The notes under the pieces are model-generated. The model did no database searches, was not told where the DNA came from, and saw only the letters and a list, made by a program, of their open reading frames with translations. Positions 1 through 64,000 of a stretch of 64,000 nucleotides of DNA are shown here, piece after piece. The DNA is from a virus, in the IMG/VR virus record IMGVR_UViG_3300027969_000042, positions 62,001-126,000 of that record; one strand, given 5' to 3'. A program made the translations under genes and the position numbers. Each line of letters opens with the position of its first letter. Within the stretch, counting starts at the first letter, position 1.

Positions 1-1
1 A

Positions 2-958
2 TATAGTGTTATTTATATTGATACTGAAAATGCTATTGATTTGGAAGATTTACCAAAATATGGTGTAGATAATTCAATAGATAAATTTAGATTAGTTCGT
101 TCGAATAAAGTTGAAGATGTGAATATGTTATTAACACAATTGATTGATGATTTAAAAGAACAAAAAATGGCTGGTTATGAATTACCTAAATTACTAATAG
201 TTATTGATTCATTGGGTCAAATGGCTTCAAATAAAGAAAAAAATGACTTATTAAAAGGAGATATTAAACAAGATATGACTAAAGCTAAAGCATTAGGATC
301 TTTATTTAGAAGTATCAATACAGATCTTGGATATTTAGATATTCCACTTTTAGTTGCAAATCACACATATTTAACTATGGATCTTTTTCCTAAATCTGTA
401 ATGAAAGGTGGTAATGGTCTATTATATTCTGCGTCAGTTATCGGTATGATGTCAAAATCACAACTTAAAACTGGTGAAGAAGATGATATGGATTTAGGTT
501 CAAGTGGTATTTCAGTTTTATTTAAAACACAGAAGTCTAGATTGGCAAAACCTAAGAAAATCAGATTTGATATTTCATTTGCACATGGTATGAATCCTTT
601 CACTGGATTAGATGCTTTCTGTAGACCAGAGTACTTTGATAAAATTGGTATTGCGAAAGGTAAAATGGAAGTTGATAAATCAACTGGTGAAATGAAGTTT
701 ATTCCGGGTGGAATTAGATGGTATATTGATCACTTAAATAAATCAGTACATACTAAACAATTATTCACTCAAGAGGTATTCACTCAAGAGGTATTAGAAA
801 AAATGGAACCAATTGTAAATGATTACTTTAGATTTAAGTCTTTAGATGAAATAGAAGACGTTGAGAAAGAATTCAATAGTATCATCGGTGATGAAGATGA
901 TACAACAGATGATAACGGATTTACAGACTCAGCAGATGCTGATGATATTTTCGGATAA
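2..958 (+). CDS. uvsX: UvsX/RecA-like recombinase (5' end outside window)
   Basis: Strand-exchange recombinase of the RecA/UvsX family, which coats single-stranded DNA in recombination-dependent replication and repair. The frame is open from base 2 with no start, so the N-terminus with Walker A lies outside the window. Visible parts match T4 UvsX in order: VIYIDTENA near the left edge, the Walker B region LLIVIDSLG followed by MASNKEKND, then QDMTKAKALGSLFR, the NHTY segment and the KGGNG loop, and a very acidic C-terminal tail (GDEDD...DADDIFG) typical of this family. A 15-base tandem duplication (764-793) encodes FTQEV twice near the C-terminal region. Family assignment is secure; gene name by homology to T4. 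Confidence 0.93.
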   Translation, partial: YSVIYIDTENAIDLEDLPKYGVDNSIDKFRLVRSNKVEDVNMLLTQLIDDLKEQKMAGYELPKLLIVIDSLGQMASNKEKNDLLKGDIKQDMTKAKALGSLFRSINTDLGYLDIPLLVANHTYLTMDLFPKSVMKGGNGLLYSASVIGMMSKSQLKTGEEDDMDLGSSGISVLFKTQKSRLAKPKKIRFDISFAHGMNPFTGLDAFCRPEYFDKIGIAKGKMEVDKSTGEMKFIPGGIRWYIDHLNKSVHTKQLFTQEVFTQEVLEKMEPIVNDYFRFKSLDEIEDVEKEFNSIIGDEDDTTDDNGFTDSADADDIFG

Positions 959-977
959 AAATAAAAAAATATTGCTT

Positions 978-1118
978 ATGAAAATTTTAGACAGAATGTT
1001 ATTATTTTGTATGTGGTTATCATTAAGGTTTGATAAATTAGATACAACAGATAGAAAGATATTTGACTGTATACCAGAACAAAAGAACAAAAAGAGAAGA
1101 GAAATGCAACTTATATAA
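978..1118 (+). CDS. Small hypothetical protein (46 aa)
   Basis: Short frame starting 20 bases after uvsX and in the same direction, ending just before a hairpin. The product begins MKILDRMLLFCMWLSLRFDK, with a hydrophobic N-terminal stretch (LLFCMWLSL), and ends in a basic tail (KNKKRREMQLI). The frame stays open upstream into uvsX, but the ATG at 978 is the first start outside that gene. I recognise no family. A small membrane-associated peptide is possible; it could also be a chance frame. Confidence 0.4.
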   Translation: MKILDRMLLFCMWLSLRFDKLDTTDRKIFDCIPEQKNKKRREMQLI

Positions 1119-1124
1119 AAATTA

Positions 1125-1148
1125 AAACCCCTTTATTAAAGTGGGTTT
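1125..1148 (+). terminator. Hairpin between small genes
   Basis: AAACCC (1125-1130) pairs with GGGTTT (1143-1148), and TTT/AAA pairs extend the stem inside. There is no clear T-run on the + strand side; the T-rich side faces the - strand. It may be a weak terminator or processing site after the uvsX transcript. Confidence 0.4.
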
Positions 1149-1174
1149 AAAAACAAAAAAAAATAAAAATTATT

Positions 1175-1348
1175 ATGACAAAACAAGAAATTTACGAACA
1201 GTTGAAAACTTTGTGGGAAGACTTTGATACAAATCACAACAAAACAACTAAGAAATCTGATGCAGATGCTCGTAAAGCATTAGGAGAAATTAAAAAATTA
1301 GTAACTCCTTATAGAACGGAATCGGTTAATGAAGCTAAAGCACAATAA
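1175..1348 (+). CDS. Histone H1-like (Hc1-type) small basic protein, 57 aa
   Basis: Small lysine-rich protein beginning MTKQEIYEQLKTLWEDF and continuing with ADARKALGEIKKLVTPYR. The layout (short helix with LK and an acidic patch, a basic linker, then RKALxEIKKL...R) resembles the Hc1/histone-H1-like proteins of about 55-60 residues common in Bacteroidetes chromosomes, which bind DNA non-specifically. The start is the first ATG after an A-rich leader. A strong hairpin follows at 1375-1394 and a terminator at 1426-1457. Family resemblance is by eye and moderate. If right, it may compact phage or host DNA. Confidence 0.55.
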   Translation: MTKQEIYEQLKTLWEDFDTNHNKTTKKSDADARKALGEIKKLVTPYRTESVNEAKAQ

Positions 1349-1374
1349 GTAGTAGTAGTTTATAGTTTATTTTT

Positions 1375-1394
1375 CCTTATTTCTTAAAATAAGG
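1375..1394 (+). other. Perfect 8-bp hairpin in the 3' UTR of the Hc1-like gene
   Basis: CCTTATTT (1375-1382) and AAATAAGG (1387-1394) are exact reverse complements around a four-base CTTA loop. The right arm runs into AAGGTGGTGG, an unusual purine-rich stretch in this genome with no start codon after it. It lies between the Hc1-like stop and the main terminator. It may be an RNA-stability element or part of a small RNA; function unknown. Confidence 0.35.
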
Positions 1395-1425
1395 TGGTGG
1401 AAGTTCAACTAACCGGTTGACCCTG

Positions 1426-1457
1426 AAAAACCCTCAAATCTAATTTGAGGGTTTTTT
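1426..1457. terminator. Bidirectional terminator
   Basis: AAAAACCCTCAAAT pairs with ATTTGAGGGTTTTTT, giving T-runs on both sides. It ends the Hc1-like transcript on + and the membrane-protein gene on -, whose stop codon lies inside the hairpin. Confidence 0.85.
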
Positions 1458-1973
1458 GTTTTCTCCATAACTTAAAGTACTTTTCTTATACCAAAGTATC
1501 CAATAAAGTACTGTAAATAAAGATCCAAATGGTGTTTTTAAATCAGAGTAGTATCTAATAATAAAATCAATAACATGTCCAAAAATCATTATAAAAAGAA
1601 ATAAGATAAACATCTTATCAAGTTTTTTAGAGTAAAGTGATCTTTTAATATTGTTGATATGTTGTTTTTTTATAAAAAATCTACTAGTCAGATCTTGTAA
1701 CTTTTCGTCTCTACTACAAGACGTACACATTTTAAAATCTTCTGATCTTTCATTCTGTGAAACCCTTGTAAATATACCACTAAGTTGATTAAATTTATTT
1801 ACTTGATTTTGTTCTATATCTGGTATAATATCTTGTTTACAAGAATAACATTTGATACCTTGTTGTACATCAAATGTTATTAGTGTTTTTTTCTTACGTA
1901 ATCGAAATAATAAAACTGATACAATAATCATTACTAATAATGACATTAAAGTAAAAAAGAAAGATACTGTCAT
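1440..1973 (-). CDS. Membrane protein with zinc-ribbon-like cysteines
   Basis: 177 residues. An N-terminal hydrophobic helix (about residues 4-24) is followed by a basic RLRKKK stop-transfer, then a soluble segment with two cysteine pairs (CYSC near residue 42 and CTSC near residue 82) that could bind one zinc, then two more hydrophobic segments (about 120-138 and 150-162). The gene is co-transcribed with the upstream DUF6011-like gene: its start codon shares one base with that gene's stop (TAATG). I recognise no specific family. The cysteine spacing suggests a rubredoxin/zinc-ribbon fold, which is inference. Confidence 0.75.
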   Translation of the reverse strand: MTVSFFFTLMSLLVMIIVSVLLFRLRKKKTLITFDVQQGIKCYSCKQDIIPDIEQNQVNKFNQLSGIFTRVSQNERSEDFKMCTSCSRDEKLQDLTSRFFIKKQHINNIKRSLYSKKLDKMFILFLFIMIFGHVIDFIIRYYSDLKTPFGSLFTVLYWILWYKKSTLSYGENKKPSN

Positions 1974-2425
1974 TATGCTAAAATTAGTTCTAAAAACTTA
2001 TCACGTTTTTCTTGTTTAGAGAGCTTTTTAAGACAACTTGGTCCTAATCCATTCTCTATACTAGATGGTACTGTTAAAGCTTTACCACACTTCCCACATT
2101 TACCCTCGTGCCATATCTCAACAAAATCTTGAAGAGTATTCATTCTTAATCTATTAAGAATATAATTAAAAACTTTTACAGATTGTGCATCTGTTGAAAT
2201 AACAGATTTCTTAGAATGTTTAAAGTATCCATTGGCACAAGTTCCAATATAAGTATAAGTTTCTGGTCCAGATAAAACCTTAACAAAAAATAGATTACTA
2301 GTTTTTGATAGTTTTAAAGAGAATGTAAATCGATTATCAGTTTGAGTATTGATAACGGTAAATGTTGATTTACCTGCAAAAATAAATTTAAGTGCATCAG
2401 AATGATTTAGTTTCTTACCTGTCAT
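1973..2425 (-). CDS. DUF6011-like protein with C-terminal treble-clef zinc site
   Basis: 150 residues from the chosen start (MTGKKLNHSD). The C-terminal part reads CGKCGKALTVPSSIENGLG then PSCLKK, matching the DUF6011 pattern (CxxCGxxLtdpxSixxGiGpxC), a probable single zinc site. The N-terminal 100 residues (AGKSTFTVINTQTDNRFTFSL...) resemble the beta-rich region that often precedes this zinc module in phage proteins. An ATG 10 codons upstream exists, but a Bacteroidetes-type promoter element (TATATTTG, 2449-2442 on -) overlaps it, so the downstream ATG is preferred. The biochemical role of this family is not known to me. Confidence 0.82.
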   Translation of the reverse strand: MTGKKLNHSDALKFIFAGKSTFTVINTQTDNRFTFSLKLSKTSNLFFVKVLSGPETYTYIGTCANGYFKHSKKSVISTDAQSVKVFNYILNRLRMNTLQDFVEIWHEGKCGKCGKALTVPSSIENGLGPSCLKKLSKQEKRDKFLELILA

Positions 2426-2441
2426 AGTTTTATTATTTCTA

Positions 2442-2449
2442 CAAATATA
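2442..2449 (-). promoter_or_regulatory. Host-type (Bacteroidetes) -7 element TATATTTG
   Basis: On the - strand TATATTTG lies 16 bases before the chosen ATG of the DUF6011-like gene, matching the Bacteroidetes TAnnTTTG consensus. It excludes the earlier in-frame ATG as the start and probably drives the two-gene unit down to 1440. Confidence 0.6.
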
Positions 2450-2509
2450 CAACAATTATTTTAAATAAAAAAATAAAAAAGGAAAACATGTGGCATTACT
2501 ATATAGTTT

Positions 2510-3235
2510 ATGGAATATAACATTATAGCAATTGACCCATCTCTTATTTCAACCGCATTGGTTGTTTCATCCGGAGATACATTTAAGATTTACAACTATT
2601 GTAGAGAGAATAAAGTCTTTGGTAAAAAAGGAATCACAAAGTGGTTTGGTTTTGCAGAAGAATTTATAACTTATAAATTTATTGAGTACCGTGAATATAA
2701 AGATTATTCAGAAGGAGAATTAGTAAAATTAAAAGATTATGATAAAATTAGTGATACAATTATTACTGATATATTAGAAAATATAGATCCTAAAAAACCA
2801 ACTAAGATTGGAATTGAAGGTTACTCATTCTCATCTGCGGCAGGAGATATTATTGATTTAGTTACTTTTTCAACTATTTTAAGAAAGAAACTATTTGATA
2901 AAATATCAGAAGACATTTTTGTTCTTTCACCTTCTACATTAAAATTAGAATCTTGTAAATTGACTTATGCTCCTATCATTAAAGAGATAGGTAAAAAGAA
3001 AATTACTATTAAAGAAGAATGGAGAAATCCACTTGGAATACCCGGAGGAAAATTCACTAAAACAGACATGTTCTTAGCGATTGTTGATAATGATTGTTTA
3101 GATGATTATTGGGCTAAACATTGTAAGTCTACTAAAACTGACATATTAGAACCTAAACAGATACAGAAACCTTATGAAGATGTGAATGATGCTTACTTAA
3201 TTTATATGGTATTAAAAAAAGAAAACCAATCTTAA
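2510..3235 (+). CDS. RuvC-like Holliday-junction resolvase (RNase H fold)
   Basis: 241 residues with the acidic signature of RuvC-type nucleases: Asp9 in IIAIDPSL on the first strand, Glu103 in IGIEGYSF after the strand following the first helix, and the C-terminal pair Asp224/Asp227 in EDVNDAYLIY. These residues would coordinate two Mg ions to cut branched DNA before packaging or during recombination. Many large phages carry such an enzyme in place of T4 endonuclease VII. The start follows a TATATAG motif eight bases upstream, and the gene ends in a bidirectional terminator. It sits near uvsX, which fits a recombination role. Phage RuvC relatives vary in substrate specificity. Confidence 0.82.
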   Translation: MEYNIIAIDPSLISTALVVSSGDTFKIYNYCRENKVFGKKGITKWFGFAEEFITYKFIEYREYKDYSEGELVKLKDYDKISDTIITDILENIDPKKPTKIGIEGYSFSSAAGDIIDLVTFSTILRKKLFDKISEDIFVLSPSTLKLESCKLTYAPIIKEIGKKKITIKEEWRNPLGIPGGKFTKTDMFLAIVDNDCLDDYWAKHCKSTKTDILEPKQIQKPYEDVNDAYLIYMVLKKENQS

Positions 3236-3248
3236 TGATTGGTTTTTT
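3222..3248. terminator. Bidirectional terminator
   Basis: AAAACCAATC (3222-3231), loop TTAAT, GATTGGTTTT (3237-3246), then more T. Shared by the RuvC-like gene (+) and the ankyrin-repeat gene (-). Confidence 0.88.
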
Positions 3249-3253
3249 ACTTT

Positions 3254-5332
3254 TTATGAATTTCTTTCTTTTAATTCTTTTAAAAATTTCAAAGTTTCTG
3301 CTTTAGTTTGATCACTACTCATTCTAGCAATTTCTACCCATTCAAACAAATCCTTCCATTCTTTTTCATTGTATTTCTTATAAACACCACTTTTCTCAAA
3401 GTACTCTAAACATTCTGTTCTACCATAGTCAGTTGCCCATTTAGTAATCATACCTCCCTTATTTAAAAGTGTTTGAACAACATCTTTTCTTTCAAGGTAT
3501 TTCATCATCATTAAGAATGATTCCCAATATGGTTCTCCTTTTTTCTTAGCAGCTGGATAACCAGGCATTTGTTCGTAATTACCTTGGAAACATTTTCTAA
3601 GTGGCATATTATGGCTAAACAATGGATCTAAACCTGCAGTTAAACAATAATCTAATGCTTCTGTATCAGGAACAACACTTTTAAATACATCACTAGTCAT
3701 CTCTGAACCATAATCAACTAAAAGTTTAATCATATTAAGATTGGTTGCTTTTGAAATAGGAGCATCTTTTCCCTTTGCTAAGTTAGGTAATCCACCTAAT
3801 TTTAAAATCAATTCTACTTTTTCATAGTTATCTTCAGATACTGCATTAAATAAACATTTTGCATTATCCTTATTGATGTCTGCACCATATTCAGTAACAT
3901 ATTCAATAATTTTTGCCATACTTAAACCTGGCTTAACAATTTCTCTATTGGCTTCTTTAGCTTTTTGTCTTTTTCTAATTTCTTCACCATCCATTGGTAA
4001 GAAGAATCCCCATAGATCTTTATCAATATCATATTCTTTCTCCCATTTTTTTAGTATACCTTTAAATTGTTCTGTACCAACAGAGTGATCTGGTCTATTG
4101 TGACAAGCTCTAACTCTTTTTCCTGGTTCAATTGTAATACCAATTGTTGAAAAATCATCTCTTAATGGGACGTGGAAGTCATAAATATAATATTGTTTAT
4201 TATCATGATTTTCTACATATGAATCCCATTGATATTTAGTATCTTTAATACAGTGTGAAGTGTGTGCATTTACTATTTGATTTGCGGCAAATGAATTTAC
4301 TTCAATTATAAGAATACCATTTTCATTAAATACTTTTTCAACACCTGCTGCTCCTAATCTTGAGTTACAAGTAGTAATCAAATCATTAAATTTAGTAAAT
4401 CCATCCATCTCATAAGATGATAAGTGACCATTTGCTGCAATAATGAAAGCGTGTATATTTTCATATCTTCTTAGTGTTGATTGATAAACTATCTTACCAA
4501 ATGTTGGATTTGGAGTACCATCTGGTTTTAAAGGTCTTGTATCTGGTGACATTCTACCAAAGAAATCATCCCAAACATGTTTTTTCTTTGCCTCATCAAC
4601 TGTACCATCATCTTTTAATCCTAATTGTTCAAAACCAACTGCAACAGATAAAAATCTACTCTTATTTAAGTCAGAAGCTTCATCATATGACTTTTTTAAC
4701 TCTGGAGTTAAAGTATCATACATTTTTTTAATTTTTCTTGATTCCTCTAATCTATCTAATCCATCAGTTAGTAACTCTATGTTATTAAACACATTTTCAT
4801 TTATAAAATTGGCATCAAATTGTATTTTAGTAAAAACACCTTTATCTTTTTCGATTGTAAGATTTTGTAAAATATCTTTATTTTGTAATAATCTTCTATA
4901 AACTACTGATAAATCTTCTAATGGAACATTTTCAAAATAGTAGAAGTAAGTAAAGTTAGATAACCAACCGATATTATCTCTATCTAATTGAAATTCTTTT
5001 TCACCTTTTGGACCTTTAACTTTTGTCTTTAATGTTCTTACTGCAGTAAATTCAGGTGTCTTATCAAATGTTTTAAGAAGTTCTGGAGTAACTGAAATAT
5101 CTCTCAATTTCATCTTAATTCTCTCTCTTGCTTCTGGTTGGAAGTCAATCAATCTAACTGATCTAATTTCTTTATGATCAATTTGTAAACCTAATTCACC
5201 TTGAAGTAAATTAAGTTCTTTTGCTGCAGTTAGTAAAGTATATCTTTCTTTTAAGAATTTCTTAGCTTTGTCTAAGTTCTCATTTAAAGTATCTGTGTTT
5301 AAAAACTGGTTATATTTAAAAAGCTTCATCAA
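3254..5332 (-). CDS. Ankyrin-repeat protein with a Cys/Trp/Tyr-motif domain and capsid-targeting-like N-terminus
   Basis: 692 residues. The N-terminus (MMKLFKYNQFLNTDTLNE) fits the recurring tag seen on many proteins here. Residues 280-420 hold a domain with H-C-I-K-D (360-364) followed by W369-D-S-Y372 and a beta strand YYIYDF; a similar C-[LI]-K...W-D-[NS]-Y motif is in the protein at 38212-39585. From about 460 onward are degenerate ankyrin-like repeats (GADINKDNAKCLFNAV, LGGLPNLA...NLNMIKLLVDYGSEM, ALDYCLTAGLDPL), which usually mediate protein binding. Two adjacent ATGs exist; the second gives MKLFKYNQF. It is followed upstream by a similarly tagged gene only 12 bases away. Function unknown; an effector delivered into the host is inference. 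Confidence 0.85.
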   Translation of the reverse strand: MMKLFKYNQFLNTDTLNENLDKAKKFLKERYTLLTAAKELNLLQGELGLQIDHKEIRSVRLIDFQPEARERIKMKLRDISVTPELLKTFDKTPEFTAVRTLKTKVKGPKGEKEFQLDRDNIGWLSNFTYFYYFENVPLEDLSVVYRRLLQNKDILQNLTIEKDKGVFTKIQFDANFINENVFNNIELLTDGLDRLEESRKIKKMYDTLTPELKKSYDEASDLNKSRFLSVAVGFEQLGLKDDGTVDEAKKKHVWDDFFGRMSPDTRPLKPDGTPNPTFGKIVYQSTLRRYENIHAFIIAANGHLSSYEMDGFTKFNDLITTCNSRLGAAGVEKVFNENGILIIEVNSFAANQIVNAHTSHCIKDTKYQWDSYVENHDNKQYYIYDFHVPLRDDFSTIGITIEPGKRVRACHNRPDHSVGTEQFKGILKKWEKEYDIDKDLWGFFLPMDGEEIRKRQKAKEANREIVKPGLSMAKIIEYVTEYGADINKDNAKCLFNAVSEDNYEKVELILKLGGLPNLAKGKDAPISKATNLNMIKLLVDYGSEMTSDVFKSVVPDTEALDYCLTAGLDPLFSHNMPLRKCFQGNYEQMPGYPAAKKKGEPYWESFLMMMKYLERKDVVQTLLNKGGMITKWATDYGRTECLEYFEKSGVYKKYNEKEWKDLFEWVEIARMSSDQTKAETLKFLKELKERNS

Positions 5333-5344
5333 TTTAATTTATTT

Positions 5345-7069
5345 TTATCTTCTTGTATGTTGGTTTTCGTTTATTCTTTCTATTTCTTTTAAATAGATTT
5401 CTGCGCCTTCTTTAAGAAACTTAGTAAGTCTTTCAACTTCCTTGTAATCCCCTTCATCTAAAGCAGCATCTACAAGTTCTTGAATATCTTTTTGTCTCAT
5501 TTTTGATAGATCTTCATCAGAATATGTTCCGTCATCTTCCGCTGGAGTTTCTTGTATACCTTCTTCTCCAGCCATTTCAGGCACTTCTGGTTCATCATAA
5601 TTAGTTTTAGGTCCAAATCGTTGTTCCATCTCCCATTCTCTTAGAGAACGTTCGTAATCTTCTTCAGTCTCAACAACATGATCAATAAGTTTCTCTACTA
5701 CTTTTTTCGCTTCTGATTGATTAAATCTTTCTGCGTTTATAAAGAATACTAATTTACCTGCTTCCATCTTTTTATCAAAAACAGAAAATAAACTATTGAA
5801 AACTTCTAAGAATTTATTATCAGATAAAGCAAGATCCGCATCTTTCTTAATAATAGCACCTAGATCTTTATCAGTCTTAGAAATTTCTATTGCTTTTGCA
5901 GTTAGTTTATCTTTATCATTGGCTAAAAGTCTAAATATTCTAGTTCTCATTTGTTTATACTTTTGAGAATCTTTACAAGCATTTACAAAATCATTAAACA
6001 TTGCTTGTGCTGTTACACCATATCTAAAATCTTGTGCCTCATCCATAAATGATGAAGTTGCTGCTTTTACTTTTTTAGCAAACTCTTTATCTTTTTTAAT
6101 AGCAGCAGATTGAATCAATAAGTAAATACCTTTAACTGTTTCGTGAATCAACATTGGGAAATCAACACCAACTGCTTTAATAGTAATTTTATTAAAATTT
6201 TGGTTTTCTTTCAATAGTTCAATTGAAAATACACTATTATTTACACTCTCCCAAGTAACATCTGTTGCACCAGCCATTCCACCTGGATTATTACTCATCA
6301 TTGATGCTTTATTGGCAACTGGAATAACCCAGTCCATTTTATCAGCTGTATCGGACATATCTGACCAAATTCTTAAAATTCTACCACCATTTGCACCAAA
6401 TATTTGTTGTAAACCATTTTCAACAAGTGGTGAGAACTTAATAATATCTTTAGTTGCTTTACCTTCACCTTGAGTCAACATATTAAGAATCTTCTTCTTT
6501 AATGAAGCAGTCAAAACATTACCAGTTATATCTTCTGGTTCTTCCGTATTTTCTTCAGCACCTTCAACACTAGAGCAAGATCCATCTGCACAATCATCAT
6601 CTTGTTGATCTTGTTCAGTTTGTTCTTCTTCATCTTCTTCGTGAGTATCATCTGCACGTGGTGGTCTAGCATTTTGTGGAACATCTCTTAAATCAGAGAT
6701 TTGTCTTATAACTTCATTAGGATTTACTAATCTTATATCAAGTTCAACTGGTTTTGCAGATGATTCAAGTATTTCACCGTACTCATCCATAATAACATCT
6801 TTTGCTAAGTTTTGAAGTGCATCAAGTCTTGCTTGCATTTGTTCTCTACCTAATTGTCTACCATCTGGTCCTTGCATCATTAGTTGCATAGATTGGTTCA
6901 TCAATTGTTGAAATTGTGGCCAAATATTTCTCATTTGGCTTTCATCATCAATTCTTACACCTAAATTTCTTCCGGCTTCTTCTTCTGAATTTCTCATGAA
7001 ATCATCTGGAATACCTCTATTTCCTCTTAAATCGATTTCTTCTTTTATAAAGTCTGAAAATTTTCTCAT
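5345..7069 (-). CDS. Large acidic phage protein, possibly head-associated
   Basis: 574 residues with no family I recognise. The N-terminus MRKFSDFIKEE resembles the T4 capsid-targeting peptide. Residues about 138-180 are very acidic and include CADGSC; residues 190-470 form the folded core (GGRILRIWSDMSDTADKMDW, then a helical region rich in K and A); the last 100 residues are acidic and helical (SDEDLSKMRQKDIQELVDAALDEGDYKEVERL). It is in an operon with the 62-residue gene upstream (one-base gap) and the ankyrin gene downstream. Large acidic proteins with such an N-terminus can be internal head or scaffold components; that is inference. Confidence 0.85.
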   Translation of the reverse strand: MRKFSDFIKEEIDLRGNRGIPDDFMRNSEEEAGRNLGVRIDDESQMRNIWPQFQQLMNQSMQLMMQGPDGRQLGREQMQARLDALQNLAKDVIMDEYGEILESSAKPVELDIRLVNPNEVIRQISDLRDVPQNARPPRADDTHEEDEEEQTEQDQQDDDCADGSCSSVEGAEENTEEPEDITGNVLTASLKKKILNMLTQGEGKATKDIIKFSPLVENGLQQIFGANGGRILRIWSDMSDTADKMDWVIPVANKASMMSNNPGGMAGATDVTWESVNNSVFSIELLKENQNFNKITIKAVGVDFPMLIHETVKGIYLLIQSAAIKKDKEFAKKVKAATSSFMDEAQDFRYGVTAQAMFNDFVNACKDSQKYKQMRTRIFRLLANDKDKLTAKAIEISKTDKDLGAIIKKDADLALSDNKFLEVFNSLFSVFDKKMEAGKLVFFINAERFNQSEAKKVVEKLIDHVVETEEDYERSLREWEMEQRFGPKTNYDEPEVPEMAGEEGIQETPAEDDGTYSDEDLSKMRQKDIQELVDAALDEGDYKEVERLTKFLKEGAEIYLKEIERINENQHTRR

Positions 7070-7070
7070 A

Positions 7071-7259
7071 TTATTTAAAGTAATTATTTATTTGTTGTTT
7101 CTCGTCTTTTGGTAGATCTTTGTAAAGTCTTGTAAATCTATCAATAACATCAACTTCTGATGCTTCTAATATATCTTCTGTTGAAATTGGTTTTACTGGT
7201 GCAATAGGTGCAGCAGTAAGCTCTTCAGTAAACATTTTATATTTTTTTATAAATCCCAT
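7071..7259 (-). CDS. Small tagged protein (62 aa)
   Basis: Begins MGFIKKYKMFTEE and continues with a Pro/Ala-rich linker (LTAAPIAPVKPIS) and a short helical C-terminus (VIDRFTRLYKDLPKDEKQQI). The first 13 residues fit the recurring tag ending in FTEE. It is the first gene of a three-gene - strand unit (7259 to 3254), with a TATATATA motif about 25 bases upstream. After tag removal only about 49 residues would remain. Function unknown. Confidence 0.72.
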   Translation of the reverse strand: MGFIKKYKMFTEELTAAPIAPVKPISTEDILEASEVDVIDRFTRLYKDLPKDEKQQINNYFK

Positions 7260-7340
7260 AATAATGTTATTAAATTTTAATATATATATTAAAAGTTATA
7301 TATCAAAAAATAATATATAAACAAAAAATAATAATTTATT

Positions 7341-7862
7341 ATGAAAAAGTTTTCTACTATAAGAAAAATCTACGAGCAAGAAGAAATGGTTCCTGCTAAT
7401 CTACCACAAGTAGATCAACCACAAGGAACTGAAGTTGTTAAAACTGAACAACCAGAACCACAACCACAAGAAGGTGAAAACGCAGGAAGTGCAGTTTCAC
7501 TTTTTTCTAAACTATTTGAATCAAGAGAAATGGCACATATCTATCACTTACAAGTAAATGGTGAACAAGGTTCTCACGCGGCACATACTGCATTAGGTGA
7601 GTACTATGATGAAGTTTTAGAGTTGTTGGACCAAACCATAGAAACTTACCAAGGTCAATATGGTATCATTGATGGTTATCAAACAATTGATACCGCAGCA
7701 ACAAGAACAAAAGAAAAAGTTGAATACTTTGAAGAATTGGTGGAATTTGTAAAACATTCTAGAAAGGCTATATCAGTAGAAGATACACACTTACAAAATA
7801 TAATTGATGAAATAGTTGGACTTATGTATAGAACTCTATACAAATTGAAATTTACTAAGTAA
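7341..7862 (+). CDS. Ferritin-like-fold protein (DUF5856 type) with tag-like N-terminus
   Basis: 173 residues. The N-terminal 45 are a low-complexity Pro/Glu linker after MKKFSTIRKIYEQEE. The core from about 52 (LFSKLFESREMAHIYHLQVN...GSHAAHTALGEYYDEVLELLD) matches the phage/bacterial DUF5856 pattern: helices with E-x-x-H and HxxxLGxYYD that resemble Dps/ferritin-like four-helix proteins. YQGQYGIIDGY and the C-terminal IIDEIVGLMYRTLYKLKF helix complete the fold. Whether it binds metal is not shown. It diverges from the 7259 gene across an 80-base AT-rich region with TATATATA motifs and ends at a perfect palindromic terminator. Confidence 0.82.
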   Translation: MKKFSTIRKIYEQEEMVPANLPQVDQPQGTEVVKTEQPEPQPQEGENAGSAVSLFSKLFESREMAHIYHLQVNGEQGSHAAHTALGEYYDEVLELLDQTIETYQGQYGIIDGYQTIDTAATRTKEKVEYFEELVEFVKHSRKAISVEDTHLQNIIDEIVGLMYRTLYKLKFTK

Positions 7863-7865
7863 AAT

Positions 7866-7893
7866 AAAAACCACTCAATTGAGTGGTTTTTTT
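7866..7893. terminator. Bidirectional palindromic terminator
   Basis: AAAAACCACTCAA directly followed by its reverse complement TTGAGTGGTTTTT. It separates the ferritin-like gene (+) from the small gene ending at 7875 (-). Confidence 0.88.
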
Positions 7894-8108
7894 ATATCTT
7901 GTGTTGTGTAAAAGTTATTATTTACTTTTTTAGTTGCATATCTACTTTTTATCATACTATCTGCGGATGGCATTCCAAGCAATCTTCTAATTTTACTTTT
8001 TCTAAAATAGTTCTTATATTGTATAGTAGTTATACTTTGTGCCATTACATAGGGTACATAAATGTAACCTGGATCTGCTGTTTCTTTTTCTTTTCTACCT
8101 ACTAACAT
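7875..8108 (-). CDS. 77-aa protein resembling the C-terminus of a T4-type major capsid protein
   Basis: The product contains GYIYVPYVMAQSITT followed after a basic insert (FRKSKIRRLLG) by MIKSRYATKKVNNNFY. T4 gp23-type capsid proteins end with a similar pair of blocks (a YxPYVxL strand, then a G-F-K-T-R-Y block), so this looks like a detached or duplicated capsid C-terminal strand region. No other part of a capsid protein is present in the window. Its start overlaps the end of the 43-residue frame upstream (8095-8226) by 14 bases. It could instead be an independent small head or neck protein. Resemblance judged by eye only. Confidence 0.65.
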   Translation of the reverse strand: MLVGRKEKETADPGYIYVPYVMAQSITTIQYKNYFRKSKIRRLLGMPSADSMIKSRYATKKVNNNFYTTQDIKKPLN

Positions 8109-8226
8109 TAAATAATCTTTTAATTTTATTTTTTCTATTTGTAGGTCTCATAGCTAACCACATTCTCCAACCAGTAGTATCATACTGATGATTATTAGTT
8201 CCTGGCCAACCCGCTGCAAATGACAT
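8095..8226 (-). CDS. Small hypothetical protein (43 aa)
   Basis: Starts at the ATG at 8226 and ends with TAG at 8095, overlapping the next gene by 14 bases in another frame. The product starts MSFAAGWPGTNNHQYDTTGW and ends in a basic tail (RPTNRKNKIKRLFNVSR). The basic tail recalls the FRKSKIRRLLG stretch in the downstream protein, and the overlap suggests translational coupling. No family recognised. The pair may be remnants of one ancestral gene split by a frameshift. Confidence 0.45.
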   Translation of the reverse strand: MSFAAGWPGTNNHQYDTTGWRMWLAMRPTNRKNKIKRLFNVSR

Positions 8227-8246
8227 AGTATTATACTATTTAATTA

Positions 8247-8564
8247 CTATTTGTTTTCTGTGTAAAGGTATTTCCTCCCGTCCACATTGTAAGAGTCTAA
8301 ATTATTCACAACTGTATCTAATTTATCAACACAGTCATCTAAATCTTTTTTAATAATCTGTAAAGCGGCAATTGAGTCATCTATTTGGTCATTACTCTTA
8401 GTGGAACTGTTTCTGTAGTTACTTAATTCAGTACCAAGTGCATCTATCTTTTTAGATCTATCTTCTATATTGGCGATGAAGTCTTTTAACTCATCCATAA
8501 TTTCTGTTATTCTTTCTGTTGATATATCTAATTGATCACTTTCAAAAAATCTTTTTATTTTCAT
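8247..8564 (-). CDS. Coiled-coil protein with tag-like N-terminus (105 aa)
   Basis: Begins MKIKRFFESDQLD, matching the recurring tag, then a long heptad-rich helical region (about residues 15-95: ITEIMDELKDFIANIEDRSKKI and SIAALQIIKKDLDDCVDKLDTVV). It shares one divergent promoter region (8565-8599, with TATATATAT) with the + strand gene at 8600. Function unknown; the coiled coil suggests oligomerisation. Confidence 0.75.
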   Translation of the reverse strand: MKIKRFFESDQLDISTERITEIMDELKDFIANIEDRSKKIDALGTELSNYRNSSTKSNDQIDDSIAALQIIKKDLDDCVDKLDTVVNNLDSYNVDGRKYLYTENK

Positions 8565-8585
8565 TTTATCGGATTATAATTTTAA

Positions 8586-8594
8586 TATATATAT
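8586..8594. promoter_or_regulatory. Palindromic TATATATAT motif shared by divergent genes
   Basis: The motif lies 5 bases before the ATG at 8600 (+) and about 21 bases before the ATG at 8564 (-). Being self-complementary it can serve both directions. It is one of many TAATATATA-like motifs close to start codons in this window. Confidence 0.45.
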
Positions 8595-8599
8595 TTAAT

Positions 8600-9283
8600 A
8601 TGAAAAGACAAAATAAACTAATTTTAGAATTTACTGAATTTAACTTACAAAGAATGAATTCAGATTCTGTTCAAGCATCTACACACGTTGATGATCCTTC
8701 ATTATCTATCAATGCTTTTGATAAGAATCAAGATATGATTAGACAAGCTATGTCACGTATCAATGACATTATGTATAATTTGAAGGGAACTAACGCATAT
8801 AAAGCTCTTAGAAGTAAATTGGCTCTAGAAGAACAGGATATTAAAAGATTAAAGGTTTTAAGAATAGTTAAATCAACTTCATTAAAATATGATATTTATA
8901 TAGCATTTACAATTGGTGAAGAAGAATATTGGGGAGTTTTAGAAGATATGATGTCAGGTTCACCTGACTTTACATCGGAAGTTTTTAAAGATGCTGATTT
9001 ATATCAACCTAAAGAATGGATTATTAAAATAAAAGGTTTAATTGTTAAAACATTAAAAACTTGGTTGAAACCAGATCCTGGAATGTATAGACTTTTAAAT
9101 GATGAAGTTCTTTGTTATTCTGTTGAAACTGGAAAACAATTAAGAATGGAAAAAGGAATTGAAATAGAATTGATTAGATCACATAATGATAAAATAGTTA
9201 TTAAACACAATTCTGATATATATAACTTAGTTGGAGATAATTATGTTTACTTCAATTGGTGGTTTGAAAAACTAGAAGAATAA
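8600..9283 (+). CDS. Conserved-looking phage protein of unknown function (227 aa)
   Basis: The start is placed at the ATG at 8600 (MKRQNKLILEFTEF), just after the TATATATAT motif; an upstream in-frame ATG would extend into the divergent gene. Residues 1-14 resemble the recurring tag. The middle is helical (DMIRQAMSRINDIMYNLKGT), the second half is beta-rich (YDIYIAFTIGEEEYWGVLEDM) and ends with an aromatic segment NYVYFNWWFEKLEE. I recognise no family. It ends at a terminator shared with the fibre gene. Confidence 0.8.
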   Translation: MKRQNKLILEFTEFNLQRMNSDSVQASTHVDDPSLSINAFDKNQDMIRQAMSRINDIMYNLKGTNAYKALRSKLALEEQDIKRLKVLRIVKSTSLKYDIYIAFTIGEEEYWGVLEDMMSGSPDFTSEVFKDADLYQPKEWIIKIKGLIVKTLKTWLKPDPGMYRLLNDEVLCYSVETGKQLRMEKGIEIELIRSHNDKIVIKHNSDIYNLVGDNYVYFNWWFEKLEE

Positions 9284-9311
9284 AAAAAAGAGACTTTGAA
9301 GTCTCTTTTTT
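9284..9311. terminator. Bidirectional terminator
   Basis: AAAAAAGAGACTT, loop TG, AAGTCTCTTTTTT. Shared by the + gene ending at 9283 and the fibre gene on -. Confidence 0.87.
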
Positions 9312-9314
9312 GTT

Positions 9315-12300
9315 TTATGGTATAAAATCAATTTTTATTTCATATGCTTGTGCACCACCACTTAACGCTCCTAAGGTTCCACTATATGTACAATTAAACA
9401 TTTTATACGGCGCAGGAATCCCTAATTTTGTCACATTATAACCTCTAGTAACCCATTGAGTATTACCTAAAGTACCTGCATTAGCGATCATGTAGCTTTT
9501 CCCGTTTATTAAACTAGTAATAGGTATATATATTACGTATATAAACTGTGAACCTCTTTGTAATTGGAAATTAACACTTACTGCAGTTGCTACCGAATCA
9601 AATCTTTGTAATGTATTAACTACTTGAGAACCGATTGTATTTATAGTTGATACTCCATTTGAGTTTGTTAGATCTACAAAATAAGGATCATATCTAATAT
9701 CCTGTAAAACATTATTTTTGAAAGTAAATACTCCATTAAACTTTCCACCATTTGCAACTCCTGTTTGTACTGATGAGCTCCAACCAACCGCAGGATTCCA
9801 TTGACAACCCCATCTTTGATCAACAGTACCACTCCAATTTTCACCTCCATTACCCCCTAATATCGTTGGAGCACCAGTTGTTGATGTTTGAACTAGATTA
9901 TATGCACTAAAATATAAACTAGTACAATTTAACATATCAACATATGCAACTCCTGATGTTCTTTTATCGAATAAGTTTACTGAAGGTCCACCTAATCTAC
10001 AATTTCTAAATATAAAGATAGGAGTAGAACCAGTTATTCTACCATATCCGCCACCGATAGTAGTACCATCCGCATTTAAAGGATCCCAAAATTGTTTAGT
10101 TAGGTCGGGTTCAACAATAAAATAACTTTTACGTGTACCACTGGATACACTAATCTTTGCATCGAAAAATCTAATCAAACCGCCCTTTGCATAATAACAG
10201 TCGTTATCATGTAGATATCCAACTGGAACTGCTGGATATCCAGTTGATCCAAATAAATTATCAGTTAATTGACCAGTACCTACACCTTTAGTAAATTCTA
10301 TTTTTGATTTTCCACCAATCATATAGATACCTTGATATCTGGTAGTTACATTACATGTAACATTAATACCAATATGTCCATCATTATTATATCCTATAAC
10401 AGAAGGTCCCCCGGGACGTTCCGGATGAGTCGACACTAAATTATTATTCTCATCTAGATTAAATAGAAATAAATTATCATTCTGTTGTCTTGATGGACCA
10501 TAAGGACCACTTGATGGTACAATCGGTTTATATAGAGAAAGTATACTTCCCTCACCACTAAGATTTATTTGATGGTAATCACCACTATAATTAGTAGTTG
10601 AAATATCACTACCACTACATCTAAATCCTCTACCACCTTTGTAGGATACACTGGCACCACCTTCATAATTATAACCCGGTTGACCGGATATACCCGGTAT
10701 TAGGCTACCTCTTATTTCAAGTTGACAATCTTTATCAATTGATATATCAACCTGTGCACCTATATACGCTTTTGGACCATTTGGATCGGATGTTGGATTA
10801 GTTACTGGATCATACGTTGGCCAAGTAGACCATTGCCATGTGAATAATTTTCCGGGTGCAAATTTAACAGTGTCATCTAAATCAATTAAATATCCAGTAG
10901 TCGTAGATATTAGATTAGTACATTCTATTTTTAAACGAAGAAATCTATAGTTGAAATCACCACCATAGAAATAAGTTGTTTTACCTTGTATTGTTATTGT
11001 TTCATATGCATATGATGGATACCATCTATTCCCACCGGTTGTACCAAACTCATTTTCATAGAAATCCATACCATTTTGAATTGCACTATTTTGTATAGTA
11101 CCAACTAATGAACCTGGTACTCCCGGTGTACCTAAGTTATATTTTATACTATTAGTAAATGGTCTTGCCTGTGTTCCATCACCTCTATAATATCCTGTTG
11201 CACTTAGAAATCTACCTGCAATTGCACCGGGTAGATTTTGTTGATCATATGCTCTTTTCCAATCATCATAAGTTGGTATATAAGTAACATTTACATATAA
11301 AGCTCTCGATGAACCAGCCTCAGGAGATTCAATTACTAAATTATCTGATGAATCAACAGATACTTTTAATGTATCTGATTTTATTCTACGAAATTCGTGA
11401 TTTGCACCAATAAGGCCTTTGTAAACTGGAGTTCCATCAGTTGAACCAACACTTCGTGCATTAAGTTCTAATCTAACACTACCACCACCGGTATTTCCAT
11501 CAGTGATGGAAAGTCCAGTTGATACTAAACTAAAAAATTCATATAATTGACTTGATGTGTTAGTTCCACTATATAACGAAATTGCACCTGAGTTACCAAG
11601 TCCTAAACTATTAGGAGAATAAACTGGCGCGACATTTAATATATCTTGCCATGAAGTTGTTAAGTTACTACCATTTGTAGTAAGTACATATCTAGGATTT
11701 GTATTTGTTGGACTAGAGTTTGCAGGACCTAGAGTATTAGTATTAATCCATTGTAGTTGTAATCTACCACCACTTCCTGGTCCACCATTAATATTTTGTG
11801 CATTTATATTATGAATATACGATCCGTTTCCTACAAATCCATTATTTGTTCTTATACGACCTTCTACGTGTAATCCGTATTTTATACTAGCAGAAGAATC
11901 AGCAAGTTGAGGAGTTCCCGCACCACCAGAATTATTAGGATTTGTACCACCAGTAACCAATCCTGTAGTAAGATTTACCACCGAAACATGGTCATAGTCA
12001 TCATATAGTAAACTCTTTGTTAAAACAGTTCCAGTATCATAGAACTTTGTTACATAATTTCGATAACCACCTGAAGGAGTAAATGTAGGACTTCCTGAAC
12101 CGAATACTGACGCACCTGTTAGATTTTCATTTGACCAAGTTGTACCAGTCCAAACATAAGGTAGATTAGCATTGAAATCCCATATTCTAAGACCTGGATA
12201 TACAAATCCCATATTAGAGCTTATATCATCTCTATACGCATAGAAAGGTGTTGGATATATACTACCAGTACCACCTGGTATTGACTGAGATCCAACAACA

Positions 12301-12362
12301 AATCTGTTATCTATTGGATTTTTAATATTTACTTGAAAGTTATCGGTTATTTTAATTGCCAT
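9315..12362 (-). CDS. Tail fibre/adhesin-like virion protein (1015 aa)
   Basis: Long Gly/Ser/Thr/Asn-rich, beta-rich protein with no enzymatic motif. The N-terminus (MAIKITDNFQVNIKNPIDNRF) is typical of attachment regions of phage fibre proteins and would bind the tail. Middle and C-terminal parts contain many short turns (GGGG, NGSY, PGSGG) and a run of regularly spaced beta strands consistent with a trimeric fibre or beta-helix that contacts the cell surface. It is transcribed first-after two smaller paralogous genes (12392-15583) in the same direction, and has its own TATATATAT motif five bases before the ATG. No intramolecular chaperone domain is recognised. Receptor specificity cannot be inferred. 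Confidence 0.75.
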   Translation of the reverse strand: MAIKITDNFQVNIKNPIDNRFVVGSQSIPGGTGSIYPTPFYAYRDDISSNMGFVYPGLRIWDFNANLPYVWTGTTWSNENLTGASVFGSGSPTFTPSGGYRNYVTKFYDTGTVLTKSLLYDDYDHVSVVNLTTGLVTGGTNPNNSGGAGTPQLADSSASIKYGLHVEGRIRTNNGFVGNGSYIHNINAQNINGGPGSGGRLQLQWINTNTLGPANSSPTNTNPRYVLTTNGSNLTTSWQDILNVAPVYSPNSLGLGNSGAISLYSGTNTSSQLYEFFSLVSTGLSITDGNTGGGSVRLELNARSVGSTDGTPVYKGLIGANHEFRRIKSDTLKVSVDSSDNLVIESPEAGSSRALYVNVTYIPTYDDWKRAYDQQNLPGAIAGRFLSATGYYRGDGTQARPFTNSIKYNLGTPGVPGSLVGTIQNSAIQNGMDFYENEFGTTGGNRWYPSYAYETITIQGKTTYFYGGDFNYRFLRLKIECTNLISTTTGYLIDLDDTVKFAPGKLFTWQWSTWPTYDPVTNPTSDPNGPKAYIGAQVDISIDKDCQLEIRGSLIPGISGQPGYNYEGGASVSYKGGRGFRCSGSDISTTNYSGDYHQINLSGEGSILSLYKPIVPSSGPYGPSRQQNDNLFLFNLDENNNLVSTHPERPGGPSVIGYNNDGHIGINVTCNVTTRYQGIYMIGGKSKIEFTKGVGTGQLTDNLFGSTGYPAVPVGYLHDNDCYYAKGGLIRFFDAKISVSSGTRKSYFIVEPDLTKQFWDPLNADGTTIGGGYGRITGSTPIFIFRNCRLGGPSVNLFDKRTSGVAYVDMLNCTSLYFSAYNLVQTSTTGAPTILGGNGGENWSGTVDQRWGCQWNPAVGWSSSVQTGVANGGKFNGVFTFKNNVLQDIRYDPYFVDLTNSNGVSTINTIGSQVVNTLQRFDSVATAVSVNFQLQRGSQFIYVIYIPITSLINGKSYMIANAGTLGNTQWVTRGYNVTKLGIPAPYKMFNCTYSGTLGALSGGAQAYEIKIDFIP

Positions 12363-12366
12363 ACTC

Positions 12367-12375
12367 TATATATAT
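12367..12375 (-). promoter_or_regulatory. TATATATAT motif before fibre gene
   Basis: Lies five bases upstream of the ATG at 12362 on the - strand; candidate phage promoter or start-associated element of the recurring class. Confidence 0.4.
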
Positions 12376-12391
12376 TTTTTTTAATTCTCAT

Positions 12392-13918
12392 TTAAGGTAA
12401 ATGTATAAATTTATAATTTACTGCGGTTGGTATTGATGTCGGCATAGTCCACTTATAAACTTTATAAGTTTTTGATGTCCAAGCACCATTTGGATCCCAT
12501 CTGGTTTGTATTGTTGGAGTACCAAAGAATGTAGTAACATCATTTCCAACATCATCTATAACTTGTGCCAAATTTGGATAGTCACTATCAAACATAAAAT
12601 AAAAGTCACCTCCCCCACTAACACTTACTATCTTTTCTCCTAAGTATTCAATTTTCTTTGATAGATTGTTAAGTAATAGTGTTGATGTTATTGTACTTGA
12701 TACTATACCATAGAAATATGGATAAATTCCCTTAATAAAAGTACTAGCAGTTTCAGTTCTAGTACCATCACTAACAACCACTGAGAAAATAACTTCTGTT
12801 GAAGTTAAACTATTTGGTATTATACCTAAGGCAGTACCAGTTATTGTAGTATGAACTGGTGTAGTTATTGGTAATAAACTTCCAGGAATCATCTGTATTA
12901 GATTAATTGGTAATGTCGGATTTGTTCTTTTACGTATAGTATATGTTAAAATTGGATCTACTGGAACACCAACTTCTGAATAGTTTGAATCAATTGTAAT
13001 TGAACATAGTGGTCCTAAATAAGGATAAAGAATTCTTCTCAAAACATCTACAATTGGAACATTACTAAATGTAGTTCCCATTGGAATTCCTCCTAATGAT
13101 ATTGGCATATATCTTGAATCATCTAACTCTAAAGAATACCCATTCACATTTACTGGTGTTCCGAAAATTGATAAGCTTTGACTAGATGTTCCTATTGTAT
13201 TCATTGATGGTAATGTAAGTTGTTCCCAACTTAAATAACCACTTGAAGTTGTTCCTCTCCAAAATAATGTTGTACTATCACTTGCAGAAGTATTACTATA
13301 TGAAATACTAGGCCAAGGTAAAGCATTTATAGAAAATGTACCTGCAGCATAATCATATCCATTTGTGACATTTACTTGACCTACTTTTGTAACAAAATCT
13401 ATTGATAAAGATTCTGTTGCCCCAGATACTATCTCACTTTGTATAAATGGTGCAATTGAATATAATCCATTATTTTTACCAGATAATATAGAAACTCTTG
13501 TTATTGTATTATCTAGTGTATCTAACTTAGTATTATAAAGAAATATATCAACATTATTTGATAGTAATGTAGAGTTCATAATATCATGATATCCATTATA
13601 TGAAAATGTTCCAGAGTATGCTCTTTTACCAATAAATATTTTTCTTTTAATATCTCTATCTGTTGGATCAACTGCATCTAATCCTAAGTAACTTCTATTA
13701 TTATTATTAGTTGTTACATAAATTGATTGTGTTGATGTTTGTTTAAATGGAATACTTGAATGGATTGATAAAACTGCATCACGTAAATCTTTAGGATCAA
13801 TAAGCTTAGTATCATTATCTTTTAACAATAATAATATTTTATCAAAGTTATTTCTAATATGAAGTGGACTACTATTAGCCTCGGTTATTAGTCCTATATT
13901 TAAACTGAATGTTCCCAT
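12392..13918 (-). CDS. Virion structural protein, paralogue of the next gene (508 aa)
   Basis: Begins MGTFSLNIGLITEANSSPLH and shares a layout with the protein at 13925-15583: LIDPKDLRDAVLSIHSSIPFK, then LGLDAVDPTDRDIKRKIFIGKR, a FLYNTKLDTLDNT strand and GKNNGLYSIAPFI, then Ig-like beta strands in the C-terminal half. The [PR]xD[LV]RDA...SPFK block recurs in structural proteins of large Bacteroidetes phages. It probably forms part of a fibre or baseplate appendage. It lies six bases from its paralogue, in one - strand unit that feeds the 1015-residue fibre gene. Confidence 0.75.
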   Translation of the reverse strand: MGTFSLNIGLITEANSSPLHIRNNFDKILLLLKDNDTKLIDPKDLRDAVLSIHSSIPFKQTSTQSIYVTTNNNNRSYLGLDAVDPTDRDIKRKIFIGKRAYSGTFSYNGYHDIMNSTLLSNNVDIFLYNTKLDTLDNTITRVSILSGKNNGLYSIAPFIQSEIVSGATESLSIDFVTKVGQVNVTNGYDYAAGTFSINALPWPSISYSNTSASDSTTLFWRGTTSSGYLSWEQLTLPSMNTIGTSSQSLSIFGTPVNVNGYSLELDDSRYMPISLGGIPMGTTFSNVPIVDVLRRILYPYLGPLCSITIDSNYSEVGVPVDPILTYTIRKRTNPTLPINLIQMIPGSLLPITTPVHTTITGTALGIIPNSLTSTEVIFSVVVSDGTRTETASTFIKGIYPYFYGIVSSTITSTLLLNNLSKKIEYLGEKIVSVSGGGDFYFMFDSDYPNLAQVIDDVGNDVTTFFGTPTIQTRWDPNGAWTSKTYKVYKWTMPTSIPTAVNYKFIHLP

Positions 13919-13924
13919 TTCTTA

Positions 13925-15583
13925 TTAAAATATAAATTTAAAATTACCGTTTCCATTTACAAAACTAATAGGTGTTGTTGAATAAAGTCCTGGATAAGCA
14001 CATAGCCACTTACTTCTCCAAACTCTAAATGATCTAGGATAACCAGTTGTTGGGTGTGTTGAATCAATTGCAGCAGTTGCTAGATAACTTGTAAAAGAAG
14101 AATAAATAGGTTCAGTTCTTTCATGTATAATAAATCCATTCGGATCTTGAATTTGTTGTAAACCATAATATTGTAAAGGAAGAGAACCATTTTCCCAAAC
14201 AGAGTCTTTTACGTGAATAAAATATATATATCCAGAACCATTATAAGGTATAGAAAAAGACCCACCCGACCCTGGATAAGGCAAGATCAATTTATTAAAA
14301 GTTGATACTATACTATTAAAATTAGTACTATTTATAACTGATGATGTAAATCCATAATAGATAGGATAAACATATTGTATTGTAGCAGTTTTACTATATG
14401 AGAAAGAAGTAGTTAAACTAGAGTCAGATACATTTAAAGTCCAAGTCTTTATAGACCCTACTGATGTCGCAGGAACTGAACTATATGTTACTGCATTTAT
14501 TGTATGTGTTACAAATGAACCTGGTATTCCAGAGAAAGATAAACCCGTATAACTTGTATTAGGTATAATCTGATAATTAAATATCTTTTCATTCGTATTT
14601 CTTTGATATGTTGTAATTTTACTATTTATAACAACTGATGCAGTTGTTCCAACTTCGGCATATGTTGTACCAGTAACTGTATTTATTACACTTAACTCTA
14701 AAACAGGTGGTACATAAGGGTATAAAAGTTCTTTTAAAACCTCTGTTACTGGCCAGTTTTGATAAGTAGTTCCATTAAAAAAAGATGATGCTGGAAATGT
14801 TGATGCACTTGCAACACCACCAATTGTGATTGGTACATAATCGTCATCTATAAACTCAATTGGATATCCATTTACACTTACTGTACTACCATAGATATTT
14901 GTTGGATATCCTGGTGTTCCAATTGAATTAAGTGTTATGGTTGGATCTTCCCATTTAAGATATCCTGATGGATAAGTTCCACGGTATCTCAAAATTCTAC
15001 CATCAGATGCAGATCCAAATGTTTCTGCGACAGTTGGGAAAAGTACCTGATTTATAGCAACTCTTCCAGTTGTAGAAAGTATGTTTATTGCACCAGAAAG
15101 TGCAGGATTTATTATGTTTAAATCAATTGCAGTCTCACTAGCATCTACTTTAGATTCTATATAAGGTGCATATTGATATAAACCAGAATTAGTACCTGCT
15201 AAAATTCCTATTTTAGTTGAACTTTGTGTTACTGAATCTGGTTTAGTATTAAATAAGAATATATCCGTATCACTACCTAACAGGAATGAGTTCATTACAT
15301 CTAAATTACCATAACTTCTTTTACCTAAAAGTATTTTTTCTTTAATATCTCTATTACTAGGATTATTAGAATCAATACCAATATATTCAAAATTTGCTAA
15401 TGAATTAGGTGTTGTGATTTTAAATGGTGAATTTGCCCAAGTAGATAAAAAAGCATCTCTAACGTCTCTTGGAGATATTAACTTTTGTGTATTATCTTGA
15501 ATATCATTTAAAACACTGAAAATATTAGGCTTTCTAGTTGTTTCAGTTAATTGTCCGGAGTTTATGCTAAAAGTAGCTGGCAT
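13925..15583 (-). CDS. Virion structural protein, paralogue of the preceding one (552 aa)
   Basis: Begins MPATFSINSGQLTETTRKPN. Conserved blocks shared with its neighbour: LISPRDVRDAFLSTWANSPFK, IGIDSNNPSNRDIKEKILLGKR, DVMNSFLLGSDTDIFLFNTKPD and GTNSGLYQYAPYI. The C-terminal half is divergent, with Ig/FN3-like strands and a different terminal segment, as expected for variable appendage tips. It heads the three-gene structural unit; a TATATATA motif lies about 24 bases upstream. Duplication within the phage lineage is the simplest origin. Confidence 0.75.
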   Translation of the reverse strand: MPATFSINSGQLTETTRKPNIFSVLNDIQDNTQKLISPRDVRDAFLSTWANSPFKITTPNSLANFEYIGIDSNNPSNRDIKEKILLGKRSYGNLDVMNSFLLGSDTDIFLFNTKPDSVTQSSTKIGILAGTNSGLYQYAPYIESKVDASETAIDLNIINPALSGAINILSTTGRVAINQVLFPTVAETFGSASDGRILRYRGTYPSGYLKWEDPTITLNSIGTPGYPTNIYGSTVSVNGYPIEFIDDDYVPITIGGVASASTFPASSFFNGTTYQNWPVTEVLKELLYPYVPPVLELSVINTVTGTTYAEVGTTASVVINSKITTYQRNTNEKIFNYQIIPNTSYTGLSFSGIPGSFVTHTINAVTYSSVPATSVGSIKTWTLNVSDSSLTTSFSYSKTATIQYVYPIYYGFTSSVINSTNFNSIVSTFNKLILPYPGSGGSFSIPYNGSGYIYFIHVKDSVWENGSLPLQYYGLQQIQDPNGFIIHERTEPIYSSFTSYLATAAIDSTHPTTGYPRSFRVWRSKWLCAYPGLYSTTPISFVNGNGNFKFIF

Positions 15584-15635
15584 CTAATTAAATTCTTTTT
15601 ATGTATATATAAAAAAATTAGAACTACTTTATAAA

Positions 15636-15661
15636 AAAAGTCCAACTTTCGTTGGACTTTT
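15636..15661 (-). terminator. Terminator
   Basis: AAAAGTCCAAC, loop TTTC, GTTGGACTTTT, with a T-run on the - strand side. Ends the gene at 15665-16066. Confidence 0.83.
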
Positions 15662-15664
15662 GTT

Positions 15665-16066
15665 TTAATTAAATAAGAACTCTAATTTAATTAAATCTTT
15701 AACTTTTGCAGTTGTTAAACCTAAATCTTCAAAATCAATTTTTTGAAATGGAATCTCAGTTTCAATTTCCATTAGTTGAGTCATTTCTTTTGTAAACTCA
15801 TCAACATTTGTAATGTTTACTGTTCCTTCGATTGGATTACCATCTTGTCCTGTTGGAACTACCGGATTACCATCTTCTCCTTTTTCAACCCATTTGTCTA
15901 AGATTTTTTTCTCCATTTTTAACTTATCTTCAACGATTGAAGATAACTCTTTAATAATTCTTGTCAATCTAAATGCGATTGTAGCATTTATATCCAACTC
16001 AATTAAAGTGTTTAATGCACCAATTGTGTCATTAGTAAGTTGTTGATTTTTAATTATCATACTCAT
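15665..16066 (-). CDS. Small helical phage protein of unknown function (133 aa)
   Basis: Begins MSMIIKNQQLTNDTIGALNTLIELDINATIAFRLTRIIKEL, then a helix with KMEKKILDKW, a glycine/proline turn (GEDGNPVVPTGQDGNPIEG) and a second helix. The shape (two helices joined by a turn, acting on Asn/Lys-rich ends) resembles small phage tail-assembly or DUF1617-like proteins, but I cannot assign a family. It sits downstream of the methyltransferase gene in the same direction, between the enzyme and the fibre genes. Confidence 0.72.
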   Translation of the reverse strand: MSMIIKNQQLTNDTIGALNTLIELDINATIAFRLTRIIKELSSIVEDKLKMEKKILDKWVEKGEDGNPVVPTGQDGNPIEGTVNITNVDEFTKEMTQLMEIETEIPFQKIDFEDLGLTTAKVKDLIKLEFLFN

Positions 16067-16092
16067 TTTTAAACTTTTTATTTTTTATATAA

Positions 16093-16806
16093 CTATATAT
16101 CTGTTTTGTTTACTTCCTGCAAACGTTTTTTAATAATTTCAAAATATTTTTCTTCCTTCTCAATTAAAATATATTTTCTATCTAATAATAATGCGGCGTG
16201 TCCAGTTGTACCAGTTCCTGCAAATGAATCTAATACAATATCACCTGGATTAGAATGTTTTCTTATTAAATCTTTCATTAGTTCCAATGGTTTCTGTGTC
16301 GGATGTTCATAACGTTCTTTTCCATGACAAATAGGATATCTATAAGTACCATTATCATATTCAGAATTGAACGTTGGTTTTTTATCTTTTATAAATGTAA
16401 AAAAGTATTCAGTCGCATTTGATAGATAGTTTAATTTTGAATTTATTGGCACTGGATTATTTTTAACCCAACAACCTACTCTTGGTTGTTTAAATTTAAC
16501 CAATTCTGCATTTTCTTTTAACTCATTTGCTTTCCAAATGTCATAGAAAATAATTAAAGTTCCACCTTTCTTTAAAATACGATAGTATTGTTTAAAAAGT
16601 TCTTCCCAATTTAACTCTGTTTTATCCCATTCACCAAAGTCAATTGAAATATTGTATTTGGAAACTAGTTCTTTTGGTGTATTTTCGGTAATACCTTTAA
16701 ACCCAGAATCACGAGAGATAATATAAGGTGGATCTATTAAAACCAAATCAATAGAATTACTTTCTATTTTTAATAATTCTTCATAACCATCACCATTTAT
16801 AATCAT
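16093..16806 (-). CDS. DNA methyltransferase, beta-class N6-adenine/N4-cytosine type
   Basis: 237 residues. The catalytic motif IV DPPY (25-28, in LVLIDPPYII) comes first and the SAM-binding motif I DSFAGTGTTG (193-202) last, the circular order of beta-class enzymes; HPTQKP (168-173) precedes it as in many restriction-associated methylases. There is no long target-recognition insert, so it may resemble small orphan methylases. It would modify phage DNA, probably to evade host restriction; the recognition site cannot be read from sequence. No cognate nuclease gene is adjacent. It diverges from the gene at 16857 across a 50-base region with TATATA motifs. Confidence 0.9.
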   Translation of the reverse strand: MIINGDGYEELLKIESNSIDLVLIDPPYIISRDSGFKGITENTPKELVSKYNISIDFGEWDKTELNWEELFKQYYRILKKGGTLIIFYDIWKANELKENAELVKFKQPRVGCWVKNNPVPINSKLNYLSNATEYFFTFIKDKKPTFNSEYDNGTYRYPICHGKERYEHPTQKPLELMKDLIRKHSNPGDIVLDSFAGTGTTGHAALLLDRKYILIEKEEKYFEIIKKRLQEVNKTDI

Positions 16807-16843
16807 AAAAGTATATATTACTACGTCATGAGCCCCTGAAAAA

Positions 16844-16852
16844 TAATATATA
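16844..16852 (+). promoter_or_regulatory. TAATATATA motif before the 16857 gene
   Basis: Located four bases before the ATG at 16857. A GTATATATTA copy on the other side (16811-16820) precedes the divergent methyltransferase gene. Confidence 0.4.
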
Positions 16853-16856
16853 AACT

Positions 16857-17621
16857 ATGATAAATGAATTTTTTAGAAAACTATTTATAAGAAAAAGAAA
16901 GATAGATATTAAACTACTTCCATCACAGGGTTTATTTTATAAGAATGATCTTAAAATAACTGTTACCCCGGCAAGTAAAAATGATATTATTGACTATGAA
17001 AAAAACTATGTTAAAGATGATGTAGGTGTTGTAATATATTATATTAAAAAAATAGTTCAAAAAAATATTATAATCTCTAGTGGATATAAGTATGAAGATA
17101 TTAAAAGCATTGACGTTATATTCATATTTTTAGAAATTGTTAGTTTAACAAAAGGAAGACCAATCAATTTAATTTACTTTGATAAGAATAAAGATAAAGA
17201 AGAAAAAATAGAATTTGGATCTAAAAACTTTAACTATTTTCAATTAGGTGATCTAATAAAGTATTATGATTATGAAGAAAGATGTTTTGTAGTAAATGGT
17301 TATAAATATACACTACCATCAATTGGTGTTGAGAATTGTTTGACAAATTTTCTAATTATAAAATCTGCAGAAGAAAATTCAAGTGTTTATAATTCATACT
17401 TTTATGACTTTACACACTTTGTCGGCCATAAAAATCATCTAAAATACAAAGAGATTGAAAATTTATTACAAATATTTAATTTTGACATGGAATCAGAAGA
17501 AATAATAAAGGTGAAAAAAATAATAAATGCCTTTGCACCAATTCAAAGATACTCACTAATCAAAGATGGTAAAGTAGTTGAAATGACTTCTAAGATAAAT
17601 CTTGAAAAAATTTGGAGATAA
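16857..17621 (+). CDS. Possible baseplate-hub assembly protein (T4 gp26/gp51-like)
   Basis: 254 residues. After a short basic N-terminus (FFRKLFIRKRK) comes IKLLPSQGLFYKNDLKITVTPASKNDIIDYEK, the pattern at the start of T4-type gp26/gp51 baseplate chaperones (L-P-S-x-G-x-x-Y ... I.P.S..DI). The rest is alpha/beta with SIDVIFIFLEIVSLTKGRPINL and a C-terminal helical part. Those proteins help build the central hub of the baseplate and are not always in the virion. The assignment is by pattern only and moderate. It ends at a palindromic terminator shared with the Ro60-like gene. Confidence 0.7.
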   Translation: MINEFFRKLFIRKRKIDIKLLPSQGLFYKNDLKITVTPASKNDIIDYEKNYVKDDVGVVIYYIKKIVQKNIIISSGYKYEDIKSIDVIFIFLEIVSLTKGRPINLIYFDKNKDKEEKIEFGSKNFNYFQLGDLIKYYDYEERCFVVNGYKYTLPSIGVENCLTNFLIIKSAEENSSVYNSYFYDFTHFVGHKNHLKYKEIENLLQIFNFDMESEEIIKVKKIINAFAPIQRYSLIKDGKVVEMTSKINLEKIWR

Positions 17622-17647
17622 AAAAACCCACCAATTGGTGGGTTTTT
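17622..17647. terminator. Bidirectional palindromic terminator
   Basis: AAAAACCCACCAA directly followed by TTGGTGGGTTTTT; ends the + gene at 17621 and the Ro60-like gene on -. Confidence 0.88.
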
Positions 17648-17649
17648 AA

Positions 17650-19098
17650 TTAAAGTTGAATAGCTTTAATTTCATTGAAAAGAGCTTTTTTATCCATCTC
17701 CATCATCTTCATTACATCGAAAACTTTATCAGAGAAACCAGCTAAAGCAAATACATTGTTTTCTGGAAACTGCATTGTACCAAGACCCGCTAAATCCCAA
17801 GAGTAAACATAAGGATTTGCATCATACGTTTTCTTGTATTGTTTGAACTCAGCAGTTGGACTTGTGTAACCAACCCATCCTTGCATATCTGAAAGGATAA
17901 CAACTCTATCATACTTTTTATTAGCAGTAGTAAAGATTGACTTGAAGTTTGTTCCACCTCCAGAGTATCTAAAACTATTTCTAATTGTCATAACAGAATC
18001 CATTGGGTTGTATGACTTGTAGTCCGATCTATTCGCGAATGTTAAAACATCTGCGTTGTTGGATTTTGCTAAAATAGCACCAAATAATGAAGCAATCTCA
18101 GAAGGTCTTCCACTCATTGATCCAGAAACGTCCATAACAACTAATGTATCACCATCAAACTTAGGAACATTACACATTGAAACCTCTAACGCTTGGTTTA
18201 TCGCAACTAAAACGTCTCTAACTCCTTTTGAAGATCCCATTTTACTGATTTCTTCGTAAGCAGTTGCAAATCTAAAAGGTAAAACTCTTGATTTACTAAT
18301 CATTCTTTCATCTACTAACAACTCACAAGCAGCAGGAACTACGTTAGGTGCTTGATTTAAGATGTTTCTTAGGTTTCTCAAAAGTGCAAAATAACCAATT
18401 TTTCTTGAAGTGATTAAATCAGTCCAAGCATCAGATTTTAATTGACTTAAATCTTCTTCATTCTCAGCTACTTGACCTGCTTGAGAAAGTTTAGCTTCCC
18501 AAGTTTCTGTGTTTTTCAAATCACCTTTAACAAGTAATTCTAAAGCAGTTTTGTTTCTATCAGTTGGAACTGGGTGTACAATGTTCACTAAGTCAACTAA
18601 TTTAAGGTCTTTGTTTTTACCAGAGTATTTTGCTAATTGATAAGCATCGAATTTATCGAAAGCTTTTGCAAATCCTTTTTTCAAAGAGTTTGGAAACTTT
18701 GGATTGTCTTTACTTGTTTTGTGTAATAAGTAGTATGACATAATCTCAGTCATATCATCAACACGAACTACAACTTTGTCATAGAAGTTTTTACCTAATT
18801 CACTACCTTTTAACTCTGATGCCAATTCACCAGCTAAAGCGTGAGTAATACTTCTCATACCAAATTTATCACGAGCATAAATTGCTGCTTTTGCTGAGAA
18901 CTCAGGATCTACTTTCTTAACCAAGTTTCTTAAATCTTTTAATGTATCATTACCAGACTTATAGAATTGATCATTTACGAATGAAGTCAATAACATAGAT
19001 ACTAAAGCTAATTCATTTGTTTGAGAATAAGCTTCACCACCTGCTAGGTTTATAGTTTTTGTTTTTGGCTCTTTTACGGTTGTGTTAAATTTTGACAT
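17650..19098 (-). CDS. Ro60/Rsr-like TROVE-domain RNA-binding protein
   Basis: 482 residues. Residues about 20-300 form the TROVE HEAT-like ring: NELALVSMLLTSF, FSAKAAIYARDKFGMRSITH, and the diagnostic IGYFALLRNLRNIL (234-247). Residues 316-482 form a von Willebrand A domain with a full MIDAS signature (DVSGSMS at 323-329, later GGGTNF and ILSDMQG). Ro60 proteins hold misfolded or non-coding RNAs in the ring and bind Y RNAs on the outer surface; bacterial Rsr also tethers to nucleases such as PNPase. The gene lies directly downstream of a 0.5-kb non-coding region with its own terminator, the typical place for a Y RNA gene. Family assignment is secure; RNA partner is inferred. Confidence 0.95.
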   Translation of the reverse strand: MSKFNTTVKEPKTKTINLAGGEAYSQTNELALVSMLLTSFVNDQFYKSGNDTLKDLRNLVKKVDPEFSAKAAIYARDKFGMRSITHALAGELASELKGSELGKNFYDKVVVRVDDMTEIMSYYLLHKTSKDNPKFPNSLKKGFAKAFDKFDAYQLAKYSGKNKDLKLVDLVNIVHPVPTDRNKTALELLVKGDLKNTETWEAKLSQAGQVAENEEDLSQLKSDAWTDLITSRKIGYFALLRNLRNILNQAPNVVPAACELLVDERMISKSRVLPFRFATAYEEISKMGSSKGVRDVLVAINQALEVSMCNVPKFDGDTLVVMDVSGSMSGRPSEIASLFGAILAKSNNADVLTFANRSDYKSYNPMDSVMTIRNSFRYSGGGTNFKSIFTTANKKYDRVVILSDMQGWVGYTSPTAEFKQYKKTYDANPYVYSWDLAGLGTMQFPENNVFALAGFSDKVFDVMKMMEMDKKALFNEIKAIQL

Positions 19099-19130
19099 AT
19101 TATTATTTTATTTTTATTTCGTTTTTTTGT

Positions 19131-19171
19131 AAAAAAAAAGACCAGAATTACATTTCTGTAAATCTGGTCTT
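19131..19171 (-). terminator. Strong rho-independent terminator ending the non-coding locus
   Basis: On the - strand, AAGACCAGA-T-TTACA, loop GAAA, TGTAA-T-TCTGGTCTT is a 14-bp stem with one mismatch, followed by at least seven T. It lies upstream of the Ro60-like gene, so it would end an RNA made from the region to the right rather than a coding transcript. Confidence 0.85.
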
Positions 19172-19560
19172 ATTATAATTTAGCAAACAAGAATATTAGC
19201 CTAAGCGACGCAAAGAATTCTACTTAACTTTGCCGATATTTAAAGTAACATCTCACTCATATTTTTAAAGGAAACTTATGAATTCCTGACTTTTCGACCA
19301 GAGGCAAGCGCTATTGCCCTTACATGGTAGCATAGAGTAGTCGTCTCTATACGTTCTTTCTGATAGTTGTATAATATACGAAGTATCTTAGAACTTTGCT
19401 ATGTTTGCGTTTTTTTATAAATAAAACCAGAGTAAGTTATCTTAGAGAGTTTTTTTGAATCCATATCGAAGTATCTCTATGATTTGCTACTGATTGTATT
19501 ATTGTATTATTAAATTAGAAAAAGTTTAATCTTTTTCTAATTTATTTTATGTATATAGTA
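19172..19560 (-). ncRNA. Candidate structured non-coding RNA locus (Y-RNA-like position)
   Basis: The 19099-19614 gap holds no credible frame although the rest of the window is almost fully coding. Read on -, it contains a 13-bp perfect hairpin (19512-19543, loop of six), hairpins GGCAA/TTGCC (19303-19318) and ATAGAG/CTCTAT (19332-19350), two 23-base direct repeats (19379-19401 and 19467-19489) and a strong terminator (19131-19171). A TATATAC motif at 19552-19557 could be its promoter. Its place just upstream of a Ro60-like gene matches bacterial rsr-Y RNA loci. I could not fold a convincing cloverleaf, so a tRNA-like YrlA domain is not shown. Strand and ends are inferred; more than one RNA may be present. 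Confidence 0.45.
19379..19489. repeat. Two 23-base direct repeats 88 bases apart
   Basis: Copies at 19379-19401 and 19467-19489 share CGAAGTATCT at the start and TTTGCTA at the end around six variable bases. The conserved flanks with a variable centre suggest two related RNA units or a conserved stem with a changing loop. A shorter related block (AACTTTGC) is at 19226-19233. Confidence 0.6.
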
Positions 19561-19589
19561 ACCTTGAAAATTTCGCTTTTTTCCAAGGT
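19561..19589. other. Imperfect hairpin at the right end of the non-coding locus
   Basis: ACCTTG-AAAA (19561-19570) pairs with TTTT-C-CAAGGT (19579-19589) with one bulged C. On + it is followed shortly by a T-run, so it could be a + strand terminator; on - it would be a 5' structural element or the terminator of the tagged gene at 19615-19914. Confidence 0.4.
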
Positions 19590-19614
19590 GGATTTTTTAT
19601 AGTGTTCTAGAATG

Positions 19615-19914
19615 TTATTTATCTTTCATAAAATCAACAATTCTACTTTTAATCCTATCCAAATCTACATAATTTCTTCCATTAGGATTTGTAAAATTTC
19701 TTTCTTCGTCTGTGTTCGGGTCAAAATTTCCTAAACTACTTACATAATAGTCTTTAATTAGGTCTATTACTTCATCCTTAGTATATTTTTGAGTTGGTTT
19801 TTCAGAGTCTACATGTATATGATAGTAATCACCACTCATATCACCAGTCTTTGTTTGGTAATCATCTGGTACTCCAGACCCTGGAAAATGTTCAAATAAT
19901 TTAATATTTTTCAT
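19615..19914 (-). CDS. Small tagged protein (99 aa)
   Basis: Begins MKNIKLFEHFPGSG, a close match to the recurring tag. The rest is hydrophilic: GDYYHIHVDSEKPTQKYTKDEVIDLIKDYYV and a C-terminal helix DLDRIKSRIVDFMKDK. Two copies of a DYY segment are visible. No family recognised. It is separated from the ribonucleotide reductase gene by a terminator and has a TATATAGTATATA region about 20 bases upstream, so it appears to be its own unit. Confidence 0.75.
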   Translation of the reverse strand: MKNIKLFEHFPGSGVPDDYQTKTGDMSGDYYHIHVDSEKPTQKYTKDEVIDLIKDYYVSSLGNFDPNTDEERNFTNPNGRNYVDLDRIKSRIVDFMKDK

Positions 19915-19944
19915 AAATTTATATTTTTTTTATATACTATATAT

Positions 19945-19979
19945 AAAAAAATCCTCTTAAAAAAAGAGGATTTTATTTT
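19945..19979 (-). terminator. Terminator of the ribonucleotide reductase gene
   Basis: AAAATCCTCTT, loop AAAAA, AAGAGGATTTT; on the - strand it follows the nrdA-like stop and runs into T. Confidence 0.85.
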
Positions 19980-22528
19980 TATGAACCACAAGCTAAACAA
20001 TCATCAGGATTGTCTAACGAACAACTGATTTCTGCCATTTGGTCTTCAACAGATTTCACTTCTTCTTGAGTTGTGAATTTAACTGCATCACCTGCTGCTT
20101 TATTTCTTAGATAGTAAATACCTGTTTTTAATGAAGCTTTTTTCTCTCTATAGAATCTAGCTTTACCAGCTTTATCATAGATTACTTCTGTATTTTCTCC
20201 TTGTGGGATAATTTCAACACCATGTTCATCTTTCATAAGAGCTCTTCTTCCCCATCCGTAAAAGTGCATTGCTGTCAATTTTGCGAAGTTTGGTGAATCC
20301 ATAAAGATATTCATAGATTGAGTTTGATCAATAAATGCTCCTCTTTCTGCTGCCATATCAATTACATCTCTTTGTTTAATCTCATAAACAGTTTTAAAGA
20401 TTTCTTTTACATTAGTAGGTACTTCAGGGATATTCTGAACTGAACCATTCTCTGCAATAATTTTTCTTCTAATGTTATCTGACCAGATACCTAATTTAAC
20501 TAATTCTTTTACAAGGTATTTGTTTACAATGATAAAAGTACCAGATAAAACACCTCTTGTGTACATATTTGAAGTTTGTGCTTCACAACTTGCTTCGTTT
20601 CCTAAGATAGATGCAGTTGATGCAGTTGGCATAATACAAGTAGTTAAAGAATTTCTAACACCATATTTTTTAATATCTTCTCTTAATTTATCCCAATCCC
20701 ATCTTTTTGTTGGTTTTGCACCCCATAAATCAAATTGGAATTTTCCCTCTGATATTGGAGATCCTTTAAATGTTGGATAAGCGCCTTCTACTTTAGCTAA
20801 ATCACAAGAAGCTTTAATCGAAGCATAATAAATAGTTTCAAAAATTTCTTTGTTTAATGATTTCGCTTCATCAGAATCATAAGTAATTCCTAATAAAAAG
20901 AATACATCTGCCAATCCTTGAACTCCTAAACCAATTGGTCTATGTAATAAGTTTGAGAATCTAGCTGCTTCTGATGGATAAAAATTTACATCAATAACCT
21001 TATTCAAGTTTACAGTAGCTTGATAAGCAACATCATATAATTTATTATGATTATAAGTTTTGTTTTTATTTACAAATTTAGGAAGTGCAATAGAAGCTAA
21101 GTTACAAACAGCAGTTTCATTTACAGATTCTTCACCATAGAATGAACCTAATCCTAAACTTTCAAGTAATTCTTTATTTTGAAGAATTTCTTTTTGTACT
21201 TTAGTAATTCCAGTGGCTTCAACAATTTCTGCACACAAATTAGAACTTCTAACTACACCAATGTTTGATTGGTTAGACTTCTCATTGATAGAATCTTTAT
21301 ATAAAATATAAGGTGTTCCTGTTTCAATTTGAGATTCTAAGATTTTATTCCAAACCTCTCTTGCTTTTATTACTTTTTTAAATCGTCCTTCTGATTCATA
21401 ACTAATGTATAAGTCTCTAAATTCTTGGCCATAAGTTTCAGTTAAACCAGGACACTCGTGTGGACACATTAAAGACCAATCTTCATCTAAGTCAACTCTT
21501 TCCATAAATAAGTCATTAGTCCACATAGCCAAGAATAAATCTCTTGCTCTGATTTCATCTTTACCTTGGTTTTTTCTTAAATCTAGGAAATCCATAATAT
21601 CTGCATGCCAAGGTTCCATATAAATTGCTATTGAACCTTTTCTTTTTCCACCACCTTGATCTACCGCTCTTGCAGTTTCATTGAAGATTTTTAAGAAAGG
21701 AATAATACCATTTGAAGTACCATTAGTTCCGGCAATATAAGTACCTTTAGCTCTTACTTTTGTAAAAGAAATACCAATACCACCTGCATTTTTAGAAATT
21801 TGTGCAGACTCTTTTAGTGTATTGAAGATACCTTCGATAGAATCTGATTCTGTATCAAGTAAGAAACAAGATGATAATTGTGGTCTTGTTGTTCCAGAGT
21901 TGAATAATGTTGGTGTAGCGTGTGTATAATAACCTTCTGAAAGTAAGTTATAAGTATCGATAACACCTTGTATGTCTTCACCACATACTTGTAGTGCTGT
22001 TCTCATATACATATATTGAGGTCTTTCGGCAACTTTACCGTCAAGTTTCAATAGATATGATTTTTCTAATGTTTTGAATCCAAAGTAATCAAAATTATGA
22101 TCTCTGGAGTGTACAATTGCAGAATCTAATTCATCTGCGTGTTTTTTTACAATATCACGGAAAGTTTTAGAAACAATCGGTGAATGTTTTCTAGTTTTTG
22201 GATCTATGTATTTGTATAAATCAGAAACCGTTTCTGAAAAACTCTTTTTAGTTTCTTTGTGTAATGCCGTAATTGCTAATCTAGCCGCTAATGTTGAATA
22301 GTCAGGGTGTTTTGTTGTAAGAGATGCCGCAGTCTCCATTGCTAGAGAATCTAAAACAGAAGTTTGAATATCTGGCATAATACCTTCAATTACTTTTTGG
22401 GCAACTTCAAATGGTACAATCCATTTCTGGTCTAGTCCATAAGTTTGTTGTGTGATTCTATCTAAGATTTTGTCTAACATGACTGGCTCTTTCTTACCAT
22501 TTCTTTTCATTACTTTTATCATGCTCAT
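19979..22528 (-). CDS. nrdA: Class I ribonucleoside-diphosphate reductase, large (alpha) subunit
   Basis: 849 residues, full length. Reduces ribonucleoside diphosphates to deoxy forms for phage DNA synthesis. An N-terminal ATP-cone (MIKVMKRNGKKEPVMLDKIL, about 1-95) implies allosteric dATP control. Catalytic residues are visible: Cys221 in QLSSCFLL, Asn430-Cys432-Glu434 in SSNLCAEIVE, the Tyr pair in TGIYYLRNKAA, and the C-terminal redox pair Cys844/Cys847 (CLACGS), as in eukaryote/Bacteroidetes-type enzymes. The small subunit (nrdB) is not in the window, so it must be elsewhere or supplied by the host. MSMIKV has a second ATG two codons in. The gene stands alone between two terminator/AT-rich gaps. 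Confidence 0.96.
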   Translation of the reverse strand: MSMIKVMKRNGKKEPVMLDKILDRITQQTYGLDQKWIVPFEVAQKVIEGIMPDIQTSVLDSLAMETAASLTTKHPDYSTLAARLAITALHKETKKSFSETVSDLYKYIDPKTRKHSPIVSKTFRDIVKKHADELDSAIVHSRDHNFDYFGFKTLEKSYLLKLDGKVAERPQYMYMRTALQVCGEDIQGVIDTYNLLSEGYYTHATPTLFNSGTTRPQLSSCFLLDTESDSIEGIFNTLKESAQISKNAGGIGISFTKVRAKGTYIAGTNGTSNGIIPFLKIFNETARAVDQGGGKRKGSIAIYMEPWHADIMDFLDLRKNQGKDEIRARDLFLAMWTNDLFMERVDLDEDWSLMCPHECPGLTETYGQEFRDLYISYESEGRFKKVIKAREVWNKILESQIETGTPYILYKDSINEKSNQSNIGVVRSSNLCAEIVEATGITKVQKEILQNKELLESLGLGSFYGEESVNETAVCNLASIALPKFVNKNKTYNHNKLYDVAYQATVNLNKVIDVNFYPSEAARFSNLLHRPIGLGVQGLADVFFLLGITYDSDEAKSLNKEIFETIYYASIKASCDLAKVEGAYPTFKGSPISEGKFQFDLWGAKPTKRWDWDKLREDIKKYGVRNSLTTCIMPTASTASILGNEASCEAQTSNMYTRGVLSGTFIIVNKYLVKELVKLGIWSDNIRRKIIAENGSVQNIPEVPTNVKEIFKTVYEIKQRDVIDMAAERGAFIDQTQSMNIFMDSPNFAKLTAMHFYGWGRRALMKDEHGVEIIPQGENTEVIYDKAGKARFYREKKASLKTGIYYLRNKAAGDAVKFTTQEEVKSVEDQMAEISCSLDNPDDCLACGS

Positions 22529-22628
22529 TTTTAATTTTTTGTTTTTTATATATTGAAATACTTTTTAATCTAAAAAAATCAATATTCTTTTTTTTATTGG
22601 TTTTTTATAATTGATAAAAAAATATTTT

Positions 22629-23597
22629 TTATAAAAAATCTATGTTGTTTAGTTTGTTTAAATTATACTTAAACTTTGTATTATTTAAAATTTTAGAGAT
22701 TTGTTTAATATTTACTTGATAAATATTTTCGTAAGAATCTACTTTAAAAGTATTATTCTCATAGTCTGTCTCCATTACTACTCCAGTTATAATCTTCTCT
22801 TCTTCTGTGATTGGATCATCCCAGATAAATTCAATTTCTGTTCCTTCGTAGATATTTCTATTTGTAATATCTTTTGAATTGATATTTTTTCCTATATGGT
22901 CTTGTAATTCATTTATAATTAAATTACGCCATTTATTATCTAACAGTTTAAACATATTAAATAAATTATCAGAAAAGTAAACTGATAATTCGTTGAATAG
23001 TTCAACATTTGTAAAACTTTCATCTTTTAGATGAACTTTTAGTAAAGAGTAATAATTATTAAAATCTACTCTTGATGGTTTTCTTCTATTATTCAGAAAA
23101 CTAATTGATGTATGTTCTCCTAATACAAAATAAACTCTTTCTTTAACTAATTTTGTTCTAATGTATATCTCATTATCTATTGATTCGAAATGATAATTAG
23201 AACCTTTGTCTACTTCAATGGTTTCTCTATAATAACCAGAAAATAAATCTGATGTATCATCTTCATCTACTGCTTCTTCTTTCTTACCTTTAAAGATAGA
23301 ATCATATTTTAATGAGTGTTTTCCTTCTATCTTATGTTTAGATAAAACAATATCTTCTTCATCTGATTCTGGAGACTTTTCAACTTCTGGTATTATATCT
23401 AGATTCAAATCATCCTCATCTATTTCAATGATAATATCTAAATCTTCATCATCACCAAAATCTAAACCAGAGTCACCTGAATCATCAGAATCATCATCAA
23501 ACTCTTCCATAGATGGTCCTTCAAAGTTATCATCGTCGTTATCATCATTAAAGTCATTTTCGAAGTCGTCATCTTCATCGACAATTTTATTTGCCAT
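22629..23597 (-). CDS. Acidic protein of unknown function upstream of nrdA (322 aa)
   Basis: The first about 120 residues are extremely acidic (runs of D and E such as DEDDDFENDFNDDNDDDNF). The C-terminal 200 residues look folded, with helical FNELSVYFSDNLFNMFKLLDNKWRNLI and a small beta domain at the end (EGTEIEFIWDDPITEEEKIITGVV). The end is lysine/asparagine rich. DNA mimicry or binding to a basic partner is conceivable for the acidic arm; no family recognised. It lies 41 bases downstream of the gp41-like helicase gene in the same direction, suggesting a replication-linked unit. Confidence 0.8.
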   Translation of the reverse strand: MANKIVDEDDDFENDFNDDNDDDNFEGPSMEEFDDDSDDSGDSGLDFGDDEDLDIIIEIDEDDLNLDIIPEVEKSPESDEEDIVLSKHKIEGKHSLKYDSIFKGKKEEAVDEDDTSDLFSGYYRETIEVDKGSNYHFESIDNEIYIRTKLVKERVYFVLGEHTSISFLNNRRKPSRVDFNNYYSLLKVHLKDESFTNVELFNELSVYFSDNLFNMFKLLDNKWRNLIINELQDHIGKNINSKDITNRNIYEGTEIEFIWDDPITEEEKIITGVVMETDYENNTFKVDSYENIYQVNIKQISKILNNTKFKYNLNKLNNIDFL

Positions 23598-23638
23598 AGC
23601 TTTTTATTTTTTTTATATACAAAATATAATTTTGTTGT

Positions 23639-24967
23639 TTAACTATCCAAAAACTGATCGTTCTCTAAAGTTAAGTAGGTTGAGTTCAGGTTTAGTCTAA
23701 TTTGTGATTTTAAGAAATCACCGTCTCTTTGTTTCAGTAACTTAAATCTATACAAGTTCTGTCTTTTCATTTCTTCTGTACGAATAATTGCAAAAAATGT
23801 ATCTGCAGTTTCTGCAATTGCTTTTGATTCGGGTACACTTTCTAATGTAATATCTGCAGAGTTCCAAGCGTCTTTTGCTACTTGAACTCCTGTTATCACA
23901 GGACACTTATATTTGGCTCCTATTGCTCTTAATCCTTCAGATAGAACTTTACCTTTCGAGTATAAGTTATCTGTTCCTGAACCTTTAGGTGCAGCGACAA
24001 GAGTAATATAGTCAACTATAACTAAGTCAATTTTAATTCCTTTTTTCTCCTTAAGTTTTTGAATGTAATTATCAAAGTCTGCGACAGTTGCTGTTCCGGC
24101 TGCCCAGAATTTAGCATATATCTTACCAACTTTCCTATCAAAAATATCACCACCATCGGTTTTACTTAAACCAGCGATTCTTTTTTTGATTAGATCAATA
24201 TCTTTTGATACAACATCATAATCATTTATAGGTATTTTTAAACGCATAGCACCTAAACGTTTCATTACTTTTCTTTCACTCATTTCAAGTGTAATATAAA
24301 GTACATTGTGTCCCATATCAGCAGATTTAACTGCAAAGTTTTGCATCCATAATGATTTACCATTATTGGTTTCTGCCATGATTACATTAAAAGTTCCAAT
24401 ATCCCATCCACCACCTAACATATGGTCAATAGTTGGGAAACCACAACTAACTTTAAACTTAGAACTATCTTGTACGTGACTTTCGGCATCGTCAAAATCA
24501 ACACCCATATCGTCATCGTCAACAAAATTAGTAGAAGACATTTCATCTACTATTGCTTTGATACGTCCGGCTGCTTCAACTGCTTTTTCAAAGTCAGAGA
24601 TAGAGTCAAGATTTCTGGTTTCATCGATAATATCGATAGTTCCTGTTTTTAAACGATTGGCTAATATCCAAGCGTTAAATTTCGGTTCGATGAAGTTTTT
24701 TTCATCGTACTCTTTAAGATCTACTTGTAAAATTGATTTTAAAATTTCTTTCGTGATAACACCTTCTTTGTCTTCGAGAGCAACCATATCTAATATCTGT
24801 CTGGGAGTAGGTGTTCCAGTATCACTATTAGTTAACATATAAGTTCTTATAACTCCGTAAACAAATTGAATTTCAGAATTTCTAAAAAAGAAAGTTTTCA
24901 CTACATCGAAATACTTCTTATTGCTTAAAATGTAATTGAAGAATACCTTCTCTAGTTGTGGTGTCAT
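23639..24967 (-). CDS. Replicative DNA helicase, DnaB/gp41-like
   Basis: 442 residues. An N-terminal helical primase-interaction/hexamerisation region (1-165) is followed by a RecA-like motor: Walker A variant ETNNGKS (199-205, after GTFNVIMA), H1a-like ITLEMSERKVMKRLGA, Walker B IDLVIVDYITLV, and an H4-type loop near VQVAKDAWNSADITLESVPESKAIAETADTF. This order is that of T4 gp41 and DnaB, which unwinds the fork as a ring. The usual GKT/S core is present, but the rest of Walker A is atypical, as in T4 gp41. A primase (gp61-like) is not seen in the window. Confidence 0.92.
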   Translation of the reverse strand: MTPQLEKVFFNYILSNKKYFDVVKTFFFRNSEIQFVYGVIRTYMLTNSDTGTPTPRQILDMVALEDKEGVITKEILKSILQVDLKEYDEKNFIEPKFNAWILANRLKTGTIDIIDETRNLDSISDFEKAVEAAGRIKAIVDEMSSTNFVDDDDMGVDFDDAESHVQDSSKFKVSCGFPTIDHMLGGGWDIGTFNVIMAETNNGKSLWMQNFAVKSADMGHNVLYITLEMSERKVMKRLGAMRLKIPINDYDVVSKDIDLIKKRIAGLSKTDGGDIFDRKVGKIYAKFWAAGTATVADFDNYIQKLKEKKGIKIDLVIVDYITLVAAPKGSGTDNLYSKGKVLSEGLRAIGAKYKCPVITGVQVAKDAWNSADITLESVPESKAIAETADTFFAIIRTEEMKRQNLYRFKLLKQRDGDFLKSQIRLNLNSTYLTLENDQFLDS

Positions 24968-25021
24968 TAATTTGATTAATTTTATTATTATAGTAAATCT
25001 TACGTTTAAGTTTGCTATAAA

Positions 25022-25804
25022 TTACTGTTCATTAATCATTTCACCATCTGTTGGTTTAAGAGTAAAGTCCGATACCTTCTTTATAACAGTGGTATCGACT
25101 TCATCAACTATTTCTTTTTTATCTTTTGGACTAATTTTATCTTTAAGTCTGTCAATAATATTAATTATTCCATTCTTTGCAATTAAAGTTCCAACACCCA
25201 TTGTTAAAGCGGCAAAGTTTTCAAGGAAAGTATCTACATTTAAGTCATATTTTCCTATTACATAAAGAATTCCATTCATTATAGGTATCAAAATTGCAGT
25301 ATAAGCAAACATATCAATAAAATTTTTTGCAACTGCACTTAAATGTTTTCCAATTATTGTAAAAATACTAGTAATAGACTTAAATAGTTTGACAACTTTC
25401 TTAACAATTCCATTCCCGATACCCATCATTTTTAATTCTTCTAACATAGATTTAGAATCTTTTGTTAAAATCTCTTCTTCTTGACCATCTTTGAATTTCT
25501 TCTCTTCTAAATATACTATAGTAAAAGCACATATTGTAAGAAGTACTACTTTATCAGCTGTAATGTCAATAGAACTAATTTTCATATTAGTCATTAGTTT
25601 ATCAACTATTGGATAAAGAGCTTTGATACCAGTACCAAATGTTAAAGATAAATTTCCATTTAATCTTAAATCACTTATTACTCTTTTTTGAACTTTTTTA
25701 TACTCTGTTTCGTCAGATTCGGTAATTAAACCATCAAATGAATTGATAAAATCCAACGCCATTGAATCTTGAAGTGAGTATTGTTGAAATTTCTGTATTT
25801 TCAT
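25022..25804 (-). CDS. Tagged protein with hydrophobic helices (260 aa)
   Basis: Begins MKIQKFQQYSLQDS, then INSFDGLITESDETEYKK; the first part fits the recurring tag. Hydrophobic segments lie at about residues 87-100 (VVLLTICAFTIVYL), 165-190 (NFIDMFAYTAILIPIMNGILYVIG) and 200-215, with an acidic/basic C-terminus. It could be a membrane protein acting in the host envelope, or a helical protein packed in the head. It follows a TAATATATATGATATG start region. Its neighbour on the other strand (25889) also carries the tag. No family recognised. Confidence 0.75.
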   Translation of the reverse strand: MKIQKFQQYSLQDSMALDFINSFDGLITESDETEYKKVQKRVISDLRLNGNLSLTFGTGIKALYPIVDKLMTNMKISSIDITADKVVLLTICAFTIVYLEEKKFKDGQEEEILTKDSKSMLEELKMMGIGNGIVKKVVKLFKSITSIFTIIGKHLSAVAKNFIDMFAYTAILIPIMNGILYVIGKYDLNVDTFLENFAALTMGVGTLIAKNGIINIIDRLKDKISPKDKKEIVDEVDTTVIKKVSDFTLKPTDGEMINEQ

Positions 25805-25807
25805 ATC

Positions 25808-25817
25808 ATATATATTA
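25808..25817 (-). promoter_or_regulatory. TAATATATATG motif before the 25804 start
   Basis: Read on -, TTAATATATATG lies three bases before the ATG at 25804, typical of the recurring start-proximal motif. Confidence 0.38.
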
Positions 25818-25888
25818 AAAAATAATTATAAAAACGAGAAAAGTGATATAAATATTTAATATATAATTAAAAATAGATTTAAAATAAT

Positions 25889-26476
25889 ATGAAACACATT
25901 AAAAAATTTGAGAACTTTAGTTTTGAAGAAGAGGAAAAGTTCGGTAGATTCGCACAAGAACGTGAAAGTGACACGGTTAAATTTGGCGAAGAAGGTAACG
26001 AATTCAACGATGAAGACTTTGATGATCAAAATTGTGAGTTTTGTAACTGTGCACCATGTAATTGTGAAGATGCACAAGAAGAAGAAGAAACTAATGAATT
26101 AGGTGAAGAAGAAGATGACTATGGTCAATCTGATGAGGAAGCTGACGAAGAAGATGATCAAGAAGAACACAGAATCAGAAGATGGGGAGATGAAGAAATC
26201 GTTGAAAAGAAAAAAGTAAACGCAGGTTTTCAAGCTTACTTAGATAAACAAAAAGCTAAAAGTAAAGGTAAAGAAGACGATAAAAAAGGTGGAAAAGGTA
26301 AACCAGATTTCTTAGATTTAGATAAAGATGGTGATAAAAAAGAAACTATGAAAAAAGCTGCTAAAGATGCCAAAGAAGATGATGATAAAGGTACTGCTAA
26401 AAAAGGTTTAACTGCAGGACAGAAAAAACTTCCTGAGGCAATGCAAAAAGCTATTCTTAAAAAACAAGGTAAATAG
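25889..26476 (+). CDS. Tagged acidic/lysine-rich protein with Cys cluster and EF-hand-like loop
   Basis: 195 residues: tag MKHIKKFENFSFEEEEK; an acidic region with a dense cysteine cluster CEFCNCAPCNCE (about 51-62) that could bind metal; long acidic runs (EEADEEDDQEE); then a Lys-rich half with FLDLDKDGDKKETMKKAAKD (around 143-162). The D-x-D-x-D-G pattern is that of a calcium-binding EF-hand/dockerin loop and recurs in structural or scaffold proteins of some T4-like phages. The very charged make-up suggests a head-core or DNA-associated protein. This is inference. Ends at a palindromic terminator. Confidence 0.8.
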   Translation: MKHIKKFENFSFEEEEKFGRFAQERESDTVKFGEEGNEFNDEDFDDQNCEFCNCAPCNCEDAQEEEETNELGEEEDDYGQSDEEADEEDDQEEHRIRRWGDEEIVEKKKVNAGFQAYLDKQKAKSKGKEDDKKGGKGKPDFLDLDKDGDKKETMKKAAKDAKEDDDKGTAKKGLTAGQKKLPEAMQKAILKKQGK

Positions 26477-26490
26477 TAAAATATCAATAA

Positions 26491-26519
26491 AAAAAAAGAC
26501 CCAATTGGGTCTTTTTTTT
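26491..26519. terminator. Bidirectional palindromic terminator
   Basis: AAAAAAAGACCCAA directly followed by TTGGGTCTTTTTTT, between the tagged + gene and the DinG-like gene on -. Confidence 0.88.
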
Positions 26520-28185
26520 ATGTAGTGACTTTGATGTTTACTTTCTTAATTGCTTCTTGAATCCAATTAGGTAAGAAATGAGAACTATGTTTCATCACAT
26601 CCCCAAATGAACCATCCAGAATAATAGTATCTGCATAATCCGTATCGGAACGAACTGAACGACCAGTCATTTGGATAAATCCAGAAACTGTTTTCCATGC
26701 ATACCAATCAGGATTATTACTTTGCCTCATTTTGTTTTTTTGAGATGCCAAACTTGGATAAGGAACTTTGGCAATAATCTGAAATCTAGCCAAATCATCA
26801 TCCAATGAAACTCCCGTATCCATACTTGGACTTACAAGAACGGTGGGTTTATCAGTTTCACAGTGTCTTTTCAGAACTTCATCTTTATTAGTAGAATCAT
26901 GAAATACAAATCTTTTATCTTTTATACCTTTTTGAATCCAATTTGATAATTCAAACGAGTTTGTATGTATAATTCCTTTTTGACCGGCATACTTATTCAT
27001 AATCTTCTTTATGTAAGGAACATACTTTTGAAAAGTTTCTTCTTTATTCTTATAGGACATTTTACCAATTGGCATATAAATAATTGGTCGATTCTTTGCA
27101 GGAAATGGTGATTCAATTGAGTGATAAGCGGCTTTAGTAACATCTAATCCATTTAACTGACAGAATAAATTCTTATCTAAAATAGTACCAGACATCATAA
27201 ATACCATATCATAGTGAGAAAAAACATATTTATCTAAATAATCATATGCCCAGATAGGTTCTAATGAAAGTTCTTTCTGTCTTAATTTTTCATTATAACT
27301 AGATTCCAATACCCAGTTATTTGGATTTGCCTTATATTCAGTTAAAAATAATTCAATCTTCATCTGATATTGTTTCAAATCAGTAACTAACTGCATTAGT
27401 TTAACATCACTGTTTTTACCGTTTAAAACTTTGTTGATTTTTAGATCTCTTTTATCTTGAACTACATCTCTCTCAGATTTAGACATACCTTTCTCCATTT
27501 GTTCCATAGTGGTAACTACTTCATTATTGAAATAACGTAGAAAATCTACATAAGTACTAATAGAAGTAACTGCTTTTAATCTAGCAATCAAATCATTCTC
27601 ATTAGAGAAACTAAATCGTTTGATTACTAATTCAGTTATTTTTATAGAGATAAATGAACTCATTACATCGTCAAAGTCGTGTGCTTCATCAACAATTAAA
27701 ACTCTTGCATCTCTAGCTTCCATTAGTTTTTGATTATACATTGCATAAAGAATATAAAGATAGAAGTTAGTTAAAGAAACTCCACTACTAATATAACCCT
27801 CTCTTGCAGAAGAATAAGGACAAACCTCACAAGATGTTTTATTAAGTCTATTAAATTCAGAACCTTGTGCACAAGAACATGCATAAGACGAACATTCATA
27901 GTTTTCTTTACCTTTTAAATCTGCGATAGATTCATAAGTACTTGAATACTGATCTTGTAGAATTTTTGAGTTAGTAATTATATCAACTCTTGCCATTTTA
28001 TTCTTATTCTTTTTATACCAATCTGCTATCATTAAAGCAAGATGGCTTTTACCAACACCGACTGGCATATCTAATAAGAAGAATTTGGTAGTAGGATCTT
28101 TTTTGAATTGTTGGTCAATAAAATCTATTGCTTCTTGTTGTTGTTTTCGAGGACTATATTTTGAAAGATCTTTCTTTAATGACAT
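26518..28185 (-). CDS. DinG/XPD-like superfamily 2 DNA helicase with Fe-S cluster
   Basis: 555 residues. Walker A PVGVGKS (41-47) follows a Q-tip-like start (YSPRKQQQEAIDFI). The Fe-S cysteines typical of DinG/XPD are at 98, 103/105, 119 and 122 (ECSSYACSC ... SCEVCPYS). DEAH (165-168) is in VLIVDEAHDFDD. The C-terminal half carries motifs V/VI (VSPSMDTGVSLDD, QMTGRSVRSDTDYAD). Such helicases unwind 5'-3' and resolve R-loops or D-loops. It lies on - between two terminators, transcribed singly. T4 uses Dda and UvsW instead, so this is an extra helicase. Confidence 0.92.
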   Translation of the reverse strand: MSLKKDLSKYSPRKQQQEAIDFIDQQFKKDPTTKFFLLDMPVGVGKSHLALMIADWYKKNKNKMARVDIITNSKILQDQYSSTYESIADLKGKENYECSSYACSCAQGSEFNRLNKTSCEVCPYSSAREGYISSGVSLTNFYLYILYAMYNQKLMEARDARVLIVDEAHDFDDVMSSFISIKITELVIKRFSFSNENDLIARLKAVTSISTYVDFLRYFNNEVVTTMEQMEKGMSKSERDVVQDKRDLKINKVLNGKNSDVKLMQLVTDLKQYQMKIELFLTEYKANPNNWVLESSYNEKLRQKELSLEPIWAYDYLDKYVFSHYDMVFMMSGTILDKNLFCQLNGLDVTKAAYHSIESPFPAKNRPIIYMPIGKMSYKNKEETFQKYVPYIKKIMNKYAGQKGIIHTNSFELSNWIQKGIKDKRFVFHDSTNKDEVLKRHCETDKPTVLVSPSMDTGVSLDDDLARFQIIAKVPYPSLASQKNKMRQSNNPDWYAWKTVSGFIQMTGRSVRSDTDYADTIILDGSFGDVMKHSSHFLPNWIQEAIKKVNIKVTT

Positions 28186-28304
28186 ATTTTAGTTGATATT
28201 TTTGTTACGTTTTATATGATATAAAAGGTAATTGTTTAAAAAATGAATTTTTTTAAATTTATTTTAGTTTTTTATTAGAAAACAAGGTTTTTTATAATTT
28301 TTAT

Positions 28305-28511
28305 ATGATATATAGATTAAACTACCACATTTTTATGGAACATATCTTACACCACGATGAATTCTCTGTTTATACAACAACAGATGAGATTTTTAATTTT
28401 ATTGACGAATTATTAGAAAATGGACTTTCAAATGAGTTTGAAATATATGATCTTTGTATTGAAAAATTCGGACAATATTTTACCCAACATCTTGATTCAC
28501 TAAAAGAATAA
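28305..28511 (+). CDS. Small acidic protein (up to 68 aa)
   Basis: Reads MIYRLNYHIFMEHILHHDEFSVYTTTDEIFNFIDELLENGLSNEFEIY. The true start may be the ATG at 28335 (MEHILHHDE), giving 58 residues. It is preceded by an AT-rich gap of about 120 bases and followed at once by a terminator, which supports a real gene. No family recognised; possibly an acidic inhibitor-like protein. Read the whole sequence as one small helical domain. Confidence 0.6.
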   Translation: MIYRLNYHIFMEHILHHDEFSVYTTTDEIFNFIDELLENGLSNEFEIYDLCIEKFGQYFTQHLDSLKE

Positions 28512-28535
28512 AACCCTCAACTGCGAGGGTTTTTT
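28509..28535. terminator. Bidirectional terminator
   Basis: AAACCCTC, loop AACTGC, GAGGGTTT, followed by T. Ends the small + gene and the DNA polymerase fragment on -. Confidence 0.85.
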
Positions 28536-28536
28536 A

Positions 28537-30063
28537 TTATAATTCTGATTCAAGTTCTTTTATTTCATCCATTACTGCTTTCAGTTCATCTTTCTTATTC
28601 ATCATAATTTTCTTATTGAACTTTCTATCTGCATAAACATCTTCCAACATTCTTAATGTTGGTGATAATCTTTTCTCAAATACTACACCATTTACACATA
28701 CAACATGTTTTTCTAAGTCAATAGGTCTTCCATTATCACAGAATCCTTTATCTTTCTCATTCTGAAGTCCAACAAACGTTTCTGGTGCAATAAAGAATTG
28801 TCTTTGTGTTGTAGGATATAGTGAAGCAAAGTCATAAATAACCACCCATCTATTCATTCCTACTATAGGGTCTTTAACCCATCCACCAGCAATTGTTGAA
28901 TCACCATCACCTCTGTCTTCTTTGAAAAGAACAATGTTATCCATTTCTCTAAAACGGTTTCTCAAAACACCTTCTGTAATTGCAAGTGAGCCTAAAGCAT
29001 TATTCATTTGAGATACTACATCGACAATTCTAATTTTTGCCAATGATGAAATCGCATAAATAATAGAGATATAATTTCTCGACTCATGTATTTTTTGTAC
29101 AAGTACAGAATCGACTGCGTTATAATACATAAATGTTTCAAAATCATCCTCATAAAGTTTTTGTAATGAACCATTATATTTAATCTTCTCAACTCCAACT
29201 AGTTTATTTGCGACAAAGTCTAATGAAGATGATTCTTTTACTTTAATAGAGGTATCACATATCTCATATAATTGCATATAATCAAAAATCATTCTATGTG
29301 CAGGAACTTCATAATCAGTACCCCACATTTTATTGATTCTTTTTAATGGTGATGAAACCGCTGGATCAATTTTATATTCTTTACCGTTTGCCCATTTAGA
29401 AATCTTTCTACTTCTGTTTACTAAATATAACCAGTCATACTGTAAGAAGTTCCAACCGGTCAAAATTGGCATCTTTGGTATCATATTATTGAAGAAAGCA
29501 TAAAGCATATCAAATTCATCATCATATTTAACATATTTGAATTTATATTCTGTACCAAATTTTTTAAAGTATTTATTTGTGTTATCACAAATTCTATTTT
29601 GCATATCTTCTGGCATATCTTTTAAGCCAAGAAGTATGATTTTATCATCATATACAATAGATATAGAAAGAACTTGTGTACAAGCACCTTCTTTTGTAAC
29701 ATTTCCATCTGCATCTTTAATATCTGCGGCTTCTGGGAATCCATCAACGATTTCTGTTTCAATATCTATAAAGAATATCTTTGGTAAGTTAAATTCAAAG
29801 ATTTCTGTTTTTTCTTTTTCTGGAAGTGAATCTAAGAATTCATAGATAGCGTATCTATCTGGATGATTTACTTCAATTTGTTTTACCGATTTTCCGTCCC
29901 AAGACTTAAATTCGGCATGTTTTTGTGGATCTGTATCTTCACAAGATACATATTTCATTGGAGTGTCCCAATTGTAATACTTCAGCTTTATATCGCCCGA
30001 TTTATCTACGTAGCTTACTACTAATTTCTTTGTATTTGTTAAGTATTGTGTTTCTACTAGCAT
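28537..30063 (-). CDS. DNA polymerase family B, N-terminal half (split gene)
   Basis: 508 residues with the N-terminal and exonuclease domains of a T4 gp43-type polymerase: ExoI FFIDIETE (Asp100, Glu102), ExoII NFLQYD (205-210), ExoIII YNAVDS (314-319), then palm motif A DFASLYPT (411-418) and the start of the fingers helix (RKFNKKIMMNKKDELKAVMD). It then stops with TAA and a terminator. Motifs B and C (including the YxDTD catalytic pair) are absent here and from every other protein in the window, so the C-terminal half must be encoded elsewhere. Splits in the fingers region are known for some T4-like phages, where both halves reassemble. This half alone would be expected to have exonuclease but no polymerase activity. 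Confidence 0.93.
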   Translation of the reverse strand: MLVETQYLTNTKKLVVSYVDKSGDIKLKYYNWDTPMKYVSCEDTDPQKHAEFKSWDGKSVKQIEVNHPDRYAIYEFLDSLPEKEKTEIFEFNLPKIFFIDIETEIVDGFPEAADIKDADGNVTKEGACTQVLSISIVYDDKIILLGLKDMPEDMQNRICDNTNKYFKKFGTEYKFKYVKYDDEFDMLYAFFNNMIPKMPILTGWNFLQYDWLYLVNRSRKISKWANGKEYKIDPAVSSPLKRINKMWGTDYEVPAHRMIFDYMQLYEICDTSIKVKESSSLDFVANKLVGVEKIKYNGSLQKLYEDDFETFMYYNAVDSVLVQKIHESRNYISIIYAISSLAKIRIVDVVSQMNNALGSLAITEGVLRNRFREMDNIVLFKEDRGDGDSTIAGGWVKDPIVGMNRWVVIYDFASLYPTTQRQFFIAPETFVGLQNEKDKGFCDNGRPIDLEKHVVCVNGVVFEKRLSPTLRMLEDVYADRKFNKKIMMNKKDELKAVMDEIKELESEL

Positions 30064-30121
30064 TTTATTTCCGTCTATTTTTTATTTTATATATCTTTTT
30101 ATGAAAAAAGTTATGATTAGT

Positions 30122-30151
30122 TTGGTACTTAAATTATTTTTTGTATATTTG
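30122..30151 (+). promoter_or_regulatory. Bacteroidetes-type promoter (TTG, 19 bp, TATATTTG)
   Basis: TTG at 30122-30124 and TATATTTG at 30144-30151 are 19 bases apart, matching the Bacteroidetes consensus. It precedes the gene starting at 30173 by 22 bases, leaving room for a short leader. Such host-like promoters would allow early transcription by the host polymerase. Confidence 0.72.
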
Positions 30152-30172
30152 TAAAACAAACAAATAGATAAT

Positions 30173-30598
30173 ATGAACAAAATTTACTTCTTAAAAATAG
30201 TTAGTGAGAATATTGAAGAATTTGATATAAATAGTACTGATAATCATCCTATATATGAAGATTTATCAAATTGTTTAGATAAAGATGATGTAGAATATTT
30301 AGGATTTACAAAAGATGATGATATTTTTGTTAGATTGCCGGACTATAAAGTAGATAAAATAACTGCGGTTTTATCTAAATATTTTGAATTCACAAAAACT
30401 GATGTAACGGATAAAATTATTTCTGGTGATATAGAAAAAGAATATCCGGAAGTTAAAGAAGTTACTCCTAAGTTATTTATTGATTTTAGATTAGATAATA
30501 CATCAGTAGATGACATATTAGATAAAATTATCGAAAGTGGAATTGACTCATTAGATAAAATAGATAAAACCATATTAAAAAAGTCTCAATCTAAATAG
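30173..30598 (+). CDS. Protein of unknown function with strong host-type promoter (141 aa)
   Basis: MNKIYFLKIVSENIEEFDINST... is mixed alpha/beta, acidic, with no motif that I recognise. The core IYEDLSNCLDKDDVEYLGFTKDDDIFVRL and a C-terminal helical repeat-like part (SVDDILDKIIESGIDSLDKIDKTIL) are notable. The host-type promoter and position away from structural genes suggest an early gene that acts on the host. It ends at a very long terminator hairpin. Confidence 0.78.
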   Translation: MNKIYFLKIVSENIEEFDINSTDNHPIYEDLSNCLDKDDVEYLGFTKDDDIFVRLPDYKVDKITAVLSKYFEFTKTDVTDKIISGDIEKEYPEVKEVTPKLFIDFRLDNTSVDDILDKIIESGIDSLDKIDKTILKKSQSK

Positions 30599-30613
30599 AT
30601 GTGAGACTTTTTT
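30577..30613. terminator. Long bidirectional terminator
   Basis: AAAAAAGTCTCA-ATCTA, loop AA, TAGAT-(G)-TGAGACTTTTTT, a stem of about 17 pairs with one bulge. It overlaps the 3' end of the + gene and lies before the tagged - gene. Confidence 0.85.
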
Positions 30614-30640
30614 AATTCATTTATAAAGTAAGAAGAATTA

Positions 30641-30985
30641 TTATCCTAGTGGATTATCTCTTCTGTGAGCAGCAGCTCCTGCAATTTTTTGGAAATCGGA
30701 TGTTCCAGTAATGTATGTAACATACCATTTACCATCTGATTGACTTTGAATTTCTTTCAAATGTCCTTTAAATCCATTTTCTTTAGCTTTAGCTTTTAGT
30801 TTTTCTTTATCAAAAACCATTCTATCATCAGTTTGTGCTTCTTTTTCAAAAGCTTCCAATTCTGTTAAGAATGTTTTCATAGTACCAACTTCTTCTGCTT
30901 TATCGGCATGGCCAGTAAAAAATTTTCTTACAGAACCTTCTTCTTCATTTATTGAGTGTGATTCAAATGTTTTTAAGTATCTCAT
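30641..30985 (-). CDS. Small tagged protein (114 aa)
   Basis: Begins MRYLKTFESHSINEEEG, almost the same as the start of the protein at 31037-31378. Their coding DNA is nearly identical for about 45 bases and then diverges. The rest (RKFFTGHADKAEEVGTMKTFLTELEAFEKEAQ and ENGFKGHLKEIQSQSDGKWYVTYITGTSDF) is a small alpha/beta domain. No family recognised. After cleavage at the glutamates it would be a soluble domain of about 98 residues. Confidence 0.75.
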   Translation of the reverse strand: MRYLKTFESHSINEEEGSVRKFFTGHADKAEEVGTMKTFLTELEAFEKEAQTDDRMVFDKEKLKAKAKENGFKGHLKEIQSQSDGKWYVTYITGTSDFQKIAGAAAHRRDNPLG

Positions 30986-31036
30986 AGTATTATTTATATT
31001 TTTTTTTATTTTTTTATTGAAAGGTTTTAATTCTAC

Positions 31037-31378
31037 CTAAAACGGTGCAACATTTTCTTTGTCGTCTAAAGGATAAGCTTCTTTTTTCTCGAAATCTACA
31101 TGTATTGAATCTCCTACATTAAAAGTAAGATTGTCTGTAGAAAATTCTACTTCTTTACCTTGAGAATCTTTACCGTGTACATTAAAGTAGTTATGTTTAC
31201 CACCACCCATCTCAATTCTTTTAACCATTAAGTCTCCATTGTATTGATCAGATGCCTCACCTTCTACATGTCCATTATGACAAGCAGTCGCTAAAGCCAT
31301 AATAGCACCTAGTGCCACATTTTTAAGATTTAATTCTTCATTTGTTGAATGTGATTCAAATGTTTTTAAATGTTTCAT
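31037..31378 (-). CDS. Small tagged protein with hydrophobic segment (113 aa)
   Basis: Starts MKHLKTFESHSTNEEL. After the tag a hydrophobic stretch (about residues 18-32, KNVALGAIMALATACH) ends with a Cys-His, then a soluble domain (GDLMVKRIEMGGGKHNYFNVHGKDSQGKEVEF ... VGDSIHVDFEKKEAYPL) resembling a small beta-barrel. Removal of the tag would leave a new N-terminus before the hydrophobic part, similar to a lipoprotein-like signal, which is speculative. Same operon direction as the 30641 gene; 51 bases separate them. Confidence 0.75.
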   Translation of the reverse strand: MKHLKTFESHSTNEELNLKNVALGAIMALATACHNGHVEGEASDQYNGDLMVKRIEMGGGKHNYFNVHGKDSQGKEVEFSTDNLTFNVGDSIHVDFEKKEAYPLDDKENVAPF

Positions 31379-31451
31379 ATTTATTTATATCTTTTTGACT
31401 TATTATATATTATATTTAAAAAACCATTTTTTTATTTTTTATATAATAACT

Positions 31452-32129
31452 ATGAAAATAATTGACAATGGTAGAGGTATCGGATTTATTGAAGAGGACG
31501 AACCTCAAATAGAACAAAATAGAGAAACATACTTTATTTATGAGAAAGAAGATGTTCCACAGGAACTAATTGATAGATGCGAAGATGCTTCAAAGCTAAC
31601 TGGTGAGACTTATTTTATTTTTGATGGTAAAATAACAACAAAAGTTGTATCTAATTCTTCTTCAAGAGAAGAGAAGCTAGCTTATTTAACTGGTGAACTA
31701 GATCAAGAATTAGAAAAATATAAAGAAACTTATCATATTGGTGATGAAAACTTCTTTAATGATCTACCTTCAAGATTCTCATATTATGATACAGAAACAA
31801 AACTAACTTGTAGATATAAGAAAATTGACTTAGTAATTGAGTATTTAGATAAATTAGGATTTACTAAATCACAATTTAATTATGGTGCAGAATACGAACA
31901 ATCATTCTATATTGAAATACATGATGAAAATAATAAATTCATTGAAAAGTTTATTGTTAGATTACAACCTAACTTATTTTTAAAAGTTATGCACTGTGAT
32001 ACAGACAATACTTCTATTTATAGTGGATTCTTTAATAAACAAAAGATATTGAACGCCATATCTAAAGTTTCTATTGTTGGATATGAATGTATTATGAGAA
32101 ATGCAAAATTAGAAAAGTTATTACAATAA
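31452..32129 (+). CDS. Unknown acidic protein (225 aa)
   Basis: The start is set at the ATG at 31452 (MKIIDNGRGIGFIEEDEP), after a TATATAATAACT region; an upstream ATG 57 bases earlier lies in AT-rich non-coding-like sequence. The product has an N-terminal beta segment, a helical middle (SSREEKLAYLTGELDQELEKYKETY) and a C-terminal beta-rich domain (YGAEYEQSFYIEIHDENNKFIEKFIVRLQPNLFLK). No family recognised. It ends at a terminator shared with the endolysin gene. Confidence 0.75.
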   Translation: MKIIDNGRGIGFIEEDEPQIEQNRETYFIYEKEDVPQELIDRCEDASKLTGETYFIFDGKITTKVVSNSSSREEKLAYLTGELDQELEKYKETYHIGDENFFNDLPSRFSYYDTETKLTCRYKKIDLVIEYLDKLGFTKSQFNYGAEYEQSFYIEIHDENNKFIEKFIVRLQPNLFLKVMHCDTDNTSIYSGFFNKQKILNAISKVSIVGYECIMRNAKLEKLLQ

Positions 32130-32158
32130 AAAAGTCGAGATTTACTCGACTTTTTTTA
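32128..32158. terminator. Bidirectional terminator
   Basis: AAAAAAGTCGAG, loop ATTTA, CTCGACTTTTTT between the + gene ending 32129 and the endolysin gene on -. Confidence 0.86.
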
Positions 32159-32980
32159 TTATTTTAATAAGTTATAATACTCATTGAAATGTTTAATTCT
32201 ATCATCTAATCCGATAGTACCACCATTTACTCTTTTTGTTACAGCAGTAACTGTTGCCTTATCAGCACCTTTATCACAGATAGCCCAAAGACCATTAGAG
32301 TTAAAGAAGAAAGCAGCAGAAGCTAAAGGATATTTAGTTGCAACTAAATCTGGATTTGAAGCAATATCTTCTCCAATAAATTTACCGAATCTTGTGTAGT
32401 TTTCTTTACCAGTCAATTGAATAAAACCTCTTCCTCTGAATTTGAATCCTTCTTTTGAAGCTTCATCACCGTTACCCATTCTTGACGCATAAACTCTTGA
32501 GGCAATCTTTTCTGGATTTCTAGCATATAAGTCTGACATATTACCAGGAAAATATTTTCCAAATATTTTTTTCAAACCATCTGCTGAATAATTTACATTT
32601 TCAGTAACTGCTTTGAACCCACCACTCTCGTGACCACACTGTGATAAAAAGTGAGCCAATCTTAAATTTGTTGTAATACCAAATTTTGCAGCAGTATCAG
32701 GAATCTGTGCAATTACTGAATCAGGAATATGTCCTTTTAATTTTTCTAATTTAAGTGTTCCTGACACAACCGGAGCAACTGCTGGAGAAGAGCCAAACAT
32801 TTTTGTCCAAGTTCCATCACCAACGATACCATCTGCAGTTAAACCATTAGCAGTTTGCCATTGTTTTACTAACTTTTCAGTGCCCGGACCAAAATCTCCA
32901 TCTACACTAGTACCTAATTTTTCTTGGAGTTTCTTAACATCATCTCCTTCTGAACCTACTTTTAATAACATAACTTTCAA
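32159..32980 (-). CDS. Endolysin: peptidoglycan-binding domain plus GH19 chitinase-like lysozyme
   Basis: 273 residues. Residues 1-62 form a PG_binding_1 domain (VGSEGDDVKKLQEKLG ... DGDFGPGTEKLVKQWQTANGLTADGIVGDGTW), which recognises peptidoglycan. Residues 80-273 form a GH19 lysozyme fold with candidate catalytic Glu118 (CGHESGGF) and Glu127 (AVTENVNY), and the conserved FKFRGRGFIQLTGKENY block. It cleaves the glycan backbone to release virions. There is no signal peptide, so a holin or other export is needed. Lies on - behind a TATATA-containing promoter region. Confidence 0.93.
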   Translation of the reverse strand: MKVMLLKVGSEGDDVKKLQEKLGTSVDGDFGPGTEKLVKQWQTANGLTADGIVGDGTWTKMFGSSPAVAPVVSGTLKLEKLKGHIPDSVIAQIPDTAAKFGITTNLRLAHFLSQCGHESGGFKAVTENVNYSADGLKKIFGKYFPGNMSDLYARNPEKIASRVYASRMGNGDEASKEGFKFRGRGFIQLTGKENYTRFGKFIGEDIASNPDLVATKYPLASAAFFFNSNGLWAICDKGADKATVTAVTKRVNGGTIGLDDRIKHFNEYYNLLK

Positions 32981-33024
32981 TATTTTCTTTTATATATTTA
33001 AAAAAAATATTGAAATTTATCCTA

Positions 33025-33372
33025 CTAGTTAAGTAATTGTTTAATTATCGAGTCTCTATTGTACTTTATGAACCAGTTTTTATCATTAAATTCTATCTCA
33101 TAAATAATCTTAGTATTGGGATAGTCAATGTTTTCAAGTGTTATATCTGAGTTTTCTAATTTCATATGAATATATTTTTTCTTTATTCCATAGATATTAC
33201 TTAACTTAATGATAAATCGATCAGAGTATGTCATTCTTAAAGAATTATCATCTTCTATTTTATAGATTGTACTAATATCATAAAACCCGATGTGTTTATC
33301 ACCACACTTTATTTCAACTGTGTTATGTACACATAACTTTTGATAGGATAATCTATTAATTTTTAATTGCAT
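33025..33372 (-). CDS. Unknown small beta-rich protein with host-type promoter (115 aa)
   Basis: MQLKINRLSYQKLCVHNTVEIKCGDKHIGFYDISTIYKIEDD... is beta-rich and basic/aromatic, without motifs that I recognise. A Bacteroidetes-type TATATTTG element lies only four bases upstream of the start, so the mRNA is probably leaderless, as expected for an early gene. It diverges from the tagged gene at 33409. Function unknown; possible small host-interacting protein. Confidence 0.72.
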   Translation of the reverse strand: MQLKINRLSYQKLCVHNTVEIKCGDKHIGFYDISTIYKIEDDNSLRMTYSDRFIIKLSNIYGIKKKYIHMKLENSDITLENIDYPNTKIIYEIEFNDKNWFIKYNRDSIIKQLLN

Positions 33373-33376
33373 GAAA

Positions 33377-33384
33377 CAAATATA
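33377..33384 (-). promoter_or_regulatory. Host-type TATATTTG element abutting the 33372 start
   Basis: Read on -, TATATTTG ends four bases before the ATG, implying transcription starting at or next to the start codon. Confidence 0.6.
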
Positions 33385-33408
33385 GTTTTTTTATTTAATA
33401 TATATATT

Positions 33409-33912
33409 ATGAAATACTTAAAATTATATCAAAAGTTTTTTGAAGATGGTGAAGGTGGCGGAACCGCTACCGTAAATGTTTCAAATACTGCAGGAATGGG
33501 TGCGGTTGTTGCTGCACAAGTTGGTCCTTTACCAGGTGTACCTGGAACAAGTGGATCAGGTGACATTGGATTTGGATTAGGTGGTGCACAAACTAAAACA
33601 CCAATAGACAGTTTCAATGGTAAGAAGAAAAAGAAAGATAAAAAAGGTGATCCTAGTCAAGTATCTGATTTAAGAGATTTAGAGGAAGTAAGTACTAGCG
33701 AGTCATTGGGATGGGAAGAACCAAGTGATGATAATACATTTGATTCTGCAACAAAATGTGTAGAATTATATTACTGGCTTTGTAATGATAAAGTTGATAA
33801 AGAACTACTTGATAAAGGTATTGAAGAAATAACCGGTGGTGAAGGTTGGTATTCACTAGATGATGAAACACTTAATCAACTAATTGACTTTTTAGAAAAC
33901 TATAATAAATAA
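33409..33912 (+). CDS. Tagged glycine/lysine-linker protein (167 aa)
   Basis: Start at the ATG at 33409, directly after TAATATATATATT. The N-terminus MKYLKLYQKFFEDGE fits the tag. Then a Gly/Ala/Val/Pro-rich flexible region (about 16-70, including PGVPGTSGSGDIGFGLGG), a basic patch (GKKKKKDKKGD), and an acidic C-terminal domain with aromatic residues (CVELYYWLCNDKVDKELLDKGIEEI). The flexible linker is consistent with a packaged internal protein. No family recognised. Confidence 0.78.
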   Translation: MKYLKLYQKFFEDGEGGGTATVNVSNTAGMGAVVAAQVGPLPGVPGTSGSGDIGFGLGGAQTKTPIDSFNGKKKKKDKKGDPSQVSDLRDLEEVSTSESLGWEEPSDDNTFDSATKCVELYYWLCNDKVDKELLDKGIEEITGGEGWYSLDDETLNQLIDFLENYNK

Positions 33913-33943
33913 AAAAAATCCCATCATTTGATGGGATTTTTTT
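33912..33943. terminator. Bidirectional terminator
   Basis: AAAAATCCCATCA, loop TT, TGATGGGATTTTT, between the tagged + gene and the - membrane-protein gene. Confidence 0.86.
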
Positions 33944-34550
33944 ATACTAATTTATCTAATAATTCACCTCTTTTTTGAGATTTTGTTTTAAACTTAGGAC
34001 AATTTAAAATATCACTAAAACTATGAATATTTAATTCATGTGCGATATTATTATAATAATCATTTAACTGTCTATCAGATTTTCTAACCAATCTACCAAG
34101 TGCCATATAGTAAAATTTATCATCTTCTATCTCACAAATAATTAAAAAGGATAATGATTTCTCCAAACATTCATCGAATTCCCAGGATAACTCTTCATCA
34201 CTTAGTCCAACAAAGAATCCAATTACTAAAATAATAGCAGATATCCAACCAAGTGCTTGAAATAAGTAAAAACCATCTTGTGTTTCAGTATAACTATATG
34301 TATTATTCTTTAAAGGTGTTTTAGTCGTCATAGATGAATAATCACCATCATTAGTTTTTGCAAAAAAGTAGGTATAATCAGTACCATTTTTTACTACAAA
34401 GTCGGCAGTTTTTGTTGAATGTATATCTTCTGTATATCCTTGTGAAAAATGAAATCCGATAATAGTAAGTGCTACAAAAATTGTTTTTACAATACTTTTT
34501 TTAGCGGTATTATAAATAAGAATAAAAGGAAATAATAATAATCTTTTCAT
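33942..34550 (-). CDS. Membrane protein of unknown function (202 aa)
   Basis: Two hydrophobic segments: residues about 20-38 (SIVKTIFVALTIIGFHFS) after a basic N-terminus MKRLLLFPFILIYNTAKK, and about 100-116 (LGWISAIILVIGFFVGL). Between them is a soluble/periplasmic-looking part (DFVVKNGTDYTYFFAKTNDGDYSS). The C-terminal 80 residues are cytoplasmic-looking and acidic/basic. Divergent with the GH108 lysozyme gene through a shared TAATATATAG motif. A holin-like role is conceivable because of the lysis neighbours, but two long loops make this uncertain. Confidence 0.75.
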   Translation of the reverse strand: MKRLLLFPFILIYNTAKKSIVKTIFVALTIIGFHFSQGYTEDIHSTKTADFVVKNGTDYTYFFAKTNDGDYSSMTTKTPLKNNTYSYTETQDGFYLFQALGWISAIILVIGFFVGLSDEELSWEFDECLEKSLSFLIICEIEDDKFYYMALGRLVRKSDRQLNDYYNNIAHELNIHSFSDILNCPKFKTKSQKRGELLDKLV

Positions 34551-34560
34551 GTAAAAGTTT

Positions 34561-34570
34561 TAATATATAG
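34561..34570. promoter_or_regulatory. TAATATATAG motif shared by divergent genes
   Basis: Three bases before the ATG at 34574 (+) and ten bases before that at 34550 (-); one of the clearest start-proximal motifs. Confidence 0.45.
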
Positions 34571-34573
34571 TTT

Positions 34574-35560
34574 ATGAATAATTTACACAAATATAATGAT
34601 TTTTTATTTGAATCTATAATAAATGATATTTTTTTATTATTAGAATCTGACGAACCTAGTCCTACATTTACTTGGGATATGAAAAAACCTACTGAAGAAA
34701 AACCAGTAGAAGAAAAACCTGTTACTTTTGAATGGGATTTAACTAAACCAAGTAATACAACATCAACTGTTTTAGATAAACTAAAATCTTTTTTATCTAA
34801 GTTACCAAAAGAACAGATCGCAAAGTACTTCTATAAACTATTAGAAAAGATAAAACTTCTACCTGAAAAAACTAGAAGAAAACTTTTAATAAACTATGCT
34901 AGTATATTTTTATTATTTTGTTCAGTTGGTTATTTAGTTGACTATTCTAAAGATCAAAAAGATGATAAGATAGTTAAAGAATTTGTAAAGGTTACTAAAA
35001 AGGCTTCTTTTGAGGTTTCTCAAAAAGCTGTGGCACTTGCAGAAGGAGATTACTCATCTGATAAAGGTGATACAGGAAACTTTGTAGATTTTGAAATGGG
35101 TGGTAAGAAGTTAAAAAGATTTATTGGTAGTAAATACGGTATCTCTGCACCAGTTTTAATGAAATATTTAGGCAAACTACCTAAAAAAGATGATATGATC
35201 AACTTATCATATGAAACTGCATTAGATATTTATAAAAATCAATACTGGGATGATCAAAAAATTGAAAGATTTTGTAATCAATCAGTGGCAGACGTTGTTT
35301 ATGATGGATGTGTAAATCAAGGAATCTCTGGAATGAAATCAGTATTGAGAAATGTTTTAAGAGATAATGGTATTGAAATATCAGATGATGTAAATCCATT
35401 TGAAGGTGATTACATTAAACAACTTAATTCATTAGAACAAAATAAACTATTTGACTCTATTAAAAAGTATCGTGAAGATAGATATAAAGAAGCCAGAACT
35501 TTCAAAAGACATGGTGCTGGCTGGTTAGATAGATTAGAAAAGATAACGTTTATAGACTAA
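34574..35560 (+). CDS. Membrane-anchored GH108-type lysozyme with tag-like N-terminus
   Basis: 328 residues. Residues 1-14 (MNNLHKYNDFLFES) resemble the recurring tag. A repeated linker follows (TFTWDMKKPTEEKP and TFEWDLTKPSN, 31-60), then a helical segment and one transmembrane helix (about 104-123, LLINYASIFLLFCSVGYLV). The catalytic domain from about 140 has the GH108/N-acetylmuramidase pattern: Glu157 in ALAEGDYSSDKGDTGNFVDF, then KYGISAPVLMKYLGK and the C-terminal peptidoglycan-binding-3-like part with NQSVADVVYDGCVNQG. It would cut peptidoglycan from the outer side of the inner membrane. It ends overlapping the - gene by four bases. Whether it acts at lysis or is delivered at entry is open. 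Confidence 0.87.
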   Translation: MNNLHKYNDFLFESIINDIFLLLESDEPSPTFTWDMKKPTEEKPVEEKPVTFEWDLTKPSNTTSTVLDKLKSFLSKLPKEQIAKYFYKLLEKIKLLPEKTRRKLLINYASIFLLFCSVGYLVDYSKDQKDDKIVKEFVKVTKKASFEVSQKAVALAEGDYSSDKGDTGNFVDFEMGGKKLKRFIGSKYGISAPVLMKYLGKLPKKDDMINLSYETALDIYKNQYWDDQKIERFCNQSVADVVYDGCVNQGISGMKSVLRNVLRDNGIEISDDVNPFEGDYIKQLNSLEQNKLFDSIKKYREDRYKEARTFKRHGAGWLDRLEKITFID

Positions 35561-35928
35561 ATATCTTTCTCTTTTCCTTTAACTTTAGTATCACTTAACC
35601 AATGTCTATTATCTTTTGGAAGAAAGTCAAATCCATATTTTTTACCTAAAGCAATCAATAATGGTGTTATAGGAACGGGAATAGGAATACCAGAGATTAA
35701 AACTAATGGCACAAGCTTCACCAAATCCATTGAGTGCTCTTTTAAGAACTTAATTTCACCATCTGTTACTTCTTTATCCTGAATCATTTTTCTAATGATT
35801 AGAATCGATATTTTAGTTTCAGTGGCTTCACGTTTAGTACCTTCCCAAAACTCGTGTGCGAAGTCAGTACCTTTTTTAAGAGTGTCTTTTAAAAACTTCA
35901 GAGTTACTGAATCTTCTTTATGTTCCAT
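35557..35928 (-). CDS. Small membrane protein, LETM1-like/holin candidate (123 aa)
   Basis: After an amphipathic N-terminal half, the segment LVKLVPLVLISGIPIPVPITPLLIAL (about 75-100) is hydrophobic and proline-broken, followed by GKKYGFDFLPKDNRHW. The pattern (DGEIKFLKEHSMDLVKLVP...PIPxTPLL...LP) recalls the LETM1-like ribosome-binding/membrane segment of bacterial proteins. Convergent with, and overlapping, the lysozyme gene by four bases, so a role in membrane permeabilisation is plausible but not shown. TATATATATT motif upstream. Confidence 0.7.
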   Translation of the reverse strand: MEHKEDSVTLKFLKDTLKKGTDFAHEFWEGTKREATETKISILIIRKMIQDKEVTDGEIKFLKEHSMDLVKLVPLVLISGIPIPVPITPLLIALGKKYGFDFLPKDNRHWLSDTKVKGKEKDI

Positions 35929-35982
35929 TATTTTTGTTTTATTTTTACAACCTTATATATATTAAATATTATAAGTTTATTG

Positions 35983-36012
35983 TTGTTTTTACAAAAAAAA
36001 ATCATATATTTG
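35983..36012 (+). promoter_or_regulatory. Bacteroidetes-type promoter abutting start codon
   Basis: TTG (35983-35985), 19 bases, TATATTTG (36005-36012), then only four bases to the ATG at 36017. Implies a leaderless mRNA for the metallophosphoesterase gene. Confidence 0.7.
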
Positions 36013-36016
36013 TACT

Positions 36017-36769
36017 ATGAGAATACTATACTTAGGAGATATACACGGAAACTTTAACTTAATAAATCAATATCTTAAGCGATTTGATATTAAGGATGCT
36101 TACATAATTCAAGTAGGTGACTTTGGTGTAGGATTTAATGGATTATTAAAAGAAAAACGTACATTAGAATTTGCACATACTGAACTTGTAAAACGAAATG
36201 TTATATTATATGCTATTCGTGGTAATCACGATTACAAACCTTACTTTGATAATGACCCATTCGGATTTACTAATATTAAACTTTTAAAAGATTATACTGT
36301 TCTTAATTTAGAAGGTAAAAATATCTTATGTATTGGTGGTGCTGTTAGCATCGATCGTAAAATGCGTAAAACTAAAAATCAAGCGATTGGTCGATATGAC
36401 ATCAAAGGTATGAACGAAAGTTGGTGGCCAGATGAAATCTTCAATTGGGAAGATGATAAGTTGGTTGATTTGCGAGATATTAATATTGTAGTTACTCACA
36501 ATGCACCAGATTACTGTGTACCAGATAACAGCAATGGATTTGGTGATTTTGTAAATCAATTTATCTCAGGAGATCCTGCACTTAAAATGGACCTTTTAGA
36601 TGAAAGAAGATTGATTACTATGGCATTTCAAACTATTAAAATGAATAATGATGTTACACATCATTATTATGGACATTTTCATAGAAGTGATACAACAAAT
36701 ATTGATGGTATCATACATAGAGTATTAGGTGTTGGTGAATTGTGGGAAGAAAGAGAATATGAGGAGTAG
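36017..36769 (+). CDS. Calcineurin-like metallophosphoesterase
   Basis: 250 residues with all core metal-binding motifs: GDIHG (Asp8, His10), GDFG (Asp35), GNHD (Asn70, His71), then THNAP and GHFHRS. Such enzymes hydrolyse phosphomonoesters or diesters with two metal ions; substrate cannot be told. In a phage it may act in RNA/cyclic nucleotide turnover or host takeover. Driven by a host-type promoter, so probably early. The next small gene overlaps its end by 11 bases. Confidence 0.9.
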   Translation: MRILYLGDIHGNFNLINQYLKRFDIKDAYIIQVGDFGVGFNGLLKEKRTLEFAHTELVKRNVILYAIRGNHDYKPYFDNDPFGFTNIKLLKDYTVLNLEGKNILCIGGAVSIDRKMRKTKNQAIGRYDIKGMNESWWPDEIFNWEDDKLVDLRDINIVVTHNAPDYCVPDNSNGFGDFVNQFISGDPALKMDLLDERRLITMAFQTIKMNNDVTHHYYGHFHRSDTTNIDGIIHRVLGVGELWEEREYEE

Positions 36770-36953
36770 TACTATAATATGTATTCGTTGGAAGCTAACT
36801 GGAAGACTTGAACACTTTGTCAATTTAGGCAAAGTGTTCACTTATTATGATAGTGATGAATTAGGAGTTTCTCGTTCTATTTTAAATAGAAGAAATCTAT
36901 TTGATGGTTATCAAAATGATATGATTGAAATAATAAAAACATATGTAAAGTAA
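36759..36953 (+). CDS. Small protein co-transcribed with metallophosphoesterase (64 aa)
   Basis: Chosen start MRSSTIICIRWKLTGRLEHF overlaps the preceding stop by 11 bases in another frame, typical of translational coupling. The domain TYYDSDELGVSRSILNRRNLFDGYQNDMI recalls small nucleic-acid-binding/partner proteins of phage operons, but no family is recognised. Ends at a terminator. Confidence 0.6.
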   Translation: MRSSTIICIRWKLTGRLEHFVNLGKVFTYYDSDELGVSRSILNRRNLFDGYQNDMIEIIKTYVK

Positions 36954-36979
36954 AAACCCACTATTTAAGTGGGTTTTTT
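36952..36979. terminator. Bidirectional terminator
   Basis: AAAAACCCACT, loop ATTTA, AGTGGGTTTTT; between the small + gene and the tagged - gene at 36984. Confidence 0.87.
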
Positions 36980-36983
36980 ATTC

Positions 36984-37736
36984 TTACCAAGTTTGGTTAT
37001 CATCGACCGAACTCATTATTGTATTTGGTGTTATATCTTTAATAAAATTATGTAAATCCTCCATAGCAACTCCAAATTTTGATGATGCACCAGATTTTAT
37101 TAAAACTTCTTCTTCTAAAATTTTATATGTAGGTCTTCCATTTTGTTCATATCCACTATCCTCTGTAAAACAACCTAGTAAGTGTCTTCTAATAGAACCA
37201 CATAATGGTCTAGTAAATGATATTTTACCTGTTATATTAAAGTCATAACTAGAAACTGAAGTTTTAGATAGTTGTAATCCTTCTCCTTTATCTTCAAATT
37301 CGACTTCTACCCAAAATCCCCAAAAGAATCCATTGTCAAAATCACCTTCTGGTATAACATTTTGGAATTTCTCTTTTGTTTCCATATCAACTGGTATTAA
37401 ACCAACTGAAAATACAACATTAAGTTTGTCTTCTTCTAAATAATCTTGTACCATCTCTTCATAAGCATAATCATCAAATAAAAAGTTTAAATAGAAGTCA
37501 CCAGTAACAGTATCTCCTTTTTTATTATACTGAGTAGTTACAGTAGTTTTACCAAACTTTGAATATTCTTTAATATTTTCTTTCCATGCTTTATCTTCTG
37601 CATAATCTCTAAGATTATTTGATCTTGTTTTAAATTCATCGTTACCTGTTTTACGAGCTATATTACTTAATTTCCATGCGGCACTTCTATAAGTACTTGG
37701 ACTTAACTCTTCATTGAATCTCTTTAAGTGTTTCAT
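36984..37736 (-). CDS. Tagged protein of unknown function (250 aa)
   Basis: Begins MKHLKRFNEELSPSTYRSAAWKLSNIARKTG. The first nine residues fit the tag with a cleavage-like glutamate. The rest is mixed alpha/beta with FYLNFLFDDYAYEEMVQDYLEEDKLNVVFSVGLI and a C-terminal part with IRRHLLGCFTEDSGYEQNG. The last gene of a run of three tagged, overlapping - genes (39585 to 36984), reading as TAATG with the previous stop. No family recognised; presumably co-expressed. Confidence 0.78.
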   Translation of the reverse strand: MKHLKRFNEELSPSTYRSAAWKLSNIARKTGNDEFKTRSNNLRDYAEDKAWKENIKEYSKFGKTTVTTQYNKKGDTVTGDFYLNFLFDDYAYEEMVQDYLEEDKLNVVFSVGLIPVDMETKEKFQNVIPEGDFDNGFFWGFWVEVEFEDKGEGLQLSKTSVSSYDFNITGKISFTRPLCGSIRRHLLGCFTEDSGYEQNGRPTYKILEEEVLIKSGASSKFGVAMEDLHNFIKDITPNTIMSSVDDNQTW

Positions 37737-38215
37737 TATTTATCTTTTTCGTTTTTTATTATATCGGTATATATTAAGTCTTCTAAATCTTTTTTAACAA
37801 CAACTGTTTTTATATCATTATTAAATGGTGGATTTTTAAGAGGTTTAATCTCATAATCACTATCAATGTTTATATTTTGCATAAATTTCCAATTTACATT
37901 GAATCTCGACTCAGTCGTGTGAAATAAAACCAATAAGTCTGGTTTATATTCATTTAAAAAGTCTTCCGTTATTTGAGTTATGTAGGCATATGTGTCAAGT
38001 GCGTTTTTACTACTCACATTTACTGTACCGAATCCTTCTTCCATTGTGTGGAAGTCTCTTCTCCACATATTATTCTCAATTTTACTAAACTCACATAAGT
38101 AAGTGAAATCACCAAAATCAAACGTATAAACTACAAGCGAATCTCCCTCATCTTTAGTATAGTATATCTTCTTTGGTTCAAAGGTTAGTTCTTCAAATAG
38201 TTTTAAATATCTCAT
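37736..38215 (-). CDS. Tagged protein of unknown function (159 aa)
   Basis: MRYLKLFEELTFEPKKIYYTKDEGD: tag, then a beta-rich domain (LVVYTFDFGDFTYLCEFSKI...NNMWRRDF) and a C-terminal acidic helix. The stop overlaps the next start as TAATG. The upstream gene (38212-39585) overlaps its start by four bases (ATGA). Tight coupling suggests a shared function. No family recognised. Confidence 0.78.
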   Translation of the reverse strand: MRYLKLFEELTFEPKKIYYTKDEGDSLVVYTFDFGDFTYLCEFSKIENNMWRRDFHTMEEGFGTVNVSSKNALDTYAYITQITEDFLNEYKPDLLVLFHTTESRFNVNWKFMQNINIDSDYEIKPLKNPPFNNDIKTVVVKKDLEDLIYTDIIKNEKDK

Positions 38216-39585
38216 TTGAATCCTAAGAATCTTTTTATGAAACCTGGTTTCTTTTCCTCTTTTGGATTTTCTGGATTTCTACTACTTAGTTGTCTTAGTA
38301 TTTCTTGACTTTCTGTAGTATCTATCTTAACGTCGACATTCTCAATTTTTTTACTATCTATAAAATAAAATATAGGTAATATATCCATTTTCTCATTATT
38401 ACTCCAATACTCATTACCATATAAATCCATAACAGGAATTACATAATCTTGTGGTTCTGTATCAACTACTATATAGTGATCATCATTCCAATAGAATACC
38501 AACCATTTACCAACTTGTAGAATAAATTGAGGATTATCTTTAGCTTGTTCTACTGTTATCAAGCCTAATTTTATTCTTATTCCAATGTAAGAAGTGTTCC
38601 TTGGAACTTGAACATACTCTGTAATTGCTTTACCTGCGGAATTTTCAGGAGGTATATCAAGTAAGTATAATTTATTCTTATTAGTGGTAAAAACTCGTAG
38701 TATAGGAGTACTCCTATCTCTTAATTTTAATACCATTGGTGCAAATGAATATGATTTTGATAGTAGTAAATAATTTACGTCATCTTTACTTGGTGTCTTG
38801 ACTTTTAATCTATCTGTAAAAACTTTATCACCATTTATTTTAAAAACACCATCTTTAATATTATCACATCCTAAAAATTTTTGATAGTATGATTTTTTAT
38901 TACCATTTGATAAATTCAAAGTAGTAAAGAAAACTCCATAGAAAGTATGATTTTCTGGTTTTGCTTCACATTTATCATCATTGTCATTATGTGCAACGAA
39001 AGAAATTGTATCATCTGGCTCATGTTTTATACTAATACCAAATCTTACCCAACTTTTATTAGTATTTCTATAAGCATCAGTAAAATAATTATTGTTAGGA
39101 GTAACTATATTTTTCAAATATCTATTATCAATAGCAACCCACTGCTCTGGAAATTTGGATTGATAGTTATCCCAATGACTTTTAGTTTTTAAACACCAAG
39201 CAGGTGAACCTATTTCTAAAATACCCTTGTAAGTATAAACTCTAAAAAATGAGTAGGTAGAATCTTTATAAATCAACTCATAATCTTCTTTTGAAGAAGA
39301 AGTCATTTGATCGTAAAAAGTGTCTAAGATCTGTTCATATGACATTTTATTAAGTTTTCCTAAATCAAGTTTAGAATCTCTCAAAACTTCAAAGATTGAC
39401 TTCAATTCTTCCATATCAGTTACATTATCAACAAATCTAAGTCTTGTTAGAATACCAACATAACTAAACGCAGTACCTACCATCTCTCTTATTTTAAGAT
39501 AGTCTTCATTATCTTCTGTAATTCCATTCTTTCTAAGAATAGATTTAGCTAAAGCAATGTTTTCATTTAGTTTAATATATTTCAT
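38212..39585 (-). CDS. Tagged protein with Cys/Trp/Tyr-motif domain (457 aa)
   Basis: MKYIKLNENIALAKSILRKNG fits the tag, followed by a helical N-terminal domain (1-110). At 129-141 AWCLKTKSHWDNY resembles HCIKDTKYQWDSY of the ankyrin-repeat protein (3254-5332), including the later strand with KSWVRFGISI. The rest is beta-rich and contains DKVFTDRLKVKTPSKDD and SFAPMVLKLRDR. No catalytic residues are obvious apart from the shared Cys. The domain recurs in large Bacteroidetes phages; function unknown. First gene of the tagged three-gene run. Confidence 0.78.
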   Translation of the reverse strand: MKYIKLNENIALAKSILRKNGITEDNEDYLKIREMVGTAFSYVGILTRLRFVDNVTDMEELKSIFEVLRDSKLDLGKLNKMSYEQILDTFYDQMTSSSKEDYELIYKDSTYSFFRVYTYKGILEIGSPAWCLKTKSHWDNYQSKFPEQWVAIDNRYLKNIVTPNNNYFTDAYRNTNKSWVRFGISIKHEPDDTISFVAHNDNDDKCEAKPENHTFYGVFFTTLNLSNGNKKSYYQKFLGCDNIKDGVFKINGDKVFTDRLKVKTPSKDDVNYLLLSKSYSFAPMVLKLRDRSTPILRVFTTNKNKLYLLDIPPENSAGKAITEYVQVPRNTSYIGIRIKLGLITVEQAKDNPQFILQVGKWLVFYWNDDHYIVVDTEPQDYVIPVMDLYGNEYWSNNEKMDILPIFYFIDSKKIENVDVKIDTTESQEILRQLSSRNPENPKEEKKPGFIKRFLGFK

Positions 39586-39595
39586 CAGTTATATA

Positions 39596-40300
39596 TTAAA
39601 ATTTCTTGTTGAACTTGTATTGAATACCTAGACTTATAGTATGTAATAGTTTAATCTCTGTAGTAGAGTTATAGTTTACTACGTCTTGTACAACAAAGTT
39701 AAGTTTATTTTTAGGCATAATTACAAGTTTTGTAGTACCAATAATAATATACTCGTCAAAGTATTGAACATTTGGTTGATAAAAGTATTCAGATACTATT
39801 TCAAAATCTTTTCTGGTTAGTTTAACTTTACCTCTTAAAGAATGTCTAAAAAATGTTTTAGTTTCACCAGAGTTAAAGATAATATCTTGAAATACTATAG
39901 CATAGGATGTTGATACAGCAAGAGTAGAATCTATTTTCTTTTTAACTCCATAACCTAAACCAAACCAATGATCTTCATCAATTTTTCTAATTAAAGAAGA
40001 ATTAAATTGATAAGTGAAAAATGAGTAATCATCAATTTTTCTTTCTGGAAACTTGTACATTACATTAAATCTTTGTAATAACTCATCTTGTTTATCTGTT
40101 AAAAATGTATAATTGGTATTTGAGTTAATATCAAAATTTTTAAGTATAAGTGTATTATCAGCAATATAATTAAATGCAACACTTCTAGTAGTGTTATCTG
40201 CCTGAACAGTATTACAAGTTATATTATTATCTAAATTAAGTTCTTTCTGTGCAAAAGAAGTACTTGTAAAAAAAAGTAGTAGTAAATATATTTTTCTCAT
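39596..40300 (-). CDS. Secreted outer-membrane beta-barrel-like protein
   Basis: 234 residues with a clear signal peptide (MRKIYLLLLFFTSTSFA, cut before QKEL, of the Bacteroidetes form) and a C-terminal barrel with alternating strands that ends in an aromatic residue (LGIQYKFNKKF), as required for outer-membrane insertion. Strand-like stretches include YSFFTYQFNSSLI and KTFFRHSLRGKVKL. It resembles DUF481/OmpW-like barrels. A phage-encoded outer-membrane protein could alter receptors, block superinfection or aid release. Follows the FKBP gene (terminator between them at 40325-40351) and has a TATATA motif before its ATG. Confidence 0.8.
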   Translation of the reverse strand: MRKIYLLLLFFTSTSFAQKELNLDNNITCNTVQADNTTRSVAFNYIADNTLILKNFDINSNTNYTFLTDKQDELLQRFNVMYKFPERKIDDYSFFTYQFNSSLIRKIDEDHWFGLGYGVKKKIDSTLAVSTSYAIVFQDIIFNSGETKTFFRHSLRGKVKLTRKDFEIVSEYFYQPNVQYFDEYIIIGTTKLVIMPKNKLNFVVQDVVNYNSTTEIKLLHTISLGIQYKFNKKF

Positions 40301-40324
40301 TATCTATATATTAAATGAGAAAAT

Positions 40325-40351
40325 AAAAAAACCCACTTAAAGTGGGTTTTT
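40325..40351 (-). terminator. Terminator downstream of FKBP gene
   Basis: AAAAACCCACTT, loop TA, AAGTGGGTTTTT, immediately after the FKBP gene stop at 40354 on -. Confidence 0.85.
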
Positions 40352-40353
40352 TA

Positions 40354-40770
40354 TTATTGAATTTCAATAACTTCAATCTCAAATACAAGATCTTTGCCTG
40401 CTAAAGGATGATTCCCGTCGATAACTACATTATCTTCATTTACCTCTTTAACAAAAACTTGTGCAGATTGACCATTATCTCCTTGTGCTTCTAAAGCTTG
40501 ACCAACTTCAACATCACCTGGCATTTTCTCAAGAGGAACACTCACTATAAGGTCTTCTCTAACTAATCCATATCCCTCTTCAGGAGTAATGCTTGCTGTA
40601 ACTTTATCACCAACAACTTTACCAATAATTGCACTTTCAAATCCTGGAATCAACTGACCAGATCCTACTTCAAATTGAAGAGGTTCTCTTCCTTCTGAAC
40701 TGTCGAATACTTCACCGTCAGTAAATTTACCAACATAATGTACACTAACAACTTTACCGTTTTCTATCAT
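40354..40770 (-). CDS. FKBP-type peptidyl-prolyl isomerase, SlyD-like
   Basis: 138 residues: VSVHYVGKFTDGEVFDSSEGREPLQFEVGSGQLIPGFESAIIGKVVGDKVTASI then EEGYGLVREDLIVSVPLEKMP. The insert-in-flap architecture is that of SlyD (FKBP core plus IF chaperone domain at about 65-115) but the His-rich metal tail is missing. It speeds proline isomerisation and acts as a chaperone. In a phage it may help fold structural proteins. Stand-alone gene, with a TATATTT region upstream. Confidence 0.92.
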   Translation of the reverse strand: MIENGKVVSVHYVGKFTDGEVFDSSEGREPLQFEVGSGQLIPGFESAIIGKVVGDKVTASITPEEGYGLVREDLIVSVPLEKMPGDVEVGQALEAQGDNGQSAQVFVKEVNEDNVVIDGNHPLAGKDLVFEIEVIEIQ

Positions 40771-40815
40771 TATAAATATATTTTTTTAATTATATAGAAG
40801 AATTTTATTAAGTTG

Positions 40816-41559
40816 TTACTCAATAATAAATAATTTTATATTTCCTTCTAAGTCTTCATATAAAAAAGAACAAGACTCACAAAAATCACCAGTATTATAA
40901 TAATTCTTATCATCTATTTTCTCTATTGCAGGTGTATGTATATGACCAATCATTATAGAATTACAATCCGTTTCTTGCAATTTCTTTATTGATAAGTATT
41001 TAAAGTCATTTACAAATGCAATTGCATCTTTTACTTTTGATTTTAAATATTTTGATAAAGACCAATAATCTAATCCAAAAACCCTTCTTAACTTATTATA
41101 AACTTTATTTATCTTAAAACTTAACTCATAAGCAAAATCACCTAAGATATATAAAAATGGATGTAGTCTTATAAACCCATCAAACTGATCACCGTGACAA
41201 ATAAAAATCTTCTCACCTTTGGTAGTTTCATATTTATACTCATCACATATTAGAATATTTCCTAAATTAATATCAAATTGTTCTTCTTTTATTAGACCTC
41301 TTAAAAAGTGATCATGATTTCCCAATAAGTAAACAACGTTGACACCCTTTCTTGACAGTCTTAAAACTTTTTGTATAACAGTTGAATGATCCTCATTCCA
41401 GTAAAACTTACTTTTTAATGCAGTTAAATCTATGAAGTCACCAATGATTATTAAATTTTCAAATTCATAATCTTTTAAAACATCTAATAATTTATTAGCT
41501 TGTGATTTCTTAGTTCCTAAGTGAACATCTGATATAAATAATGTTCTAACTTTTTGCAT
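40816..41559 (-). CDS. LpxH-like UDP-2,3-diacylglucosamine diphosphatase-family metallophosphoesterase
   Basis: 247 residues from the ATG at 41559 (MQKVRTLFISDVHLG); the frame extends 31 codons upstream into the next gene, but this start gives the usual family N-terminus. Motifs: DVHLG, GDFIDL, GNHDHFL, CHGDQFDG and GHIHTPA, as in the LpxH/COG2908 family, which cleaves UDP-diacylglucosamine to lipid X in lipid A synthesis, or similar pyrophosphates. Overlaps the upstream glycosyltransferase gene by 14 bases. Host Bacteroidetes have these two genes side by side, so the pair was probably acquired together. Confidence 0.87.
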   Translation of the reverse strand: MQKVRTLFISDVHLGTKKSQANKLLDVLKDYEFENLIIIGDFIDLTALKSKFYWNEDHSTVIQKVLRLSRKGVNVVYLLGNHDHFLRGLIKEEQFDINLGNILICDEYKYETTKGEKIFICHGDQFDGFIRLHPFLYILGDFAYELSFKINKVYNKLRRVFGLDYWSLSKYLKSKVKDAIAFVNDFKYLSIKKLQETDCNSIMIGHIHTPAIEKIDDKNYYNTGDFCESCSFLYEDLEGNIKLFIIE

Positions 41560-42523
41560 AATCACTGATTTTTTTAACAATATCTTCAATTGGATCATTC
41601 CAATCATATTTAATACTTTTATAGTTATAAATCCACTCAAATATATTATCATTATTCAAATCATCAGTAAATACACCCATTTTATTAAGTGCTTTTGCAT
41701 TACAAAGTTGTTCGTATTGTCCTTTAATAGGAATAGACCATAACTTTTTACCTAATACCAAAGCTTCTGATGTAGTAGAAAATCCTGAGGCAGTTATTAC
41801 ACCAGAACAATTTAATAAGTCTTTACTAAACTTTTCTTTATCTAGTTTTTTCAATTTTACTATACCATCAGTTGAGTCTTTTAATACATCAGGTGAATAA
41901 ACCTTCCAATTTCCTACACAATAAGTATTTATCTGTTCTGATATAAATTTTGAAGACATTGAAGGTAAATAAACTAAGTAGAACCTTCTATCAGTCACTT
42001 TTTTATTTATGAAGTCATCACTTATAATAGGTAAAGTAATAAATTCATCATACTTTTTATAGTTTATACCGATATGTTCTTTACACGGTGCAAAGAATTT
42101 TATAAAAATTTCTGAGAATATATCTTTAAAGAAAGGTCTAGGTGTTTTGCTTGATCTAAATGAGTATTGATTACCTATACCTAATGATTTTTTATTTGAT
42201 CTTCTTGCAGACCAAGCAGATACTGGTTCAAAATCAGATATTATAAGGTCATATGAACTTACATCATATTTTAAATCTGATAGAAATTGTTTTAGTTTAA
42301 GTGATAATAAAGTTTTTATCCAATCTATACCACCTTTCTTATTATAAAAGAATGATAATCCTTGAAATTGTTTTTTAATTTCAAATGGTAACTTTAATTG
42401 TGAATTGGTACCCGATGTTATAATATCTACATCAAATCCCTCAGACTTTAAAGCATCAATTATCTTTATAGACCTTGTTATATGTCCATTCCCTGTTAGT
42501 TGAATACCATACAGAATCTTCAT
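41546..42523 (-). CDS. Glycosyltransferase (GT28-like, MJ1255/VC2487 family)
   Basis: 325 residues. N-terminal MKILYGIQLTGNGHITRSIKIIDAL has the GxGHxTR loop of GT-B enzymes, and the C-terminal GFSTTSEALVLGKKLWSIPIKGQYEQLCNAKAL matches the sugar-nucleotide site of the GT28_C/MJ1255 family. Related enzymes add sugars to lipids or glycans of the cell envelope. Overlaps the LpxH-like gene, suggesting that both act on the same lipid-sugar. The overlap and small gaps imply one operon with the DHH gene (42526), which is only two bases upstream. Confidence 0.85.
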   Translation of the reverse strand: MKILYGIQLTGNGHITRSIKIIDALKSEGFDVDIITSGTNSQLKLPFEIKKQFQGLSFFYNKKGGIDWIKTLLSLKLKQFLSDLKYDVSSYDLIISDFEPVSAWSARRSNKKSLGIGNQYSFRSSKTPRPFFKDIFSEIFIKFFAPCKEHIGINYKKYDEFITLPIISDDFINKKVTDRRFYLVYLPSMSSKFISEQINTYCVGNWKVYSPDVLKDSTDGIVKLKKLDKEKFSKDLLNCSGVITASGFSTTSEALVLGKKLWSIPIKGQYEQLCNAKALNKMGVFTDDLNNDNIFEWIYNYKSIKYDWNDPIEDIVKKISDYAKS

Positions 42524-42525
42524 AG

Positions 42526-44046
42526 TTATCTTGATTTAAAATTTTCAAAACTTTTGATTAAATTACCTTGTTTATCTAATTTAGTAACATCTTTAGTAGC
42601 AATTACTTTATTATCCATATCAGGTGATTTTGGATTGAAATGTTCTGCAGGTTCACTCCACTTTAAACTCAAATTAAAAGGAACACCTGATAAGTCAGAT
42701 ATAATCTTATTCTTAAACATATCAACATATTTTAAACCATCATAAAGAGTCAATTCTACAATTTTATCATCTTCACTACCAGTTTTCTCACCAGACTTTC
42801 CATAGATATTTGAAATTGAACCAATTCCACCGTGACCACCAGAAACAGTAATCTCATCTTGTCCTAATGTGGTATCGGGATTGTGATAACCTAGGTGTTT
42901 TTGAAAGTTTTTTAATAACTCTGTCATATACTTACCTAAATCATCAACTACTTTACTACCTTTTAATGTAGGTAAATTTTCAATTGTATTTATCTTCTTA
43001 TATGCACAAACTTGTAAAGTTGAACCATATTGAAGTAATATGAAATTAGGTTCTGAATCCAGAACACCATCAGCAAAATCTTTCTCAACAATAACTCTTG
43101 CTCTTAAAGCATTTGCCCAAGTTCCAGTTGGTACAAAAACTAAATTACCAATTTTTTGATAACCATCCATTTGAAGATATTGACCATTTTTAAATTGATT
43201 TGTAAATTCTGTCTGTGTATTATAAGTTTTTTTAGAAGACATTGAACCTCTAGTTTTCTTTTGCATTTCTCCTAATCTCCATTGAGAATCCTCAATAAAG
43301 TCTTTTTTATGACCTCTTTTAGGTCCACCCATTATAGCATTATGTTCTGGATAAACTTTCTTCATCACATTAAAAATAGAGTAAATAGAAGCATCTGCAC
43401 AGTTTTGAATAACTGATATAAGTGTTTTCGTATCTGATCTTTTTAAGAACTGATTAAATGCTGCACCAAATTCTAATCTTCTTTTTTTAGACTTTTTAAT
43501 TTCTGATAAATTAAAATCTAAAAGTCTTTGCCAAGGAACTTCATATTCATCATATTTTGCAGCATCAATCATATCAATTACATCTAATTGAAGCGAATCT
43601 TGTGGAACACCGAGTGCTTGACAAACTGCCTCATATCCAGAATCAGTTTTTTTCTTTTGTACCGGTGACTTTTTATATTTTTCTAAATCATCTTCATTGA
43701 ATAATCCGTGGTGATCTAAGTAATAATCTATCATATCATCTCTTTCATCTCCTGGCATAGAAGCGAAATCTAAAACAACATTTATAAGTTTTGGATCTAA
43801 AGTTGTATATTTCCAACCTTCTGTGTAATTAAGTATACCGTATTTAACAATAGTAAATCCTTTGTTAAGTAAGTATTTTTTTACTTCGATTGCAGAGAAA
43901 ATACCATCCATATCATCGTGAGTATAAAGTGCAACATTTTTACCTTCTTTACCTTTTCTTAACCAATACTTTTCATCTACTGGCAATCTTGGTGAAGACT
44001 CTTCTTTGATTAAATCAAATTTATTAAATTGTTTTACGTTTTTCAT
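42526..44046 (-). CDS. Tagged DHH-family phosphoesterase
   Basis: 506 residues. The N-terminus MKNVKQFNKFDLIKEESS fits the tag and precedes the domain. DHH motifs are visible: THDDMDG (42-48), VVLDFAS (Asp93), DHH (111-113), and the DHHA1-like GGHGG (403-407). Family members (RecJ, NrnA, GdpP, c-di-AMP phosphodiesterases) cleave nanoRNA, single-stranded DNA or cyclic dinucleotides; the first D-x-D is atypical (HDDMDG). Because the tag implies packaging in the head, an injected enzyme acting on small nucleotides is possible. TATATA motif (44051-44057) four bases before the start. Confidence 0.87.
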   Translation of the reverse strand: MKNVKQFNKFDLIKEESSPRLPVDEKYWLRKGKEGKNVALYTHDDMDGIFSAIEVKKYLLNKGFTIVKYGILNYTEGWKYTTLDPKLINVVLDFASMPGDERDDMIDYYLDHHGLFNEDDLEKYKKSPVQKKKTDSGYEAVCQALGVPQDSLQLDVIDMIDAAKYDEYEVPWQRLLDFNLSEIKKSKKRRLEFGAAFNQFLKRSDTKTLISVIQNCADASIYSIFNVMKKVYPEHNAIMGGPKRGHKKDFIEDSQWRLGEMQKKTRGSMSSKKTYNTQTEFTNQFKNGQYLQMDGYQKIGNLVFVPTGTWANALRARVIVEKDFADGVLDSEPNFILLQYGSTLQVCAYKKINTIENLPTLKGSKVVDDLGKYMTELLKNFQKHLGYHNPDTTLGQDEITVSGGHGGIGSISNIYGKSGEKTGSEDDKIVELTLYDGLKYVDMFKNKIISDLSGVPFNLSLKWSEPAEHFNPKSPDMDNKVIATKDVTKLDKQGNLIKSFENFKSR

Positions 44047-44050
44047 AGTC

Positions 44051-44057
44051 TATATAT
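44051..44057 (-). promoter_or_regulatory. TATATAG motif before DHH gene
   Basis: Read on -, AAATATATAG lies four bases upstream of the ATG at 44046; the same start-proximal motif as elsewhere. Confidence 0.38.
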
Positions 44058-44081
44058 TTTGTTTCAATAATGTAAATTCTA

Positions 44082-44864
44082 TTATCTGTTATTATAATCA
44101 TTTTCTATATAACGCCAAGCATCATTAAAATCTCCAAAATTGAGTCCATTTTGATGTAATAACACCTCTAGTCTATTAAAGTCTACTACTCTACAAAGAT
44201 TATCGTGTATTATAAAATTATAATGTGAAGATGATTGTGTGTTATAAGAAAGTTTAAGTACTTTAACCGGATTGTTTCTATCAGTTACAAACTTATTTTT
44301 ATAAAAAATATAATAATGTCTCCATCTTCCAGTATTTCTTGTTACTTTCCAAACAGATCTGTCTTCATCATTATCTAATTGACTAAGATAAGTATTATCT
44401 TTTTTATATACTCTTGATAAAAGATCACACAAAATTTCATTATAAATTTGAATTCTAATACCATCAATAGGAACTATTTGTTGTAAAGTATTTATACTTG
44501 TCAACTCTTTTTCATTCCAAACGTTATTTTGAATATCTAAAAGATAAAGTGATTTAATAACATATTCTTTTTTTAGAAAATGTAAAAAAGGTATAAATCT
44601 ATCTGATACTGTGTTCCAAAGAAAAGGATGTACCTCTACTCTATTTCTAACATCTGTTTGAAAATTAGTAGTCTTGGATGCTGACGTATCTTCTTTTTTA
44701 TAAATATAAATTTCTAATTTATTTGCAGTATTACCACCATTTTCTTCACAATCACCAACAATAACTTCATATCCCTCATCAAGTAAATAAGCTAGATGAT
44801 TCCTAACAAAATCCTCAACATCTCTAATTTGATATGCCTCATTTATACTTTTTAAATATTTCAT
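44082..44864 (-). CDS. Tagged protein of unknown function next to amidoligase (260 aa)
   Basis: MKYLKSINEAYQIRDVEDFVRNHLAYLLDEGY: tag ending INE, then an alpha/beta region and a segment VWKVTRNTGRWRHYYIFYKNKFVTDR that resembles a small-molecule or peptide-binding beta-sheet. No family recognised. Its start overlaps the amidoligase stop (TAATG), so both are co-translated. It may be the substrate or helper of the amidoligase. Confidence 0.78.
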   Translation of the reverse strand: MKYLKSINEAYQIRDVEDFVRNHLAYLLDEGYEVIVGDCEENGGNTANKLEIYIYKKEDTSASKTTNFQTDVRNRVEVHPFLWNTVSDRFIPFLHFLKKEYVIKSLYLLDIQNNVWNEKELTSINTLQQIVPIDGIRIQIYNEILCDLLSRVYKKDNTYLSQLDNDEDRSVWKVTRNTGRWRHYYIFYKNKFVTDRNNPVKVLKLSYNTQSSSHYNFIIHDNLCRVVDFNRLEVLLHQNGLNFGDFNDAWRYIENDYNNR

Positions 44865-46237
44865 TACTTTTTAAATCCTTTTATAGCACCTTCTTTATCA
44901 CCTTTATCATCCTCTTCAAATGGAGTATCAAAGAAGTTAGAAGTATCAGTAACAACTTTAACTTCTGAGTCTAAACTAGCGTAAGGTCCAAGTTCACCAG
45001 AACGGAAAACACCACTATACATATTACCATTAAGATATCCACCCATAAAGTAACAATTAGTCAATTCACTTTGTTCTACTTTACAGTTGAATACTTTTGA
45101 ATTATCTACATCAGAGTGTTGAATTTTAGATTTTGTAATTTGTGAATTCTTTATTTCAGATCCAACAAAGAAACAGTCTTCAAAAATTCCTTCTACATTA
45201 CAGTTTATTAAGTCACATCCTTTAATTGTTAAAAGTGATTTAAAGTTTGCATCAACTATTTCAACTATTTGTGTGTTGATAACATAATTTATAATACATT
45301 CTTTTAAATCTTCTGTAGCTTCAACTAAAGCAAATAACTTAGGATAGATTTTATCATAGTAAGTATTTACCATATCATAACTATTATTCTGGTCTATTTG
45401 TATTTGTACACTAGGGAAATCAACAATAAAATTATCATATTTTGAAAGGTTTTTAAATTTTGATATATTTTCTTCTAAGAACTCTTCTAATTTAGAAACA
45501 TCTTCTGCATTAAATAGAGTATCAATAGAGTCAAATACATTTATAATAAATCTATCCATAAAGTAAATTAGTTGACCTAAATTCTTTTCATAGTCTTTAC
45601 CACCAATATATCTCAACTCTAATCTTTGAGTTTCTTTATCGTTATTGATATGTAAGAAGTTTATACCAAAGTACTTATCATTTGGTAATCTTAAATTATT
45701 TTTAACAACTGAGATAGGAATATTGAAAAAGTCATACTCTTTAAAAGGAATCATATTTTTAATACTTTTTGCATAAACATTTGCTTTTCTTGATGGATAA
45801 CATCTATATATCTCATCTTCATCAGTATTTAATATAAGTTTTAGTATATTTAAGTCATTTAAGTTTTTATCCCCGTTAAAGGATAAGTTAAAGTGAATAG
45901 AACATTTCTCGTTGGTGTATCCATAAGTTTGTATAAATTTAATAATTTTAACAAGAAAATACTTAGCATCAAAATAATCTAATGGTCCTGTTACTAATTC
46001 AACCATGTTTGAACCTCCTGATAAATCGGGTTCAATTTTAAAGTTTCTATCATCTGGAGTAAAATCAGAGTGATACTCTCTAAAACCCCAAACCTTAACT
46101 GGGTCTAGTTCTTGGTTAAGTAGTTCTAATGTTTTATAGAAAGAAAGATCTTTCATATAGAACTCGAATTCCATTCCTACTATTGCATTTTTAAGCTTAC
46201 TTGATTGGTTTAAAAATTTATCTGAATATTTTTCCAT
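44864..46237 (-). CDS. Amidoligase (glutamine-synthetase-like fold) with C-terminal beta-helix
   Basis: 457 residues. Residues 1-260 have the COOH-NH2 ligase pattern of the phage/bacterial Amidoligase_2 family: VGMEFEFYM (metal-binding Glu pair), KIEPDLSGGSNMVELVTGPLDY, CSIHFNLSF (His-x-Asn) and LELRYIGG. Such enzymes join a carboxyl to an amino group, using ATP, for peptide tagging or small-molecule synthesis. Residues 335-430 are pentapeptide-like repeats (CDLINCNVEGIFEDCFFVG, SEIKNSQITKSKIQHSDVDN), a right-handed beta-helix that could act as a binding platform. No untagged start is needed. The tagged downstream gene is a likely partner. Confidence 0.87.
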   Translation of the reverse strand: MEKYSDKFLNQSSKLKNAIVGMEFEFYMKDLSFYKTLELLNQELDPVKVWGFREYHSDFTPDDRNFKIEPDLSGGSNMVELVTGPLDYFDAKYFLVKIIKFIQTYGYTNEKCSIHFNLSFNGDKNLNDLNILKLILNTDEDEIYRCYPSRKANVYAKSIKNMIPFKEYDFFNIPISVVKNNLRLPNDKYFGINFLHINNDKETQRLELRYIGGKDYEKNLGQLIYFMDRFIINVFDSIDTLFNAEDVSKLEEFLEENISKFKNLSKYDNFIVDFPSVQIQIDQNNSYDMVNTYYDKIYPKLFALVEATEDLKECIINYVINTQIVEIVDANFKSLLTIKGCDLINCNVEGIFEDCFFVGSEIKNSQITKSKIQHSDVDNSKVFNCKVEQSELTNCYFMGGYLNGNMYSGVFRSGELGPYASLDSEVKVVTDTSNFFDTPFEEDDKGDKEGAIKGFKK

Positions 46238-46309
46238 ATTGTTATATATTAAAAATTATAGGGACTTTAATCGAAATTATATATAAATTGTTAAAAATAA
46301 ATAAAATGA

Positions 46310-46699
46310 ATGGAGTTCTTTTGTGTCTATTGCAAAACTAGGAAAAAATTTGATAAATTTGTAAAGGTGAACGCCATCAAAAATAAATATATCATAGATA
46401 TAAATAAAATAATTAGTGAAGAAGAGGTTGACTTCACGGATGATAAAACGTACCTGAAAATTTTAATTTTTAACAAAATACAACAAGCAATAGATAAAAA
46501 GAAGGACATATACTATATTCCTGACTTCGATAACGAATTCTCAATCGAAAAACTACTTAACCTCAAAAAAATCCTTGGAGAAAACAATTTTAACGTTTTA
46601 ATATTCTACAATGAATTCAGAAGAAATCCAGAAGTTATGGATGATGTTTTCTCAAACCTTTCAAAATTTTCAAATTCTCAAATTATTCGTGATTATTAG
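46310..46699 (+). CDS. Unknown protein (129 aa)
   Basis: MEFFCVYCKTRKKFDKFVKV contains C-x-x-C (Cys5, Cys8) like a small metal site, followed by an alpha/beta segment (TYLKILIFNKIQQAIDKKKDIYYIPDFDNEF) and FNVLIFYNEFRRNPEVMDDVF. This has the look of a small Rossmann-like domain; no P-loop is visible. No family recognised. It is a single + gene, ending at a hairpin terminator before the baseplate block. Confidence 0.72.
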   Translation: MEFFCVYCKTRKKFDKFVKVNAIKNKYIIDINKIISEEEVDFTDDKTYLKILIFNKIQQAIDKKKDIYYIPDFDNEFSIEKLLNLKKILGENNFNVLIFYNEFRRNPEVMDDVFSNLSKFSNSQIIRDY

Positions 46700-46722
46700 G
46701 TAATCAGAGATTACTAATTTTT
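46695..46722 (+). terminator. Terminator
   Basis: ATTAG-GTAATC, loop AGA, GATTAC-TAAT followed by six T; ends the gene at 46310-46699. Confidence 0.8.
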
Positions 46723-46754
46723 TATATATAGTATATAAAAAATAATTATTAGTT

Positions 46755-48989
46755 ATGGCTTTATTAGGCGGTTCTCCACTTGGTCTTATTGGTGTTAGAA
46801 GTTTACCAACTTCCGATGGTATGTCAACATTTAATGGTGGTGCCAGTAGAAAAATATCAGTAAACTCATATAATAATGCAACCAATGGTCAAATGAATGC
46901 AACTGGTGTTTTTACTGGATCAACAGGTACTAGATCTTTATTTAGTGGATCTCCTTCTGCATCACTTGCACCATATGGTAATGTTGGTAAATTAGGAACA
47001 ACAACGGGTGGTGGTATGGACATGTCTGGACCGTATAAAGGTATTAAAAGAAGTAGTTTACATAATAATACTGTATATGATACAAGTTTATTAAATATTA
47101 TTGAACAACTATCTGGTACACAAGCCGAATTAAGACCTTCTGACTTTGCTTATCTTAAAGATGTCGGTGTTTTTCCTAATAATAGACTAATGATCGCAAG
47201 AAGATTTGCATCACCTCATAATGATAATATTTTTCTTAAAGGATTGGCAACTGGACAACCCGTTGCTATTATGATTTCTTGGAAACCACAAGGAGAAGAT
47301 TTCTTAAAAATATCATTTGGTGAAAAGTGGGAAGATGCAGATGCTGACTTTAAAAATGTACTGGATTCATTGGGAGAAGACTTTCTTGGTAAAGAACTTG
47401 GTAAAAGAATTGGTGGTGGTATTGCAGTTGTTCCTTTACCTGGATTTACTGAAACAATCCAAAGAACGGTATTGGCAAAATTGGGTGTTATTGAAGACGA
47501 TATGAAAACTCCACTTCCTTCAGGAAATCCTAATCTTATTAAAATGGCAAAAAGAAGACAAACTATTAAAAGTGAGACTGCTGGGTCAGGATTAAAATGT
47601 ACTGTATCTATAACGATGACTTGTGAGTGGGAACAGAAATTTATATCAGGTATTGATCCAACTATTGCTTGGCAGGATATTCTGGGTAAAATACTAACAT
47701 TTTCGACATCCAGAAGTAATAATTATGGTTTGAAAGGAGCATTTGAAAAAAAAATGAAGGAGTGGATGGATCATCCAGAAAAAATTGTGGAAGATATGGT
47801 AAAATATATTAAAGAAGGGTTAGATAAGGCAAAGGAATCTATACAAGAAATGATAAATGGTATTAAAGAAACACTTGCTCCACAAGATGAGAAATCAAAG
47901 GCAGCAAGAGAGAAAGAAACTGCGGATAAAAATGCAGAAAAATTAAAAGAACTTAGTGCAGACGGTTATGCACAAACACTTGTAGATAGTCTAAAAGAAG
48001 GTTTATCAAGACAACTTAATAAGTATAGAATTGCACTTGAAGGTATAGCAAGATCACTTAGTGGTGCACCTTCTACACCTTGGCATATTACCATTGGTAA
48101 TCCATTAAGACCTATTTTTTGTTCTGGTGATATGTATATGGAATCGGACTTGACACTAGATTTAGGTCCCACATTGGCTTTTAATGATTTACCATCAAAT
48201 ATAAAAGCAACTTTTACACTAGAAAATGCAAGACCTTGGGGTCTACAAGAAATTGCGGCAAAGTTTAACTCTGGTTCTATTAGAGTTGTTACTATTGTTA
48301 AAGATACAAATGATCTAAATCATGGAGAAAAACTTCAAGATCAGATTTATGTTACACCGACAACTGGATCAGCGACAAATCCTACAAATACTCCTGCGAC
48401 TACTAATGCGGTTGCGGCGGCGGCGGCTACTGGTGCAGTTACAGGAGTGGCTGGAGCAACTGTTCCTACAACTGCCGCTCAAGTTACACCGACAATAGCT
48501 ACAGTTGCTGCTGGTCCTCAACTACCACCTCCTGTTCCTACATTTGCAAATAATTTCAATACCGATATTAGTACAGCGGCGGGTCCTTTAACTGCAGGGG
48601 CTGCAGCGGCGGCAGCAAGTGCAAAAAGTGGTTTAGATGGTGTTACTGCCGCAGTAAATAGTGGTCAAGCTCAAGCAGAGGCCTTAGCGGCCAAAGCAAC
48701 AGCTGCGGCTAATGAGGCAGCCACCGCGGCAGGTGCTGCAACCAGTGGTGTAATCAATGGAGCAATTGAAGGTGCCGTAGCGACGGCACAAGCAGGAGTT
48801 GCGGCACAAGCAGGAGTTGCGACGGCACAAAATGCAGTAGCAACATCCGGTGCTAATGTGGCTACAAATGCTGCAACTGCTGCAGGTACAGTAAAAGAAT
48901 CAGTTAATAGTGAAACGATAGTACCAGATGCAAATTCATCAATAGGAACAACATTACAAAACATAAATTGGAGTGGTTTTACACTTTAA
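46755..48989 (+). CDS. Baseplate/tail-tube initiator protein (gp54/gp48-like) with Ala-rich tail
   Basis: 744 residues. The block from about residue 430 (PWHITIGNPLRPIFCSGDMY ... LDLGPTLAFNDLPSNIKATFTLENARPWGLQEI) follows the pattern of T4 gp54/gp48-type proteins, which start the tail tube on the baseplate. The N-terminal 110 residues are Gly/Ser rich, and the middle is helical with charged segments (KEGLDKAKESIQEMI). The final 210 residues are an Ala/Thr/Val-rich low-complexity tail (DNA 48360-48960 is GC-richer than its surroundings). Followed on + by two more baseplate genes with small gaps, as one operon. Confidence 0.8.
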   Translation: MALLGGSPLGLIGVRSLPTSDGMSTFNGGASRKISVNSYNNATNGQMNATGVFTGSTGTRSLFSGSPSASLAPYGNVGKLGTTTGGGMDMSGPYKGIKRSSLHNNTVYDTSLLNIIEQLSGTQAELRPSDFAYLKDVGVFPNNRLMIARRFASPHNDNIFLKGLATGQPVAIMISWKPQGEDFLKISFGEKWEDADADFKNVLDSLGEDFLGKELGKRIGGGIAVVPLPGFTETIQRTVLAKLGVIEDDMKTPLPSGNPNLIKMAKRRQTIKSETAGSGLKCTVSITMTCEWEQKFISGIDPTIAWQDILGKILTFSTSRSNNYGLKGAFEKKMKEWMDHPEKIVEDMVKYIKEGLDKAKESIQEMINGIKETLAPQDEKSKAAREKETADKNAEKLKELSADGYAQTLVDSLKEGLSRQLNKYRIALEGIARSLSGAPSTPWHITIGNPLRPIFCSGDMYMESDLTLDLGPTLAFNDLPSNIKATFTLENARPWGLQEIAAKFNSGSIRVVTIVKDTNDLNHGEKLQDQIYVTPTTGSATNPTNTPATTNAVAAAAATGAVTGVAGATVPTTAAQVTPTIATVAAGPQLPPPVPTFANNFNTDISTAAGPLTAGAAAAAASAKSGLDGVTAAVNSGQAQAEALAAKATAAANEAATAAGAATSGVINGAIEGAVATAQAGVAAQAGVATAQNAVATSGANVATNAATAAGTVKESVNSETIVPDANSSIGTTLQNINWSGFTL

Positions 48990-49005
48990 AAAATAAGATA
49001 AAAAA

Positions 49006-49509
49006 ATGGATATATTTTCTTTATATAGAACAGTTAAATTTAACACTACTGATAATGTTTATAATCTTTTTGAACCAACTATTGTTTTCAGAGATGATTC
49101 TACACAAGAATATACGGTAACTGATGCAGATGAGATGCGTATAGATTTAATTTTTCAAAATATGTATAATATAACACCAAATTCAATCTATGAGATGTTA
49201 GAGCATATTGATATTATTTTAAGATTAAATAATATAGATAATCCACTAAATATTAAAGAAGGAATGGTTTTGAAATATCCAATAATGGGTCAATTTGAAT
49301 TTTACAGATATTCAGAAGTTTTAGAAGATACAAATAATGAGACTATTAAACAATTGGGAGTTCAGAATAACCCTAATAAAACTACAAGAGTTGATCCTAA
49401 TAGACAAAATTATATAGAGAATGACTATTCACTATCTCCAGTTGTTTTGGATACACCAAGAGAACCGGTTAGAATAGTAGATGGTAGATTTTCAATAGGA
49501 GGATTATAA
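49006..49509 (+). CDS. LysM-like baseplate protein (167 aa)
   Basis: MDIFSLYRTVKFNTTDNVYNLFEPTIVFRDDSTQEYTVTDADEMRIDLIFQNMYNITPNSIYEMLEHIDIILRLNNIDNP. The D-x-R-x-D-L-I-F...L...N-x-I-x-N-P-x-x-I-x-x-G-x-V-L-x-Y-P pattern is that of a LysM-like fold used in phage baseplate wedges (T4 gp53 and P2 gpX type). It probably contacts the hub. Second gene of a three-gene + operon (gap of 16 bases upstream, 1 base downstream). Confidence 0.75.
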   Translation: MDIFSLYRTVKFNTTDNVYNLFEPTIVFRDDSTQEYTVTDADEMRIDLIFQNMYNITPNSIYEMLEHIDIILRLNNIDNPLNIKEGMVLKYPIMGQFEFYRYSEVLEDTNNETIKQLGVQNNPNKTTRVDPNRQNYIENDYSLSPVVLDTPREPVRIVDGRFSIGGL

Positions 49510-49510
49510 T

Positions 49511-51088
49511 ATGAAAGAGATTAAATCAGTAAGAGTAAGAAGAAGTGATGTAAAGTCAGGTACTTTAGATATTAAGGTAACTATATATGAAGAACGACGT
49601 ACATTTGGTGCAGATGAAAGAATAGTTGCAGGAACTAATAACGATAGACCAGTTTGGATAGCAACGACATATAAAAAGAAAGATTTATATAAAGAGTTTA
49701 CCGATGATCAATTTATAACAGACTTCATTGATATGAATGCTAGAAGTGATGGTGGTGGTAAGGAATATGAAATAATACAAGATCCTTGGGAAAATAAAGT
49801 ACCTATTTGGAGAAAGTATGGATTTGATCCTTACTACTTAAATAATGGTGCAGAGATACAGATAAATTGGAATGAAGGTAATATGGTATCCGGTGGATAT
49901 ACTTATAGTAGTGATACTGGTAAAGAAATAAATACAACATCTCTAATTAGTAAAACACATTGGATTGTTGGTATAGATGACCCATCTAAAGATCAAAATA
50001 GTTTATTACATTTCACTAAAAATAATGAAATTGACTATAGAAAAAAAGCAGTTGATTGTCAAGTATATGGTGGTTTAGTTACTGATCTTTATATAATAAA
50101 AGATATTATTGAAGCTTGGAAAAGAAAAGTTCCTGGTTATGATGAGTTGGCACTTTGTTCACCAAATAATGAAAAGTGTTCTATAATACCTTATAAAAGT
50201 CCTTTAAAACCAGTAGAACCAGAAGTACCACCCACAGTAAGTGTTGCAGTAAATGAGCCACCTAAGGAGAAAATGACAGTAGTTCTACCTCCAGATGTAG
50301 TAAAGGTTAAAAGTGATATAACATCATTTGTAGTTTATGTTGGTAAAGGAAAAGAGAAGGGATTATTGGAAAATCCAAGTGTCGAACAAGATGAATTTGT
50401 TTATGATGACTCACCAGGTATAGATGAATATACAGAATCTGAATTTATTGGTGAAGATGAAGCAAAATGGGAACCATTAAAAGATGTACAAGATGATACT
50501 TTTGATCCTGATACGGATAAAGGTGCTGGAGGTGATGAAACACCTGCACCAGAATCTTTTGTACCGGCAACACAGACTCAAAAAGACTTTATAAAGACTG
50601 CAGTTAGAGCTACTTTATCACAAGGTGAGAAACATGGAAAGTGTGCTCGTTTTACGTTTAATCACGTAAATAACTATATTAGACTTATGCAAGGTAAATC
50701 AGTGCAACAAGGTTCAATTCATAGTGCGGGTGGTAATGCAAATGATTCTGGATATCATAAAAATCTACAAAGTATGGGATATAAAATAATTTCAAATGAA
50801 AGTATTAGTAAGTCTAGTCTAATAAGTAAAATAAACTCTGGTGCTTGGTCTGTTGGAGATGTTATTGTTTATTGGTGTACTGATGGTCCATCTAGTGCAA
50901 GTCATGTTAAGTATGGACACACTCAAATATTTACAAATGGTTATCATAATGATTCAAGTTATAGATGGTCAACTGATAATATGAATAATTATAAGTGTTC
51001 TTTTGTATATAGAACAAAGGATGGTAATTCATACAAGTTTATTCACTTTCAAGCACCTAAAACTAAAAAGTTAAATGACGTAGCATAA
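49511..51088 (+). CDS. Baseplate-associated protein with CHAP-like peptidoglycan hydrolase domain
   Basis: 525 residues. The N-terminal part (1-210) is beta-rich structural sequence (KSVRVRRSDVKSGTLDIKVTIYEERR). A Pro/acidic linker (230-350) includes DEFVYDDSPGIDEYTESEF. The C-terminal domain (355-525) has the CHAP/NlpC-type pattern: Cys378 in KHGKCARFTFNHVNNY, GDVIVYW (449-455) and His470 in KYGHTQIFTNG. Cleavage of cell-wall peptide cross-links at entry is likely. The linker motif resembles that of the lysozyme-domain protein at 55876-58020. Last gene of the + operon, with a terminator at 51088-51113. Confidence 0.84.
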   Translation: MKEIKSVRVRRSDVKSGTLDIKVTIYEERRTFGADERIVAGTNNDRPVWIATTYKKKDLYKEFTDDQFITDFIDMNARSDGGGKEYEIIQDPWENKVPIWRKYGFDPYYLNNGAEIQINWNEGNMVSGGYTYSSDTGKEINTTSLISKTHWIVGIDDPSKDQNSLLHFTKNNEIDYRKKAVDCQVYGGLVTDLYIIKDIIEAWKRKVPGYDELALCSPNNEKCSIIPYKSPLKPVEPEVPPTVSVAVNEPPKEKMTVVLPPDVVKVKSDITSFVVYVGKGKEKGLLENPSVEQDEFVYDDSPGIDEYTESEFIGEDEAKWEPLKDVQDDTFDPDTDKGAGGDETPAPESFVPATQTQKDFIKTAVRATLSQGEKHGKCARFTFNHVNNYIRLMQGKSVQQGSIHSAGGNANDSGYHKNLQSMGYKIISNESISKSSLISKINSGAWSVGDVIVYWCTDGPSSASHVKYGHTQIFTNGYHNDSSYRWSTDNMNNYKCSFVYRTKDGNSYKFIHFQAPKTKKLNDVA

Positions 51089-51113
51089 AAAAACCTCTTT
51101 AAAAGAGGTTTTT
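51088..51113. terminator. Bidirectional terminator
   Basis: AAAAACCTCTT, loop TAA, AAGAGGTTTTT then T; between the CHAP-domain gene and the small - gene. Confidence 0.86.
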
Positions 51114-51117
51114 ATTT

Positions 51118-51384
51118 TTATTGTCCAATAGGTGGCATACCATTATCAGGTGTTGTTGATGCCGTTGCAATAATCATTAGATTATTTAATGCACTCGCAT
51201 AAGAAGAACCTGTTGCATAGATCTTAACTTCAGGCATACTAGCTGCAAAATAACCACCAGCATAAACTTCTGTTTGACTAACTAATAAACTACTACCATT
51301 AGATTGTGTTGCATATATTGCAACTGAACCATTTCTATACATTGGTACGTAGGAAATATTAACTAAATATTTTGGATTTGTCAT
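51118..51384 (-). CDS. Small virion-like protein (88 aa)
   Basis: MTNPKYLVNISYVPMYRNGSVAIYATQSNGSSLLVSQTEVYAGGYFAASM...; beta-rich, low charge, with many Ser/Ala/Tyr, as in small tail-associated proteins. No family recognised. Located between the two baseplate operons and last in the - direction, 48 bases from the gp5-like gene. Confidence 0.7.
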   Translation of the reverse strand: MTNPKYLVNISYVPMYRNGSVAIYATQSNGSSLLVSQTEVYAGGYFAASMPEVKIYATGSSYASALNNLMIIATASTTPDNGMPPIGQ

Positions 51385-51431
51385 GATAAAAAATTATTTT
51401 CTTTTATATATTAAATATGAAATATTATTTT

Positions 51432-53594
51432 TTAATAAAATTTCTGAAATCTAGCATCACTAACTTCTACTGATACTGTTTGTATTTTTGTACCACTGTA
51501 ATAAACACTTAAATCATAAGTATTAGGAGATACTTCTAAAACAAAAGCACCACTCCATTTTTTTGTACCTAAGTTGTAACCCATACCGAATAAACTCCAT
51601 GGATATTTAGAACCATCGTCACCCCATTTTATTACTTCTTGCCATACTGTAGAATTATTTAAAGATAAAACAATTTTTAGTTCTTTTTCTAAGAAACTTT
51701 TAAATTGATCATCACTTAATAATCTCTCGTTAAAGGTGCTTTCTTTGTTATATCTTTCAATATTTACATTTTTAAGAGTAAACCTAAAAATTTTATCTAT
51801 ATTATTATCATAAATACCAGTTATTTCAACATAGTTAAACCCAGTTATCTGTGGTTCAGTTGTGACTGGAGCTACAGCTGGAGTTGGTGTAACAGGATTT
51901 GTAACTGAATCAATAGTCGGTGTGGCTGTTGTAGCCGCAATAGTTGGTGTATCAGGTGTATCAGGTGTAGTAGGAACAAAATTATCAAACTCACTTTGTT
52001 TACAAAGAGTATAAGTAAATGTTTCTTTTTTGGCAATAGTAACTTGACTTTCACATAATGTTATAAATTGATCCCACTGTGATACTGTTTTAAATACTTG
52101 AGCACCACCAGAATAATTAAATACATTTTCTGCAGATCCTACATCACTTGATTTATGTAGTAAAACAATTGATTTTATATTTATTTTCTCTGATTTATAA
52201 TTATAAATTTTTGTAGAGTCATTTATATGTATAGTAGCCTCGGCAATTTTTAAACACTTATCATTTTTAGGAGGAGTTGCAGTAGGATCTGATATATAAG
52301 TATCTAACTTACATTGATCATTATATTGTCCTAATGCTAATAACCCAACACCCTCTGGTAATAATTCAGTTTTCGGGAAATAACCTGGCATTGTTGTTAT
52401 TTGATATTCTAATAATTCCCAATTTCCATTTTGATTTTTATAGAATACGTTTAATGTATCATCAAATTTATTTGATATACTACCATCGTCTTTTTTAGAT
52501 GATTGGAATGCGACAATATTTAATATCCCAATTTGATCAAATGTTCGGTAACCCTTAGACTTTAAGAAACTAATCAATTTATCTATCTTTGGATTAGATG
52601 TTGTTGATGATAATGGATCGGCAGGTGGATTAGTATTTATAGGACCTGCTACACCATTTGCCACACTTGCACTCGCAACAGTTGTCGAAGTAACACCATT
52701 AGTACTTGCACTCGCACCTTGTCCAGTTATAGGGGCAGTTGTAGGAGTATTTATTGAAGGTTCTACGTGTTTATCATTATACTCTGGTTTAGGACCATCT
52801 ACTGGTTTGAAATTCTCATTAGTCTTTTTAGTTAGATTATTTTCTTTCTTTGTAGAGTTCCAAGCATCTCCAAGTTGTGCAGTATCTTCTCTATGGGTAT
52901 TTTTAACAGTTGAGACTTTATTATTATCTACAATATTTACGTGGTGTGATAAGAAAACAGGATCTCTTAATTGTTTATATTTCATTAAAACTTGTATCAT
53001 AGCAGGGTTAGTAACAACAGGTGCACCTAAGTTACCTAAATAAGGTCCTCCTTTATTTCCCATTAAATTATCAACAAACTCATCAAACCAATCCATCCAA
53101 TGGTTTCCTAAAATTGCTTGTTGTCCTGCAGTTGCATCTCCAATATTTACGTGTCTATTATTGTCCTTTAAATTAAGGTCAATTGTATTGTCTGTAATAT
53201 TGATATTATTGAACTTATGATCTATTTTTAAACCTTCTTTATCGTTTACGTATATTTGAGTTTTATGATCAAATATAAGAGACTTCATAGAAACATAATC
53301 AGTTGCTGATAATGATGTTAGTTTTTTTTCTAAATTTACATTATAGTGATCTGCAGATATAAACTCTGGTTTGTGTTCATCACCTGAATCAAATACAACT
53401 AAAAGTACTTTACCTTTCTCAGGTACATTAAACTCATTACCATTAAGATCCTTCCACGGACTGGCCCATGGAATTGCACTAACTTCAATATCATCAAATA
53501 CATCTAAAACTCTAACTCTTGCACGACCTAATTTTAATGGATCATTATTATCTTCAACAATACCAATATATGTTTTATTTGCTTCTACTCTCAT
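51432..53594 (-). CDS. Baseplate spike/hub protein (gp5/VgrG-like) with inactivated hydrolase-like domain
   Basis: 720 residues. The N-terminal OB-fold (1-90, YIGIVEDNNDPLKLGRARVRVLD...AIPWASPW) matches T4 gp5-type hubs, and IYVNDKEGLKIDHKFNNINITDN looks like part of the beta-helical spike. Then RDPVFLSHHVNIVDNN and a low-complexity linker (280-335). Residues 338-540 resemble phage domains related to L,D-transpeptidase/peptidoglycan hydrolases: GILNIVAFQSS, FDDTLNVFY, a T-x-P-G-Y segment, GQYNDQCKLDTY, His480 (LLHKSS) and SGGAQVF (496-501). In relatives the last block is usually SAGCQVF, so the catalytic Cys appears replaced by Ala498. A beta-rich end follows (570-720). Confidence 0.82.
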   Translation of the reverse strand: MRVEANKTYIGIVEDNNDPLKLGRARVRVLDVFDDIEVSAIPWASPWKDLNGNEFNVPEKGKVLLVVFDSGDEHKPEFISADHYNVNLEKKLTSLSATDYVSMKSLIFDHKTQIYVNDKEGLKIDHKFNNINITDNTIDLNLKDNNRHVNIGDATAGQQAILGNHWMDWFDEFVDNLMGNKGGPYLGNLGAPVVTNPAMIQVLMKYKQLRDPVFLSHHVNIVDNNKVSTVKNTHREDTAQLGDAWNSTKKENNLTKKTNENFKPVDGPKPEYNDKHVEPSINTPTTAPITGQGASASTNGVTSTTVASASVANGVAGPINTNPPADPLSSTTSNPKIDKLISFLKSKGYRTFDQIGILNIVAFQSSKKDDGSISNKFDDTLNVFYKNQNGNWELLEYQITTMPGYFPKTELLPEGVGLLALGQYNDQCKLDTYISDPTATPPKNDKCLKIAEATIHINDSTKIYNYKSEKINIKSIVLLHKSSDVGSAENVFNYSGGAQVFKTVSQWDQFITLCESQVTIAKKETFTYTLCKQSEFDNFVPTTPDTPDTPTIAATTATPTIDSVTNPVTPTPAVAPVTTEPQITGFNYVEITGIYDNNIDKIFRFTLKNVNIERYNKESTFNERLLSDDQFKSFLEKELKIVLSLNNSTVWQEVIKWGDDGSKYPWSLFGMGYNLGTKKWSGAFVLEVSPNTYDLSVYYSGTKIQTVSVEVSDARFQKFY

Positions 53595-53600
53595 AATTTA

Positions 53601-55832
53601 TTACTTTTTAATAAAGTTAGTAGCACCATTTAAAACGTTACTAACTGCACCACCTGCAAAGTCTGCCAATTCATTTCTAATATCATAAAAAAATCTATCA
53701 GTTGTATTTGTTAGTGCAATACCCATTGGATCTTGTGGACCTACATAGATATTTTGTGGTGGACTAATTCCTTTTTTTCCAACAAAGTCAATTAAAAGTT
53801 TATTTATTGTTCTTGATAATAAACTAACTCTACCATTTACTAATGTTGCTAATTCTTGTTTAGCACTTTTTATAGTTTTATCTTTTAATCTTTCAATAAA
53901 GTTACCAATATTAGTATCTGCTTTTTTGTTAGTTAGCTCTTTTAAAGATGTTGGTATTCCAATTGTTTTATTTTTCTCAGTAAAGTTTTTTATGGCAGAC
54001 TCTGCACTATTTTTTAATAATGTTTTAGGATTATTTAATAACTCTAATTTTTTATTTTGTTCTTTAACTAATTTACTTAGATCTGCACCGATCGCAGTTT
54101 GATCTTTAGCATACCTTTTAAATTTATCTAAGTCAAATTTATCTTCTTCATCCTTTGTTTGTAAATCATCTATCTTCTCATCAATTGAAAATCCTAAAGG
54201 GTTTTCTGGTAAATTAACACCAAATCTATTTAATACTGCTGGTGATTTAACACCATTGTTATTAGTTGTATTAGTACCTGATGTGAAAAATCTAGGTAAA
54301 GAAGTATCGCTTGTAGTTGATTGTGTTCCACCTCTTTGTACTCTTGCACCCGCGTTACCGATTTTCCAAATAGCACCACCATCATATCCAATATATTTAC
54401 CGAAATTTGCAGATGGCATAAATTTTTCAAACTTAACTGTAGAATATTTATAATCAAACTGAATACCATAAGTATCATATGTTGCAATAGCAGCCATATC
54501 AATATCAGGATTGTGAGGCATTGTATTAAAAAAGAACTGACATTCTTTTAAAGAGTAAACATATCTAGATAAGTTATCTTTAATAACCTCTAAATCACCG
54601 TTATCCATAGCTTTTCTAACTCTATTAAAATTTCTACACTCAGAAACTATAATATCACAGTTAAATCTTAGTAGATTTTCAGGTACTATACTTTTACCAT
54701 TTGGTTTAGACCAATATAGTAATTTATATAAATGTGCTAAAGTACCCATTGTCAGTGATACATCCTCTGTAAAATCAAGTGTAATAACATCCGTTCTATA
54801 ATCAACCAGAAATTTTTTCTTATCTGGAGTATTTGATTCTATTAAATTTCCTAATCCACCAATTTTTTTAAGATAATAACTCATATATGATGTTTTTCCA
54901 CCTCTAAAAAGATCTTTAGAACTATCAGTATTTGCATAACCAGGTTTAGTTTTACTCATTGATACTTGTTCATCATTTATATTTACAGTAGTTTTAGTTC
55001 TAAATAGTTTTACAAATTGTTGTTTAAAATCCTCATAGACCGGAATTTTATACTTTATCTCATCAACCCCACTATAAATCTTTAAAAAATCAAGTACAGA
55101 ACCATTTAATAATGGAGAGGATATATCATCTATTATAATCTCAAATCCAAACATAACAGGGTCGTTATTCTCATAAGGTGTTTGTTGAAATTGTGATAAA
55201 CGTAATTCTGATTTACCATTTTCTGGATTTTCAATAGGAGTTAAATTATCAATTATTTGTAAACCATGTTTAAAATAATCAGTTCTTGTATCATTAAATA
55301 ATAAGTAATAATCACGTGTACTATAGGGAGATGATTTCAAATCTTTTGGTTTTTTAGGTAAATTTTTACTCTCACTAAACCTCTCATCAGTATCTAAGAT
55401 AGTAGAATTTGCACCCGGCTTTATTAGTTGTCCCAACCAATCAACATACTCATACTCTCCTACTTTAATTTGATTTACTGTATTAGGAGTTGCTTCTAAT
55501 TTATTTTCAGGACTAGTAGTATTAGTATCACCATTCGCATATTGTTCGGTTGACTTTGGAGTACTACCATATCTAAAATCTTTACTAGGTCCTATAAAAT
55601 ATGGAGACAAAAATCCTTTATCAATACTTGCCTGTGGCCAAGGATTTCCATTTTTAATAATATTATCAATATTTGATCTCAAATCACCTTTAAGCTTATT
55701 AAGTTCAATAGTTTCAATTTGTCCAGTTTCTTTGTTAAAGATAGTATAAGTTCCTGCTTTATACGAGTATTTAGGAGGAGTACCAACAATTGATTCAGCA
55801 CTAGTAGAAGTAGACAGTTTACTTAGATCCAT
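53601..55832 (-). CDS. Baseplate/tail structural protein (743 aa)
   Basis: Conserved-looking block around residues 230-400: DPVMFGFEIIIDDISSPLLNGSVL, YMSYYLKKIGGLGNLIE, LDFTEDVSLTMGTLAHLYKLLYWSKPNGKSIVPENLLRFNCDIIVSECRNFNRV, which recurs in baseplate or tube-cap-like proteins of large Bacteroidetes phages. C-terminal part is helical (KLVKEQNKKLELLNN...). No enzyme motif. In the operon between the spike (six bases downstream) and the lysozyme-bearing protein (upstream). Exact T4 counterpart uncertain; gp48-like is one option. Confidence 0.75.
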   Translation of the reverse strand: MDLSKLSTSTSAESIVGTPPKYSYKAGTYTIFNKETGQIETIELNKLKGDLRSNIDNIIKNGNPWPQASIDKGFLSPYFIGPSKDFRYGSTPKSTEQYANGDTNTTSPENKLEATPNTVNQIKVGEYEYVDWLGQLIKPGANSTILDTDERFSESKNLPKKPKDLKSSPYSTRDYYLLFNDTRTDYFKHGLQIIDNLTPIENPENGKSELRLSQFQQTPYENNDPVMFGFEIIIDDISSPLLNGSVLDFLKIYSGVDEIKYKIPVYEDFKQQFVKLFRTKTTVNINDEQVSMSKTKPGYANTDSSKDLFRGGKTSYMSYYLKKIGGLGNLIESNTPDKKKFLVDYRTDVITLDFTEDVSLTMGTLAHLYKLLYWSKPNGKSIVPENLLRFNCDIIVSECRNFNRVRKAMDNGDLEVIKDNLSRYVYSLKECQFFFNTMPHNPDIDMAAIATYDTYGIQFDYKYSTVKFEKFMPSANFGKYIGYDGGAIWKIGNAGARVQRGGTQSTTSDTSLPRFFTSGTNTTNNNGVKSPAVLNRFGVNLPENPLGFSIDEKIDDLQTKDEEDKFDLDKFKRYAKDQTAIGADLSKLVKEQNKKLELLNNPKTLLKNSAESAIKNFTEKNKTIGIPTSLKELTNKKADTNIGNFIERLKDKTIKSAKQELATLVNGRVSLLSRTINKLLIDFVGKKGISPPQNIYVGPQDPMGIALTNTTDRFFYDIRNELADFAGGAVSNVLNGATNFIKK

Positions 55833-55875
55833 TAAGTTAAATTATATTTGTAGTATATATAAATATTTTACTTTT

Positions 55876-58020
55876 CTATGCGACTTGTACTCCCGTCAAT
55901 TTAGCGATTTTTTTACCACCTTGTGCAATTAATGAAGCCGATCTAGAACCTAGACTTTTACCAGTTCCTAATTTATACATTCTATGACCACCATTTACTC
56001 TTTCAATAACACTAGATTTTAATAAAGATTCTGAATCTTTCTTACCAGAATTATACTCTTCATTTATTACCTTTAATAATCCTTTAATCCATCCAACTCC
56101 ATTCCACTGTGCATAAATGACATTAAACATTAATCTACCATCAGACTTAATAAGTGCTTGTATATTTTTATCAGGACAATAGTTGTTTAGACTACTATTA
56201 AATTTTGGTTCCATCACACCAGCGGCAAGTTTTACTAATTGACTATATAATGGTTCTTTTGGCATGTGATTCCATCTCCATTTACTTCTTGCACCGGAAC
56301 TATCAATTGCAGACCAAAAGTTTTTTGCAGCAGTACTGGTACTATCTCCTTGTTTTCTATCTAAACCAAACATGGTTTCACCACTAGTACTATATCTACT
56401 ATCTTTAACCCTACCATCCTTTGTCATATCTGGATGAAAATATCCTCCCTCTAAATTAGAAATAACTGCCTCTGTAACTTGTGTAAAAGTCATCGACTTT
56501 GTCAGCTTACTTGGTTTTAATTTGGCACTTGCTTCAAAATTTCCAGCCCCATTATTACCTGAAACAGAGTCAGATGTGTCATTAAGTCTTGCCTCAGCCA
56601 TATCCATTTGTACTTCTGCCAACTCTTCCATTTGTTCTAATGCAAATTCATCTTGACCAGCAAACTCATCCTCAACATATTCACTACCATAAACATCTAC
56701 ACCATCATCATATAATAAAGTTTCATCTTCTTGACCAATAATGAATAAATTACCAAAGTCTGCATTTGAAAATATATCCAACTGTTCTACATTAAAAGTA
56801 AACTCTTGTGTTCCAATTGTACTTGTAGTTGGACCAGGAATCGAACTTTCTGATGCCCCAGTTACGGTACTTGCCGATGAACCCACTGGTAAATCACTTG
56901 GTGGTACTACTGGAGGACCATCTGGTTCTGTATATTTAAGATAAATTGATAAACCATAAGTACCTTCGATTATATTTTGTAAAGCAAGAATTGCATCAGT
57001 TGCAAGATTATTTTTAGTCGAAGTACTTTTACCACCATTAAATGTAATAGTTCCAGAATTATTTGGTACTACTACTTTAGTCTTTGGATTTGTCCATGGA
57101 TTTGGTAATCCATTTAATGTACTATTAGGTATTATGTAATTTCCACTTTCAATAAAAACTATTTTACCTTGTACTTTCTTCTCAATATCACTCAATGGAT
57201 TTATTACACTCAATATATAATCAGTGTTTGTACCGGATTGTGTTCCAGACTGTGTTCCAGAAGTTTGAGATGGAAAAAAACCATCACCTGCTTCTAAAAC
57301 TGCCAGAAAATATTTAGATTGTTCAGCAGTACCTAAAGGTAACCGAGTACCTGTATGATAATAACCTTTTAAATAATCATCAGTCAACTCATCTTCAATT
57401 CTCATAAAAATACTAGAGTAGTCTTTATATTTTAAATTTGATACAGATATTTTTGTATTATATATAACTCTATATAAAGAATGCATCCAAAAGTCAAACC
57501 AAGCTTTACCACCTAAGTTTTTTAGTTGTTTATATGATTTCAAACTTTCAAAACTACCATCTTTAGTTCTTAATATATTATATAAATCCTGGTGTGTTTT
57601 AAGACCTGTTTCATATTGTTCTGCCAAGTATGACATAGTTGCGTAAGTATATCCTTCGGTGTATAAAGAGGTTGGAGTTATTAGATTATCATCTCTATCA
57701 TATTTTCTATCGACATAATCTTCTACAATCTCAGGGTTTGACCTATAATTATTATATTGGATACTATAGTTTTTAGGTCCACTTGCAGGATAAGACCAGT
57801 CAAATAATTGACCTAATGTTGTTACATCAAATCCGTCTATTGTAAATTTATCAGTGATACCTAAAACATCCATTTTTGGCATCTTTAGTGTAAAGGGATC
57901 CGTAAGTGCAATTGCAGTTTGTCTAGCTGCTAAGTAAGCATCTACCTCACTTTGTGCATTTGCTATCTCTACATCTACTGCAGTATTCCATGCATCAATA
58001 AGCTCTTGTATCTTTGACAT
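55876..58020 (-). CDS. Baseplate protein with C-terminal lysozyme-like domain
   Basis: 714 residues. N-terminal domain (1-365) is paralogous to that of the next gene (MSKIQ start, GLPNPWTNPKTK, DAILALQNIIEGTYGLSIYLKY) and contains two SGTQ repeats (254-261). The acidic linker (430-475, DETLLYDDGVDVYGSEYVE) recalls that of the CHAP protein. Residues 505-714 contain a lysozyme-like domain with Glu524 in SNLEGGYFHPDM, SGETMFGLDR, KWRWNHMPKEP and GRLMFNVIYAQWNGVGW. It probably breaks peptidoglycan during injection. Only six bases from the next gene; first-after in the same operon. Confidence 0.84.
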   Translation of the reverse strand: MSKIQELIDAWNTAVDVEIANAQSEVDAYLAARQTAIALTDPFTLKMPKMDVLGITDKFTIDGFDVTTLGQLFDWSYPASGPKNYSIQYNNYRSNPEIVEDYVDRKYDRDDNLITPTSLYTEGYTYATMSYLAEQYETGLKTHQDLYNILRTKDGSFESLKSYKQLKNLGGKAWFDFWMHSLYRVIYNTKISVSNLKYKDYSSIFMRIEDELTDDYLKGYYHTGTRLPLGTAEQSKYFLAVLEAGDGFFPSQTSGTQSGTQSGTNTDYILSVINPLSDIEKKVQGKIVFIESGNYIIPNSTLNGLPNPWTNPKTKVVVPNNSGTITFNGGKSTSTKNNLATDAILALQNIIEGTYGLSIYLKYTEPDGPPVVPPSDLPVGSSASTVTGASESSIPGPTTSTIGTQEFTFNVEQLDIFSNADFGNLFIIGQEDETLLYDDGVDVYGSEYVEDEFAGQDEFALEQMEELAEVQMDMAEARLNDTSDSVSGNNGAGNFEASAKLKPSKLTKSMTFTQVTEAVISNLEGGYFHPDMTKDGRVKDSRYSTSGETMFGLDRKQGDSTSTAAKNFWSAIDSSGARSKWRWNHMPKEPLYSQLVKLAAGVMEPKFNSSLNNYCPDKNIQALIKSDGRLMFNVIYAQWNGVGWIKGLLKVINEEYNSGKKDSESLLKSSVIERVNGGHRMYKLGTGKSLGSRSASLIAQGGKKIAKLTGVQVA

Positions 58021-58026
58021 TATTCA

Positions 58027-60981
58027 TTAAATATTTTTTATAGTTGCTTTTACTTCTTTACCATTTGTAGAAACTTCAGTAATTGTCAATTTAAACGCTT
58101 TACCAGAATTGTTCTGAACAAGGAATACCTGACCAACTTTATAAACACTATTTGGTGGTACGGCAGTTGATAATATAGGTTGTGTTTGACCCGGTACTAC
58201 AGGATTTTCGTTATTCTGTGTATTTGTTTCTGCATTTGTAGGTGCAGAATTTGCATCTTTTTTCAACTCATCATCTGTTTTACTAAGCTCTTTTCTAACA
58301 GCGGTAACTTTTTGAGTTAAATTGCCTTGTGTCCAAGTATATGATATATCAATAATAACCCATTCACCTGTTAAACGTTTTTGTGAGATCTCATCATTAT
58401 TAACAGAAGTTTTCATATTTATAAAGTTTAACTGTATCTTCATAAATTTATATAAATTGAAATTTGCGTTAGGAAGTTCTAAATCAACAGAAATTCTAGC
58501 CATATTATCAAAGTTTACTTTATTCTGTGTTTCTGAATAATAGTATTGTTTATGTACATTCTCAGTATCCATTTTACCAGAGTATCTTGTACGATAATTA
58601 TCTTTAATACTTTTATCATCAGACGGAGAACCTTTTAGTATAATACTTTTTGATCCATCTGATGTCTGTGAATCAACATCAAATACTAAAAATTGCTTTT
58701 TTAAACTATCATATGTTTTTGATACTGTGAAGTGACCATTATTAAGAGAAGTTTGTGTTGAATTATTATTTACTCTATACCTATTAAAGAAAAATGAACT
58801 ACTATTTTGACTTAAATCATTACTCAATTGTAATTTTACAACCTTTTCACTTTCTTCTTTTGTATTTAAGTGATTTAAACCTCTCGAATTTATACCAACA
58901 TCTTTAGATATATCTCTAATCCATTCTTTTTCAATATCTACATAATTGAAACAATAATAAAAGTCTACATAACCTATAAGAAATGTTTTATCTGAAATAT
59001 ATGAATGTGAAATAATATCAGTAATAAATGTTCTAAATAGCTTACCATTATTTACCCAGGTCATACTATCAGAAGTATTTGTAATATTAGAATTAAATCC
59101 TATTCCCAACTCCTTACACATTTTTTGCAATGTCTCAAATGAAGTTCCTTTATAACTCTGAAATCTTATTTTATAAAAATCTTGAAGGTCTAGTGTACCG
59201 ACTATTGTATAAGTTTTACTTTTATTTTCTTGGAAATTATTTAATTTAAACTTTAGATGTATTGATTTTAGATTCTTTGAACCAGAATTTAAAAATATCT
59301 CAAATTTACTATCATCAAGTGGAAATCCATCTTTTTTCATAACTCCCATTGAGTCAACAAAAACAATAGATACCATAGGTACTAGACCATCATAATATAA
59401 ATTCAGTGAGTTTATATATCGTTGATCTATCTGAACACCAGAATACCAGAAAAATGGAGTAAATCCAAGAGCACCTGCTACTTCTGCATTATCTTTATTA
59501 TTTTGTAATGCATCAAATTCAATAGGTTTTAGTTTAATTGTTGGTTTATCTATCTGTGCAATTATTGGACGTGTGCCTTGTATATCTTTTGGTTCTTGTT
59601 CACCACCTCTTGACTTATCTTGTGCTATAACATCATCTTCTGGTAAAACTTTTATTGTAACTTCAGATGTTTCTATAAGATTTGAATCAGGTATTACCGA
59701 AATAACATAATCACCAGGTGCATCAAATTGAATACCTGCAAAATTCACAAAACCATCTTTAACTGTTTGTTCTACTTCACCTATTAGTTCACCAGGACCA
59801 CTTTTCTTTTGTAGCTTAATCTTTATTCCAGTTGCATCAAAAGTACTTTGAGTCATACCAGATTGAGTTGCAGTTAAAGGTGCAGAAGACTGAGTACCAG
59901 ATTGAGTACCAGATTCAGGTCCGGATACTAAAGAAGTGTCAGATGGTGTATATTGTAACTTTAATTCTATTCCCCAGTGATAATCTATAAGATTTTGTAG
60001 ATTTCTAATTGCATCATCTGCTATTATTGTATCACTTAAATTACCTGTATTATTAAGAGGTCTACCATCATATGAAATAGTACCATTTTTATCAACTTGT
60101 TTATCTGTCTTTGGATTTTTCCATGGATTCGGTAAGTTATTTAATACAGATTTTGCAATTCTATCTTTTCCTTGTTCAGAAAATTTAAGTGTACCTTCTA
60201 TCTTTTTATCATTATCACTTTTTGGATCTTTTACTGATATTTTATATTCTACATTAGGTACATTAGATTGTGTAGTAGATTGAGTACCAGATTGAGTACC
60301 AGATTGAGTACCAGATTGAGTCGCAGCTACAACACCAGGTGGAAGTTGATAGTTATCGCCTGCTTCAATAAAAGCATCGTAAAGAATTGGAAGTGTAGTA
60401 ATCCAACTTGTTGAAACATCTGCAATATCACCATAATTATATTTGAATTCTGAAATAAAATCACTATAATCATCAGTAAACTCATCAGAATTTTTATAAT
60501 CTGATATTGATTTTTTCTCATCTTTTAAAAATTTAAGTGCAGATGACATGAACGCATCAAACCATTTTTGTGCACCATATTTTCTAAGGTCATTAATAAA
60601 TTTTACTTGTAGTGAAGCTCCATATGTTTTTTTAAGAATATCTTCTAGTGGTTTTGCTCCAGTATCTTGATCCTTAAGCTCTGCAAAAACATCACCGAGA
60701 CTAGTAGGATCATTTCCACTAGGAAACCATCTTTCACCACCTTCTGGATTATGATAGATATACTTAAATAGATCTCCAACTGTACTTACAGCGGGATCTC
60801 TACGATAAACACCATCACTATCTGGTTCTTTCTTATAGGGCCAAGAACAAATTTTACCATAGGTTATTGCAATAGCAGACGCTCTTGCAGTTTTATATTC
60901 GGCTACTTTACCAGTATAAAAGTTAAGTTTTGCTAAAGTGAGAGTCTCAAAATTATCAATGAAAATTTGTATTTTTGACAT
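58027..60981 (-). CDS. Baseplate hub protein (gp27-like) with paralogous N-terminal domain
   Basis: 984 residues. The N-terminal third is paralogous to that of 55876-58020, with SGTQ repeats at about 223-237 and again near 360. A beta domain follows (about 380-450). The region 500-900 is hub-like: GFTPFFWYSGVQIDQRYINSLNLYYDG, FPLDDSKFEIFLNSGSKNLKSIHLKFKL, and later KRLTGEWVIIDISYTWTQGNLTQKVTAVR, similar to gp27/gpD-type structures that hold the spike. The C-terminal tail (905-984) has a Pro/Asn linker then a small beta domain. Heads the - strand baseplate operon (60981 to 51432). Confidence 0.8.
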   Translation of the reverse strand: MSKIQIFIDNFETLTLAKLNFYTGKVAEYKTARASAIAITYGKICSWPYKKEPDSDGVYRRDPAVSTVGDLFKYIYHNPEGGERWFPSGNDPTSLGDVFAELKDQDTGAKPLEDILKKTYGASLQVKFINDLRKYGAQKWFDAFMSSALKFLKDEKKSISDYKNSDEFTDDYSDFISEFKYNYGDIADVSTSWITTLPILYDAFIEAGDNYQLPPGVVAATQSGTQSGTQSGTQSTTQSNVPNVEYKISVKDPKSDNDKKIEGTLKFSEQGKDRIAKSVLNNLPNPWKNPKTDKQVDKNGTISYDGRPLNNTGNLSDTIIADDAIRNLQNLIDYHWGIELKLQYTPSDTSLVSGPESGTQSGTQSSAPLTATQSGMTQSTFDATGIKIKLQKKSGPGELIGEVEQTVKDGFVNFAGIQFDAPGDYVISVIPDSNLIETSEVTIKVLPEDDVIAQDKSRGGEQEPKDIQGTRPIIAQIDKPTIKLKPIEFDALQNNKDNAEVAGALGFTPFFWYSGVQIDQRYINSLNLYYDGLVPMVSIVFVDSMGVMKKDGFPLDDSKFEIFLNSGSKNLKSIHLKFKLNNFQENKSKTYTIVGTLDLQDFYKIRFQSYKGTSFETLQKMCKELGIGFNSNITNTSDSMTWVNNGKLFRTFITDIISHSYISDKTFLIGYVDFYYCFNYVDIEKEWIRDISKDVGINSRGLNHLNTKEESEKVVKLQLSNDLSQNSSSFFFNRYRVNNNSTQTSLNNGHFTVSKTYDSLKKQFLVFDVDSQTSDGSKSIILKGSPSDDKSIKDNYRTRYSGKMDTENVHKQYYYSETQNKVNFDNMARISVDLELPNANFNLYKFMKIQLNFINMKTSVNNDEISQKRLTGEWVIIDISYTWTQGNLTQKVTAVRKELSKTDDELKKDANSAPTNAETNTQNNENPVVPGQTQPILSTAVPPNSVYKVGQVFLVQNNSGKAFKLTITEVSTNGKEVKATIKNI
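60260..60325 (-). repeat. 12-base tandem repeats encoding SGTQ
   Basis: The plus-strand unit AGATTGAGTACC is repeated with few changes within the hub gene, coding for (S-G-T-Q)n on -. Shorter arrays lie at about 59885-59930 in the same gene and 57230-57265 in the paralogue. They form flexible linkers and may vary in number by slippage. Confidence 0.75.
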
Positions 60982-61024
60982 TAAATATAATAAATTTTAT
61001 CTATTATATATAAAGATAGTGTCG

Positions 61025-62638
61025 TTACAAATTAATTTTTATTATCTTATATGGGTATTTTCTTTTATTATAAAATCCCTCTCTTTCTTTAAAATGTCTA
61101 TAAAGTATATTAGACATATCATTTGGATTGAATATATCAACTAAATCAAAGATGTTTACTTTATCTTTGTCAGTGTGTAAACGAAGTCCACGACCAATAC
61201 TTTGAATAATAATCTGCTCTGATTTGAATGAGTCAGTAAATATAACATTGAAAATAGCATTTATACTCACACCGGTAGAAAGTGTTCCAAAAGAAGCTAC
61301 AAGTACTTTAACTTTATCAGAAGTTACCTCCATCAATTTTTTAATCTCTTCTCTTTTCCTACCACTTATCTCACCATCAATATAATAGAATTCTTTATCT
61401 GGTAATTCATCTTTTAATTTCTGAAATATTCTTTGTCCATTTTCAATAGTGTGAAATAATAATAAAGTATTATTAGTACACTTTTCAACAATCTTTCTAA
61501 TAAAGACTAATCTTTTCTCAGATTGATGAGCATAAGCTTTCTCTAAATCAAATGCTGCCTTACCATCACCACTCTTTCTTATCAATTTCAATCTTTCATG
61601 AAACTCTAAGTCATTATGGTTCATTATAACGGCCTTTATTTCCATTGGAGTAATAATACCCTTCTTCTTTAATTCATCCGCAGAAACCTCTGTTATTTTA
61701 GGTCCTAAAACGGCCTGTATATTAAGTATCTCACAAGTATCATCTGTCGGAAAAGTACCAGATACTCCAAATCGACAATAAGCATGTGTAAATGTACTTT
61801 CTAGAATAGATGAAATTGTTTTTGCTTTGGCGCCGTGGGCTTCATCGGTCGCAATTGTATGAAATTGTTGAAAGAATTTTTTAGGCCACTTCTCTAAAGA
61901 TTGATAAGTACCAATATAAACATTAGGATTTTCTGTACCAGAAAACTTTCTTGGTCTGTCAGACATTACTTCTTCTACTCTAACAGTACAAGGTATATGT
62001 CCATTATTTAGATCTTCAAATTTATCAATTTTACTTTCTCTCATTTGCAGAAGGTTATTCAAACCATAGTTATACTCTATAATATTATCATAAAACTGTG
62101 TAACTAAAGTAATTGAAGGAACGATTATTAGAAATTTTGCATCTGGATCAGTATGTTTTAAAGTATAAAACATAACTATTGATATGATGAGTGACTTACC
62201 ACCTGAAGTTGCTACTTCTGCCATACAAAATCTATTCTTTAAAATTTTATAAGCCGCTTCAATTTGATGGTCGTATGGCATAAAAGGAACTATTTCACCA
62301 TCTTTCTTCATTTTATGAGTTTTGAAGAAGTCTTTACAGAAGTCTTGAACTTTTTCTAAAGTAACATCTCTATTGATTGGAAAATCTTCTTTATTTTCAA
62401 CTATAAAAGGAGCATCAATTTCTTTACAACCTCGCATAGCTTCTTTCCACAAACCTAAGTTTATTTTACCATCTCTAAAGTAAGATTTTTTACCATCCCA
62501 TACTCCCATTTTCACCGCTGGTTGGTATCTCCAACCTTTGACATGACGAGTTAACCACAGTGATAACTGATGATATTCAACTCTACTTGCTTCTGTGACT
62601 ACTAACTCTTCTTTATCTTTATCATATCTAAGTTTCAT
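61025..62638 (-). CDS. uvsW: UvsW-like superfamily 2 helicase
   Basis: 537 residues from the ATG at 62638 (MKLRYDKDKEEL); a further upstream ATG adds 16 residues, but the TATATATA motif and family N-terminus favour the shorter form. N-terminal WYL/UvsW-type region with VKGWRYQPAVKMGVWDGKKSYF, as in T4 UvsW (substrate-recognition domain). Motor: Q-motif PYDHQIEAAYK, Walker A ATSGGKS, DEAH (TDEAHGAK), SGTFP, and motif VI QSIGRGLRLH. UvsW remodels branched DNA and removes R-loops, switching replication to the recombination-dependent mode. Together with UvsX and gp41 it supports T4-type replication. Confidence 0.93.
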   Translation of the reverse strand: MKLRYDKDKEELVVTEASRVEYHQLSLWLTRHVKGWRYQPAVKMGVWDGKKSYFRDGKINLGLWKEAMRGCKEIDAPFIVENKEDFPINRDVTLEKVQDFCKDFFKTHKMKKDGEIVPFMPYDHQIEAAYKILKNRFCMAEVATSGGKSLIISIVMFYTLKHTDPDAKFLIIVPSITLVTQFYDNIIEYNYGLNNLLQMRESKIDKFEDLNNGHIPCTVRVEEVMSDRPRKFSGTENPNVYIGTYQSLEKWPKKFFQQFHTIATDEAHGAKAKTISSILESTFTHAYCRFGVSGTFPTDDTCEILNIQAVLGPKITEVSADELKKKGIITPMEIKAVIMNHNDLEFHERLKLIRKSGDGKAAFDLEKAYAHQSEKRLVFIRKIVEKCTNNTLLLFHTIENGQRIFQKLKDELPDKEFYYIDGEISGRKREEIKKLMEVTSDKVKVLVASFGTLSTGVSINAIFNVIFTDSFKSEQIIIQSIGRGLRLHTDKDKVNIFDLVDIFNPNDMSNILYRHFKEREGFYNKRKYPYKIIKINL

Positions 62639-62761
62639 CTCATTATTATATATAAAAACCTTGTGTTTGTTTAGTTTATGAAGCATTTGTCGTTTTTTTG
62701 GGGTTTTTTACAAAGGGGAAAGAGTAAATTGAATATATAATAAAAAAATAAATTAAATATT

Positions 62762-63073
62762 ATGGGATTATTCAAATTCTTAAAAGGAATTTTTGGAGCA
62801 AAAGAGACAGAAACTTGTCCAACTCCAGAAGTAAAAGTACCAGTTGTAAAAGCTGAGGAAATTAAAAAAGAAGTAGTAAAAGAAGTACCGGTACAAGCTG
62901 TGGAAACTAAAGTAACTGCTAAAGAGATTAAAGCAAAAAGAACACCTGCTATTAAGAAAACTGAAGAGGTTAAAGTAGAAGAGGTTTCAACAGAAGTTGT
63001 TGCTGAGAAAAAAGCTAAACCACGTAGAAGAAGAAAGCCAAAAGCTAAACCAGAAAACGGAGATCAAGCATAA
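62762..63073 (+). CDS. Basic alternating KEV/KPR-rich protein (103 aa)
   Basis: MGLFKFLKGIFGAKETETC is an amphipathic N-terminus; the remainder is low complexity, with Val-Lys-Glu alternations (VKAEEIKKEVVKEVPVQAVE) and a strongly basic C-terminus (KPRRRRKPKAKPE). It is probably disordered and may bind DNA or membranes. The ATG is used after a TATATAATAAA motif. Ends at a perfect palindromic terminator. No family recognised. Confidence 0.75.
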   Translation: MGLFKFLKGIFGAKETETCPTPEVKVPVVKAEEIKKEVVKEVPVQAVETKVTAKEIKAKRTPAIKKTEEVKVEEVSTEVVAEKKAKPRRRRKPKAKPENGDQA

Positions 63074-63075
63074 TT

Positions 63076-63105
63076 AAAAAACCACTCATATGAGTGGTTT
63101 TTTTT
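63076..63105. terminator. Bidirectional palindromic terminator
   Basis: AAAAAACCACTCAT followed by ATGAGTGGTTTTTT; ends the + gene at 63073 and the - gene at 63108. Confidence 0.87.
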
Positions 63106-63107
63106 AT

Positions 63108-63569
63108 TTAAAAGAATCCTATATTATTATCCAATAAATCATCTATTTTCTTTTCACGCTTAATCGCTTTTAAACGTAGATCATCTTCAAATTTATACAA
63201 TCTTATATTATATCTTTTACTATTAGGATCATAAGTCAAATCATAAAATCCAATAACTTCAGTATCTTTTAAATAACCAATAACACTTTGTGCTAAATCA
63301 TCTAATGTAGAGTTTTGTGATGTCGCCACACTATAGGTATTTTGCAAAACTTGACTACCTACAATTTTACTAAGAACACCATTAGGTGCATTTAAAATTT
63401 TAGTTGTTCTATCAGAAATCTTTTCAAAGAATGATTTAAGTTCAGAATCCGAAATTTCATTTTTTGGAAATAAAGTATTACTCACACTAAATACACTAAA
63501 CTTATGTTTTACGTCAGCTACTAACTTTTGAACTTTTTCATCATCCGATAGAAATGTTATATCTTCCAT
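63108..63569 (-). CDS. Unknown protein downstream of ClpP (153 aa)
   Basis: MEDITFLSDDEKVQKLVADVKHKFSVFSV... is mixed helical, with a C-terminal beta hairpin (VIGFYDLTYDPNSKRYNIRLYKF) and a basic end. Starts five bases after the ClpP stop, so it is in the same operon. No family recognised; a ClpP-associated factor is possible. Confidence 0.75.
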   Translation of the reverse strand: MEDITFLSDDEKVQKLVADVKHKFSVFSVSNTLFPKNEISDSELKSFFEKISDRTTKILNAPNGVLSKIVGSQVLQNTYSVATSQNSTLDDLAQSVIGYLKDTEVIGFYDLTYDPNSKRYNIRLYKFEDDLRLKAIKREKKIDDLLDNNIGFF

Positions 63570-63574
63570 TCATA

Positions 63575-64000
63575 TTATTTTCTTTTTAATATTATCTCAT
63601 CGATAATTCCATACTTTTTTGCATCTGGTGCAGTCATCCAATAATCTCTATCACCATCTTTAGCAACTTTATCAAAAGCTTGTCCAGATTTATCAGAAAT
63701 TATTTCATAAAGTTCTTTTTTCAAAGAGTTTATCTCTTTTACTTCAATCTCTAAATCAGATGCTTGTTGATATCCAGCATATGATAATGGTTGATGTATC
63801 ATTGTTCTACTTCTTTTAAGAGCCATTCTTTTACCTTTTGTACCAGAACATAGAATTACCGCAGCCATTGATGCAGCAAGCCCCGTATTGATTGTAACAA
63901 TGTCTGGTTTAACAAAGTCCATTACATCAAGTAAACCTAATCCAGTATAAACTGAACCACCTGGAGAATCAATATAAATTGATATGTCATCATCACTTTC
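63575..64000 (-). CDS. clpP: ClpP-like serine protease (5' end outside window)
   Basis: The - frame is open to the window edge, giving ESDDDISIYIDSPGGSVYTG at the cut end, then GLLDVMDFVKPDIVTINTG. The active-site Ser lies in GLAASMAAV, the His in TMIHQPL, and YGIIDEIILKR closes the domain. ClpP forms a double-ring protease; in many phages ClpP-like proteins serve as capsid (prohead) proteases. Whether this one needs an ATPase partner is unknown. No ClpX/ClpA is in the window. If it matures the head it would be the natural enzyme to cleave the glutamate-ended tags seen elsewhere, but T4-type prohead proteases belong to another family, so this is inference. Confidence 0.92.
   Translation of the reverse strand, partial: ESDDDISIYIDSPGGSVYTGLGLLDVMDFVKPDIVTINTGLAASMAAVILCSGTKGKRMALKRSRTMIHQPLSYAGYQQASDLEIEVKEINSLKKELYEIISDKSGQAFDKVAKDGDRDYWMTAPDAKKYGIIDEIILKRK

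What the first reader, a model, noticed from the sequence alone, without database searches (positions are those of the whole stretch)
19099..19614. Half-kilobase structured non-coding locus just upstream of a Ro60/TROVE gene
Seen: the only long gap without a gene in the window, with a strong - strand terminator (19131-19171), several hairpins and internal repeats; the next gene downstream on the same strand is a Ro60-like protein with both TROVE and MIDAS features. Known: bacterial Rsr genes are often beside Y RNA genes. Inference: the phage encodes its own Y-like RNA with its own Ro60, which could store or degrade host or phage RNA after infection.
Basis: partly seen in the sequence, partly recalled or inferred. 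Interest (0 to 1): 0.83.

Follow-up and report, generated by a model that had tools for sequence, protein, structure and literature searches.

The report
Twin Y RNA leader before phage Ro60
Just before its own copy of the RNA-quality-control protein Ro60, a giant phage carries a conserved, folded RNA made of two Ro60-binding 'Y RNA' units followed by a terminator that can refold, so the RNA looks like both a partner of Ro60 and a switch that sets how much Ro60 is made.

Summary
The 516-nt gap contains a conserved structured RNA on the strand of the downstream TROVE/vWA (Ro60) gene, found in 28 related loci with strong covariation. It is a tandem pair of Ro60-type Y RNA units, each marked by RUAGYRA-N8-GWUACUUCG. 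Everywhere that motif is accompanied by a TROVE gene in the phage and bacterial stretches fetched, it lies on the TROVE strand (37/37 and 8/8). A covariance model of unit 1 finds Y units in unrelated TROVE loci. Neither unit matches Rfam Y_RNA or YrlA, and neither has a tRNA-like domain. Unit 2 instead carries a pseudoknotted insert of about 150-250 nt, seen only in this clade. A new point concerns the terminator. Its 5' arm (GACCAGA) is complementary in all 28 loci to the 3' arm of unit 1 (CUCUGGUC), giving the 1:2 / 2:3 / 3:4 pairing of a transcription attenuator. The TROVE gene has no copy of the phage's TATATA promoter-like motif between terminator and start codon. Best reading: a phage Y RNA pair that also acts as an attenuator leader for Ro60. 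Ro60 as the ligand is inferred, not shown. Phage Y RNAs beside Ro60 are known, so this is a new variant of a known kind.

The parts
17650..19098 (-). Ro60 homologue (TROVE + vWA/MIDAS, 482 aa)
   Evidence: Pfam TROVE E 1.1e-18 and vWA_Ro60; PHROG 850 E 5e-44; matches solved TROVE/Ro60 structures 9l5y, 9nen, 2nvo, 1yvp
19561..19589 (.). conserved inverted repeat ACCTTGGAAAA/TTTTCAAGGT just upstream of the promoter-like TATATA (operator or hairpin; role unknown)
   Evidence: present with changed but complementary arms in most relatives (read by eye)
19552..19557 (-). TATATA promoter-like element of the RNA (inferred)
   Evidence: TATATA lies within 70 nt upstream of 35 of 58 genes against 5.7 expected; TATATA or TATGTA within 220 nt upstream of unit 1 in 28/28 relatives
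19512..19543 (-). 5' hairpin P0 (13-bp stem in the window)
   Evidence: arms pair better with their own partner than with others: -4.4 vs -2.8 kcal/mol, p 2e-4
19427..19493 (-). Y unit 1: 67-nt stem-loop with Ro60-module motif GTAGCAA-N8-GATACTTCG at 19490-19467
   Evidence: motif; covariation 94.7% paired, 10 of 14 pairs with two-sided changes; model R1 E 5e-15
19420..19432 (-). strand 2: CUCUGGUUUUAUU, 3' arm of unit 1 plus linker; pairs with strand 1 or with strand 3
19183..19408 (-). Y unit 2 (226 nt), closed by GCAAACA/UGUUUGC, module motif ATAGCAA-N8-GATACTTCG at 19402-19379, large insert without a tRNA-like domain
   Evidence: no tRNA or YrlA match
19256..19287 (-). H-type pseudoknot in unit 2: hairpin AGGAA/UUCCU whose loop UUCAU pairs with AUGAG
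   Evidence: 4 of 5 pseudoknot pairs with two-sided changes
19211..19232 (-). hairpin P5 of unit 2 (CAAAG/CUUUG)
   Evidence: 3 of 5 pairs with two-sided changes
19163..19174 (-). strand 3: AAUAAGACCAGA, antiterminator partner of strand 2 and 5' arm of the terminator
19131..19169 (-). intrinsic terminator GACCAGA...UCUGGUC + U9 (strands 3 and 4), ending 32 nt before the TROVE start codon

Best explanation
The gap encodes one RNA of about 415 nt (inferred from the TATATA at 19557 to the U-run ending at 19131), made of two tandem Y RNA units that bind the phage's own Ro60. The RNA is the leader of the Ro60 gene. When transcription stops at the terminator, the product is a free twin Y RNA that forms a Ro60 RNP. 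Strand 2 (the 3' arm of unit 1) can pair either with strand 1, making the Ro60-binding stem and leaving strands 3:4 free to form the terminator, or with strand 3, which removes the terminator and lets RNA polymerase read into Ro60. Ro60 bound to unit 1 would lock 1:2 and switch its own gene off, so Y RNA and Ro60 amounts are coupled. Shown here: the Y modules, the structure, the alternative pairings and their conservation, and the absence of a promoter motif in front of Ro60. Inferred: transcription, Ro60 binding, the sign and the reality of the regulation.
For: Relatives with 64-97% TROVE identity keep the RNA directly upstream while the gene further upstream changes. The motif GTAGTRA-N8-GWTACTTCG: all loci that also hold a TROVE gene have it on the TROVE strand, 37 of 116 viral and 8 of 119 bacterial pieces. 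Model R1 from unit 1 alone hits 18 of 28 TROVE loci of other clades at E <= 0.01 (5 of the 12 not chosen by the motif), against 2 of 74 bacterial pieces without TROVE, both cut short. Covariation. Alternative pairing: cognate 2:3 duplexes -15.0 vs -12.5 kcal/mol, p 2e-4, and linkers alone p 6e-4. Strands 2, 3 and 4 change together in L018 and in part in L036. Ensemble folding without strand 4 gives 2:3 = 1.0 and 1:2 = 0.0 in all 28, and with strand 4 gives 1:2 = 0.90, 3:4 = 1.0, 2:3 = 0.03 on average. Shuffling strand 3 drops 2:3 to 0.02-0.23. TATATA between terminator and Ro60 start in only 2 of 27 loci.
Against: There is no RNA-seq and no binding data. At equilibrium the full RNA prefers termination, so the switch must work during transcription. 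Part of the conservation of strands 2 to 4 could reflect shared ancestry, as permutation tests ignore the tree. AU-rich spacers pair easily. Other clades with Y units before TROVE mostly lack this architecture, so it is not a general rule. A promoter of another type before TROVE is not excluded.
Confidence: 0.58

Rival explanations
1. It is only a trans-acting twin Y RNA (RNP partner of Ro60, for example a tether to an exonuclease or a gate). The terminator is an ordinary one, Ro60 has its own weak promoter, and 2:3 pairing is a by-product of a longer basal stem of unit 2 or a processing signal.
For: Y RNA nature is strong. The 2:3 helix encloses unit 2 and could simply be its outer stem. A full 634-kb relative has two further Y RNAs inside tRNA arrays, so Y RNAs act in trans in these phages.
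Against: The terminator arm sequence is nearly frozen while its loop drifts, and strands 2, 3 and 4 change in concert. There is no TATATA motif before TROVE. The 2:3 helix cannot coexist with the Ro60-binding stem of unit 1 or with the terminator.
Confidence: 0.3
2. A purely cis-acting leader (like ribosomal protein leaders) that is not a stable Y RNA.
For: Strict adjacency to TROVE: 24 of 25 pattern hits lie just before TROVE and the last is at the end of its stretch. Attenuator-like pairings.
Against: Both units carry the Y module also found in Y RNAs that lie away from TROVE, such as inside tRNA arrays. The intrinsic terminator gives a defined RNA.
Confidence: 0.08
3. Untranscribed or unrelated structured DNA (operator, origin, degenerate gene).
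For: Conserved inverted repeats upstream.
Against: Strand-specific fold excess, compensatory changes, pseudoknot and terminator on one strand.
Confidence: 0.03

Closest known systems
Bacterial and phage Y RNAs beside Ro60/rsr genes (Chen et al. 2014, RNA 20:1715, cited in PMC12282133 and PMC4726728; paper itself not held)
   Same: Directly beside and on the strand of a Ro60 gene; two-stem Ro60-binding module; tandem units as in several phage loci here (L023, L025, L072, L075).
   Different: Neither unit has a tRNA-like domain. Unit 2 has a clade-specific pseudoknotted insert. Unit 1 and the terminator form an attenuator-like alternative pairing.
YrlA (Rfam RF02553), tRNA-mimic Y RNA of Salmonella and others
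   Same: Same order of stem a, internal loop, stem b and large insert. Sibling phage loci give YrlA matches below the curated cut-off (L028, L030, L022, L029).
   Different: The window RNA gives no YrlA or tRNA match even at E <= 5.
Putative Y RNAs near an Rsr homologue in Listeria phage CKA15 (PMC12282133)
   Same: Highly transcribed non-coding regions within 2 kb of, and in the same direction as, a phage Rsr gene.
   Different: Identity as Y RNA was only proposed there. No attenuator or conserved structure was described in the passages read.
Autoregulatory protein-binding leaders and attenuators (for example the L20 leader, or trp-type 1:2/2:3/3:4 leaders)
   Same: Mutually exclusive antiterminator and terminator upstream of the gene of the presumed binding protein.
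   Different: Here the sensor stem would be a Y RNA and the regulator Ro60. The L20 leader match is weak (26.5 bits, cut-off 58.7) and not homologous.

Membership tests
Y RNA in the broad sense (Ro60-partner RNA of bacteria and phages) | Encoded beside a Ro60 (TROVE) gene | tested here: met
   Ends 32 nt upstream of a TROVE start codon, same strand; same in the relatives
Y RNA in the broad sense (Ro60-partner RNA of bacteria and phages) | Conserved Ro60-binding stem module shared with other Y RNAs | tested here: met
   Two copies of RTAGYRA-N8-GWTACTTCG; model R1 detects Y units in other TROVE clades; controls mostly negative
Y RNA in the broad sense (Ro60-partner RNA of bacteria and phages) | Physical binding to Ro60 | not testable with these tools
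   Needs pull-down or gel shift
YrlA (RF02553) | Match to the Rfam covariance model | tested here: not met
   No match at E <= 5 in 19050-19950
YrlA (RF02553) | tRNA-like domain | tested here: not met
   ARAGORN none in the window; no Rfam tRNA match at E <= 5
Metazoan Y_RNA (RF00019) | Match to the Rfam covariance model | tested here: not met
Transcription attenuator (terminator/antiterminator leader) | Mutually exclusive antiterminator and terminator, conserved | tested here: met
Transcription attenuator (terminator/antiterminator leader) | Downstream gene depends on readthrough (no promoter of its own) | tested here: inconclusive
   No TATATA motif before TROVE, but other promoter types not excluded and no RNA data
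Transcription attenuator (terminator/antiterminator leader) | A ligand that shifts the balance | not testable with these tools
   Ro60 proposed from the Y module only
Large phage RNAs GOLLD/ROOL | Rfam match | tested here: not met
   No Rfam match at curated cut-offs in the window

The most novel reading that the evidence does not exclude
A Y RNA that is also a Ro60-sensing transcription attenuator: binding of Ro60 to the first Y unit holds the terminator on, so free Ro60 shuts off its own synthesis, and the terminated product is itself the Ro60 partner RNA. This would be a cis-regulatory role for a Y RNA.
Probability: 0.45. Interest if true: 0.8.

Novelty: new variant of a known kind. Interest (0 to 1): 0.66.

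Why it matters
What phages do with Ro60 and how Y RNA and Ro60 levels are matched are open questions. This locus offers a conserved RNA that can be read in two ways, as RNP partner and as switch, and it makes precise mutational predictions (strands 1-4) that a reporter assay can test. It also shows Y RNAs can carry a large non-tRNA-like domain, and that huge phages place further Y RNAs inside their tRNA arrays, linking Ro60 to phage tRNA biology.

Tried and rejected
Rfam at curated cut-offs and at E <= 5: no Y_RNA, YrlA, tRNA, GOLLD or ROOL. The best weak match (L20 leader, E 0.0076, far below cut-off) rests on the AU-rich stretch and terminator, so it was rejected. A coding explanation: no ORF, indels out of frame, covariation instead. 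A third Y unit in L054, noted early in the notebook, was a loose pattern match (spacing 52 instead of 15) and is withdrawn. A T4-like late promoter (CTATAAA) at the start of the conserved region: not enriched before genes (2 found, 1.0 expected), whereas TATATA is. Generality of the attenuator: L064, L141 and L289 have terminators between Y unit and TROVE but no 2:3 complementarity by eye. L072 has a partial case (2:3 probability 0.5 without strand 4). The insert model R2 finds no match outside the clade. Pattern scan in bacterial genomes for the unit-2 signature: 0 hits. Key paper of Chen et al. 2014 and the 2020 review are not held.

Full report
The window is a piece of a 177,545-base virus record. 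Its TROVE protein is 76% identical to one in a 634,780-base phage genome, LR745206.1, so it probably comes from a huge phage. The gap 19099-19614 is the longest non-coding stretch of the window, though not the only long one. The gene after it on the - strand is a Ro60 homologue: Pfam TROVE 68.1 bits against a cut-off of 23, best solved relatives TROVE/Ro60 proteins, MIDAS residues visible in the translation.

A scan of viral contigs with the Ro60 protein gave 30 loci. In those with about 67% identity or more, a non-coding stretch of about 500-670 bases precedes Ro60, while the neighbour further upstream varies: ribonucleotide reductase, other genes, or genes on the other strand. Aligned, these stretches share a long conserved RNA on the Ro60 strand. 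A DNA pattern from its middle found 25 viral contigs. 24 have it just before a TROVE gene; the last (L036) is cut at the end of its stretch.

The RNA consists of two units. Each has the motif RUAGYRA-N8-GWUACUUCG; in unit 1 the spacing is 15 nt in nearly all relatives (16 in L031 and L036), with a T-to-C change in L040. The same motif appears, often in tandem and often around tRNA-like domains, beside the Ro60 genes of unrelated phages and of bacteria. Some of these give Rfam YrlA matches below the curated cut-off. Scans for the strict motif returned many chance hits, but in every piece that also holds a TROVE gene the motif is on the TROVE strand: 37 of 37 viral, 8 of 8 bacterial. A covariance model built only from unit 1 of this clade finds Y units at E <= 0.01 in 18 of 28 TROVE loci of other clades. 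Many of those loci had been picked by the motif; of the 12 found by protein homology only, 5 are hit. Among 74 bacterial pieces with a motif but no TROVE, only two are hit, both short pieces carrying two units each. Unit 2 is not hit by the model, which I attribute to its insert. I conclude that the window RNA is a pair of Y RNA units in the broad sense.

Structure is supported by compensatory change. In unit 1, 94.7% of cells pair, 10 of 14 pairs change on both sides, and the covariation score is 0.467 against 0.159 in shuffles. In the 3' half the hairpin P3, a pseudoknot from its loop, P4, P5 and the terminator reach 86.6% and 0.298 against 0.156. There, the two counts of changed pairs and pair types do not clearly beat the shuffles, so this half is weaker. 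No tRNA-like domain is found, and the insert model R2 matches only this clade. The window RNA is therefore not a YrlA.

The terminator is unusual: its arms GACCAGA/UCUGGUC stay nearly fixed while its loop drifts. The reason appears to be that the 5' arm is also complementary to the 3' arm of unit 1, CUCUGGUC. Strands 2, 3 and 4 change together in L018 and partly in L036. Extended duplexes of strand 2 plus linker with linker plus strand 3 are more stable with their own partner than with others' (-15.0 against -12.5 kcal/mol, p 2e-4; linkers alone p 6e-4). These permutations ignore the tree. Folded without strand 4, all 28 RNAs form 2:3 and not 1:2. With strand 4 they form, on average, 1:2 and 3:4 and not 2:3. 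Shuffling strand 3 abolishes 2:3. This is the pairing logic of a transcription attenuator.

Promoter context agrees. TATATA lies within 70 nt upstream of 35 of 58 genes (5.7 expected), and before the RNA, but not between terminator and Ro60, with 2 of 27 exceptions in relatives. Ro60 is thus probably expressed by readthrough. Since the Y stem of unit 1 is where Ro60 should bind (established for Y RNAs: the lower stem, PMC4726728), bound Ro60 would favour termination. This last step is inference.

The complete relative LR745206.1 has two more Y RNAs about 100 kb away, inside tRNA arrays. One is simple; the other has T-arm- and D-arm-like sequences in permuted order. So the phage probably keeps tRNA-like Y RNAs elsewhere and uses the leader pair for a different purpose. 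The window's own 177-kb record shows only the two units, but it is a fragment.

What is known: bacterial Ro60 and Y RNA form an RNA-degrading complex with PNPase in Deinococcus (PMC4726728). Y RNAs have been reported in bacteria and mycobacteriophages (Chen et al. 2014, as cited in PMC12282133). A Listeria phage shows abundant RNAs near an Rsr gene that may be Y RNAs (PMC12282133). Jumbo phage genomes carry TROVE proteins (PMC7824862). I found no paper in the held library on Y RNAs as leaders or attenuators, but the library is incomplete.

Noticed in passing
L289 (OR575929.1, phage csAssE-Sib) 2144-2400: The annotated tRNA-Tyr (2166-2238) and tRNA-Lys (2311-2384) just before Ro60 lie inside Y RNA units with the GWTACTTCG motif, so they are probably tRNA-like domains of Y RNAs rather than true tRNA genes.
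   Followed up: partly
L292 1461-1543 and L293 1535-1687 (LR745206.1 342960-343042 and 369034-369186): Y RNAs embedded between tRNA genes in tRNA arrays of a 634-kb phage, far from its Ro60 gene; the second has a permuted tRNA-like insert.
   Followed up: partly
window, upstream of 35 of 58 predicted genes: TATATA is strongly enriched upstream of genes and often ends only 4-6 nt before the start codon, which would give leaderless transcripts if it is the -10 element.
   Followed up: partly
window 36770-36983: Non-coding gap with a strong fold on both strands (z about -5), not examined.
   Followed up: no
L072 (reverse strand, just before TROVE): A phage of another clade whose last Y unit 3' arm (AAUAUUCUC) is complementary to the following terminator arm (GGGAGAAAUAUU): possible second, independent attenuator.
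   Followed up: partly
L030 3910-4005 and L022 3892-3970: Y units that abut the Ro60 start codon. In L030 the unit's CUCCUUG is complementary to the Shine-Dalgarno region CAAGGAG, suggesting translational control by a Y unit.
   Followed up: no
L029 1587-1950: tmRNA gene (Rfam E 5e-33) about 2 kb upstream of a phage Ro60 gene, with tRNAs downstream.
   Followed up: no
L230 and L238: Bacterial contig pieces (uncultured Clostridia; Paludibacteraceae) with two tandem Y units each; Ro60 probably lies beyond the stretch held.
   Followed up: no
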